DNA from: a virus
Virus record (IMG/VR): IMGVR_UViG_3300020455_000003
Coordinates: 1 to 37,783 of that record
Reading direction: 5' to 3' (one strand)
Length of the DNA stretch: 37,783 bases
Of this stretch, positions 1 to 37,783 are shown one piece after another. Numbering within the stretch: the stretch's first letter is position 1; each line of letters opens with the position of its first letter. The notes beneath the pieces were generated by a model. The model saw only the letters and a list, made by a program, of their open reading frames with translations. It searched no databases and was not told where the DNA came from. The position numbers and the translations under genes were made by a program.

Positions 1-77
1 CTGGATGAGATTAAGTCGATGCTGAAGCAGGGGAAGCCCGTCAGGACAAAAACGGGCAGGGTGATCAACAAGGTTAA
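1..77. repeat. Terminal direct repeat (circle overlap), left copy
   Basis: Bases 1-77 are identical to 37707-37783. A reading frame runs through the repeat in phase on both copies, so the repeat is best read as the overlap of a circular assembly rather than a biological terminal redundancy. The unique circle is then 37706 bp. A length of 77 equals a common assembler k-mer, which supports the artefact reading; that last point is inference. Confidence 0.9.
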
Positions 78-348
78 TGAAATTACTTTGCATGACAAAA
101 AGGATGAGACTAATCGCCTAGGCAACGAGGCGCAGTCTCGACTGGCCAGGGAACGCGACCAGGAAGTGTGGGAGCTGGTGAAAAGCTACGTCGATCGCGG
201 CATGAACATGTCCGAGATTGCGAGGCAGCTAAATGATGGTGGAGTGCCGACGCCGGCACAACGGAGAAAAGAGAATAGGATAATCAAAGGTATTTGGTAT
301 CCGCAAACCGTTAAAAATTTATTAAAGAGACAGGGAGTGATAAAATGA
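1..348 (+). CDS. Serine-recombinase-like protein, C-terminal part (continues from 37314)
   Basis: This is the 3' part of a gene that starts at 37314 and crosses the circle junction. Joined, the protein is 246 residues. This part holds the long helix after the resolvase fold (residues after about 125) and a C-terminal helix-turn-helix of the large-serine-recombinase 'Recombinase' type: MSEIARQLNDGGVPTPAQ, then a W and TVKNLLKRQGV. This pattern is known to contact DNA in the family. The N-terminal part lacks the catalytic serine (see 37314). The stop overlaps the next gene's start (ATGA at 345-348), so the two are probably translated together. It probably binds DNA without recombining it; that is inference. 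Confidence 0.8.
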   Translation: MDEIKSMLKQGKPVRTKTGRVINKVNEITLHDKKDETNRLGNEAQSRLARERDQEVWELVKSYVDRGMNMSEIARQLNDGGVPTPAQRRKENRIIKGIWYPQTVKNLLKRQGVIK

Positions 349-821
349 CTGAAGAAACAAAAATTGCAATTGCCGCTTTGCGTAACGAGTACGCACGGAA
401 ATTACTTATGTTTGAATTAGAAATGAATAAGGTTGATAAAAAAGACAGAGATGTTGGTTGTAAAATAAAAAAGGCAATTAGAGAATACTCTATGAGCTCG
501 CCCAATAAACGTAATTTTATCATGCATTGCTGCCTGGCTACACTTAACAAAAAATGCATTTCAGTTCCAGAGACCCAAAAGTTACTTGGCATGTCTAGGC
601 AAGGAATGACTAACATGATTAAGGAATGCGTTGAGCCAGAATGGATTTTACTAGACAAAAATGAAGCTGGTTACCGCCGCGTTAAAGCAACACCAATTAC
701 CTTGGAATGTTGGATGGATTATGCAGATTACGTTCATTCAAAGGTTGATAAATTTGACTTTGTTCATATCAATGCGTCTCGCCGCGCCATGCAATTGTTA
801 CTAACAATGCAGAGCGATTAA
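345..821 (+). CDS. Putative helix-turn-helix regulator, 158 aa
   Basis: No family is recognised with certainty. Residues of about 77-97 read SVPETQKLLGMSRQGMTNMI, a helix-turn-helix pattern (small residue, LLG turn, then a recognition helix). The rest is mostly charged helix with an aromatic-rich C-terminus. It starts with ATG overlapping the stop of the recombinase-like gene by four bases. Two tandem palindromes lie directly after its stop (827-854) and could be operators for this or a neighbouring protein. Likely a DNA-binding early regulator; the target is unknown. Confidence 0.75.
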   Translation: MTEETKIAIAALRNEYARKLLMFELEMNKVDKKDRDVGCKIKKAIREYSMSSPNKRNFIMHCCLATLNKKCISVPETQKLLGMSRQGMTNMIKECVEPEWILLDKNEAGYRRVKATPITLECWMDYADYVHSKVDKFDFVHINASRRAMQLLLTMQSD

Positions 822-826
822 ACGTG

Positions 827-854
827 CCAAGTTACTTGGTGCCAAGCTACTTGG
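827..854. promoter_or_regulatory. Two tandem 13-bp palindromes, candidate operator
   Basis: CCAAGTTACTTGG (827-839) and CCAAGCTACTTGG (842-854) are each perfect in their five-base arms and repeat with a 15-bp period. They lie in the 81-bp gap between a helix-turn-helix gene and a small unknown gene. The arrangement fits a dimeric repressor bound to adjacent sites. The sequence also translates to a repeated AKLLG, so a decayed helix-turn-helix coding remnant is an alternative. Confidence 0.55.
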
Positions 855-902
855 TATTGAAAAGGAAACAATAATGAGACATTTTAAAGACAGGAGGAAG
901 AC

Positions 903-1322
903 ATGGCTCGAAAAGATAAATATCGAGAGATCGACATAAACTGGCATGGGAACCCATCGCGGAAGCTAAAGCTGAATAAAACTATGTATAAAATCAGCAG
1001 TGGGATGATGAAGTGGAAACGACGTATCAATATCCCCATGTGGCATCCTGATCATGTAGGCAAGGCAGCGAACATATTGAGGGAATACGCCGATCGAATT
1101 GAAGCCATCACTAAGTCTAACTCTATGCGTGGTTCTGACCGGACCATGCTGGCTCAACAAATCTTGGTAGAGATGAACCACCAGTTCGGTATGATTTCTC
1201 CCCAAGATCCCAGAGCTCCGGCAGCGGAGCAATATGAATACATAAATGGGAACAATCACGCGACCGACACAAACGGGTTTGACGACCTGGCGAAGCGAGA
1301 CGAGCTGAAGAACGACTATTAA
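903..1322 (+). CDS. Conserved hypothetical protein, 139 aa
   Basis: No family recognised. The start is well supported by AGGAGGAAG directly before ATG. The protein is basic in its first 70 residues (KYREIDINWHGNPSRKLKLNK and WKRRINIPMWHPDH) and acidic and polar near the C-terminus. No membrane segment or known catalytic motif is visible. It is the first gene after the tandem palindromes and lies inside the rightward early unit, so an early role in host takeover or regulation is possible but not shown. Confidence 0.7.
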   Translation: MARKDKYREIDINWHGNPSRKLKLNKTMYKISSGMMKWKRRINIPMWHPDHVGKAANILREYADRIEAITKSNSMRGSDRTMLAQQILVEMNHQFGMISPQDPRAPAAEQYEYINGNNHATDTNGFDDLAKRDELKNDY

Positions 1323-1325
1323 ACC

Positions 1326-1363
1326 GTATCTGGAGTTTTTAAAAAGGTATCAGGTACATTTAA
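1326..1363 (+). promoter_or_regulatory. Two copies of the recurrent 17-bp GTATCTGGTAC-type motif
   Basis: GTATCTGGAGTTTTTAA (1326-1342) and GTATCAGGTACATTTAA (1347-1363) are variants of a motif found near gene starts elsewhere in this genome (5801, 14872, 35430). They fill the 59-bp gap before the gene at 1382. Likely a protein-binding site or promoter element; function is inferred from recurrence and position. Confidence 0.55.
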
Positions 1364-1381
1364 CACATTGAGGAGAGCGTA

Positions 1382-1615
1382 ATGCTAACAAAATATAAGC
1401 GGCTTTCTGAAAATATCAGAGGTTTTCGCATAATATATATTATTTTGAAATATTCTGATGTATCAGAAATCCTAGTTAACCTAACTAACCTAACTAAACA
1501 GACTAACCTAATTAAACAGATTAGAATTATTTTAGAAGAAACTCTCGCTGCCGCAAGTATCTTCGCCATCGCTTTTGCATGGCTGTTGGTAGCGAGGGGG
1601 CTAGGGTGGCATTAA
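1382..1615 (+). CDS. Small membrane protein with three-residue repeats, 77 aa
   Basis: A strong GAGGAGAG ribosome-binding site precedes the ATG. The middle contains a tandem three-residue repeat (NLT NLT KQT NLI KQI) encoded by a 9-bp DNA repeat. A hydrophobic stretch near residues 55-72 (AAASIFAIAFAWLLVA) looks like one membrane segment. The DNA also holds inverted repeats. The opposite strand is open because of the repeats, but it lacks a comparable ribosome-binding site. Function unknown; a small early membrane-active protein is possible. Confidence 0.6.
   Translation: MLTKYKRLSENIRGFRIIYIILKYSDVSEILVNLTNLTKQTNLIKQIRIILEETLAAASIFAIAFAWLLVARGLGWH
1453..1468. repeat. Inverted repeat TTCTGAT-GT-ATCAGAA
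   Basis: Perfect 7-bp arms with a 2-bp spacer inside the gene at 1382. A related TCTGA-N5-TCAGA lies at 1406-1420. Together with the two GTATC(A/T)GG copies just upstream, TATCAG/CTGATA cores occur several times within 150 bp. It could be an operator cluster or an mRNA hairpin. Confidence 0.4.
1477..1521 (+). repeat. Five 9-bp tandem units (TAACCTAAC / TAAACAGAC types)
   Basis: Units in order: TAACCTAAC, TAACCTAAC, TAAACAGAC, TAACCTAAT, TAAACAGAT. The period equals three codons, so copy number can change without breaking the frame of the small membrane protein. Confidence 0.7.
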
Positions 1616-1893
1616 ATAAATTTACGTTTAACGACGGCGACGATAGTGAATTCGATGAGGCTTATGAAAAACTTATAAATGAGATCCTTGAGCAGCTAAC
1701 AGTCGCCCTGGCAAATATAGGCAAGTGGGAAGCCATGAAAGAAATGGCCTCCGAAAGTTTAGCTCAAGCTATGGTCGGTTTAGAGATCTCTAAGATCGAA
1801 ACACCATTTTTACAGATCGATGTTGGTAAAGGCGGAAAACGTGTCGAGGTAACTTTTACGGAAAAAGACGCAGAATACGAGGTGTACCATTGA
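1606..1893 (+). CDS. Hypothetical acidic protein, about 95 aa
   Basis: No family recognised. The GTG at 1606 is preferred because GAGGGGG lies five bases upstream and the start overlaps the end of the previous gene; an in-frame ATG at 1579 has no ribosome-binding site. The protein is acidic (NDGDDSEFDEAYEKL) and mostly helical, then ends in a short beta-like stretch (KRVEVTFTEKDAEYEVYH). The stop overlaps the TTG start of the next gene. Confidence 0.65.
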   Translation: MALNKFTFNDGDDSEFDEAYEKLINEILEQLTVALANIGKWEAMKEMASESLAQAMVGLEISKIETPFLQIDVGKGGKRVEVTFTEKDAEYEVYH

Positions 1894-2150
1894 AACACCC
1901 ATTGTCTAAACCACAAAAAGAAATCTACGATTATTTCTGCGAATTCTATAAGCGCTATCCGGAGCATCGAAGCCCGACGCTCCGAGACATGGCAACCGGT
2001 CAAGTTGACGGGATCCAGGTCTGCAAGGAGCGAGCCAGCCGGCAAAGCATCTATCCACACGTCCGGACGCTAATCGATAAGGGTTACATCAAAGAAAAAT
2101 TTTATCGTAATAAACCGTATTGGATTTTAGCGGAGGCCGACGATGAATGA
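1890..2150 (+). CDS. LexA-like winged-helix DNA-binding protein, 86 aa
   Basis: The whole protein matches the layout of the LexA N-terminal DNA-binding domain: LSKPQKEIYDYFCEFY, then SPTLRDMA, then a helix ending in HVRTLIDKGYI and a wing with KPYWIL. There is no LexA protease domain, so it cannot self-cleave. It begins with TTG overlapping the previous stop (TTGA), with GAGGTG as ribosome-binding site. The likely role is a small transcription regulator of the phage or host. Its place in an early operon next to two other helix-turn-helix genes supports this. Confidence 0.75.
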   Translation: MKHPLSKPQKEIYDYFCEFYKRYPEHRSPTLRDMATGQVDGIQVCKERASRQSIYPHVRTLIDKGYIKEKFYRNKPYWILAEADDE

Positions 2151-2391
2151 GATGGATCCGCTCGCCAGAATGAAGGCAGATGCTAAAGAGGCAAACAGAA
2201 GGCTCCGCCGAAAGTGGGGCATGAAAGTAGAACCCAAGCCAAGCCTGGAAACACTAAGCAAGCAAGCTGAGCGCGTTAATGAATTGCTAAAGAAAGGAAA
2301 CAGGCGAGATGCCATTGCAGGAATGCTGAACATATCTCTGGCTCACGTTGGGCGCCTTTGTAGAGAATACGGATTGCCCAGAGAGGAGTAA
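2143..2391 (+). CDS. Small helix-turn-helix protein, 82 aa
   Basis: Overlaps the previous gene by eight bases. The N-terminal half is a charged helix. The C-terminal half (about residues 50-78) reads GNRRDAIAGMLNISLAHVGRLC, a clear helix-turn-helix pattern of the resolvase or homeodomain-like kind. It probably binds DNA; its partner and site are unknown. Confidence 0.7.
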   Translation: MNEMDPLARMKADAKEANRRLRRKWGMKVEPKPSLETLSKQAERVNELLKKGNRRDAIAGMLNISLAHVGRLCREYGLPREE

Positions 2392-2619
2392 ATGAAAAGA
2401 CTTATTTTAAAAATTTATTGGGATAAGGGAAAAATGAAAAATTATGAATTTACATTTGACAGCGAATACGGCGTTTACTTTGGAATGATCCAGGCGAAAA
2501 ATGAAAAAACATTTTTGGAGCAGCTCCGTAAAGAATACCCACACGACAAAGGTGCGGACGGTTTATTTCATTGCCCTGACACTGGTGACGAAAAACCGAT
2601 AAAGTGGGGAGAACTGTAG
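2392..2619 (+). CDS. Hypothetical protein, 75 aa
   Basis: Starts directly after the preceding TAA with GAGAGGAG upstream. The sequence alternates beta-like strands (LILKIYWDKGKM, YEFTFDSEYGVYFGMIQA) with one helix (EKTFLEQLRKEY) and has two cysteines absent from the strands. No family recognised. It is followed immediately by the last gene of the rightward unit. Confidence 0.65.
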   Translation: MKRLILKIYWDKGKMKNYEFTFDSEYGVYFGMIQAKNEKTFLEQLRKEYPHDKGADGLFHCPDTGDEKPIKWGEL

Positions 2620-2823
2620 ATGCTTACAAAACAGAAACTGTGTCTAAAAAAATATTTTCGGCACAAGGATGTTGAGATCGATATGCTTGAGGAACAAATA
2701 AAATCTCTTGAGGCTTCATTAAAAAAGATAAGAGATACGGCCAAGGTACATAATGACGTCGAAGAGAGCTGGTATATCGAACAACTGGCAGAAGAAGCGT
2801 TACAAAAGAAGGAGCCCCAGTAG
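2620..2823 (+). CDS. Small coiled-coil protein, 67 aa
   Basis: Last gene of the rightward unit. Residues of about 15-45 form a heptad-like coiled coil (DVEIDMLEEQIKSLEASLKK). Start follows the previous stop with GGGGAG upstream. Its stop codon lies inside the terminator hairpin at 2811-2833. Function unknown. Confidence 0.65.
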   Translation: MLTKQKLCLKKYFRHKDVEIDMLEEQIKSLEASLKKIRDTAKVHNDVEESWYIEQLAEEALQKKEPQ

Positions 2824-2833
2824 GGCTCCTTTT
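2811..2833. terminator. Bidirectional rho-independent terminator between converging units
   Basis: GGAGCCC (2811-2817), loop CAGTA, GGGCTCC (2823-2829), then TTTT. On the minus strand the same stem is followed by TTCTTTTG. It sits exactly where the rightward early unit and the leftward late unit meet, so it probably ends both. Confidence 0.85.
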
Positions 2834-3371
2834 AACTTATCATCGACAAAGATTTTTCCAGCGTTTCTTTATTGCGCCTGGACCAGCCTCTTCCAAAAGT
2901 TTTGTAATCATCAAGCTTACGATAAAAGCTCTCTCTAGCGTCGTAATACTTTTCTATCAGCTCCTTTGGTTCGTGATCGTGCATGGCCTTTAAGGTTTGA
3001 TTACCGATCTTGCCATCTCTCGTAACCGCCAGGACACGTTGCAGGAGCTTGGCACCCCTAGAAACTCCGGCATTCACACTCATGTCACAGACCGAATAAT
3101 CCAAACCGCTAAAAAGGTCGTTTCCGCGTATCGGCGTCCAGTAGTTTTTTTCGTAGAACGGCTTCACGTCTTCCTTAGTTAATTTTCTCATCACATCTTT
3201 AGGAGCTGGCTCGCCGGTGTACCTTGCCCAGTTGTAAGCAGTGACGCCCAGCATAGTAGATCCCTGGTTGCCGTGGCCGTCTTCCTTATTTCCTTTATCA
3301 AGTTTATTGTCAGTAAAACCACCCTCGTGCTTAATAAGCATTTCGAAAAAATCATTCCAATTATCTTTCAT
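2832..3371 (-). CDS. Endolysin, glycoside hydrolase 108 type, 179 aa
   Basis: Degrades peptidoglycan at the end of infection. The N-terminus carries the GH108 signature MLIKHEGGFT with catalytic Glu at residue 16, followed by DKG and a T..GVTAYNWARYTG segment. The C-terminal part (YSVCDMSVNAGVSRGAKLLQRVL, DGKIGNQTL) matches the PG_binding_3 domain usually paired with it. The start at 3371 is chosen because GGAGG lies seven bases upstream; an in-frame ATG ten codons earlier lacks this. No signal peptide is visible, so it should need the adjacent holin for release. Confidence 0.9.
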   Translation of the reverse strand: MKDNWNDFFEMLIKHEGGFTDNKLDKGNKEDGHGNQGSTMLGVTAYNWARYTGEPAPKDVMRKLTKEDVKPFYEKNYWTPIRGNDLFSGLDYSVCDMSVNAGVSRGAKLLQRVLAVTRDGKIGNQTLKAMHDHEPKELIEKYYDARESFYRKLDDYKTFGRGWSRRNKETLEKSLSMIS

Positions 3372-3457
3372 TTCTTTGCCTCCAAATATAATCGCCAGCA
3401 ATTGACGATCGTGTTTATGCTGACCATCGTCAGCAATACTGCTTGCCAGGTTTCCAT
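3368..3457 (-). CDS. Tiny membrane peptide between holin and endolysin, 29 aa
   Basis: A 29-codon frame whose ATG overlaps the holin stop (TAATG at 3459-3455) and whose TGA overlaps the endolysin start (ATGA at 3371-3368). It begins METWQAVLLTMVSINTIV and ends YLEAKK, giving one predicted membrane segment. The double overlap strongly suggests translation. It also carries the endolysin ribosome-binding site near its end. It could act as an accessory holin or antiholin, or serve mainly to couple translation; no homolog is recalled. Confidence 0.55.
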   Translation of the reverse strand: METWQAVLLTMVSINTIVNCWRLYLEAKK

Positions 3458-3849
3458 TATTTCATTCTTTCCCTAGCTACGCCTTTTGACTTCTCAAAAC
3501 TTCTCATTCCTCCTAATCCTAAAAGTGCTAAAGTTAGGGTCATTAATTCTTCGCTATTGAGACTAGGAAGGGGAGTATCTGGAGCCCAGATAGACGTTGC
3601 CCATTCAGCCAGGGGCATCAGGAAAAAATTCGTCAATAAGCCGAGCGCACAGATCCACATAATTGCAGGGCGAGCTCCGGCTACAAAGAGTGAACTATGC
3701 TTCGCTTGCTCTACGTTAGCGGCTGCCTGGGCCGCTTGTAATCCTATTAAAGATTGCTCCAGCTCAGCTTTAATTTTGTTTTTTGCATCTTTATCCTCAA
3801 TAAATTTATCAAGAATAGGAGCTGCCGCTCCAACAAGTTGACCGATCAT
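3457..3849 (-). CDS. Holin, 3TM gene-transfer-agent type, 130 aa
   Basis: Makes the inner-membrane lesion that releases endolysin. The layout fits the three-membrane-segment holin family (PF11351): an N-terminal amphipathic region (LVGAAAPILDKFIEDKDA), a charged helix, then hydrophobic segments at about residues 55-88 (FVAGARPAIMWICALGLLTN) and 100-115 (LMTLTLALLGLGGM) and a basic tail. It overlaps the upstream 74-aa membrane gene by ATGA and is followed by the tiny peptide and the endolysin. Confidence 0.85.
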   Translation of the reverse strand: MIGQLVGAAAPILDKFIEDKDAKNKIKAELEQSLIGLQAAQAAANVEQAKHSSLFVAGARPAIMWICALGLLTNFFLMPLAEWATSIWAPDTPLPSLNSEELMTLTLALLGLGGMRSFEKSKGVARERMK

Positions 3850-4070
3850 TCTGATTTACTCCCCATTGATTTGCTCGATAGAGCGAAGTACGCGCCCACC
3901 AGACCCGATAAAGCCAGGTATTGAACCTGGAGGACCCCAGAAGCTTCATTCATCCTGGAGGGGTCGTAGATCGTCGCTGCCGTCGTCGCGCAGAGCATAA
4001 ATAATGCTATGTACGACATGCGTCTTTTATTGGTTTGGTAGGCCATTTTGTCAGGAACTAGTTCGTTCAT
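3846..4070 (-). CDS. Small two-pass membrane protein of the lysis region, 74 aa
   Basis: Two hydrophobic segments, about residues 18-36 (MSYIALFMLCATTAATIY) and 48-66 (VQYLALSGLVGAYFALSS), separated by a short polar loop. It sits directly before the holin and overlaps it by four bases. The position suggests a holin partner, antiholin or second holin. No family assigned. Confidence 0.7.
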   Translation of the reverse strand: MNELVPDKMAYQTNKRRMSYIALFMLCATTAATIYDPSRMNEASGVLQVQYLALSGLVGAYFALSSKSMGSKSE

Positions 4071-4173
4071 TTTCTAAAATCCTTATTGCTAGTTTTTTAC
4101 ATGAAGTTTGAATTACAACCCGTCCATTTTTATAAACAATCCATCTGTTACGTTTCACCTCAATTATCTGCAT
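4051..4173 (-). CDS. Small hypothetical protein, about 40 aa (start uncertain)
   Basis: This frame is open from 4299, but no ribosome-binding site precedes that ATG. The internal ATG at 4173 gives a compact 40-residue protein (MQIIEVKRNRWIVYKNGRV, then a KKLAIRILENE helix) that overlaps the end of the 66-aa frame by 14 bases and the next gene by 20. The strand-turn-strand-helix look favours a real product. Function unknown. Confidence 0.45.
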   Translation of the reverse strand: MQIIEVKRNRWIVYKNGRVVIQTSCKKLAIRILENERTSS

Positions 4174-4360
4174 CCAGTAGCCGAATGCATTCGATGACCA
4201 TTGAATTAGATGTGACGAGAATTTTGGCTTTATCTCGTTCCACCAAACACGTTTTTTCGTTAGGGTAAAAATCCAGCACATAATGCTGAAGCTGGTCATG
4301 GCGTATAAAATGAAACCACACTAGCGCGTAGGCTAAATGATGCATTGCCAGCATTACCAT
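4160..4360 (-). CDS. Small hypothetical protein, 66 aa
   Basis: ATG at 4360 overlaps the stop of the upstream gene and has AAGGA nine bases before it. The N-terminus is hydrophobic (MLAMHHLAYALVWFHFI) and could insert in the membrane; the remainder is polar. It overlaps a second minus-strand frame that is open over 4051-4299, so only one of the two may be translated along the shared stretch. Context is the lysis region. Confidence 0.5.
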   Translation of the reverse strand: MVMLAMHHLAYALVWFHFIRHDQLQHYVLDFYPNEKTCLVERDKAKILVTSNSMVIECIRLLDADN

Positions 4361-4815
4361 TTTAGGTAATCCTTAACGTCGATGTACCCCAAATGTTGGA
4401 GATACCAACCAGCGCCCACAAACGCGCCCAGGAGAAGCAATAAAATTGAGACGACTGTCAGTGTCATTTCTTGCCTTGCCTGGGCAGCTCGACGCTCTCT
4501 GGCTTCCTGTTCGCGCCTTTCGACTAATACTTCTTTCCTTATTTTCAGAAGCTCCAGCCATTTGCTGCGCCCATAGGTATTTGACACCCATTCCTGGAGC
4601 TCGCGCTCTTGTTCCTCATATGCCATTTTATCCGACCAGGTGGATAGAGCTTCTTGGTTTACGCTGACAAATTTTTTATCCATTTTTTTAGAATGGTTCT
4701 TTTTTGCCTGGTCGGCTCCGTCAAAGAATTGGCCAATTTGTTTTGATAGAGAGCTGATGGCCCTGCCGGCACTTATGCCAGCCTTTATTGATGCGACCAG
4801 GCTCACGGGATCCAT
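4354..4815 (-). CDS. Membrane-anchored coiled-coil protein, 153 aa
   Basis: Residues of about 62-116 are a long charged helix rich in E, R and Q (YEEQERELQEW, VERREQEARERRAAQ). A membrane segment follows at about 118-139 (LTVVSILLLLLGAFVGAGWYL) and a short tail ends the protein. The N-terminus is small-residue rich. It lies between capsid-side small genes and the lysis genes. An envelope-spanning lysis or virion role is possible; the family is not recognised. Confidence 0.7.
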   Translation of the reverse strand: MDPVSLVASIKAGISAGRAISSLSKQIGQFFDGADQAKKNHSKKMDKKFVSVNQEALSTWSDKMAYEEQERELQEWVSNTYGRSKWLELLKIRKEVLVERREQEARERRAAQARQEMTLTVVSILLLLLGAFVGAGWYLQHLGYIDVKDYLKW

Positions 4816-4817
4816 AA

Positions 4818-5267
4818 TTACATCCCGTCTGAGTTAATTGGGCGGCGTGTGAGGTATTCTATTGTATTTTCTAGGGTCTTAATCCTAGCTTGCAGTTTGA
4901 TGATTTGATTGAATTGAAGTAGGAACCCTTCCTGCGTTTCGTACACATCGTCAAATTCTGAATTGAGCTGATCCTCAAGATCATCAATAGTGGTGTAGAT
5001 TTTTTCAATCGTTTCACCGCCATCTTCCTCAACCTCAATTATATATTCTATGATTTCTTCTATTTGTTCTGTGTTATGTTCTACATCCCTAATTAAATTA
5101 GTTTTATCAGCTTGGTTGTTCTGTATATTCAAAATTTCCACTTCTGACTGTAATGCTTCAATAATAGACGCTTGATTTGAGGCATACCAAATGGAACCCC
5201 CAGCCGCACTAAGTATGGCAATGGAAAATGTGCCAGCGGTCAGGATATTTACCTTGGGTAATTCCAT
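4818..5267 (-). CDS. N-terminally membrane-anchored coiled-coil protein, 149 aa
   Basis: One membrane segment at about residues 10-28 (AGTFSIAILSAAGGSIWYA) followed by about 110 residues of acidic coiled coil (IIEALQSEVEILNIQNNQ, TIEKIYTTIDDLEDQL, LQARIKTLENTIEYL). This topology resembles inner-membrane spanin subunits, but no lipoprotein partner gene was found, so the assignment is open. It starts two bases after the preceding gene's stop. Confidence 0.7.
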   Translation of the reverse strand: MELPKVNILTAGTFSIAILSAAGGSIWYASNQASIIEALQSEVEILNIQNNQADKTNLIRDVEHNTEQIEEIIEYIIEVEEDGGETIEKIYTTIDDLEDQLNSEFDDVYETQEGFLLQFNQIIKLQARIKTLENTIEYLTRRPINSDGM

Positions 5268-5268
5268 A

Positions 5269-5544
5269 CTAATACCCGTTAGCTATTAGCTTGCTATAAT
5301 CGCCGGACATTAATTTCTTTTTGATGTACTCGTTCAGCTCCTGGCTGCCTATTTTAGCGCCGCACTCTTCCATCCATTGTTCGATGACGACATATGGTAT
5401 TGAACCAACAAGGCGCATATCTGATTTCTTGTTGTGACCGTCGATGTTGCGCTCTTTGTTAAAATCTAAAATGCGCTGAACGTCCTGGCTACGATTAACA
5501 ATTAATTTACCGTCCTCATCGAGGAGTTTTGTTTGTACGCTCAT
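5269..5544 (-). CDS. Hypothetical protein, 91 aa
   Basis: Soluble, mixed charge, mostly helical near the C-terminus (LNEYIKKKLMSGDYSKL). Overlaps the upstream 82-aa gene by four bases. Small proteins in this place after the capsid gene are often minor virion or assembly components. The family is not recognised. Confidence 0.65.
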   Translation of the reverse strand: MSVQTKLLDEDGKLIVNRSQDVQRILDFNKERNIDGHNKKSDMRLVGSIPYVVIEQWMEECGAKIGSQELNEYIKKKLMSGDYSKLIANGY

Positions 5545-5789
5545 TTTTTAGCTTTCTTTTTCTTTGGGGCTTGGCCGCCCTCCCAGCTCTCGTTGTAGTC
5601 AGGGGTAGAGGGGTCGTCGGCTTTTAGTTGGCCTTTAGCGTTTCTTGCCCGTTTGATTTTTACTTCAAGCGCAAAGCCAGCCTCTAACAGTGCCTGGCCT
5701 TCTTCTTCGCTTACTTCGATCTTGTCGCCTTTCATGGCAGGAGATCCAGCCGCCCAGGGTTTTCGATCGGTAATAATTTCAACTTTCAT
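5541..5789 (-). CDS. Small hypothetical protein with lysine-rich tail, 82 aa
   Basis: Begins MKVEIITDRKPWAAGSPAMKGDKIEVSEEEGQALLEAGFA, a short beta domain pattern seen in small phage head-region proteins, and ends in KKKKAKK. It follows the capsid terminator (5858-5875) and a copy of the 17-bp motif at 5801-5817, so it may be the first gene of a separately expressed segment. Function unknown. Confidence 0.65.
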   Translation of the reverse strand: MKVEIITDRKPWAAGSPAMKGDKIEVSEEEGQALLEAGFALEVKIKRARNAKGQLKADDPSTPDYNESWEGGQAPKKKKAKK

Positions 5790-5800
5790 AACAGGTTCCC

Positions 5801-5817
5801 ATATCTGGTACTTTTAA
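5801..5817 (+). promoter_or_regulatory. Recurrent 17-bp motif ATATCTGGTACTTTTAA
   Basis: Matches the 35430 copy at 16 of 17 positions. It lies 12 bases upstream of the minus-strand gene starting at 5789, in the 93-bp gap after the capsid gene. Its orientation is plus although the genes are minus. Candidate protein-binding site or promoter element. Confidence 0.55.
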
Positions 5818-5857
5818 ATTTAATATATCGGCTATTAGTTAATTAACCAAAAATAGA

Positions 5858-5875
5858 TGGGGCATTTCTGCCCCA
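5858..5875 (-). terminator. Terminator after the major capsid gene
   Basis: TGGGGCA-GAAA-TGCCCCA on the minus strand, seven base pairs with a GNRA-type loop, followed by ATCTATTTTTGG. It lies just past the capsid stop at 5883 and probably ends or reduces the abundant capsid transcript. Confidence 0.75.
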
Positions 5876-5882
5876 CCAAATT

Positions 5883-6135
5883 TTATGATGCGTTGACGTC
5901 TGCCACGATCCCATGTGCTTTTTGCGAAGTCACCTGGAGCCCGTATTCGCAGGAAATTAATCTCCGCTCTGACAGACCATTTTTCGCTAACGGCTCTTGC
6001 TTAGCAGTCTGCAAGTAAACCACTTCCGCGTGTGACGGATCCATAACAAGAACGTCCGGTGTATAATCAACACTAGACACTGTCCTAGTCCGCATATGCC
6101 GGTTCGGCACGATCTGAAGTTCGCCAAAGTCACTA
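5883..6135 (-). CDS. Major capsid protein, exon 2 (C-terminal 84 codons including stop)
   Basis: Second exon of the intron-split capsid gene. After splicing to exon 1 at 6414 the frame reads DVYI-SDFGELQIVPNRHM, then VLVMDPSHAEVVYL, EPLAKNGLSERRLISCEY and KAHGIVADV. These are the typical ordered blocks of the SU10/DUF5309 capsid C-terminus. The first residues (SDFGELQIV) lie upstream of any start codon in this frame, so they are made only from the spliced message. The exon has no ribosome-binding site of its own. Confidence 0.88.
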
Positions 6136-6413
6136 CATGCCCTTCAGTTAGATACGCTACTCTCTAACCCGCCTTTCGGCTGCTACGGCTTGATCTTTCT
6201 ACATACGCCGCAGATGAGACTATATCTTCACCCGTTCTGGGTGGCTTCCGCTTCGAGACGCTTGCCTCTACTCCCTTTCGGGATAGTCGTTGCACCTTCC
6301 TGATTTCTCAGGCTTGGCTCATGATTACCCATGTCTGGGCTTCCCATGAATTCAAAAGCTTGCATTTATATATTCCTATACAAAGACACTAGTTATTTAA
6401 AGACGCTTAGTTA
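6136..6413 (-). ncRNA. Group I self-splicing intron in the major capsid gene, 278 nt, no ORF
   Basis: Read on the minus strand. The 5' exon ends ACAU (6417-6414), pairing with GUGU (6389-6386) with a U-G pair at the splice site. The adjoining ACUA (6393-6390) pairs with the 3' exon start UAGU (6135-6132) as P10. The intron ends in G (6136). The core contains GCAACGACUA (R region) and AAGAUAUAGUC (S region), forming P7 GACUA/UAGUC (6288-6284 with 6222-6218). Hairpins fit P6 (CCUGA-GAAA-UCAGG, 6312-6299), a P7.1-like stem (UCCC-GAAA-GGGA) and P8 (CACCC/GGGUG). P3 is tentative. No homing endonuclease is encoded. Splicing gives exactly 990 nt of capsid coding sequence. Confidence 0.92.
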
Positions 6414-7150
6414 ATGTATACGTCTATGGCGGCGTTCAGTTTGCTATCTTCTGCCTCTTTGTAACGTGTCGCGTTACCAGTGAAGGTAGAGATTTTTTGC
6501 TTCTGAGCAGAACCACACATAACAACAGATGGTGTGGCACCTTGCTCCCAGCAACCCTTAATGACTTCTTTTAAAAGAGCTTCAGTAAGAGCACGGAGAG
6601 TTCCGTCAGTTGCAGCCGCGTTAACATGACCAGCTTCACCGGTTCCTGATGTTGTGCCGTTAGCACCAGAACCACCACGAGAAACGTTAGTAGTTAGGTA
6701 AGCCGGAAAACCAGCGGTTGCTCTTGCAGTACCGGCAGCGCCAGCGTTAGCTGCTACGTTGTCGAGCATCATAGCTTCCATGTCACGCTTTAGCTCCTGC
6801 AATTTGTAAGCAATTTGCTTTGCGGTAGTCTGTGCATTTGCAACACCGTTAACTGCGTTGTTAGTTGATGATACTTCTGACACTTTCGCACTGATCTGGG
6901 TATATCCCCCTTTACGAACAGCATTGGTAGGGGCCGTATTCCCTAAAGCGTCGCCCTCTAGCTGACGGTTCGCTCCCGTTGCTGCAAGGTCAACTTCACT
7001 CCACTCAAAGTAAGTATTGTCAACGTTGCGTGAGCCAATTGTGCTCATAAAAATTGTGTCTGTTGGGGTGAGAGATGTCATTGCAGAATGCAAATCTTCT
7101 CTTATGGTTGTGACGTCATACGTCTTGTTGGTCTGAGCTGCTACAGCCAT
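6414..7150 (-). CDS. Major capsid protein, SU10/DUF5309 type, exon 1 (spliced product 329 aa)
   Basis: Forms the icosahedral shell. Exon 1 encodes 245 full codons and two bases of codon 246: MAVAAQTNKTYDVTTIREDL, then TPTDTIFMSTIGSRNVDNTYFEW, the family's N-terminal blocks, and an insertion rich in G, A and T at about residues 155-185. Exon 2 (6135-5883) supplies the rest. Without splicing, translation stops at TAA two codons after the exon end, giving a truncated 247-residue product. Joined length is 990 nt, a whole number of codons. It lies directly after the scaffold gene, the usual order. An abundant late protein depending on RNA splicing is unusual. Confidence 0.9.
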
Positions 7151-7165
7151 GATATTGTCCTTTCA

Positions 7166-8161
7166 CTATGACAAGAGAAATTTTGCAACGTCATCGACGC
7201 TGCCAGATTTTTGCATACTCTCTTTCACCTTCGCTTTTTGCTTGGCGTTGTATGCAGTGGCTTTTTTCTTTGCCCCAGCTTTAACGGTGCCCAGGCTCTC
7301 TTTTTTACCGGAGGTTGCCTTTGCTTTTTTCTGAACCAATTGGCGGTAGCGCATCGCGTCATGCATAGCCAGGATGTATCGATGATCCCTTACTGATCCG
7401 AGTTCTTCGGGAGTAAAGCCATAATATTCTCCTGCCTCCGCAATACCCTTTTTGATAACTTCACCCTTATTGGGATCCACAATCTCAGGGAGCTTTTGCG
7501 ATAGCAATTGCGCCTGGTTCATTGTGTACTCTTGTAAACGAGCTTCGTGAGCAGCGTTTTGCTGCGTCTTTAGATCGTTCACTTGAGCGACTTTGGCGTC
7601 GTAGGATTTTTTGCTCTCGTCGTATTTAAGCTTTTCCTGCATGTAAGCAATCGGGTCGCTATCAAACAGGTCGGCAGACGGTGGAACAGGCTCCTGCAAG
7701 CCTTGGTCTTTCGCTTGGTTAAAGAAATCCAACATTTGTTGGCGTTGCTGATTAAGTTGCTCAAAATCACTTTTGTAGTTTTTTTCTACGGTTGCGATTT
7801 CTTGCATCTTTCTTTGGATATAATCTTGACCAGCGTTATCCCGCTTTAGTTCCCCCAAGGTCTTCTTTCTCATTTCACCGTCAGATTTGTATTCAATCAC
7901 AGTGTCATCAGAAAGCTCTAAAGAAACGTCGGTGCCTTTATCTTCAATATCCTCATCATCTGCCTCGAACTCCAGTAAATCACTGTCGTCGTCGGCTTCT
8001 TCTACTTCCACTTCTTCCGGCTCGTTAGTCGGCTCAATCTCTTCTTGAGGTGTATCCTCGATTACTTGCTCGGTTTCGGTTTCTGCTTGTTCGACATGGG
8101 TATCTGGTACTTGTAAAATGTTTTCCAGAACTTCTGTCATTTGATTAGTCGCTTCACTCAC
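7166..8161 (-). CDS. Scaffolding-like protein, 331 aa
   Basis: Probably guides capsid assembly from inside the prohead. The first 85 residues are very acidic (EPTNEPEEVEVEEADDDSD), the middle is a long Q-rich helical region (VEKNYKSDFEQLNQQRQQML), and the last 60 residues are strongly basic (KKESLGTVKAGAKKKATA). A helical protein with a charged, basic C-terminus between portal and capsid genes is characteristic of scaffolds. Sequence families of scaffolds diverge greatly, so the call rests on composition and gene order. Confidence 0.8.
   Translation of the reverse strand: MSEATNQMTEVLENILQVPDTHVEQAETETEQVIEDTPQEEIEPTNEPEEVEVEEADDDSDLLEFEADDEDIEDKGTDVSLELSDDTVIEYKSDGEMRKKTLGELKRDNAGQDYIQRKMQEIATVEKNYKSDFEQLNQQRQQMLDFFNQAKDQGLQEPVPPSADLFDSDPIAYMQEKLKYDESKKSYDAKVAQVNDLKTQQNAAHEARLQEYTMNQAQLLSQKLPEIVDPNKGEVIKKGIAEAGEYYGFTPEELGSVRDHRYILAMHDAMRYRQLVQKKAKATSGKKESLGTVKAGAKKKATAYNAKQKAKVKESMQKSGSVDDVAKFLLS
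8100..8116 (+). promoter_or_regulatory. Recurrent 17-bp motif GTATCTGGTACTTGTAA inside the scaffold gene
   Basis: One mismatch from the 35430 copy. It lies within the first 25 codons of the minus-strand scaffold gene, so it also encodes LQVPDT. It could be a binding site near a gene start or a chance coding match; the near identity over 17 bases favours the first. Confidence 0.4.
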
Positions 8162-8165
8162 GGTA

Positions 8166-8402
8166 CTAACTCTTTCTATATTGTAGGAGCGTCTCTGCCG
8201 TCACGACGGCGTCGAGGTGCGCTTCCATTTGGTTAACGGCTCGCAGAATTGCATGAGCCTCCTCACGCCGCTCAATCTCGTCGGCGGCACTGTTTGCAAA
8301 AACCTCTTTTTGGTTTTCGCGAACCTCTTTCAGTAATGTCTGAAACGTAGCATTTTTCTGTAAAAATTTTGCGTCGTCAGCTTTGATATTACTGTTGTCC
8401 AT
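8166..8402 (-). CDS. Small helical protein between portal and scaffold, 78 aa
   Basis: Almost entirely helical and charged (FQTLLKEVRENQKEVFANSA, EIERREEAHAILRAVNQMEAHL). It overlaps the portal gene's end by 14 bases and ends four bases before the scaffold start. Probably a head-assembly accessory protein by position. Family not recognised. Confidence 0.65.
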   Translation of the reverse strand: MDNSNIKADDAKFLQKNATFQTLLKEVRENQKEVFANSAADEIERREEAHAILRAVNQMEAHLDAVVTAETLLQYRKS

Positions 8403-10464
8403 TATTCATTCCCTGTTGTGCGATACCGGCAACGGTCCGCATTTTGTCTTGCTCAGCTTTGATGGCCGCCACGTCCACTGTCGCGCCGTACTGGCCGGCA
8501 ATCTTAGCTGCGTTGACCATCAAGTCCTGGGCCATTTTATCGCGCTCACGATCGTCCTGGGCGGTTGCCTTGGCTGCTTCTAACTGGAGCTTTGCCATGT
8601 CCGTGCCGGCTTTTGTTTGCGCTTTCATTTGCTCAGCCTGGAGATAAGCCGCGTTTGGATCCTGTTGTTGCTGAGCCATCGCCTGTTGTTGCTGTTGTTG
8701 TTGCGCGAGCATTTGCTGCTCGATCTCCTGGTTTATCGGCGCGAAGTATCTGTCGCTGTTTCTGACGCCGTTGACGGCCAATATATCCGCCAGGGAGTTC
8801 CTAATGTTCGTCAGACTAACCAAACCATTTTGCGCCCCGTACTGGCCGTATACTTGCATTTGTAACTGTAGGGCTTGCTGGAGAGCTGCTACGCGCTCAT
8901 CCTCGCGTCCTGTTCCTAGTCCGACGTTAATGCTGACGTCGTAGGTTAAATCAAATGTTGTTGGATCGACAGGAACAAACACGCCGTTAAGCTTCATAAT
9001 TTTTTCTTCATCAAAATTTTTGTGTGTCAGCTCCAGCAATAACTTAAACAGATCCTTAAAGCCTTCCGCAATATTTCTGCACATCACTTCGACCTGGCCG
9101 GCAGCCGCTTCAACAGCCGCTGTTACTGCGCTTTTTGTTGTCGATTGGAGCGCGTCAGGATTAAGCGCAATATTTTGACTTACACCAGATTTAGCCTCGA
9201 CCATTTTGTCCAGGTAGGTTAGGGCGCTCAGCGTTTGACCGGCAACAAAAGGCACTGACATATCCTGCACCTGTCCAGGCGCATTCATTCTGATTAGTCC
9301 TCCTATCTCATTGTTAAGGAGATCCTCGACGGCGACCTGGCCGTTGACGAAGCCTATTCTGGGCGAGTTAGTCAACGCGACGTTATCTAGTATTCCGCGC
9401 AAAACGCTGGTGGCCGCGTCCTGGTCGTCGCATAACTTTTCTGCCAGGGAATGGCCGTAGAAACTGTGCGGCTCCGGATCGACTTCAATTTTAACTAATG
9501 GAACGCGCTCGCAGGGCTCGTAATCCATCAGCTTGTAAGACGTTCCGCCCATAACAAATTTATGCAAAACTGGTACGCCGGTGCCGTCAACATCCAGGCG
9601 CATGTACGCCTCCGTGATTAACACGTTTTTCATTGCCGGATCTAAGGCATTTTCATCGTCGTCGTTGTTATTGTTATAACCGCGTCGCTGGGATTTTTCT
9701 TCCTGGAGAACGCCAGTGTCACTGTCAAAACTATCCAGATCGTAAACGATCTCAGGATCAAAACCCATCTCCACAACGTCACCAGCTCTCATCTCGGTGC
9801 GGTGGGCGACACAATAGGCACTATCAATATCTCTGGCTTCCCTAGAAATGAAGAACTCCTCACTAGGAACGCTCTCCAAGCAAAGCTCGCCTTTTGTTTC
9901 TGTTCGTTGAATTTTGACGCTGAAATAAGGCGCGTCGTCTTCCTCGTTCATTTCCGACGATTGCTCTAATACTTCGACGCCTGGCTCGTTAACCAGCAAG
10001 GTCAGCTCGTCAGCCGTCAGGTCAGTAAACATATGAATTTTGGCTTTTGGGTAAGTCTTGTAATACGCCTTCGCTATTCCTTGTTTCTTAACCAGGGCGT
10101 CGTGTATCAAATCGTTTAAAATTTTATAGCCGTTTAACCTTTGGAATTCGTGATGAATAAAATCCGTAGCTTGCTCGGCAATCGCCACGTCGTCCGGTCC
10201 TTTTGGTACGAATTCCACCGGCTTGTCGGTGCTCATAAACACACGCAATATTGAGGGTTTCACGCTTTGGATCGTATCCCTTACTTTGCTGGAAACCACG
10301 CGGCTTCGGCCTTCCTCGTGACCCAGCGAAGTTTTTCCATCCATATACTCGGCGTTTTTAATTCTTATTTCGCTGATTTCCGTTTCCACGAAATCCACCG
10401 CATCTTCAACGGCGCTCGAAACAATGCTTTCAATCTCGTCAAAAGTTTTTTCTCTTAGTTCCAT
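8389..10464 (-). CDS. Portal protein, SU10-like, 691 aa
   Basis: Forms the dodecameric ring through which DNA enters and leaves the head. The N-terminal third (SSKVRDTIQSVKPSILRVFMSTDK, VEFVPKGPDDVAIAEQATDFIHH) and the middle (EPCERVPLVKIEVDPEPHSFYGHSLAEKL) match the podoviral P22/SU10 portal layout, and the length is typical. The C-terminus is a long helical barrel-like tail with Q-rich runs (residues about 590-620, encoded by a CAG/CAA microsatellite near 8660-8706). The adaptor gene is far away at 23895, which is an unusual order. Confidence 0.88.
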   Translation of the reverse strand: MELREKTFDEIESIVSSAVEDAVDFVETEISEIRIKNAEYMDGKTSLGHEEGRSRVVSSKVRDTIQSVKPSILRVFMSTDKPVEFVPKGPDDVAIAEQATDFIHHEFQRLNGYKILNDLIHDALVKKQGIAKAYYKTYPKAKIHMFTDLTADELTLLVNEPGVEVLEQSSEMNEEDDAPYFSVKIQRTETKGELCLESVPSEEFFISREARDIDSAYCVAHRTEMRAGDVVEMGFDPEIVYDLDSFDSDTGVLQEEKSQRRGYNNNNDDDENALDPAMKNVLITEAYMRLDVDGTGVPVLHKFVMGGTSYKLMDYEPCERVPLVKIEVDPEPHSFYGHSLAEKLCDDQDAATSVLRGILDNVALTNSPRIGFVNGQVAVEDLLNNEIGGLIRMNAPGQVQDMSVPFVAGQTLSALTYLDKMVEAKSGVSQNIALNPDALQSTTKSAVTAAVEAAAGQVEVMCRNIAEGFKDLFKLLLELTHKNFDEEKIMKLNGVFVPVDPTTFDLTYDVSINVGLGTGREDERVAALQQALQLQMQVYGQYGAQNGLVSLTNIRNSLADILAVNGVRNSDRYFAPINQEIEQQMLAQQQQQQQAMAQQQQDPNAAYLQAEQMKAQTKAGTDMAKLQLEAAKATAQDDRERDKMAQDLMVNAAKIAGQYGATVDVAAIKAEQDKMRTVAGIAQQGMNNGQQ

Positions 10465-10465
10465 G

Positions 10466-12439
10466 CTATTCCTTACCCGTATATTTTTGGATGGCAGTAG
10501 TGCCGGCGGCAGTTGAAAATAATGTGTTGAGTATTTTATCCACTAAGGTTCGATCACCCATGCGAGCTGCCTCATCAAGCAGGGTGGAGACAACCTGGTC
10601 ACGCTCACGACCCTGCAATGTTAAAATTTGACCGATCTGCTTGTTAAGGTTGCCCCTAGTTCTACTGTATAAAATTTCGTCTATTAGTGCGTTAATTGGC
10701 GCGTCAAACAACGCTCGCTTTCCTCTGCCTAATACGCCTGGCACTTCGCCGGTTGCATCATCCGCTAAATCGCCGACTGATTTTTTAGCTTCAAATCTAA
10801 AAGCAGTTTGAGCCCCGTCAATCGCTATGTTTTTTGTCTTAGCAAATTCGGCTTCTGCCATTAAACGCCTGGTAACTTGTTGAGCATTCGTGCGCCCAAT
10901 TATCATTTCTAATTTTTCTGCATTCCAAGACTTACCAAATTCTGCCCAGGCAGCCGCCGCGTCATTTCTTGATGTTCCCATTAAAGCGCCAATATATTCG
11001 CGAGCTCCAGCTCTAAATGCATCTTCCTCGGCGCCCGTCATTTTTTTGAGTTTTGCTTCCAACATTTTTGGGCTTATGGCCGACGCTTTACCGCCAGAAA
11101 ATACTTTTGTGCCATCTTCAATTGCACGATCTATATCACTCGCTTCAGCCCATTTAGATCTGGCTACAGCGTAACCCTTTATCTCGTCTAACTTATCGTC
11201 AATTTTATCCAGGAAAACTCCTAGATTAGCTCCAACACCAGTATCGCCAGCTCTATAAGCTTGATCTTTCGAGGCGTTTAATTCCACTCTCACATTATGC
11301 AATTTTGCTGCTGATAAATTACCTTCTTCACCTAAATCACTGAGCAGCTCGTTTAAGGCAGTTTTTGATCTTTTTGATGCGTCGGCAGAAGTTTCGATAA
11401 TTGCGTCTCTAATATCTTGAACGTCAAAAGTTTGTGTACTTGCTTTAGCCTTTTCATACATAGGGCTTATAACAGTATCTTTGTTTTGCTTGTTTGCCAC
11501 TGAAGCTAAAAATCCAGCATTCGGTTGATCTATATATTGGTCAAAATCAGCTTCAATACGAGCTCCGGCACCTTGAGATCTTTTTAGTATATTTCTTCTA
11601 AGCGTGTTGGATCCCTGGCCCTGGATAGTTGCTATGCCGGTTGCCAATCCTTGCGGAGCACCCTCAACGTCAGCCAGCATACCTTCCGGACCTAAACTGT
11701 CTAAATACGCTTTTACGTCTGTTCCGCTGTCTTCGGCGTTCTTTACTTGCTTGGCAACCCTTCGAAGCGCTTGGCCCTGGTAGCCGTCTTGAGCGCCACG
11801 ACGAAGGTTTTGCATAATATTTTTAAAGCCCTCGGCAGCTCTGCCAGCAACTGGAGCAGCTCCGCCAGCAACTCCGCCAATTGCAGGATTTAAATATCCA
11901 ACATTTTCCATTCGGCTCATAAAGCCGCCTTCGCCTTCGCCAAACTCAGGAGCTGATGCCAGGGCTGCGCCAGAGCCGGCGCCAGTAAGCATTTGCCGCA
12001 TAGTCGAAGCGTTTTTCATTAGGTTTAAACCTTGCATACCACCCAAGCCGATACCCGTCATTGTACCAGCTCCGGACATTTGACCTTTTGCGTATTCTTC
12101 CGGCGCGGCATACTGAAACATTTCATTTTTTTGTCTAACGAGATCTCTATACCTGGCGTAGGCTTCTTTTGCGCTTTGCAGATCTCTGTTTTTTATAAAA
12201 TCACCGGCTGCCTTATAAGCTCCGTAGATCTCATCATCTAAATTAAATAAAGCTTCTGCTTTAAAGCCCTGGCCCATAGCTTTTGTTTCGACAAGCTCTT
12301 TAACTATAGCTTCGTAGTTGTCTCGATATTTTTGTAATGCTTCAGCTTCTGCCGGTCTTATAGTTCCGGCTGCCTCTAGCGCTTCTAGCTTCTTAGCGAC
12401 TGCCGCCATGTCCGATGCTTTTGCGAATGTCATTTCCAT
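10466..12439 (-). CDS. Large internal virion / DNA-ejection protein, 657 aa
   Basis: A long helical protein with a small-residue hydrophobic region at about residues 122-205 (GAGTMTGIGLGGMQGLNL, GAGSGAALASAPEFGEG, IGGVAGGAAPVAGRAAEG). Such regions are typical of podoviral ejection proteins that enter the host membrane. The rest is charged helix (LEAKLKKMTGAEEDAFRAG). It lies between the tail-lysozyme gene and the portal, the usual ejection-protein cluster. No catalytic motif seen. Confidence 0.7.
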   Translation of the reverse strand: MEMTFAKASDMAAVAKKLEALEAAGTIRPAEAEALQKYRDNYEAIVKELVETKAMGQGFKAEALFNLDDEIYGAYKAAGDFIKNRDLQSAKEAYARYRDLVRQKNEMFQYAAPEEYAKGQMSGAGTMTGIGLGGMQGLNLMKNASTMRQMLTGAGSGAALASAPEFGEGEGGFMSRMENVGYLNPAIGGVAGGAAPVAGRAAEGFKNIMQNLRRGAQDGYQGQALRRVAKQVKNAEDSGTDVKAYLDSLGPEGMLADVEGAPQGLATGIATIQGQGSNTLRRNILKRSQGAGARIEADFDQYIDQPNAGFLASVANKQNKDTVISPMYEKAKASTQTFDVQDIRDAIIETSADASKRSKTALNELLSDLGEEGNLSAAKLHNVRVELNASKDQAYRAGDTGVGANLGVFLDKIDDKLDEIKGYAVARSKWAEASDIDRAIEDGTKVFSGGKASAISPKMLEAKLKKMTGAEEDAFRAGAREYIGALMGTSRNDAAAAWAEFGKSWNAEKLEMIIGRTNAQQVTRRLMAEAEFAKTKNIAIDGAQTAFRFEAKKSVGDLADDATGEVPGVLGRGKRALFDAPINALIDEILYSRTRGNLNKQIGQILTLQGRERDQVVSTLLDEAARMGDRTLVDKILNTLFSTAAGTTAIQKYTGKE

Positions 12440-12451
12440 TAGGCGGTTTCC

Positions 12452-14020
12452 TTATACTGGCGGCTCATTAAATATGCTGAGTTCTTCGTCGGTTACACTT
12501 ATGCTGCTTTGAGGCCGTTGACTTTCCTCAATCACTCCGTTCTCGACCATCCAGTCGATTACGCCTGTCATAGGATCTGCTAACGCCATAATTTGTCGGT
12601 CACGCTCTGGAATGGTTTCAATTACGCCGCTTGCAAATTTTTGATGTATCTCAGCAAATTTAAGTTCGTAATTTGCGATCGCTTGCATTGTTTTGACAAT
12701 AAGCGCGTTACCGCCAGGTTTAGCTGCAATGGAGGGAGCTGACGCTTTAAACAAATTTAAATCTGCGTCTGACATTGGACCGGAGCCTGGTGGGCGCATT
12801 TCGGGAACCATAGCATTTATAAGAGCGCCGGCTGCCGCCGCTGTATCAGAACGGGTATCAATACCAAAAGTTTCAAAGATAGTTTGCGAAAGCCCTGGCA
12901 TAAATCCGGTTTCTGTTTGGCCAAGCAAAGTTTCTAAAATACCAAGTCTAGCTTTTTTATTAACCATGTTGCCATAATTTTTTCCGTATGTGTCACTGGT
13001 TTTTAGGGCGTATTGCATTCGAAGTTCGCCAGATTTATCCGTTATGTTAGGATTTATCGGGCTCATGTCTGTAGGATTTCCGTCTCTACCTACTGTGACT
13101 TCGTATGTTCCTGGCGGAACAATTTGACCGAATTGTTCTTTAATTTTATCCGCACTCATAATGGTTGTTTTACCTCTAAGCTGTTTTGCGGTTACTTGAG
13201 AAAGAACTTGCTGCAACAATGCTGGATTACTCTCAACGAGCTTAGCTAGCTCCGGATCAACTGATCTTATGTATTCCAGGCTTTGATTTACACTGCGCTT
13301 AGTTTTGCGATCCTTAATGTCCTGGGCAGCCATAGCCATCATAGGTTGCAATTGTCCTGGATTACCGCTCAACGACATAAGAGCAATTGCCAGGCGATCT
13401 GAAGCGTCTGCATCCTTGCCTGTTACCGCGTCCTTCAATTTATCAAACCCACCGCCTACAGTTTTGCTCAACATGCTAAATAACGGGTTTTTATCTACTC
13501 CCGAAGATTGCTGATTGCCTGGCATTTGGTTATTTTGTGGACCCAACAAAGGGGATGCGTTCAACGGTTGGTTTTGCATTGCAAGCTCCATAAATTTTTG
13601 CGCGTTTTTTCTGTGGTCGCCCATGCTGGCAACTTTTTCAGCGACAGTGCCAGGCATGCCTCCAGCTCGCTCGTCAGTCATGTCAAAATTATTGACGCCG
13701 CCAGTGTTGATGGCTGAATAAATTTGCTTCAATCCCATGCCAGGCTGAACCCCAACTGCTTTCAAATATTGATATATTCCGGCGCCAGGACCGAGCTGCG
13801 TGGAAATAGCTTGCGGACGGGTTTCAAAGCTTACGCCGTATTGATTTGCCTGGGGTTCTCCAAATTGAATTAAGCCACGATGTTGCCCAAATTGTGTTTC
13901 CGGACCAAGTCGCAACGGATCAAAAGAGCCAGCCGTCTCATAACTAATCGCCGTCGCTAAATCGATCGGATTAATGCCAAGCGCGTTAGCAGTAGAGTAT
14001 ATGCCGGAGGCTATATCCAT
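12452..14020 (-). CDS. Internal virion protein with lytic transglycosylase-like domain, 522 aa
   Basis: The N-terminal 150 residues have a lysozyme-like pattern: helix with ANALGINPIDLATAISYETA (candidate catalytic Glu28), GSFDPLR, then HRGLIQFGEPQANQYG. This resembles the transglycosylase domain of ejected virion proteins such as T7 gp16, which cut peptidoglycan locally at entry. The remaining 370 residues are helical and of unknown function. It sits in the ejection-protein cluster and overlaps the upstream 273-aa gene by one base. Confidence 0.8.
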   Translation of the reverse strand: MDIASGIYSTANALGINPIDLATAISYETAGSFDPLRLGPETQFGQHRGLIQFGEPQANQYGVSFETRPQAISTQLGPGAGIYQYLKAVGVQPGMGLKQIYSAINTGGVNNFDMTDERAGGMPGTVAEKVASMGDHRKNAQKFMELAMQNQPLNASPLLGPQNNQMPGNQQSSGVDKNPLFSMLSKTVGGGFDKLKDAVTGKDADASDRLAIALMSLSGNPGQLQPMMAMAAQDIKDRKTKRSVNQSLEYIRSVDPELAKLVESNPALLQQVLSQVTAKQLRGKTTIMSADKIKEQFGQIVPPGTYEVTVGRDGNPTDMSPINPNITDKSGELRMQYALKTSDTYGKNYGNMVNKKARLGILETLLGQTETGFMPGLSQTIFETFGIDTRSDTAAAAGALINAMVPEMRPPGSGPMSDADLNLFKASAPSIAAKPGGNALIVKTMQAIANYELKFAEIHQKFASGVIETIPERDRQIMALADPMTGVIDWMVENGVIEESQRPQSSISVTDEELSIFNEPPV

Positions 14021-14841
14021 TAGGTTGGCAATACCGCTGCTTGTGGTCCCATAATGTATTTAAGAGCTCCTAACGTTCCCAAAAGTCCTGGGTTTTGTGT
14101 GGTAGTCGTTCCATACGGTTTCGGAGACGCTCCAAGAGCCGCCAGGGGCACGTTTAAGCTGTTCATGGGTGATTGTGCATAATTAGCAAAATCGTTTCTA
14201 GCGGCGTCTATAAGCGCCTGTTGTAAGCTTTGCTGGAGCAATCCTTGCTGCGCCATATCCTGGTTTAAAACTCTGCCGGTATTAAATGCCTGGTTAGCCA
14301 TGCCACCGAGCTGACTAGCAGCTCCCAGGCGAGAGGAGCGATCCGCCATAGCGTTTGCCATAGCCGTGTTGTAACCCTGCATCCTCATGTTGCCTAACTG
14401 GTTCGCCGCCATGCGACCAAATTCCGCGTTAGTCACGCCCTCGGCCACGCCTTGCCTGGATCCGCCGTATGCTCCGGCTCCCTGGGCTTGAGCCCCCAGG
14501 TTGTTTATGGCCATTTGCCTTTGACGCTCAATGTCTTGAGCTGTGTTGTCGATGACTTGCTGTTGATATGGATTATTAAACGCACCGACGTTGAGCGAGC
14601 CGCCCATCGCCTGGTTAGTGAAATCCATTGCGTTGCCCAAGCCTTGAGCTGCCGCCTGGTTTACGTTGAACCCTGGTTGCGCTGGTTGTGCCATTGCTTG
14701 GGCAGGGGCTGGCGCAGGGGCTGGGGCAGGGGCTGGGGTATGTCCTGGTCTAGGCATAACGCCCGTAACTGGGTTGGGTTGCATTGCTGGCATTGCTGGG
14801 TTCGCTACTACTCCGCCGCCTTTTCCTCCTGCTCCTGCCAT
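14020..14841 (-). CDS. Virion-associated protein with Pro-Ala repeat, 273 aa
   Basis: N-terminus is glycine-rich, then a PAPAPAPAPAPA linker at about residues 36-50. The middle is A, Q, N and G rich with a regular helical pattern (NNPYQQQVIDNTAQDIERQR, GAYGGSRQGVAEGV, RLGAASQLGGMANQAFN). This type recurs in podovirus ejection clusters, and I assign it by that context. AAGGAGATATAAG precedes the ATG. A 17-bp motif copy lies 31 bases upstream. Confidence 0.7.
   Translation of the reverse strand: MAGAGGKGGGVVANPAMPAMQPNPVTGVMPRPGHTPAPAPAPAPAPAQAMAQPAQPGFNVNQAAAQGLGNAMDFTNQAMGGSLNVGAFNNPYQQQVIDNTAQDIERQRQMAINNLGAQAQGAGAYGGSRQGVAEGVTNAEFGRMAANQLGNMRMQGYNTAMANAMADRSSRLGAASQLGGMANQAFNTGRVLNQDMAQQGLLQQSLQQALIDAARNDFANYAQSPMNSLNVPLAALGASPKPYGTTTTQNPGLLGTLGALKYIMGPQAAVLPT
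14699..14742 (+). repeat. G-rich repeat encoding the Pro-Ala linker
   Basis: Repeated GGGGCTGGGGCA-type units on the plus strand, with six or more runs of four G. They encode the PA linker on the minus strand. The plus strand could form a G-quadruplex; copy number could change in frame. Confidence 0.6.
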
Positions 14842-14842
14842 C

Positions 14843-15997
14843 TTATATCTCCTTCACTGTACGAGATAGACGTATCTGGTACTTATAAATTTTTCCACAT
14901 AAACGACTGAACGGTTCGCCTACAAGCTTAATTGCTTTCCCGACATAGTTAGGTTTGTATTTTTCTGGTTGCATGCAGTGAGCCATTTCTTCGGCCCAGG
15001 CTTTAACAATTGGCCACATTACCGACCTAAGAGTTTTAGCAAGCAAAGTGTTTTTCTGTATGTAATTTGCGGTCGGGATCCCCCACAAGTGATAACCCTG
15101 GATAAGGGCAGGGTCCTCTCTTAAAACCTTTACGCCGTAGCGACGATCCAGTTTCCAAATTTCTTTCGGTAAGTATCCCATTTTACAATAAGCGGAGCAC
15201 ATAACTGTGCCGTCTTTGGCCACGCCCTTAACATCGTCCACAACCTGATCTTTCATGTTAGAGACGTCGCTTCTTATTTGGCCAACGTGTTCACCAAAAG
15301 TCATATCAAACGGATTTTTGTTTTTTATAGTTAATCCTATCTCATCAGCTTTTGCAGGAGAAATAGTATTTCCACCGTAACCAATGGCATAGACGCCGCC
15401 TCTGTCATCTTGCCCATAATTTAAAATATTGTCTCCAGCGTCTTGAGCTGCTTTAGCATAATTCATTTTTTGTCGGGCCATATGGTCCGCCATAAAGTCA
15501 GCCCTTTCTTGGCCAACTCCACCGCTGTTACTGCCGCCCACGATAGGCTGCCCGTCAACGCCGACTGGTGTTGTGTTCTGGTAGCCTATGCCGCTTACAT
15601 TTCCAGCATTAATGCCAGTCGTTCCGGTAAATGGATTAATAAAAAAGCTATCAATATAAGATGCCTGTCCTGGGCGATCTTCTCTAAATTCACCAGTGAT
15701 TGCGTCAAAAACAGGTTTTGCGCTGTAACCAGTGACGCCGCCATAATTTGTGGGAGCTGGAAGTCCGCCGGTTATATCCGTTCCAGTTGGAGCATCCAGG
15801 CCAAAGGCACTAGCCGCGTTAGCAGTATTTAAAAAACTTGAATTTTGCATAGGTGTAAAAGCAGCAACCGTCGGACCGTAAGACATGGGAACAGCTCCGA
15901 TGCGACTTATTCTGTCAGCCTGGTTTAAATTCCGTCGCGCTGCATCCTCAAGCCAATAAGGTATTTCTTGAGAAGTAGTTGAACCGCCTTTACCCAT
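14843..15997 (-). CDS. Virion-associated hypothetical protein, 384 aa
   Basis: The start at 15997 is chosen because AAGGAGATATAAA lies directly before it; an in-frame ATG 15 codons upstream has no such site. The N-terminal half is G, N, P and T rich (NPFTGTTGINAGNVSGIGYQ). The C-terminal 110 residues form a separate cysteine- and tryptophan-containing domain (MCSAYCKMGYLPKEIWKLDR, RYGVKVLREDPALIQGYHLW, MWPIVKAWAEEMAH). Probably a virion component, from its place in the ejection cluster. Confidence 0.7.
   Translation of the reverse strand: MGKGGSTTSQEIPYWLEDAARRNLNQADRISRIGAVPMSYGPTVAAFTPMQNSSFLNTANAASAFGLDAPTGTDITGGLPAPTNYGGVTGYSAKPVFDAITGEFREDRPGQASYIDSFFINPFTGTTGINAGNVSGIGYQNTTPVGVDGQPIVGGSNSGGVGQERADFMADHMARQKMNYAKAAQDAGDNILNYGQDDRGGVYAIGYGGNTISPAKADEIGLTIKNKNPFDMTFGEHVGQIRSDVSNMKDQVVDDVKGVAKDGTVMCSAYCKMGYLPKEIWKLDRRYGVKVLREDPALIQGYHLWGIPTANYIQKNTLLAKTLRSVMWPIVKAWAEEMAHCMQPEKYKPNYVGKAIKLVGEPFSRLCGKIYKYQIRLSRTVKEI
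14872..14888 (+). promoter_or_regulatory. Recurrent 17-bp motif GTATCTGGTACTTATAA
   Basis: One mismatch from the 35430 copy. It overlaps the last codons of the 384-aa gene and lies 31 bases upstream of the next minus-strand gene start (14841). Plus orientation. Confidence 0.5.
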
Positions 15998-15998
15998 T

Positions 15999-16388
15999 TT
16001 ATATCTCCTTAACGTATGATGAATGCATAGGTTTCCACCCATGCTTCGCTAACGGTTTTTTCCATCCAAATCGTCCAGTCATGTTGAGTGCGGTACAATT
16101 TTGGTCTTTTGCCCACCTTATCACGTCTTCATGCATGCTTAAAATTTCTGTGAGATCGCCGCCTCCAAGAAAAATATTTAACACTTTCATTTTTGGATAA
16201 TTTATTATTTCGGTAACCAAGCAGCTTTTTTCTGCCGGCCACAATTGCATCGTTCCTTTGTAAAGGCCCTCGTAAATATCAATTATATCGTGGGTGCCGC
16301 CAGTGTATTCCAGGGCCGCCTCGATGTAAGGTTTGCACCGCTCGAATTCCTGGGTGCCTAAAAAGTTGATAGCGCTACTCGCTTCCAT
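15999..16388 (-). CDS. GNAT-like phage protein, 129 aa
   Basis: The order of elements is like a GNAT acetyltransferase: KMKVLNIFLGGGDL (central strand), EILSMHEDVIRWAKDQNC (helix), ALNMTGRFGWKKPLAKHGW (the GR..W..L...G block at the C-terminus). The usual acetyl-CoA-binding Q/RxxGxG/A loop is only partly seen as LGGGD, so activity is uncertain. Such proteins are frequent in tail and ejection regions of podoviruses. It ends two bases before the 384-aa gene and overlaps the upstream gene by 31 bases. Confidence 0.65.
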   Translation of the reverse strand: MEASSAINFLGTQEFERCKPYIEAALEYTGGTHDIIDIYEGLYKGTMQLWPAEKSCLVTEIINYPKMKVLNIFLGGGDLTEILSMHEDVIRWAKDQNCTALNMTGRFGWKKPLAKHGWKPMHSSYVKEI

Positions 16389-16705
16389 ATTGCTGTGCTT
16401 CCGTCGTGATCTGCCGTGCAGACATAAATGTAATTAGTATCCCAGGCTATCATCCCAGCTTTGTTGCCGGCTGCTCCAGTGCTTGATGATGGTGTTGCCT
16501 GTTTTGTTGCAACCTGGCGAAAAGCGCCACTAGCTGAAACGACTGGATATCCTTTTGTATCATCCCAAAGAAAAATACCGTTATCGGCAGGAATATCTCC
16601 ACTCGATTTAAAAAATAATTTACCTAAATTACGCTGTAAAAAAAGGTTAAGCTCTCGACCCCATTGACGAAGGTCTGATCCTATGACCGGCGGCGTGACT
16701 GGCAT
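16358..16705 (-). CDS. Small tail-region structural protein, 115 aa
   Basis: Starts MPVTPPVIGSDLRQWGRELN, an N-terminal pattern common in phage tail accessory proteins, with a helix FLQRNLGKLFF and then a beta-rich C-terminus (AGMIAWDTNYIYVCTADHDG, AIWKRVAL) like small fibre or adhesin tips. It abuts the tail hub gene, sharing one base. Confidence 0.65.
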   Translation of the reverse strand: MPVTPPVIGSDLRQWGRELNLFLQRNLGKLFFKSSGDIPADNGIFLWDDTKGYPVVSASGAFRQVATKQATPSSSTGAAGNKAGMIAWDTNYIYVCTADHDGSTAIWKRVALSTF

Positions 16706-18534
16706 TACCTACGACCTCCAGCTTTTGTTTCTAGACGCATGGTTCCGACGCGCCATTTGGCTGCTTGATCGCCCTCAACTCTCATTCTCATTTGTCTACC
16801 AGTAAATCTTAATGACGTTGGATTGCTTGGATTGTATGGCCCGTGCGTCGTCTCGGTGTCATTTGGGTAAAATCTGGTTTTGAATTTTAGATCAACGTCG
16901 CCCTGGGTTTTTTCATCTGGAATTACTGAAGTAATTTTGGCGACCGTGTCTCCGTTAGAAATTGAAATTGGTCCCGTTTCGCAAAATACAGATCCTGCAT
17001 CATAATTCAGACCCTGTTCGTGGTTAAAAATTGTCACGGGCTCAATTACATTTGCAGTTCCGCCCATGCCTGAGTGGTTTCCGCAATAATAATACAAGGT
17101 AGAAGGTGTGCTATCTGTAACGGTTATTTCAGTGTAGCTGGGAGTAGATCCTGGCGAGCCTGTTGTTGTTACGTTTGTCGAATAAACTGAACCACCGCCA
17201 TGCGTACCGTTTGACGTTGTAGAAAACAGAAACGGATGATTGATATTCGAATTGTCTGCCTGGCTAAATCGATAAGTATTACCTTTTCTAAGGGTGAGGG
17301 TAGGAGCTGCTCCAGAGTGGTCTGATATAAAATATTTATTGCCGCCGCCGCTTGCTGCCACAGTTACGTCATATGTAATTGTCTCTGCATTTTCACCACC
17401 CATAATAGGCGTTCTAAAAATACCCCTGGAAACTCCACCAGTCCTGGATAGATTTCCAATCAGCCAGTGATTTTCCAATAAATCAAAAGCAACGTATCTA
17501 TCAATTTCTAAACTATTTGCAGACGGGTAAAACCACCAGACCTCACTAAATTCAGTATTGCTAAATCCCCAAATTTTAGATTGCTGGTTTACGTTTATAT
17601 CGTCAAAAACATAATCGTGAACCTCGCACGGCAATTCTCTTACGGAGTTACCGTCAAAAGTAAAAAATCCTTTTTGCCCCATCCAGAAAGCACCCATGTC
17701 AGTGTCTACTGCCGACATACGCGAAACAGCTCCGCATGATGTGCCCACCCTCGACGTAGAGTAGACATAGGGCAAACCTATATACCGCATAGCGTGACAG
17801 TCTGTATCTGTAATGATTATTGTCTGGCCCTTGGTTCTGAGGCCCTGCATAATTTGGCCTGACGTTTGCAGCAAAATATCACCAGCTTCGTTAGTCGCTG
17901 CCGCCACCCAGGTACTCAGGTCTTCCTTGTCACTCCACTGCACTTTACGCGGATTTCCACCAGCGCCCAGGCAAAAAACGAACCGTTCTTCGGTAACGAC
18001 TAAACCCAGGTTGTTTGTCGGAGCTCCGGCAACAACGGCGGCGACGCTAGAAGATCCTAAACTCCATTGGACTAAATTTCCGGTTGCTGAGTGGACCCCA
18101 CAGAGCGTTTCTCCGAAGTTATCAAGTGACCAGGACGTCGCCTCAGAATAAGTACCAGTAGACGGTCTTTGTGTGCCAAAATAGCCAGTTCCGTAAAAGC
18201 CACCGCCATACCCTAGATTAAGCCCTGCGTCTTCACGGCCAGTAGCCATCGATGACGGAGTTATGTCGTAGGTTGTTCCGGATCCTGTCATTGCAGTTAA
18301 TTCGTTATAGCTGCCAGCCGCAAAATAACTTGTACCGTTATTGCTTTCCCAGGCGTGAGCGCCTCTTATTGGGTTCGTACAAAATCCATACTTAAAAGAT
18401 TGCCAGCCCCCAATAGGGCGTAAGGATCCATCTCGCCACCTAACTAAACTACCGTCACGCCACCTGTTCGATGCATCAAATTCCGTTCCGTTTCGATAAA
18501 ACCCTGCTTTGAGATCTAATGGTACTAAAGGCAT
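16705..18534 (-). CDS. Tail hub / stabilisation protein with cupredoxin-like insertion, 609 aa
   Basis: The first 380 residues and the last 100 fit the P22-gp10-like packaged-DNA stabilisation or tail hub family: MPLVPLDLKAGFYRNGTEFD, RWRDGSLVRWRDGSLRPIGGW, repeated beta segments and LRFTGRQMRMRVEGD near the end. At about residues 387-498 a separate domain is inserted: LTLRKGNTYRFSQADNSNINHPFLFST and TLYYYCGNHSGMGG. It is a cupredoxin-like fold with possible copper ligands His433, Cys484, His487 and Met490. Copper binding is inference. The domain may instead act as an adhesion module on the virion surface. Confidence 0.8.
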   Translation of the reverse strand: MPLVPLDLKAGFYRNGTEFDASNRWRDGSLVRWRDGSLRPIGGWQSFKYGFCTNPIRGAHAWESNNGTSYFAAGSYNELTAMTGSGTTYDITPSSMATGREDAGLNLGYGGGFYGTGYFGTQRPSTGTYSEATSWSLDNFGETLCGVHSATGNLVQWSLGSSSVAAVVAGAPTNNLGLVVTEERFVFCLGAGGNPRKVQWSDKEDLSTWVAAATNEAGDILLQTSGQIMQGLRTKGQTIIITDTDCHAMRYIGLPYVYSTSRVGTSCGAVSRMSAVDTDMGAFWMGQKGFFTFDGNSVRELPCEVHDYVFDDINVNQQSKIWGFSNTEFSEVWWFYPSANSLEIDRYVAFDLLENHWLIGNLSRTGGVSRGIFRTPIMGGENAETITYDVTVAASGGGNKYFISDHSGAAPTLTLRKGNTYRFSQADNSNINHPFLFSTTSNGTHGGGSVYSTNVTTTGSPGSTPSYTEITVTDSTPSTLYYYCGNHSGMGGTANVIEPVTIFNHEQGLNYDAGSVFCETGPISISNGDTVAKITSVIPDEKTQGDVDLKFKTRFYPNDTETTHGPYNPSNPTSLRFTGRQMRMRVEGDQAAKWRVGTMRLETKAGGRR

Positions 18535-18535
18535 A

Positions 18536-19351
18536 TTATTTCCAATGCGCGGCAGATAGTTGCATTATAGCTGATCCTGCTACAACATTTGAAGCAGGGT
18601 TATTTTGAACACAGTTATAACTTGTAGTTCCTGACGCAGTTCCTTCGTCATCCCAACAGAAATGATTTGTGGCACTCTCTAAATCAATTTGCTGTATCGT
18701 GTCAGAATTGCTTACCGTCACTGATGCGGCAGGGTTAGTATCTTCAGTTATTCCAGAACCAATAGTGACCCCGTTGTATTGGGTTGATAGCGAAATAGTT
18801 TTTGAAAAACTTGTGTTATCAGTATTTTGAGCTGTTGCCGTGGCTGTTGGCGTAGAGCTATTATATCCAGTTATTTCCCAAACATGAGTTACTGACCTAC
18901 CACTTCCACCATTACCAGTTATTTGTGTAGAGCCAGAAGCAGATGTGACCAAATAATAAACTGCCGATGTAAGCCCTGCACCCCAAACACCACCAGTTGG
19001 CGCAGTATCCATTTTCGCGGCAAGAGTTGCGCTAACACCGCCGACATTTACATATGTGTTTCCACCCCCAGCAAGTTGACAGGTAACAACAACCAATTTT
19101 GAACCAGAGCTTAAAGTAACGTTTCCTGTCGGGAAGCCGTTTCCAGTTGTTAATGTCCGGCCTTTGTAAGTTGCGACAGGAGCTGCCGCTGAAACCCCAT
19201 AATATTCATTAAAAGCGTTTTGAGAACCAGAACCCTTGGCAATCATATCACGAATATCAGCATCGTTGATCGCAGCTTGTGATCCACTGCCGCCACCAGC
19301 TTCAACGTGTATTTGGTTTATCGTTATCTGGCCGCTACTTGGCAGAGGCAT
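18536..19351 (-). CDS. Tail fibre-like protein, 271 aa
   Basis: Begins MPLPSSGQITINQIHVEAGG, the same SSG-I-x-x-xxI anchor found in the fibre protein at 21253, then NAFNEYYG. The rest is beta-rich with many S, T, G and N (GNVTLSSGSKLVVVTCQLAGG, SKTISLSTQYNGVTIGSGIT). Probably part of the receptor-binding apparatus. Overlaps the upstream fibre gene by 17 bases. Confidence 0.7.
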   Translation of the reverse strand: MPLPSSGQITINQIHVEAGGGSGSQAAINDADIRDMIAKGSGSQNAFNEYYGVSAAAPVATYKGRTLTTGNGFPTGNVTLSSGSKLVVVTCQLAGGGNTYVNVGGVSATLAAKMDTAPTGGVWGAGLTSAVYYLVTSASGSTQITGNGGSGRSVTHVWEITGYNSSTPTATATAQNTDNTSFSKTISLSTQYNGVTIGSGITEDTNPAASVTVSNSDTIQQIDLESATNHFCWDDEGTASGTTSYNCVQNNPASNVVAGSAIMQLSAAHWK

Positions 19352-20186
19352 TTTTAAGTTCCTCTATTTCTGCTTTTAAATCTTTTATTGCTTCGATTAA
19401 CAGTCCAGTAAGTTGATCATATTGCACTGTTTTAAACTCAACATTATTATCTTCGTTAAAAACTAAATTAGTGCTTTGAACTGCGCTTGGCATAATGTTT
19501 TCAACTTCTTGAGCTATTACCCCTGCGCTTTGCTTACCATCGTGGTTATAAGTAAATGTGTAACCGTTTATCTGCATTACTTTGTCTAATGCGTTTTCTA
19601 TTTTATTGATGTTGCCCTTCAACCTTTGGTCAGAAATTGTTGAAGAATAGCCAATAATATTACCATCAACGTGCAAGTCACCACCGTCAGTAAGCCTCAT
19701 ATCTTCAGCTCCAGCAGTATAAAACCGCATACCTACGTCAGTATCATAATGGATATAATCGTTCGAATTGCCGGTATATACATCCGTATTACTGCTAGAG
19801 CGCATATCTGTATTGAGAGTAAAAGTTAAATCGTAAGGGTCTGCATCCGATCCTGTTGATGTGTCAGTCCAGTTAATATCAATGCCGCCACCCTCAACAA
19901 ATTTTATTTCTTTCCCGTCAGTTACAGAAACCTCTGTACCGTCGCCATCCTCGATGACAAAACTTTGAACAACACTACCAGAAGTATTTAAACTGCTTAA
20001 TAAATCTAGCTCTGGAGCTGTTACGCTACTGGAAACACCGTTTATTGTTACAGTGGTCAAATTTGGTGCCAACGTGCCCGACGTGCCGTTTGCAGCGTTA
20101 ACTATTGTATCGAGGCATAAATTGATTTGGGACCCCCAGGTTCCCTCGCTACCCCCGATCGTGGGCTTAGTTATGCTAATAGCCAT
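19335..20186 (-). CDS. Tail fibre protein with S74 intramolecular chaperone, 283 aa
   Basis: N-terminus MAISITKPTIGGSEGTWGSQ is a common fibre attachment pattern. The C-terminal 99 residues are a Peptidase_S74 chaperone domain: [48 protein letters not shown]. In this family the domain trimerises the fibre and is cut off at the Ser-Asp (here Ser185-Asp186). The body is beta-rich (DVGMRFYTAGAEDMRLTDGG). Confidence 0.85.
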   Translation of the reverse strand: MAISITKPTIGGSEGTWGSQINLCLDTIVNAANGTSGTLAPNLTTVTINGVSSSVTAPELDLLSSLNTSGSVVQSFVIEDGDGTEVSVTDGKEIKFVEGGGIDINWTDTSTGSDADPYDLTFTLNTDMRSSSNTDVYTGNSNDYIHYDTDVGMRFYTAGAEDMRLTDGGDLHVDGNIIGYSSTISDQRLKGNINKIENALDKVMQINGYTFTYNHDGKQSAGVIAQEVENIMPSAVQSTNLVFNEDNNVEFKTVQYDQLTGLLIEAIKDLKAEIEELKNASAK

Positions 20187-20236
20187 ATTTTTTCCAATCT
20201 AAAAAAAGCGTTTTTGCGTTAATTAAAAATACCATG

Positions 20237-20857
20237 CTACGTCACTTCCGTCCAAATTTCCTGGGGAACAAAAGGTGTTAACCAGCCCCTAATTTCAAAT
20301 GGTTGATAGCTGTAAGTAAATTCACCAGTTACTGGTCGTAAAAATCTTCCGACAAAAAGTGTCGCCGCGTGTCCGGTATAAGTAAAAGTGCCAGGGGCAA
20401 AAGCTTCGCCAACGCCTTTTAATGCATCCTGGCCAGTCATCACAAAAGTACCTGTTTCCGCCGAGATATTCATATCTTTTTTAAGATCTACACTTTGACC
20501 AGCAAGCGCAAAAGAACCGCTACTAAGCACCATACCAAAGCCAGTATCAAAAACTATATTTTGGCCTGTTAGGCTAAACGTTCCAGTTTCAGCTATAATT
20601 CCAAAACCATAATCTAAATCAACATTGTGACCAGTTAGAGTAAATGACCCTGCGGTAAAATTAGACGGACGCCCTGCACTTAATCCAACAGATTGCCCAC
20701 TAAGCGTAAATGTTCCATTTGGAAATACGTCAGTAATAAGCTTGGCTGCACCTTGCATCGACAAAGTAAAAGTGCCGCTTGTGACTTGCATTGTGTGTGC
20801 TTCGTTGGCCGTTGGTGCGCCTAGCGCTGTAGAGCCTATGGGGGAAAAGCCTAGCAT
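20237..20857 (-). CDS. Repeat-containing structural protein, 206 aa
   Basis: Six to seven imperfect repeats of about 22-30 residues with the core G(T/S)F(T/S/A)L(T/S)GQ, for example NGTFTLSGQSVGL, AGSFTLTGHNVDL, TGTFSLTGQNIVF, SGSFALAGQSVDL. This gives a beta-repeat protein. A short C-terminal end (GWLTPFVPQEIWTEV) differs. It lies among fibre genes, so a minor tail or fibre-connecting role is likely. The preceding 50-bp gap holds no gene. Confidence 0.7.
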   Translation of the reverse strand: MLGFSPIGSTALGAPTANEAHTMQVTSGTFTLSMQGAAKLITDVFPNGTFTLSGQSVGLSAGRPSNFTAGSFTLTGHNVDLDYGFGIIAETGTFSLTGQNIVFDTGFGMVLSSGSFALAGQSVDLKKDMNISAETGTFVMTGQDALKGVGEAFAPGTFTYTGHAATLFVGRFLRPVTGEFTYSYQPFEIRGWLTPFVPQEIWTEVT

Positions 20858-21249
20858 TATGGACTATCTCCTAAATCTGGCTCACCTTCTAATATCTCAA
20901 ACTCCACCCATTTTTGATTATCTTCATCCCAATAAACTAAGCCCTCTGGCATTGGAACTGGCGCTACCCACTTGCAAGTTTCTTCGTTTAACGACCAAGA
21001 TGGAAAAGGTTTTATAGCAATAAACGCATCTTTATCTGCATCGTAAGTGCCACCTATCATTGCATAGTTTTTTCTAAAACTATAATTCCAACTTGTTTGC
21101 TTCCAGACCGTATCTTGACCAAACATATCTTTTAAAAAAACAATGCCAACAGCTTCGCTTTCATTTCCGTCTGCGCCTATAATATCGTTGTTATCTACTA
21201 CAACAACGTCAGTGACTGTTTCGCCTTCCAATTTTGCAAAATGAGCCAT
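20857..21249 (-). CDS. Conserved marine-phage protein, MAHFAKLEG type, 130 aa
   Basis: Contains the block order common to many marine phage proteins of this size: MAHFAKLEGETVTDVVVVDN, WKQTSWNYSFRKNYAMIGG, TYDADKDAFIAIKPFPSW, LNEETCKWVAPVPMPEG and YWDEDNQKWVEFE. Molecular function is not established to my knowledge. Position between fibre genes suggests a fibre-associated part. Shares its last base with the start of the repeat protein. Confidence 0.75.
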   Translation of the reverse strand: MAHFAKLEGETVTDVVVVDNNDIIGADGNESEAVGIVFLKDMFGQDTVWKQTSWNYSFRKNYAMIGGTYDADKDAFIAIKPFPSWSLNEETCKWVAPVPMPEGLVYWDEDNQKWVEFEILEGEPDLGDSP

Positions 21250-21252
21250 TTT

Positions 21253-22221
21253 TTAATAATACCTATATTCTATTATCACAATGCCAGAACCACCGTTTTT
21301 TGAGCCGCCAGTTGACCAAGCCGAACCACCGCCACCGCCAGTGTTGGTTGACCCTGCGCTCACTTGGGTAGTATTAATTGCTCCACCGTTACCGCCACCG
21401 CCAGAGCCGCCAGAAGCAGGGGAAGGGGCATTGTAAGACCAAGTAACGCCACCACCGCCACCGCCTCTAGTTGCACTAAAATGATAAGAGCCGCTTCCAC
21501 CGTTACCGCCTAAATGGGTTCCTCTTGCGTGACCGTTTTGACCTGTGCCGCCAGCTCCACCGCCGCCGCCTCCTGCTAGTCTTTTTCCAGTGCCTCCGTT
21601 GTGGCCTTGCCCACTTATTCCGCTACCGCCTGAGTAGGTCAAGTTTGCGCCAGTATCCATACCGCCGCCGCCTCCAGAGCCGCCACTTCCTGGCGTTGCT
21701 CCCCAGTTTTCGGTTGCTGCTCCACCGCCGCCTCCAGTTGATGTATAGCCATAAAATGAACTATTGCCACCGCTTCCACCTGTTGTTGTATTGTAGTTAG
21801 AATATCGCCCTGCGCCTCCACCACCAACGGTGACGTAATAGTTGCCTGTTCCAACACCAAAATTTAAGTATCTATAGCCCCCTGCGCCACCGCCACCAAC
21901 ACCAGTGCCACCGCCACCGCCTGCAACTATAAGAGCATAAACACTATTTGACCCTGCCGCATTTCCTGCGTTTGATATATAGAAATAACCAGAACTATAA
22001 AAATAATGCCTTTTCCAAACACCACTTGTTGAAACACTTCCACCAGAAGCAGCAACATAAGATGGTGCGCTTGTACCGTAAAACTGGTTCATACTTATTG
22101 TGCCGCTTGAAGGTATTCCGCTATGACCTAGGTAATATTCGCTTAAAGAGTGTGGTGTAGAGCCACCAAATTCAGACGCAATGTTTGCTAGTGATATTGC
22201 CCCACTGCTTTGTAATGTCAT
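21253..22221 (-). CDS. Glycine-rich tail fibre protein, 322 aa
   Basis: N-terminal anchor MTLQSSGAISLANIASEFGG and SGTISMNQFYG, both known from phage fibres. From about residue 105 it is a glycine-rich domain with many GGGGG runs separated by short tyrosine, serine and asparagine segments, ending GGSGIVIIEYRYY. Glycine-rich tips of this type form polyglycine-II bundles in T4-like adhesins and present variable loops for receptor binding; that role here is inferred. Confidence 0.8.
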   Translation of the reverse strand: MTLQSSGAISLANIASEFGGSTPHSLSEYYLGHSGIPSSGTISMNQFYGTSAPSYVAASGGSVSTSGVWKRHYFYSSGYFYISNAGNAAGSNSVYALIVAGGGGGTGVGGGGAGGYRYLNFGVGTGNYYVTVGGGGAGRYSNYNTTTGGSGGNSSFYGYTSTGGGGGAATENWGATPGSGGSGGGGGMDTGANLTYSGGSGISGQGHNGGTGKRLAGGGGGGAGGTGQNGHARGTHLGGNGGSGSYHFSATRGGGGGGVTWSYNAPSPASGGSGGGGNGGAINTTQVSAGSTNTGGGGGSAWSTGGSKNGGSGIVIIEYRYY

Positions 22222-22223
22222 AT

Positions 22224-23450
22224 TTAGCCCTCAATTATAGCTCTTAGTCGCTCTATTTCATTTTGTTGTTCTTTTATGGCTTCGATTAGCAACCCAACCA
22301 TATTTCCGTAATCTACTGCTTTAGTGCTTTTTGTTTCGCCTGTCTCTGGGTCTGTTTGCACATTATCTATAACAACTTCTGGCAAAACTTTTTCTAGCTC
22401 TTGGGCAATTACACCAGTTCTAGGACGGTCTGTTTCTATTTCTTTATAGTAAACACCACGCATTTGCTTAATTTTTTCGATAGGGCTGTCTATAGTAACA
22501 ATATCTTTTTTAAGCCTAATATCAGAATAGGCCGTTACGTTACCGTCCGCCACCAAGTCTCCACTATTATTTATATATAATACTTCGTGGCCATTATCAC
22601 GCCTAAAAATAAATTGTGAATTTGTTTGGAGATACATATGGTTACTATGACATTGTATTTTTCCATTGGCTTCACCTGTCCAATTTCCATGACTTAATCT
22701 TATGTCGCTACCGCCAGAAATAGTTACTGCTCCTGCGCCACCCGAAAACGTAACATCTCCCGATGCAGTATCAGCCGCATCAGCCCTTATAAACGAACCA
22801 CTGTCTAAACCATCAAGAACGTCAGCATCTAAGCCAGAACCCGAACCGTCTACTGTTTTAATTGCAGTCAAGATTTCATTAGCTGTCTGGTCAGCCGTTG
22901 CTGAAGCTTCAATACCATTTAGCTTAGTGTGGTCAGCATCAGTAAACACATTGCTGTCAGTAGCACTTTCCACAAGCGTTCTTATTTCAGCCGCTGTTTG
23001 ATCAGCCGTTGCGCTTGCCTCAATGCCGTCCAATTTAGTGCCATCAGTAGCAACGTCTCTGCCGTCTACTGAACCGGAAACAGTAATATTACCGGTAACA
23101 TCTAAACCGCCGGAAATAGCTTCTGCTTTTGTTGCCCCTGCTAATTGTAGCCTTTTAAAGTCATCAGCTATTACAGTAATGGAAACTTTTGCGCTGCCGC
23201 TAAGAGATAGCGCACTACCGCCACCGCTACTTTCGGATGGGGAACGTGTAAGGGTAGTCCCACTAGAAGCATATTGGCCCTGGCCTAGCTCCCAGCTACT
23301 TCCTTCTTCTATCAGATATTGGACAACATCGCCATTAGCTACCCCTGCATCAGCGAAAGATTGGAAGCCGGTTTCGGCACTGCCCAGGGTTATGGTTCCA
23401 GCCCCCGTACTGGAGGTTCCCATTTTTGCCCTATTGAATAGTTTTGCCAT
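22224..23450 (-). CDS. Tail fibre protein with S74 intramolecular chaperone, 408 aa
   Basis: N-terminus [20 protein letters not shown] followed by fibre shaft. Two near-identical shaft repeats [18 protein letters not shown] (from residue 139) and [18 protein letters not shown] (from 176). The C-terminus is an S74 chaperone: [46 protein letters not shown], with Ser309-Asp310 at the expected cut. A second S74 fibre lies at 19335, so two trimeric fibres may be made. Confidence 0.85.
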
Positions 23451-23462
23451 GCCGAGCTCCTA

Positions 23463-23894
23463 CTATGTCAGCGTTAAGATACCGTTTGCTCCAATATCGA
23501 TAGTGAAGGTATCACCGTCGTTTAGCGTGAGAGCTGATCCATAATCGTAATATCCGACAATTGGATCGGCAGGAGATGTTGCCGTATCGTTATAAACTAT
23601 AACGTATCTAAAAGCTGCCACTGAACCGCCAGAAGCTGTCAAGACTTTATCGTCAGCGGACAATTTATAAGTACCGCCTGTTTGTGTGCTCGTTACGTTT
23701 GCTAATGTTCTGTCAGATAAATTGGTATAGCTGATCTGCGTTGTGTTTGCTAAAACACCGTTTCCGTCTGTGGCTATACTTGTTCCTGATGTTGGATCAG
23801 TAGCGCACAAAGCAATTTTGAACGTGTCAGCGTTCATGTCCATTGCATTAGCCAGGTTGACCACGAAGTCATTTACTTTAGTAAAACTTGCCAT
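23463..23894 (-). CDS. Small beta-rich structural protein, 143 aa
   Basis: Begins MASFTKVNDFVVNLANAMDM with FKIALCAT, then alternating strands (YKLSADDKVLTASGGSVAAF, PIVGYYDYGSALTLNDGDTF). This pattern recurs in phages between adaptor and fibre genes. Probably a tail-tube or fibre-base component. It ends 12 bases before the S74 fibre and starts next to the adaptor stop. Confidence 0.7.
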   Translation of the reverse strand: MASFTKVNDFVVNLANAMDMNADTFKIALCATDPTSGTSIATDGNGVLANTTQISYTNLSDRTLANVTSTQTGGTYKLSADDKVLTASGGSVAAFRYVIVYNDTATSPADPIVGYYDYGSALTLNDGDTFTIDIGANGILTLT

Positions 23895-24515
23895 TTAATA
23901 GCTCCTTATTTTCATTCGACGGCCAGAACCGCCAGTTTTCGCTAACTCGTTTTCTTGGTTTAAAGTTTCCAGGGCAGACGTGTAGTACGCCCCCCAAACT
24001 GGGATCCGATTGTCCTCCATAAGATATGGAGCGGATTGTAAAAGCGAAGCATACAAGTAAACATCCGGATAATAAGTCAGGATCCAATTTGTTGTTATGC
24101 TATTGCTTAAACCCTCTATAGCTTCGTAATAAAGCATCTCTATTGTGTAGTCCGCGTCGGGAGACGGAAACACCTCTATCGAGCCATCGATCATCGCGTA
24201 ATATGCCGGTTCCCCAGTAGCGTTACCAGCTTCTGCTCTTAATTTAGATATTTCATTTGTGCCGGCTAATTCTAAAACTTTAGTCTCCGCCGTATTTAAA
24301 GTCATTCTAACTGGCGAAAGAAAATCAATTGGTAAGGCTGTAAACTGATTATCTAACAATGCAGTTTTACGGGTTTCCATTCTCCAGTGCCTAATATCTC
24401 TATTCATTTTTGCTTCTGCTAAACGAATAAAAGTAGGTATGACGTTTGTTAAATCATCACGATTTAAAAAATTTGCTATTTCTGTTTTTAGCTCGGTAAA
24501 ATTTGATAGGCTCAT
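23895..24515 (-). CDS. Head-to-tail adaptor, SU10-like, 206 aa
   Basis: Connects the portal to the tail. N-terminal block FTELKTEIANFLNRDDLTNVIPTFIRLAEAKMNRDIRHWRM, a central beta segment (FTALPIDFLSPVRMTLNT, YAMIDGSIEVFPSPD) and the C-terminal helix block (YYPDVYLYASLLQSAPYLM) match the SU10 adaptor type, and the length agrees. Overlaps the upstream gene by four bases. Confidence 0.82.
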   Translation of the reverse strand: MSLSNFTELKTEIANFLNRDDLTNVIPTFIRLAEAKMNRDIRHWRMETRKTALLDNQFTALPIDFLSPVRMTLNTAETKVLELAGTNEISKLRAEAGNATGEPAYYAMIDGSIEVFPSPDADYTIEMLYYEAIEGLSNSITTNWILTYYPDVYLYASLLQSAPYLMEDNRIPVWGAYYTSALETLNQENELAKTGGSGRRMKIRSY

Positions 24516-25096
24516 TGCATTTTGCCCTCGCGTCTAAAATATTGCTCCAGCTCTTTAAACACCGGCCTAGCAACATTAGCAGCTCCCGTAGCAGCTCCCT
24601 TAACAACTGGTTTTGCAAACGGAGCCATAGACAGTGCAGCATCGCCAGCGCCCAGGGCAATTTGACCAACCTGGCCTAATACACCAGGAACGCCGTTCAT
24701 AGCGTAAGCGTCAGGTATATTCCTGGCGGCGTCGTAAGCGTCCTCCAGGCCCATTGCAGTGCCCAGGCCTGGCATAAAGCCGGCAACGTTCATTGCTTGT
24801 GTCGCCATTCGTGGGTTGCCAGTCCTACGCAAGACTTCGTCAAAAATACTATAACCTATCATGTTCTCCGTATTGCTGGCATCCATTGCCGCCTGGAGCT
24901 CGTCCTGGGAATATTTATAGCCAGGCGCTACGCCTCGGCCTCGGTTACGACCGGACAATTCCATGTTTGGCTCTCGCGGTGTTTTCATCTCAAAAGCTTC
25001 GCCCTCTACGCCCATCACGTTGTCGTACTGGCGTCGGAATTTTTGTTCCTGCAAGTTGGCGATTTTAGCTTTTAGGTTGTTTTCTAATTCACTCAT
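24512..25096 (-). CDS. Hypothetical virion-region protein, 194 aa
   Basis: N-terminus charged and helical. Residues of about 105-185 are rich in alanine, glycine and methionine with weakly hydrophobic stretches (VAGFMPGLGTAMGL, GQVGQIALGAGDAALSMAPF, KGAATGAANVARP). Such segments can insert in membranes, as in ejection proteins. Family not recognised. Overlaps neighbours on both sides by four bases. Confidence 0.65.
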   Translation of the reverse strand: MSELENNLKAKIANLQEQKFRRQYDNVMGVEGEAFEMKTPREPNMELSGRNRGRGVAPGYKYSQDELQAAMDASNTENMIGYSIFDEVLRRTGNPRMATQAMNVAGFMPGLGTAMGLEDAYDAARNIPDAYAMNGVPGVLGQVGQIALGAGDAALSMAPFAKPVVKGAATGAANVARPVFKELEQYFRREGKMQ

Positions 25097-26379
25097 TGCG
25101 CCCTCATGTTGTAATAAAGAGGGCTCTCAGGTGTGCCTGGTTGTGGATCCTGCATTGATAACGCACCCATAACACCACCACCGGCAAAGGGGAGGGACAT
25201 AGCTCGTTTATTCATAATAAAATCAAATAGCACCTGATCCATTGTCGTGCCGCGCTTGGCAGCCGTTGTCGCTGCTCGATCTCGCATAGCGCCCATAAAC
25301 GTGGTTAAGCTGCTTGGGTCTACTCCGGTTTTCTTTGACGCGCCCATCCAAAGAGCTGCTTGCGTTTGCGGACCAGTTAGACCCAACTCCTGGCCAAGCT
25401 CAAACATAAAATCTTCCATGTGCCCATACTCGGCAGTATTAGGTTTTTGAGCCCAAACAATTGGATTATCCATCATTTCTTCAATAGGAATAACGTTGTC
25501 TTTCACGGCTTTTTTAGGATTAAATCCAGGATTACCGCTGGCATGTTTCTTAAAATATTTTTTAGACTTAGGATACTTGGCAATCATTTTTTCCATAAAG
25601 TCTTTGCCGACTTCAGTACCGCCAGTAGCCAGCCACTCCGGATCCATCGATGCCATACCAAAATACCTGGTAAAGTGCAGATCCGCCGCGATGTTTCTCT
25701 CGCTGCCTTTTAGAGATGCGGTAAAGCCTTTAGGTTTTGGGTTTTCTGTAAAACTACCTTTTGACGGTGCAACACCTGGCTCAGCTAAGCCAGACCAGGC
25801 GCCCTGGTTTTGACGCGCAACGATCAGCTCCTGCAATCCGCCAGTTTTATGCCCGTAGCCTTTTTTTCTGGTTTTGGCCAAAGCTCGACCGTCAGCTATA
25901 TTTTCGACGTCAGCTAGATCGCTCATATACTTTTGGCCGCTGCTCATGTTGCTGTTACGAGGCACTGTCTGATTATACATGCGCTCACGAACAGCGGTCG
26001 CGTTACCAATATTTGGCGGCACTTTCGAACCAGGAGAAGTAGCACCAACAAGATCTAGGAATTCGTGATACTGCCGCAAGCCTTCATCAGGGCCGTAGCC
26101 AGTTTGAAACCAGTCGAGCAGCTCCTCGGTGTTGTACCAATCTTCGCCAACATCTAAACCGGCAGAAATATTTTCAATCATGGTTTGACGCATAGGATTA
26201 TTTTGATCGCGCAAAGCAGCTAAAGATTTCTCAAGCCTAGGCGTTAACTTTGCCGGCTTGTATCGCATAAGTGAGAATTCGTTACGATTAGGTCCGGCGC
26301 CGCGATACTCAGGCTTAGAGCCTGGCGGTTTACCGAACATACTTAATAATGCTTCTTGGCCTTGTTTTAGATACGACAC
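25093..26379 (-). CDS. Conserved marine-phage structural-region protein, 428 aa
   Basis: Starts with GTG. It has a soluble, mixed helical sequence with features such as PPNIGNATAVRERMYNQTV, NIAADLHFTRYFGMASMDPEWL and LTGPQTQAALWMGASKKTGV. Related large proteins occur next to terminase genes in marine phages, as far as I recall, but no activity is known to me. It ends in a P-rich tail (MQDPQPGTPESPLYYNM). Confidence 0.65.
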   Translation of the reverse strand: MSYLKQGQEALLSMFGKPPGSKPEYRGAGPNRNEFSLMRYKPAKLTPRLEKSLAALRDQNNPMRQTMIENISAGLDVGEDWYNTEELLDWFQTGYGPDEGLRQYHEFLDLVGATSPGSKVPPNIGNATAVRERMYNQTVPRNSNMSSGQKYMSDLADVENIADGRALAKTRKKGYGHKTGGLQELIVARQNQGAWSGLAEPGVAPSKGSFTENPKPKGFTASLKGSERNIAADLHFTRYFGMASMDPEWLATGGTEVGKDFMEKMIAKYPKSKKYFKKHASGNPGFNPKKAVKDNVIPIEEMMDNPIVWAQKPNTAEYGHMEDFMFELGQELGLTGPQTQAALWMGASKKTGVDPSSLTTFMGAMRDRAATTAAKRGTTMDQVLFDFIMNKRAMSLPFAGGGVMGALSMQDPQPGTPESPLYYNMRAQ

Positions 26380-26598
26380 TTACCGCCTCACACTTTTTTT
26401 GCCGCTACACCCCCAGGCTTTACGGCGAACTTTTACTTTTGGTGTACGCTTCTGACTAACAGTCCGAGCGCAATAGTTATCTCCGCGTTTCGTACCAGGT
26501 CGAGAAATACGCCGGTGCGTTTTCCCCTTGCTATCCTTGTACGTTGTGCCGTCAGCATACTTTTTGCTGGCCGGTACTTTTTTTCTTTTCGCCGGCAT
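26380..26598 (-). CDS. Small basic protein, YKDSKGKTHRR type (DUF6321-like), 72 aa
   Basis: Very basic with lysine and arginine ends, and a conserved-looking core TYKDSKGKTHRRISRPGTKR followed by DNYCARTVSQK and KAWGC. Two cysteines may bind metal. Small basic proteins near terminase genes may bind packaged DNA; that is inference. ATG overlaps the stop of the 19-aa frame upstream (TAATG). Confidence 0.7.
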   Translation of the reverse strand: MPAKRKKVPASKKYADGTTYKDSKGKTHRRISRPGTKRGDNYCARTVSQKRTPKVKVRRKAWGCSGKKSVRR

Positions 26599-26657
26599 TA
26601 CTTTTTCTTCGGTGGCCGACCGCGTTTTGACCCATAGGTGCCTTTACCTTTTGGCAT
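26598..26657 (-). CDS. Micro-protein, 19 aa, basic
   Basis: MPKGKGTYGSKRGRPPKKK. It has a strong GAGGAGAG ribosome-binding site. Its ATG overlaps the stop of the upstream basic gene (TAATG at 26659-26655) and its TAA overlaps the ATG of the next (TAATG at 26600-26596). The GRPPKK end resembles an AT-hook core. This double coupling suggests a real product or a translation relay. Confidence 0.55.
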   Translation of the reverse strand: MPKGKGTYGSKRGRPPKKK

Positions 26658-26827
26658 TACGCTCTCCTCTTAGTTTTTTTCTTGGTGGGTTTCTTTTTCG
26701 CCGTTTTGGCAGCGCGTTTGAATTGGGCGTCGGAAGGACGGCCCTTTTCACCTTTGCGCTTCATCCGTTCTCCAGAACCGGCTTTTATCCTGGCTCTCTT
26801 CTTCGCGATGTTCCTATAGAGCGACAT
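26657..26827 (-). CDS. Small basic marine-phage protein, 56 aa
   Basis: MSLYRNIAKKRARIKAGSGE followed by a lysine-rich tail. Short MSLY-N-I-KKRARIKAGSGE proteins occur in many marine phages; the function is unknown to me. The ATG at 26827 has GGGG upstream; a TTG start four codons earlier is possible. The positive charge suggests nucleic-acid binding. Confidence 0.7.
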   Translation of the reverse strand: MSLYRNIAKKRARIKAGSGERMKRKGEKGRPSDAQFKRAAKTAKKKPTKKKTKRRA

Positions 26828-26888
26828 AAAAAACCCCAAGTTAATCTTGCGATCAAATTAACATGAGCCAGGCTAAAATACCTAAATT

Positions 26889-28295
26889 CTATGCAATGCC
26901 CTGGATGTTGCGTCGGAGCTCGCCGCGAAACCGATTAAACGCGCCTGACATGGCCGTCGCGCCTTCGCCGGAAAAAGTAAGCGCCAGGCTATCCGCGAGA
27001 TCCGGAGAATTAAATCCGCGTTTCTTTAAATCCTGTTTGCTTTCCGCTTTGATTTTACCAGAGCTGGTAAACGTATAACGCAACGAGGTCAGCTCCGACA
27101 AAAGCTGATTATTCTTCGGGATCTTACACGACCGGTTTTCTAACCAGGCTTTTGTCTTAAACCAAAGCTCGGCGCGTAAATTTAAATAGGTTTCCTTCAT
27201 GGACGGGCTCTCGCTCACGTTAATAGCGCGAACCGGCAAACCAAGCTCGGAAAGTCTGTCAAAACAACCGGCGCCCATCCCGACCGAATCGATCATGATT
27301 TCCAGGTGATCTTGCTCAAACGGCTCCAGGGCGTCGTACTCGGCTTTCACGCGGCCAACTGTTTGCATAAGATCTAAACCACCCCAGGAACGCAGCTCGG
27401 TCACTACGGAGCCTCTACGCTTGCATAAAGCGGTTTTGTCGCCGCCATACCTACTAACGTCCAGGGCCCACACCATAGGCGTCTCTGGACTTTCTTCGAT
27501 GTCTCGATGTTGCGCTGCCTCTACCAGGTGAAACGGAATTATCGTGTCGTCGTCGGCCAGTGGGAATTCACCCATTACGCGCACCATAAACGCGCTGGAA
27601 TTCTCGCCGTAGCGGTCGCGCATCTCATCGATAAACTCCGGAGCAACTAACGGGCTATCCTGGCAGCTCCAGCGCCTAGTCCACCAGCTTTTACGCATTC
27701 GGTTGTGGCTCTCAAAAAATGTGCCGCTGGAACGGGTAGGGTTCGACAACATCAAAACGGTTGCATTCGTTGACGATAAACTGCCGGCGCTGGCCTCAAA
27801 TACGACCTCCGGAACGCCTGATGCCTCATCAATGACCAAAAGCACATTGTCGGAGTGCACTCCTGCCAAGGCCTCTCCGGCATTCTCAGCTCTCGCCGTC
27901 CGGCAAGAGATAAACGCTTCAGCCGGTGCCGCTACAAGCTCCACACGATCAGATTTAACGTTAAGCAGCTCCTGGAGCTCCCTAGGCAATTCCCCTATCC
28001 ATCTTTTTAGCTCAGAAAACATCGCGTCGAATAGCTGCGAACTAGTGGGGGCCGTCACGACGACCTTGCAGGGAAATTTGAGCATCAAAAACCATAGCAT
28101 CGCCCAGCTCGCAGTCGTACTCTTGCCAGTTCCATGACCCGAGCGGACACTGAGGCGTCTAGTAGGGGAGGCAACCTCGCGCAAAAATTCCGCCTGGTAG
28201 TCAAAAGGCTCAACTCCAAGGATCTCCTGGACAAAGCGAACCGGATCGTTTTGATACGTCTCGACGAATTCTTCCATAAAATTTTTAGTCGTCAT
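26889..28295 (-). CDS. terL: Terminase large subunit, 468 aa
   Basis: ATP-driven motor that packages DNA and cuts concatemers. N-terminal ATPase: Walker A SGHGTGKST (52-60), Walker B VLLVIDEA (151-158). C-terminal RNase H-like nuclease: Asp279 in WALDVSRYGGDKTAL, Asp336 in IMIDSVGMGAG, and Asp432/Asp435 in SPDLADSLAL. Length is normal. It overlaps the small subunit by 11 bases. The mode of packaging (cos or pac) cannot be settled here. Confidence 0.93.
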   Translation of the reverse strand: MTTKNFMEEFVETYQNDPVRFVQEILGVEPFDYQAEFLREVASPTRRLSVRSGHGTGKSTTASWAMLWFLMLKFPCKVVVTAPTSSQLFDAMFSELKRWIGELPRELQELLNVKSDRVELVAAPAEAFISCRTARAENAGEALAGVHSDNVLLVIDEASGVPEVVFEASAGSLSSTNATVLMLSNPTRSSGTFFESHNRMRKSWWTRRWSCQDSPLVAPEFIDEMRDRYGENSSAFMVRVMGEFPLADDDTIIPFHLVEAAQHRDIEESPETPMVWALDVSRYGGDKTALCKRRGSVVTELRSWGGLDLMQTVGRVKAEYDALEPFEQDHLEIMIDSVGMGAGCFDRLSELGLPVRAINVSESPSMKETYLNLRAELWFKTKAWLENRSCKIPKNNQLLSELTSLRYTFTSSGKIKAESKQDLKKRGFNSPDLADSLALTFSGEGATAMSGAFNRFRGELRRNIQGIA

Positions 28296-28791
28296 TTTCG
28301 ATAACCTTCGTGGCGTCCGGAACAGTTTTCATTTTTCGCAAAGCATCTAGGTGCATGTCGCCCAGGGAAATCGTGACCTCCGTCTGGCCGGCCTTTGTTC
28401 CGTACCTTGCCTGGTTCCAAGCCTGGGCAACAAATCGATGCTGGCCAGCCTTCTCCCTGGCAATCGCAACGTCAACCTGGTTGAGCTCCTTTGTCCTGGA
28501 TCCTTCTTCCGCCAGGTCGCGTTCCATTTGCCGCTCTTTGCCCAAATTTTCAAAAATTTGGAAGCCCATCTCCGCGTGTGCGTCCGCCGCTTTTTCGCGT
28601 ATCGCTTCAATCGCTTTGCTGTACTCGTCGTTATTGATAAGCAACCGGTGAAGGTAGCCTCGGTTAAGATCGAGATCTTTTGCTAAGCTGCTAATGGTGC
28701 CGCCAGACATGAGGAAATCTTGCAGATAATCTGCCCCACCTCTGGTTTCGATTTTCTCCAATGCCTGGCGACGTTTGGGTCTTCCTGCCAT
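28285..28791 (-). CDS. terS: Terminase small subunit, 168 aa
   Basis: Recognises the packaging site and regulates TerL. N-terminal helix-turn-helix at about residues 28-55 (SGGTISSLAKDLDLNRGYLHRLL), a central coiled helix (EAIREKAADAHAEMGFQIFE) and a C-terminal tail. It lies directly before terL. Start supported by CAGGAG seven bases upstream. The non-coding-looking 28.8-29.2 kb region just ahead may contain its binding site. Confidence 0.85.
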   Translation of the reverse strand: MAGRPKRRQALEKIETRGGADYLQDFLMSGGTISSLAKDLDLNRGYLHRLLINNDEYSKAIEAIREKAADAHAEMGFQIFENLGKERQMERDLAEEGSRTKELNQVDVAIAREKAGQHRFVAQAWNQARYGTKAGQTEVTISLGDMHLDALRKMKTVPDATKVIENDD

Positions 28792-28814
28792 GTAAAACTC
28801 CTGTTCTTCTATTG

Positions 28815-29009
28815 TTATCCTATTTGGTTTTCTCTCGCCAAATTTTGGCGTTCGTGTGTGTCTTGACCTGGTCCAGGGCGGGGGGCCAAATTTCTGGAGG
28901 GGGGGGTCATTTTTGTTCTATTTGCGACATTTTTGGTTTCCAATGGTTTTCGGATCTCGCCAGATATCGCGTAACCTATTGTTATCATTGTGCTAATCGG
29001 CGTTTTCAT
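28815..29009 (-). CDS. Doubtful small ORF, 64 aa
   Basis: ATG overlaps the stop of the frame at 29006 (ATGA), as in real gene pairs here. But no ribosome-binding site is visible, the second half is low-quality P, R and Q rich sequence, and it crosses the G-runs. No family recognised. Listed because the coupling is suggestive. Confidence 0.3.
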   Translation of the reverse strand: MKTPISTMITIGYAISGEIRKPLETKNVANRTKMTPPSRNLAPRPGPGQDTHERQNLARENQIG

Positions 29010-29227
29010 AAGTTTATCGTTTTACGCATAATTAACATTATGTTAATTCTCGCCTCGCGCATGCGCGTGTGCGCGACCCCGTCGCCGCGTCTCGCGACGT
29101 GCTCAAAAGGGCAGAGCGAAGAGCAAAAGAACTTTGGGAGAAGTAGACCTCGCTCTGCCAGGTTGCGGCTACCGACAGGGAGGAAACGATAGCCTGATCG
29201 AGGTAATAACTTATCAATACACCACAT
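29006..29227 (-). CDS. Doubtful small ORF, 73 aa
   Basis: A strong GGAGGGG site (29241-29235) sits just upstream of ATGs at 29230 and 29227, directly after the stop of the DUF6378-like gene. The protein starts MWCIDKLLPRSGYRFLPVGS and does not resemble a known family. Its codons run through palindromes and a 10-bp stem, so the DNA may instead serve as a signal. Real or not is unresolved. Confidence 0.35.
   Translation of the reverse strand: MWCIDKLLPRSGYRFLPVGSRNLAERGLLLPKFFCSSLCPFEHVARRGDGVAHTRMREARINIMLIMRKTINL
29030..29048. promoter_or_regulatory. 19-bp palindrome AATTAACATTATGTTAATT
   Basis: Perfect 9-bp arms around a single T. AT-rich, immediately next to the CpG-rich palindrome. Candidate operator or promoter element controlling the terminase and structural genes. 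Confidence 0.45.
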
Positions 29228-29245
29228 CATTAAACCCCTCCAAAT

Positions 29246-29530
29246 TTACACGTCATCCATGTGCAATCGGTAGGCGATGACCAGGTAGTTAATCTGATCC
29301 AGCAAGCTATCCTCATGGAAGCCGGTGTTATCCATCCTGGCAGCTTTGAGCTCGGCCATTAGCCTGGCAACCTCGTGAGCTGTTAGCTTCTCACCAGGCT
29401 TCAGCTTGTCCTGGAGAACGGAAGTCCACCTGGCAGCGATCGTCTCGTGTAATGGCCTGGCGTCGCCGTAAGTATCTTCGCGCTCAACCAGGATATTATT
29501 TGCTCTGTCTAAAATTGTTTTATAATTCAT
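29246..29530 (-). CDS. DUF6378-like protein, 94 aa
   Basis: Matches the block order REDTYGDARPLHETIAARWT, LTAHEVARLMAELKAARM and LLDQINYLVIAYRLH. This is a small helical phage family whose acidic and histidine residues look like those of MazG-type nucleotide hydrolases. Activity is not known. Overlaps the upstream gene by 11 bases. Confidence 0.7.
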   Translation of the reverse strand: MNYKTILDRANNILVEREDTYGDARPLHETIAARWTSVLQDKLKPGEKLTAHEVARLMAELKAARMDNTGFHEDSLLDQINYLVIAYRLHMDDV

Positions 29531-29834
29531 CTTTCCCTCGTGCTTTGTATTTTGCGTAACCTCGGTCGCTAACCACGACGACGTAGTCTCGGTCGATCAA
29601 CGTCATGAGCTGCTCCAACATCTCTTGCTTAGTCTCGTCCATCGCTCCGGCTAACGTGTGGAGATCCATGACGCCTTGAGAGCGCATGAACGTCAAAATG
29701 TGCAGCTCGTACCTGGACAATGGTTCCCTCGTTCTCCGGCGCTTCTTGTCATCGGGCAGGGCAGCTCTTAATCCTAACTTTGCTCGCTTGCGTTCGAACT
29801 CCATCATTTGGACGCGCATCTTATCCTCGTCCAT
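29520..29834 (-). CDS. Winged-helix-like DNA-binding protein, 104 aa
   Basis: Basic N-terminus (KRRRTREPLSR), then LHILTFMRSQGVMDLHTLAGAMDETKQEMLEQLMTLIDRDYVVVVS: helix, helix-turn-helix and wing in MarR-like order. Probably a regulator or replication accessory. Overlaps the upstream gene by 14 bases. Confidence 0.65.
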   Translation of the reverse strand: MDEDKMRVQMMEFERKRAKLGLRAALPDDKKRRRTREPLSRYELHILTFMRSQGVMDLHTLAGAMDETKQEMLEQLMTLIDRDYVVVVSDRGYAKYKARGKDEL

Positions 29835-30057
29835 TCTCTAGTTCCCACTTACGCTGCAAGATTGCCTGGCGCTGGAAATTATTCCAGCTCTTGAGATCCG
29901 ACATATTGAGATGACGCTTTCGATTAGCAATGGCTTCTAGATCCACCAGATCTGTCACTGCGTTGAGTAATCGAATGAAATCCTCTTCGCTCATTACAGC
30001 GTAATCCGGAGCTTTCCACTCTAACCTTTTGAGATCCTCCTCGGTCAGCATAACCAT
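29821..30057 (-). CDS. Hypothetical protein, 78 aa
   Basis: Charged helical protein (MLTEEDLKRLEWKAPDYAVM, EEDFIRLLNAVTDLVDLEAI). First gene after the iteron-like array; a second ATG two codons in is also possible. A TTGGTATGG iteron-like copy lies directly at the start, so expression may be controlled by the iteron-binding protein. Family not recognised. Confidence 0.6.
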   Translation of the reverse strand: MVMLTEEDLKRLEWKAPDYAVMSEEDFIRLLNAVTDLVDLEAIANRKRHLNMSDLKSWNNFQRQAILQRKWELENGRG

Positions 30058-30241
30058 ACCAACCCGAGCAACCCTACCATCATACCATTACCTAAAGGTA
30101 AATGGTATTGGTGGTATAGTTGGCGTTGCCGATACCAATTAGTATACCAACCGATACCAATTATACCAATTTGATATACTTTATGCATAACAATCAGGTA
30201 CTTAGACATCACACTGTTGCTGGTATCGGCTGGTATTCCGC
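30058..30241. repeat. Iteron-like array of ATACC/GGTAT repeats, candidate origin or operator
   Basis: About eleven ATACC or GGTAT copies in 184 bp. Four ATACCAA units lie at 30132-30138, 30144-30150, 30154-30160 and 30163-30169. An imperfect hairpin ATACCATTACCT/AGGTAAATGGTAT lies at about 30082-30107, and CTGGTATCGGCTGGTAT near 30222-30237. AT-rich, with no credible gene. It adjoins the primase/helicase. ATCAGGTACTTAGA near 30193-30206 is a partial 17-bp motif copy. Iterons beside a replication gene suggest an origin; a repressor site is the alternative. Confidence 0.65.
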
Positions 30242-32182
30242 TCATAATTTGTACTTTCCGGCGGTCAACCAGCAAAACCCGTCGTTGACGGCTATTTGCC
30301 CATCTTCAACAAGCTTATCAAACGGTCTGTTAAACGCTTGGCTTTTGTTTGTTGCGGTAGTTTTGCCCAGGAAATGCTTACGCAGATCTTCGACCTCTAT
30401 CATCCACCTGGTGCCGCCTTCTGGATATCCTGTTCCGCCTGGATTTATTTTGCCCACCTGATCGCCCTGCAATTGGGTAAAGCATTCGACCATTTTCTTT
30501 CCGCTTGGGCTCAGCTTTACCTTGGCTTCTTGCTTACGATCCTCAGTGACCGGCAGAACGTAGCAGCTCGTCACGTTATCGCCGTCCTCATCGTCGCCCA
30601 GGATAACTGTCTCCAGTTCAAAGGCGAACTCACGGCCTCCCTCGATCTCTCTTTGCTTCGTTGTCTTAGCAAAGCGAATGCCACTGACCTCATCGACGTT
30701 CACCTCTATCTCAGTGTCTGTCGCGGCTCTGAGGCTTGAATGGCCACGGCTGCCAGCATCATTACCAGCCTTTCCGGAGTGATGAACAAAAAGAATGCTG
30801 CAATTTCCATGAGATCTCAAAAAATCTCCCGAATTTATTATGGCCGTCATATCTTCTGGCCCGTTCTCGTTTCCGCCAACCATCGATCTACTAAGGGTAT
30901 CGACGCAAATTAATGCGATATCTCCGTAGAGCTCCTTGACCATATCTATTTGCGCCAGGAGCTTCGGCAGATCCGCTTCTGGATCCAGCAAGTTAACAGG
31001 GCAGGGACGTATTGCCAGCGGCACGTTCTCGTCGCCATAATGGTCCTGGATAGCGCGAGCTCGATTAAGATAACCGGATCCGCCCTCCGCTGCGTAATAT
31101 AATACGACGCCTTGCTTGACGTTGTGGCCGTGCCAGGTACGTCCAGCGGCGATGTGGTAGCTCATGTCGAGCGTAAAGAACGACTTGCCGGTATTTGACT
31201 GGCCGTAAACGACTGTCATCTGTTTAGCGCCGATCCAATTCTTTATCAGATAGTTTGACTGCAACACCGGCTGCGCGTCGCCGATCCACACCAGCTCGTC
31301 CAGGAGACTTTCCGGTCTGTTTAATGTCTTCAGCCCCGTAGCAACCGCCTGGAGCCCCTGGCTTGCATGCAAATCATTCCAGTCAGTGTCTGGCATGGCT
31401 GGCGCTGTCCAGGGTAAACCGGTGCTCTTGGCTGCGTCCTGGCCTTTTTGATTGGCATCATTATCGGCAGCTATGACCAGCTCCATGTCCGGCCAGGTTT
31501 CTTGCAGTGCCTGGCAAACGGTCGCCAGGTTACCGGCATCGAGTGCAAAAATTACGGGAGTTTTATCAGCTCCCGTAGACATGTGGACCGACACAGAAGT
31601 AGCCCAGCCCTCGCTGACGAAGCACTTGCCCGCGAAATCTAATTTACCGACGACGCCAAACACGCCCCCATCTTTTTTAAGTCCAGGATTAAACCGCTTG
31701 TCGCCTGACGGAGTGATGCGCTGGTGCCCGACCTGTTCTCTATTAGTATTGAACAATGGCACCACCACGTCAGAACCCTCAAGCACCGCGCCTACGAGGT
31801 CAACGCCTTTGCGTTCATGGTAAGGCGTATACGGGTCGAACTGCACTGGAGGCTCCTCCTGTTTGGGCATAGGCACTACATTTGCAAAGTAATCCTTGCC
31901 GGTTTGCTTTAGCTTGATTTCTGGTCGTTTCTTTTCGAGTAGCGGCCAACATCCGTCGTGCTCCAGGATCTCGACGATCGCCTGGAAGTCGTTGCATTGC
32001 CGACATTGAAATTTTACCAGGCCGTCACGTTCGTGGATCCAGAACCTGGTCGATGGCCAATCTTTATGTCCGCAATTTGGACAGGCGCCGTGATGCTCCC
32101 CTGGTGGACCTTCGCGAAGCGCGTATCTTTGAATGATACGGTCGCTCCACTCAGACCAGTATGCCTTTGGAAAGTCAGGCAT
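30242..32182 (-). CDS. DNA primase/helicase: zinc finger, Toprim, RepA-like ATPase, 646 aa
   Basis: Likely main replication enzyme. Zinc finger Cys34, Cys37, Cys60, Cys63 (CPNCG, CRQC). Toprim: CFVSEGWATSV with Glu191 and AADND (Asp240, Asp242). RecA-like ATPase: Walker A GQSNTGKS (327-334), Walker B ICVDTLSR with Asp428, and FVHHSGK (His467-468). This is the RepA/AAA_25 arrangement. The C-terminal 110 residues include a likely winged helix. No DNA polymerase gene was found, so host polymerase is probably recruited. Confidence 0.88.
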   Translation of the reverse strand: MPDFPKAYWSEWSDRIIQRYALREGPPGEHHGACPNCGHKDWPSTRFWIHERDGLVKFQCRQCNDFQAIVEILEHDGCWPLLEKKRPEIKLKQTGKDYFANVVPMPKQEEPPVQFDPYTPYHERKGVDLVGAVLEGSDVVVPLFNTNREQVGHQRITPSGDKRFNPGLKKDGGVFGVVGKLDFAGKCFVSEGWATSVSVHMSTGADKTPVIFALDAGNLATVCQALQETWPDMELVIAADNDANQKGQDAAKSTGLPWTAPAMPDTDWNDLHASQGLQAVATGLKTLNRPESLLDELVWIGDAQPVLQSNYLIKNWIGAKQMTVVYGQSNTGKSFFTLDMSYHIAAGRTWHGHNVKQGVVLYYAAEGGSGYLNRARAIQDHYGDENVPLAIRPCPVNLLDPEADLPKLLAQIDMVKELYGDIALICVDTLSRSMVGGNENGPEDMTAIINSGDFLRSHGNCSILFVHHSGKAGNDAGSRGHSSLRAATDTEIEVNVDEVSGIRFAKTTKQREIEGGREFAFELETVILGDDEDGDNVTSCYVLPVTEDRKQEAKVKLSPSGKKMVECFTQLQGDQVGKINPGGTGYPEGGTRWMIEVEDLRKHFLGKTTATNKSQAFNRPFDKLVEDGQIAVNDGFCWLTAGKYKL

Positions 32183-32993
32183 GAATGCCCAACTCTCTCT
32201 CGGTCCACCCAGTGACGCTTAAACCTTTGCCGTTTAACCTGGCGTTTGACATGCCAGTGCCCTGGATAAATTTTTCTAGGCCGGTGTTAAACAAACGCCG
32301 ACGAAAATCTATACCAACGCGCAGCTCATTGTGTTGATGCCTAATCAGATATTCCCTGACAAAAACCATCGCGTCGTTAGCGTATGTAGCCTGGCCAGAT
32401 TTCCAGACGTGCAATAGGTTTTCCGCTGTTGTTTCCGGATAGCCTAAGTGTTTAATAATGTAGTGACCGGCACCTATTGACGTATTCATTTTAGGAAAAA
32501 TTTTATTTGTTTTTTGAGCGCTTTCTACGATGCCTGGATGACGCGTTAAAATCTTATCCATTTCACTGTGCGTAAGTGACCTTATTTTGCTTTGACCAAA
32601 CGCCAGGTTAGCCAACACTTTCATGGTTGCGGCAACGCCAGTCGCGTGGGGCACGTTGTTCATGCCCAACCTGTCAGAGTAAGTCCTTTTCTTACCCGTA
32701 TCGATTGTGTGTACGACTTCCGGACTTAACCCTCGCACAACCACGGTCGTTAACGGTAGGCCAGCTTCTAATGCAGCCGTCAGCCTATGCTGGCCATTAA
32801 GTAATTTCCCATTAAGGTCGATGCTAATGGCTTCTCCGTTTACCTCCCATTTGCCATGCACAATATCGCGTTTGTACTCCTCAACTTTGCGGCGACTTAA
32901 TTTTCTGTTGTTTGTATTCCACTGCAACAACTGCCGACATTGTTCCGGCTCTAATGTTTCAGTGTTAACAATTATTGCATTACCTCTTTCCAT
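32175..32993 (-). CDS. ParB-like / sulfiredoxin-fold protein, 272 aa
   Basis: NTNNRKLSRRKVEEYKRDIV, EAISIDLNGKLLNGQHRLTAAL and TTVVVRGLSPEVVHTIDTGK match the ParB/Srx-fold proteins common in phages; GQHR (67-70) is the core. Members can be nucleases or DNA-binding proteins; activity here is unproven. The C-terminal half is helical. Overlaps the primase/helicase start by eight bases. Confidence 0.75.
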   Translation of the reverse strand: MERGNAIIVNTETLEPEQCRQLLQWNTNNRKLSRRKVEEYKRDIVHGKWEVNGEAISIDLNGKLLNGQHRLTAALEAGLPLTTVVVRGLSPEVVHTIDTGKKRTYSDRLGMNNVPHATGVAATMKVLANLAFGQSKIRSLTHSEMDKILTRHPGIVESAQKTNKIFPKMNTSIGAGHYIIKHLGYPETTAENLLHVWKSGQATYANDAMVFVREYLIRHQHNELRVGIDFRRRLFNTGLEKFIQGTGMSNARLNGKGLSVTGWTERELGIHA

Positions 32994-33010
32994 TATAATT
33001 TCCTCCTAAT

Positions 33011-33796
33011 TTAAAATGGGATCTCGTCTTCCGGTCCACCATTAACTGACGGATGAACAGCAATATCCTCTTTCTTTTCAGCTTGTGGGAACGGGCTCGC
33101 AGCCTCTACAGTTGACCTGGCAATTGGTTCCGACGTGGTAGGCACTTCCATGTCACCAAAAATTTGAGCGCCTTCCGACTTTTCTTTTGGCTGCGCGAGA
33201 TCTCCAAAGTAATCTAGTTTTTGCGCTGGCTCCGGCGGCGGCTTACGCTCAGCTCTTGTGAGAACCATAAACGCTTCTGGGCGAGTGCTAATCCCGTGCT
33301 TACCTCCGTAGGTCCACGATTTAAGATCGACGACGCAATTAATCATGCTGCCGGTCGTCATTTCGAATTCGGGCTCGCGTTCTGGAACGCCAATCTGTTC
33401 AAAATGCTGATCAAAAATTTTAGGTTTAGTGGTTGGCGTTCCGTATGTTTTGATTTGCAGCTTCCGCTGAAACCGACCGTCGTCCGTTTCTTTAAATAGA
33501 TCCTGCCATTTTTTGACCGGCACATCGTTATCGCCGCCTGTTTCTGGATCACGCACTTTTATAAGCCAATGCTTACCAGGAAAATTTTCTTTAAACATGG
33601 CGCTCATTTTAGCGGCCAGCTCTTCAGCTTGCTCCGGCTGAAATTTGATAATGACTTCGTACTTGCCATCTTCATCAAGTATAGACGTGCACTTATCCCA
33701 TTGGCCGGTCGCGCTATTTTGTTTGTACGGCATATCTAACCGAGGCCATAAAACCTCGACATTAGTAAACCGGATTTGATTGTCTTTTAGTTGCAT
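33011..33796 (-). CDS. Single-stranded DNA-binding protein, DUF2815-like, 261 aa
   Basis: Protects ssDNA in replication and recombination. N-terminus IRFTNVEVLWPRLDMPY, strands EVIIKFQ and MINCVVDLKSWTYGG, and a GISTRPEAFMVL block resemble phage OB-fold SSB-like proteins of the DUF2815/gp2.5 kind. The C-terminus is a disordered linker ending GGPEDEIPF, the acidic hydrophobic tip used by SSBs to recruit partners. Neighbours (RecE-like nuclease, RuvC-like, primase) support this. Confidence 0.78.
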   Translation of the reverse strand: MQLKDNQIRFTNVEVLWPRLDMPYKQNSATGQWDKCTSILDEDGKYEVIIKFQPEQAEELAAKMSAMFKENFPGKHWLIKVRDPETGGDNDVPVKKWQDLFKETDDGRFQRKLQIKTYGTPTTKPKIFDQHFEQIGVPEREPEFEMTTGSMINCVVDLKSWTYGGKHGISTRPEAFMVLTRAERKPPPEPAQKLDYFGDLAQPKEKSEGAQIFGDMEVPTTSEPIARSTVEAASPFPQAEKKEDIAVHPSVNGGPEDEIPF

Positions 33797-33807
33797 AGAT
33801 TACCTCT

Positions 33808-34632
33808 TCAATTATCCAAATATTCTGGGAGTTCATGTTTCGAGAAGCTGGGCCACCTGGTTTCGTAAATGCCGTGCTCGGCAGCTTCTTTAATATCTCT
33901 GTAAGCCGCCTGGACGATCTGCTTGGAGTAATCCAAAACGTAATCGTCGAGCATGTGGAAGTGAGCAGGGTAGGGCCAAGTTTTCGACACGGCTAGGAAG
34001 CCCCAGTTTCGTATTTCCAAGCCATGTTCTTCGGCGCACAACAAGTAGTGAGCCGCTTGTATGTAGTAGCCGCGTGTAAAAATCTCACGGCCAAATCTCC
34101 TGGGCGATGCGTCCTGGCACGTTTTCACGTCGCCCATCATGCCAAGCTTTTCGCTGTATATATCTGGCCTGGCTTTTAGGAGCTGGCCAGTGTCAGGATC
34201 CTCGACAAAGATTGACGCCTCGCAAACGCGGTCTTTTTCTGTCAGCAATTTTTTGCAATGCGGATCGTTCATTAAGCCGCCAACGATCTCACCATCTTTG
34301 GCTTCGACGCCGCCGCACATGCCCTGGACCATCTCGTAATCTTTTTGTGTGAGCAGGACTTTACCTTCCTCGATACAGCGCTGCTCGTGCTCCTTATAAG
34401 CTTTAGTGGCCCGCGTTTTCTCGGTAGACATTTCGACCAGGTTTAACTCCGGCTGCAAAGTCATTGAATGCGTTGCAGTTCCCAGATCTGCGACCAGCTT
34501 GCTTATGTCATTTTTACCGTATTTCGCATGGAACGGGCTATGCAGGATCCAAGACTTTAAGAACGATGCATTAATTGCTGTAGTTGCGTGATAATCTGCG
34601 TTTGAAATGTCGTGATAAATTCCTGGTTTCAT
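33808..34632 (-). CDS. RecE/exodeoxyribonuclease VIII-like PD-(D/E)XK nuclease, 274 aa
   Basis: Probably chews dsDNA ends to give 3' tails for annealing. GTATHSMTLQP is the early helix. The active-site order is RPDIY (Asp157), GDVKT (Asp168, Lys170), then GYYIQAAHYLLC with Gln192, as in DUF3799/RecE nucleases. Start MKPGIYHDISNADYHA is typical. A recombinase annealing partner is not seen; the SSB-like gene follows. Confidence 0.85.
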   Translation of the reverse strand: MKPGIYHDISNADYHATTAINASFLKSWILHSPFHAKYGKNDISKLVADLGTATHSMTLQPELNLVEMSTEKTRATKAYKEHEQRCIEEGKVLLTQKDYEMVQGMCGGVEAKDGEIVGGLMNDPHCKKLLTEKDRVCEASIFVEDPDTGQLLKARPDIYSEKLGMMGDVKTCQDASPRRFGREIFTRGYYIQAAHYLLCAEEHGLEIRNWGFLAVSKTWPYPAHFHMLDDYVLDYSKQIVQAAYRDIKEAAEHGIYETRWPSFSKHELPEYLDN

Positions 34633-34790
34633 TTTTCCTCTTTCATTTGTCTGTCGATCATTTCGACCAGGGCAATGCAGCCCTGGACGCGATGCGTCGC
34701 GGTGGGCCTGTCAGGCGGTCGCTGGAGATCTTTTTCAAGAGCCTCCAGCTTGTGCTTGAGAAGCGATATGGTGGCGAATACATCGCTCAT
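34629..34790 (-). CDS. Small coiled-coil protein, 53 aa
   Basis: Short gene fitted between two others by ATGA overlaps at both ends (start overlaps the RuvC-like stop; stop overlaps the nuclease start). MSDVFATISLLKHKLEALEK, then RPPDRPTATHRVQGCIALVE. One helical pair. Function unknown; may be a nuclease accessory. Confidence 0.6.
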   Translation of the reverse strand: MSDVFATISLLKHKLEALEKDLQRPPDRPTATHRVQGCIALVEMIDRQMKEEK

Positions 34791-35239
34791 TCGAACATCT
34801 TCGCGGCATTAGCCATGAGCAGCGCTTCGGCTCTGTGTTCGTCCTTTTTGCGGCTTAGCTGGGCTGCTAGTTTCGGGAATGTCCTGGTCGCAATGCGTCG
34901 GGCTCCGTCTTTATCTGCCGGCACTCCGGCTGCCTTCTTCCATTTACCAGGCGTCACCTCGGCATACTTCATTTGAAGGAGAGCGAGGGTGCCTAAAATT
35001 TGCCCGTATCCACAACCCAGTTTGAAGGCGGATGAAACCCCCTGGAGTGGCCTGGCACCCTGCTTCTCCACTATGCAAAAATCAACGGGAACACTGTTTA
35101 ATATGTGGCTGAGCTCCAGCGTATTTACGCCGCCGTCAGTCCAGACGGGGAGGTCGTGCACCTCGGCCCAGTCACCGTTCACAATAGCAACACCTCCGGT
35201 GCGGTAACCTGGGTCAATCGCTGCGTAATATCGGCTCAT
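34787..35239 (-). CDS. RuvC-like Holliday-junction resolvase, 150 aa
   Basis: RNase H fold of the RuvC family: Asp9 in AAIDPGYRTGG, Glu58 in CIVEKQGARP, then a helix and Asp133/Glu138 in KKDEHRAEALLMA. All acidic residues needed for metal-dependent cutting are present. Length is normal. Probably trims branched DNA before packaging. Confidence 0.85.
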   Translation of the reverse strand: MSRYYAAIDPGYRTGGVAIVNGDWAEVHDLPVWTDGGVNTLELSHILNSVPVDFCIVEKQGARPLQGVSSAFKLGCGYGQILGTLALLQMKYAEVTPGKWKKAAGVPADKDGARRIATRTFPKLAAQLSRKKDEHRAEALLMANAAKMFE

Positions 35240-35378
35240 TATCCTGCTCCATTTTGTTTTCGCAAATCACCTCGAACTGCGAAGAAATCGTGCGTTTCTG
35301 CTCGTTTGCCTCTTTTTTTAGCCATTCGGCGTATTTTTTTTCGACGCGCAGAAATACCGCAACCCGTTGATTATCCAT
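35214..35378 (-). CDS. Ribbon-helix-helix-like small protein, first gene of leftward unit, 54 aa
   Basis: MDNQRVAVFLRVEKKYAEWL, KKEANEQKRTISSQFEVICE: one strand (VAVFLRV), helix, turn (KRTISS) and helix, the Arc/MetJ-type pattern. It overlaps the RuvC-like start by 26 bases. It is the first leftward gene, next to the divergent control region, so it may repress one or both units. Its site is not known; the 17-bp motif copy 52 bases upstream is a candidate. Confidence 0.6.
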   Translation of the reverse strand: MDNQRVAVFLRVEKKYAEWLKKEANEQKRTISSQFEVICENKMEQDNEPILRSD

Positions 35379-35506
35379 GCTTTTCTTAATCTCACTGCTA
35401 GTTAAGCTGATTAGTCGTACATTTAAAATGTATCTGGTACTTTTAATTTATGCTATCAGGTGCTATCTAAAGCAAGAAGACGGAAACGAGACAGTTAGGA
35501 GACAAC
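35379..35506. promoter_or_regulatory. Divergent control region between leftward and rightward units
   Basis: 128 bp without a gene. It holds a 15-bp palindrome TACATTTAAAATGTA (35418-35432), the 17-bp motif (35430-35446), a repeated GCTATC(A/T) (35452-35469) and an AGGAG site before the ATG at 35507. A leftward promoter with TTGCTT, 17 bp, CATAAA is possible but weak. Both transcription units probably start here. Confidence 0.6.
35430..35446 (+). promoter_or_regulatory. Recurrent 17-bp motif GTATCTGGTACTTTTAA (best copy)
   Basis: The copy matching the consensus at all positions. Related copies lie at 1326, 1347, 5801, 8100 and 14872. The GTATC-TGG-TAC core is nearly palindromic. It overlaps the palindrome at 35418-35432 by three bases. 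Confidence 0.55.
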
Positions 35507-36178
35507 ATGGACAACGGATGCAAAGTTTTAATTGGGTGCGAAACTAGCGGTATAGTTAGGGAGGCATTTAACGCGCTGGGCTTCGACACTTGGAGCTGCG
35601 ACGTGCTACCGGCTGACACGCCGACCAACCGTCACATCCAGGACGACGTGCGAAACGTCATCGACATGGATAATTGGGATCTCGTGTTTATCGGTCATCC
35701 GCCATGCACCAGGCTTTGCAACTCCGGCGTCCGCTGGTTGCACAAGGCGCCTCCAGGTCGCTCACTCGACGACATGTGGAGCGAGCTCGACCAGGGCGCC
35801 GAGCTATTCAGCGATCTCTGGAATGCGGACGTGCCGTGCCTGGCAATCGAAAACCCAGTGATGCACAAATATGCCAAGGAGCGCATCCGTAACTATCAGC
35901 CGTTCACGCAATCAGTGCAGCCCTGGGAATTCGCACACGACGAGCAGGGCGCCGACAATGTGAAAAAGCGCACATGCTTTTGGCTCAAGAATTTACCAGC
36001 TTTGCAGAAGACAGGATCTCTCGACGGATCAACAGCTCGCGCCGACGTACACAACGCGACGCCTGGTCCAGATCGATGGAAGATCCGCTCAAAGTTTTAC
36101 CCAGGCGTAGCAGCCGCAATGGCTGAGCAGTGGGGCAACGCGGCACTCGCCGCACAACATCAACAACTCGCAGCATAG
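35507..36178 (+). CDS. DNA cytosine-5 methyltransferase-like protein, 223 aa
   Basis: SAM-site pattern LIGCETSGIVREAFNALGF with DVLPAD, motif IV GHPPCTRLC (Cys67 as possible catalytic cysteine) and motif VI-like AIENP (115-117). The usual QRR motif and target-recognition domain are missing; instead NVKKRTCFWLKNLPAL follows. At 223 residues it is short. Possibly a minimal methyltransferase or a related base-modifying enzyme. First rightward gene, strong AGGAG, so an early anti-restriction role is likely by position. Confidence 0.75.
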   Translation: MDNGCKVLIGCETSGIVREAFNALGFDTWSCDVLPADTPTNRHIQDDVRNVIDMDNWDLVFIGHPPCTRLCNSGVRWLHKAPPGRSLDDMWSELDQGAELFSDLWNADVPCLAIENPVMHKYAKERIRNYQPFTQSVQPWEFAHDEQGADNVKKRTCFWLKNLPALQKTGSLDGSTARADVHNATPGPDRWKIRSKFYPGVAAAMAEQWGNAALAAQHQQLAA

Positions 36179-36187
36179 GAGGATATC

Positions 36188-36514
36188 ATGAGCTGGAGAG
36201 ATCAACCTTTATATGTGGTGGAGTGGGCCGGCGGTGACCGGCTCCCTTACACCAAGAAAATTTATACGTCGCTTACTTGGGCAAAAAAATATTTGTTCAA
36301 TTATATGAAAAAAAATTTGGCAGAGGGTTACATCCAACTGCACCAGCCATTTGGCGTCGGCAACATTATGGCAATTTCCAGGCAGAAGTTTGGCGGTTTA
36401 GTCGAGGTCGAAATTTTTGAGGATGAAGAGGTTGTCGAGATCCTTCATCAAACTGGCACCACATTAAATTGGGATGGAACCGAAGATTTTCTTTTTAGAA
36501 AGGAGGAGGCGTGA
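36188..36514 (+). CDS. Hypothetical early protein, 108 aa
   Basis: AGGAGG before the ATG. Starts with a beta strand and a WAGGDRLPYTKKIYTSLTWAK block, then FGVGNIMAISRQKFGG and an acidic segment. No family recognised and no membrane segment. Its TGA overlaps the next ATG. Confidence 0.65.
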   Translation: MSWRDQPLYVVEWAGGDRLPYTKKIYTSLTWAKKYLFNYMKKNLAEGYIQLHQPFGVGNIMAISRQKFGGLVEVEIFEDEEVVEILHQTGTTLNWDGTEDFLFRKEEA

Positions 36515-36765
36515 TGGACTTTTTAGATAAACAACTCGGCAAATTTATACAGCCGCCAAAGCACAAGATTGAGATTGAAGCAGAGAAGCGAGACAAAAAG
36601 TATTACATGCGCTTGCGCCGTCTCTGTCAAAAGCACGGCATCACATACAAACGTGATCTGTCGTATTGGGATTTTTCAGAACCAATTGGAACCGTAGGCA
36701 TGAACGAAAACGTCGATGGCTACGAAAACGCTTACTATTATGTAAAGGAGAAATTAGAGCCATGA
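36514..36765 (+). CDS. Hypothetical early protein, 83 aa
   Basis: ATG at 36514 overlaps the previous stop (TGATG) and follows AGGAGGAGG; a GTG three bases earlier is less well placed. Helical, basic middle (HKIEIEAEKRDKKYYMRLRR) and an aromatic, acidic tail. Function unknown. Confidence 0.65.
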   Translation: MDFLDKQLGKFIQPPKHKIEIEAEKRDKKYYMRLRRLCQKHGITYKRDLSYWDFSEPIGTVGMNENVDGYENAYYYVKEKLEP

Positions 36766-36968
36766 ACTTTCAGATAGTGCAAAAACCGCTGCCGTATCAG
36801 CAAATCATAGATATGGCACACGAAATGAAACCAGGCGATTGCGTGGAAAATTTACCAGCAAAGTTAGCCAATATTTTGGAAAAAGAATTGATCGAACTGC
36901 ATGGCAAGCAAAGCGTCGTAACTCGTTTAGTGTTTGCTGACCGTTGGACAGTATGGAGGAAGAAATGA
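36762..36968 (+). CDS. Hypothetical early protein, 68 aa
   Basis: ATG at 36762 overlaps the previous TGA (ATGA); an in-frame upstream ATG at 36666 would read through the shadow of the previous gene and is rejected. NFQIVQKPLPYQQIIDMAHE, ENLPAKLANILEKELIELHG: compact alpha/beta. Function unknown. Confidence 0.6.
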   Translation: MNFQIVQKPLPYQQIIDMAHEMKPGDCVENLPAKLANILEKELIELHGKQSVVTRLVFADRWTVWRKK

Positions 36969-37141
36969 AAATCGATATTAACAAAACAGAAGCAAATATG
37001 CTGCTCGACAGTATTCGCGAATTTGAGCTTGCAGTGTATGAAATGGAAGACGAGTGCGAGGGCTCTTCAGCACACACGCCGGCGGATTTAGTTGCCCTGC
37101 AAAAGGCAAAAGAAAAGCTTCTTAAGGTTATGGAAAAATGA
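36965..37141 (+). CDS. Small helical early protein, 58 aa
   Basis: ATG at 36965 overlaps the previous TGA (ATGA). MKIDINKTEANMLLDSIREF, then an acidic loop and ADLVALQKAKEKLLKVMEK. A helical hairpin with an acidic middle. Such small acidic proteins may mimic DNA or inhibit a host enzyme; that is speculation. Confidence 0.6.
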   Translation: MKIDINKTEANMLLDSIREFELAVYEMEDECEGSSAHTPADLVALQKAKEKLLKVMEK

Positions 37142-37317
37142 CCGGCATTAGAAAAGTAGTTGATAAAAAAACGGATCGGGTGCTATTTATTGGAACTTAT
37201 AAGCAAGCAGTCGATTACTGCATTCATAACAACCTCGGAAAATTTTACGAATTTATCTGGGAAGATCACGTCATCGACGGTGGCGATCAGATCGAAATTA
37301 GGGAGCACACACCATGA
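37138..37317 (+). CDS. Small hypothetical early protein, 59 aa
   Basis: Short gene with ATGA overlaps at both ends. MTGIRKVVDKKTDRVLFIGT, YKQAVDYCIHNNLGKFYEFI and a polar tail give a strand-helix-strand look. Its stop overlaps the recombinase-like start at 37314. Function unknown. Confidence 0.6.
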   Translation: MTGIRKVVDKKTDRVLFIGTYKQAVDYCIHNNLGKFYEFIWEDHVIDGGDQIEIREHTP

Positions 37318-37783
37318 AGGTCGGTGCGTTTATCGTTGGCGGTGACAAAGAAAGTCAGACCGCCCAGCGCGTGGCTATCACGGAGCATTTTCTGAGCACC
37401 GCCGCATCGATTGCTCTTTTTCCTGAGAAGCCAGGCAACGAAAAATATGACGCCGAGGATCGGGTCATGCTGATGAAGGCCGCCAGGTTTTGCCGGAAGC
37501 ACCAGGCGACTTTTGCCGTCGCCAGTTTGTCGGGCATGTTCGACACACGTTGGAAGGCGCTAGGTTGGCTCGCGTATCAGGCTGAACAATACGGGATAGA
37601 CATTGTCGTGACCGACGAGCCGCAAGTTAATAGCAGCTCCGTGGGCATACTGAGCGTTCACGCTGACGAGCAGCGCAAAAGATTGGCCGCCAAGTCTAAG
37701 GCTGCCCTGGATGAGATTAAGTCGATGCTGAAGCAGGGGAAGCCCGTCAGGACAAAAACGGGCAGGGTGATCAACAAGGTTAA
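37314..37783 (+). CDS. Serine-recombinase-like protein, catalytically degenerate, N-terminal part
   Basis: Continues at base 1 across the circle; full length is 246 residues. The resolvase fold is readable: KVGAFIVGGDKESQTAQRVA in place of YxRVSTxxQ, ASLSGMFDTRWKALGWL in place of RLDRLSRD, then DEPQVNSSSVGILSVHADEQRKRLAAKSKAAL. The catalytic serine is replaced by Gly9 or Gly10, the nearby arginine by isoleucine, and the RLSR arginines are missing. It probably cannot cut DNA and acts as a DNA-binding protein. ATGA overlap with the upstream gene. Confidence 0.8.
   Translation, partial: MKVGAFIVGGDKESQTAQRVAITEHFLSTAASIALFPEKPGNEKYDAEDRVMLMKAARFCRKHQATFAVASLSGMFDTRWKALGWLAYQAEQYGIDIVVTDEPQVNSSSVGILSVHADEQRKRLAAKSKAALDEIKSMLKQGKPVRTKTGRVINKV
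37707..37783. repeat. Terminal direct repeat (circle overlap), right copy
   Basis: Identical to bases 1-77; see the left copy. It lies inside the recombinase-like gene, 131 codons from its start, in the same reading phase. Confidence 0.9.

Follow-up and report, generated by a model that had tools for sequence, protein, structure and literature searches.

In an uncultured marine tailed phage, as judged from the sequence, a group I intron of 278 nt that carries no open reading frame of its own interrupts the gene for the major capsid protein. The intron would be self-splicing, appears to have been transferred recently into its present allele, and would leave an intact capsid protein of 329 residues after splicing. 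We assign this reading as a whole a probability of about 0.88, splicing in vivo, the IA subgroup and the mechanism of transfer being the parts that we infer. The window, i.e., the whole stretch of DNA that was analysed, is the entire genome record of this phage and comprises 37,783 bases; 77 bases are identical at both ends, so that the contig is either circular or terminally repeated. The features discussed below are compiled in Table 1.

In the unspliced state, the reading frame 7150..6407(-) encodes 247 residues with the terminus ...DVYIN*, and the C-terminal part of the capsid protein continues in a different frame after the insert. Exon 1 ends with the bases ...GUAUACAU, its final position being 6414. 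Exact deletion of 6136-6413 leaves 990 nt, equivalent to 329 residues plus stop, and restores the junction DVYI|SDFG that a preliminary description of this DNA had put forward; the 330 codons given there hold as a length if the stop is counted, the residues numbering 329, and an insert does separate the capsid blocks, with a true length of 278 nt instead of 280 bases. The spliced product matches PF17236 in one domain (E 5.6e-80, residues 7-326, model 3-291 of 292) and phrog_1328 with E 6e-78. Taken alone, exon 1 reaches E 6e-52 with PF17236 and E 6e-50 with phrog_1328, and the ORF of exon 2 reaches E 3.5e-14 with PF17236. The solved phage capsid protein PDB 9ny2 could be aligned to the spliced residues 6-328, right through the junction (E 6e-32), and its own sequence at this position reads DVYESDFG. 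By these continuous matches, which bear out the capsid identity proposed early on for the split gene, the interrupted gene is that of an SU10-type major capsid protein (PF17236).

Table 1. Coordinates of the interrupted capsid gene, its intron and shared flanks in the window, and of capsid genes with several introns in other contigs.
Feature	Position	Strand	Remarks
Exon 1, major capsid protein gene	6414..7150	(-)	ATG at 7150; 737 nt; 3' end ...GTATACAT
Upstream shared footprint, 20 nt of exon 1	6414..6433	(-)	identical in window, L104, L143
ORF-less group I intron, 278 nt	6136..6413	(-)	first base U (6413), last base G (6136)
In-frame TAA closing unspliced exon 1, P1 loop	6407..6409	(-)	seven bases inside intron
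Guide (IGS) ACUAGUGU	6386..6393	(-)	read from sequence
P3 5' strand GCUUUUG, partner CGGAAGC	6353..6359	(-)	covariation
P7 5' strand GACUA, R core GUGCAACGACUAUC, guanosine-binding helix	6284..6288	(-)	Rfam alignment
P7 3' strand UAGUC, S core GAAGAUAUAGUC	6218..6222	(-)	Rfam alignment
Exon 2, major capsid protein gene	5883..6135	(-)	253 nt; 5' end TAGTGACTTTGG; stop 5885-5883
Downstream shared footprint, 12 nt of exon 2	6124..6135	(-)	identical in window, L104, L143, L142
Multi-intron capsid gene, L112	4037-5727	(-)	four introns, RF00028; weakest 47.3 bits, just below gathering score
Multi-intron capsid gene, L087	1647-3028	(-)	three introns, RF00028
Multi-intron capsid gene, L103	2120-2713	(+)	two introns, RF00028
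Multi-intron capsid gene, L111	1797-2886	(+)	two introns, RF00028
Multi-intron capsid gene, L125	3605-4690	(-)	two introns, RF00028

The sole Rfam match within the window is RF00028, which extends over 6410-6196(-) and covers the complete model (1-253) with 82.4 bits (E 1.2e-19), compared to a gathering score of 50; the covariance model thereby returns the same assignment to group I as the first inspection of the DNA. The guide contains GUGU, which pairs with ACAU of the 5' exon and places a U.G pair at the splice site (P1), and ACUA, complementary to the UAGU with which exon 2 opens (P10). Both pairings had been recognized before, and so had the terminal G, now located at 6136. A pseudoknot-free fold (-85.7 kcal/mol, z -3.2, equalled by none of 200 shuffles) recovers P2, P3, P4, P5, P6, P6a, P7.1, P7.2, P8, P9, P9.1 and P9.2, with GNRA loops predicted to cap P6a and P7.1. 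Rfam alignment and fold together agree with the R and S cores, P6, P7 and P8 of the preliminary description, and the longest frame within the intron, about 45 codons from the first ATG, is in line with its designation as ORF-less.

A set of 35 distinct related intron cores was used for an analysis of covariation. On these introns, 94.4% of the cells in the core structure are paired, as compared with 77.6% in shuffles, and two-sided changes occur in 24 of the 44 pairs; the covariation score is 0.425, vs 0.121 for shuffled alignments and at most 0.083 for slid structures. In P3, five of the seven pairs have changed on both sides, with 99.2% of the cells paired, and covariation extends to P7.2 (4/5 pairs) and P7.1 (2/3 pairs). 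Helix P7 is invariant across the alignment, partly from the choice of the search pattern, and is uninformative by this measure. The presence of P7.1 and P7.2 points tentatively to subgroup IA, and we would describe the intron as IA-like.

From these features the following sequence of events can be proposed. The capsid transcript would fold into the ribozyme, with the guide ACUAGUGU placing the 5' and the 3' splice site; the attack after U6414 would come from the guanosine that P7 binds, and the joining of the exons would yield the intact SU10-type capsid protein of 329 residues. Ribosomes on unspliced exon 1 would halt seven bases into the intron.

With regard to its distribution, the capsid gene is uninterrupted in all 80 best-matching relatives (the best 80 of 196 viral stretches encoding one), so that the intronless alleles for which a search had been proposed do exist; as the ranking of matches favours uninterrupted alleles, 80/80 is not to be read as a frequency. 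Two DNA pattern scans located the intron of the window in three further marine IMG/VR contigs only, with identities of 100% (L104), 99.6% (L143) and 95.6% (L142), and the insertion nucleotide is identical in all carriers as far as the sequence reaches. Intron-bearing alleles are thus rare, four contigs including the window. Compared with the window intron, that of L142 shows compensatory changes from G-C to U-A in P6a and from A-U to G-C in P7.2. L104 and L142 are partial contigs, and the latter (IMGVR_UViG_3300017914_000041) terminates at intron base 2, position 1293, which suggests an assembly that broke at the intron, e.g., in mixed intron-plus/intron-minus populations. The target ACAT|TAGT occurs in none of the 80 intronless alleles, and the empty target site GAYGTATACATTAGTGAYTT had no match in IMG/VR.

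Outside the insertion site, the exons of the window, L104 and L143 are 72-79% identical. Within about 33 nt of the site the identity rises to 1.00/0.97/0.97, vs 0.79/0.76/0.72 elsewhere in the gene, and among 796 intronless pairs at 70-85% background identity not one reaches 0.97 near the site. The exact common tract amounts to 20 + 27 nt for window/L104 and 20 + 12 nt for L104/L143, centred on the intron; an intronless relative, L045, was left out of this exact-flank comparison on account of a 3-nt indel that puts the columns out of register. Because near-identical introns reside in divergent exons, with short shared flanks and with no intronless ACAT|TAGT allele, the alleles are taken to record a horizontal transfer of recent date in which short stretches of flanking exon were co-converted. 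The intron would have entered the window allele recently, passing from phage to phage at the DNA level together with about 20 nt of exon on its upstream side and 12 nt on its downstream side, and the co-converted flank would have supplied the 3' exon that matches the intron's own guide.

What set this transfer in motion was approached by searching five endonuclease families (HNH_3, HNH, GIY-YIG, endonuclease VII and LAGLIDADG_3) in the window genome and nine or ten other records; no match at cut-off was obtained in the window genome, L104, L143 or L142, and the 278 nt, whose longest ORF from an ATG has about 45 codons, encode no homing endonuclease. A 33-residue match to DUF559 at 4324-4226(-) scores 13.6 bits, which is sub-threshold, and lies within an ORF of 66 residues also present in L045; this stretch is possibly an endonuclease remnant, or a product of chance. 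Among 50 intronless relatives HNH_3 was absent, and a GIY-YIG ORF was found in one. A resident endonuclease of these kinds appears to be lacking, neither the five families nor DUF559 giving a match at cut-off in the window genome or the three other carriers. Since no endonuclease of the families searched was found in the intron or in the carrier genomes, we infer that a nuclease, if any, came from outside, or else that recombination of capsid alleles moved the intron; given an intron without endonuclease, the cutting or recombination activity would have come in trans or from ordinary phage recombination. Among phages, collaborative homing of introns that lack an ORF is on record (PMC3984707). 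The earlier suggestion of mobilisation in trans is compatible with these data as regards the recent transfer, for which the shared flanks speak, and no endonuclease of the families searched turned up in cis or in the same genome to go with it.

An alternative for the transfer, which we hold to be possible if well short of an even chance, accepts the intron as real and has it carried by homologous recombination of whole capsid alleles, not by site-specific conversion of the homing type. Compared with L045, the window is 90-100% identical just upstream of the capsid gene, and over most of the first 650 nt of the gene the identity is about 75%, a drop that suggests an exchange of capsid alleles between otherwise near-identical phages; going by such patterns, the capsid gene region is a recombination hot spot. 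Along the same lines, window and L143 share an exact run of 89 nt upstream of the intron, and the window genome encodes a PDDEXK-like protein (DUF3799) as well as a RuvC-like resolvase. On the other hand, the short tracts of the pairs window/L104 and L104/L143, centred as they are on the intron, are what site-specific conversion predicts.

The insert might also be a degenerate fossil that no longer splices, in which case a protein of 247 residues and a short C-terminal protein would co-assemble, or the genome would be defective. The stop inside the insert, which closes the frame of exon 1, and a GTG-started ORF of 75 residues downstream would agree with such a state. It is hard to reconcile with a conserved catalytic core, complete P1/P10 complementarity and a terminal G, with near-identical copies in other contigs and the compensatory changes in L142, or with two exons free of frameshifts; moreover, exon 2 lacks a start close to its opening residues SDFG, and the earliest start listed for it is a GTG several codons in. 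We consider a fossil unlikely. Separate proteins as the main explanation were dropped in view of capsid matches that are continuous across the junction and of the 80 intact alleles. Retention of the intron as a regulator of capsid output, with splicing tied to translation or growth state, could draw on the in-frame stop just inside the intron, such stops having been interpreted elsewhere as stalling or clearing ribosomes and so letting the ribozyme fold (PMC3984707), and is very improbable in view of an intron missing from the best 80 of 196 relatives, of a patchy presence and horizontal transfer that fit a selfish element, and of the lack of any conserved regulatory motif among the sequences compared. 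Being absent from nearly all relatives, the intron is not a conserved regulatory device of the capsid gene, and the control point envisaged in the preliminary description received no support.

A core pattern taken from the window intron, itself a capsid intron, AAGGTGCAACGACTATC-N25..55-GAAGATATAGTC, matches 70 IMG/VR contigs (a redundant set), and in at least 47 contigs the intron resides in major head-protein genes of several families. The flanking exon ORFs match phrog_1328 (SU10-type, 25), phrog_283 (9), phrog_371 (9), phrog_9953 (3) and phrog_10 (1), and the remaining ones are mainly DNA polymerases. A looser core pattern matches at least 96 further contigs, led by tail tape-measure and ribonucleotide-reductase genes, and the bias towards capsid genes therefore reads as a property of the tight core variant that should not be extended to phage group I introns in general. 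A td-like core pattern used as comparator gave no matches and is uninformative.

Introns with the same core were also seen in DNA and RNA polymerase genes (L082, L096, L106, L109, L138 and L148), where the stretch immediately upstream of the core is not a compact P3-P6 region but extra sequence, which in L109 is an ORF of the endonuclease VII type (HNH). The aligned capsid introns, unlike those of the polymerase genes, are compact in this region. In a SAR116 single-cell genome (L158, AG-899-J15, CACBIM010000001.1) the same core adjoins a capsid gene resembling phrog_9953; this could link the phage group of L158, though not the phage of the window, to a SAR116 alphaproteobacterium as host.

Several SU10-type capsid genes of other contigs hold more than one RF00028 intron (Table 1). 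L113, L125, L124 and L112 also have an intron at DVY[IV]|SDFG, in the identical phase of the codon, and each guide fits the exons of its own gene, e.g., ACUGGCGU with ACGU|CAGU in L113. The capsid proteins concerned share no more than about 31-44% identity with that of the window, and in a tree of the intron cores (about 150 columns) the four form a clade with a support of 0.997 that excludes the window intron. In view of the divergent capsid proteins and the separate clade, DVY[IV]|SDFG has probably been colonised independently by at least two intron lineages. A family of nearly identical introns, close kin of the L113 intron, sits at GACGU|C in L100, L084, L088, L117, L121, L135, L137, L111 and L151; the DVYI|SDFG site of L113 and L125 lies six bases further downstream. 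In either location the exon sequence at the splice site is ACGU, and the family looks as though it had shifted by two codons onto a target equivalent for the guide.

It is tempting to think of a lineage of short, ORF-less introns specialised on capsid genes, which would enter unrelated capsid families at conserved codons, accumulate to as many as four copies per gene, recolonise the same codon independently, and spread without a resident endonuclease of the tested families. Such specialisation is put forward as a tentative idea, with odds clearly against it; movement would then rely on reverse splicing, on phage recombinases, or on a nuclease brought in by a co-infecting phage. Should the occurrence of short introns mostly in capsid genes hold, split capsid genes in metagenomes would often owe their state to introns and not to damage, searches that look for a capsid protein in a single uninterrupted ORF would miss them, and short co-converted flanks would offer a direct test of how introns without endonuclease spread.

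Phage group I introns are said to favour genes of nucleotide synthesis and DNA metabolism, for a reason described as mysterious (PMC12350094); the short introns assembled here form a coherent set that mostly interrupts the chief structural gene, across several capsid families and at times more than once per gene. Our searches of the open-access literature turned up no paper that describes capsid genes as a hot spot for ORF-less introns, and none on an intron in a capsid gene of the SU10 type. A close precedent is the probable group I intron in the capsid gene of mycobacteriophage LittleE, for which splicing was demonstrated by RT-PCR and protein sequencing (PMC3706429). As in the window, the interrupted gene is the late, structural gene of the major capsid protein, close relatives are intronless, U precedes the intron and G ends it. 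The LittleE intron, however, measures about 819 bp and contains a LAGLIDADG-like ORF, in contrast to the ORF-less 278 nt of the window, and it is located near the mature N-terminus of a HK97-type protein, not in the C-terminal part of an SU10-type protein. For the lactococcal phage Tuc2009, a group I intron in a capsid subunit gene is mentioned by way of citation in PMC3706429; the likeness, drawn from that description, is to a capsid-gene group I intron in an unrelated, Gram-positive phage.

Phage C72C1 (OQ984150.1; L152 3645-4846) resembles the window in its SU10-type capsid gene, which is annotated as two 'major head protein' CDSs, a split like that seen here. Between the capsid pieces lies a match to RF00028 (81.8 bits) that is unannotated as an intron. 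The public record also annotates spurious small ORFs. Its TerL is 45% identical to that of the window, and the insertion is found at about capsid residue 110 (GRDREVAL), whereas that of the window is at DVYI|SDFG. The introns of L113, L125, L124 and L112 resemble the window intron in lacking an ORF and in their compact core, insertion phase at DVY[IV]|SDFG and matching guide, and differ from it in the divergent capsid proteins, about 31-38% identical to that of the window, and in the clade of the core tree to which they belong. Set beside these systems, the window intron adds to the known capsid-gene introns of phages, and what most deserves to be pursued is how capsid genes have been entered again and again with hardly an endonuclease nearby.
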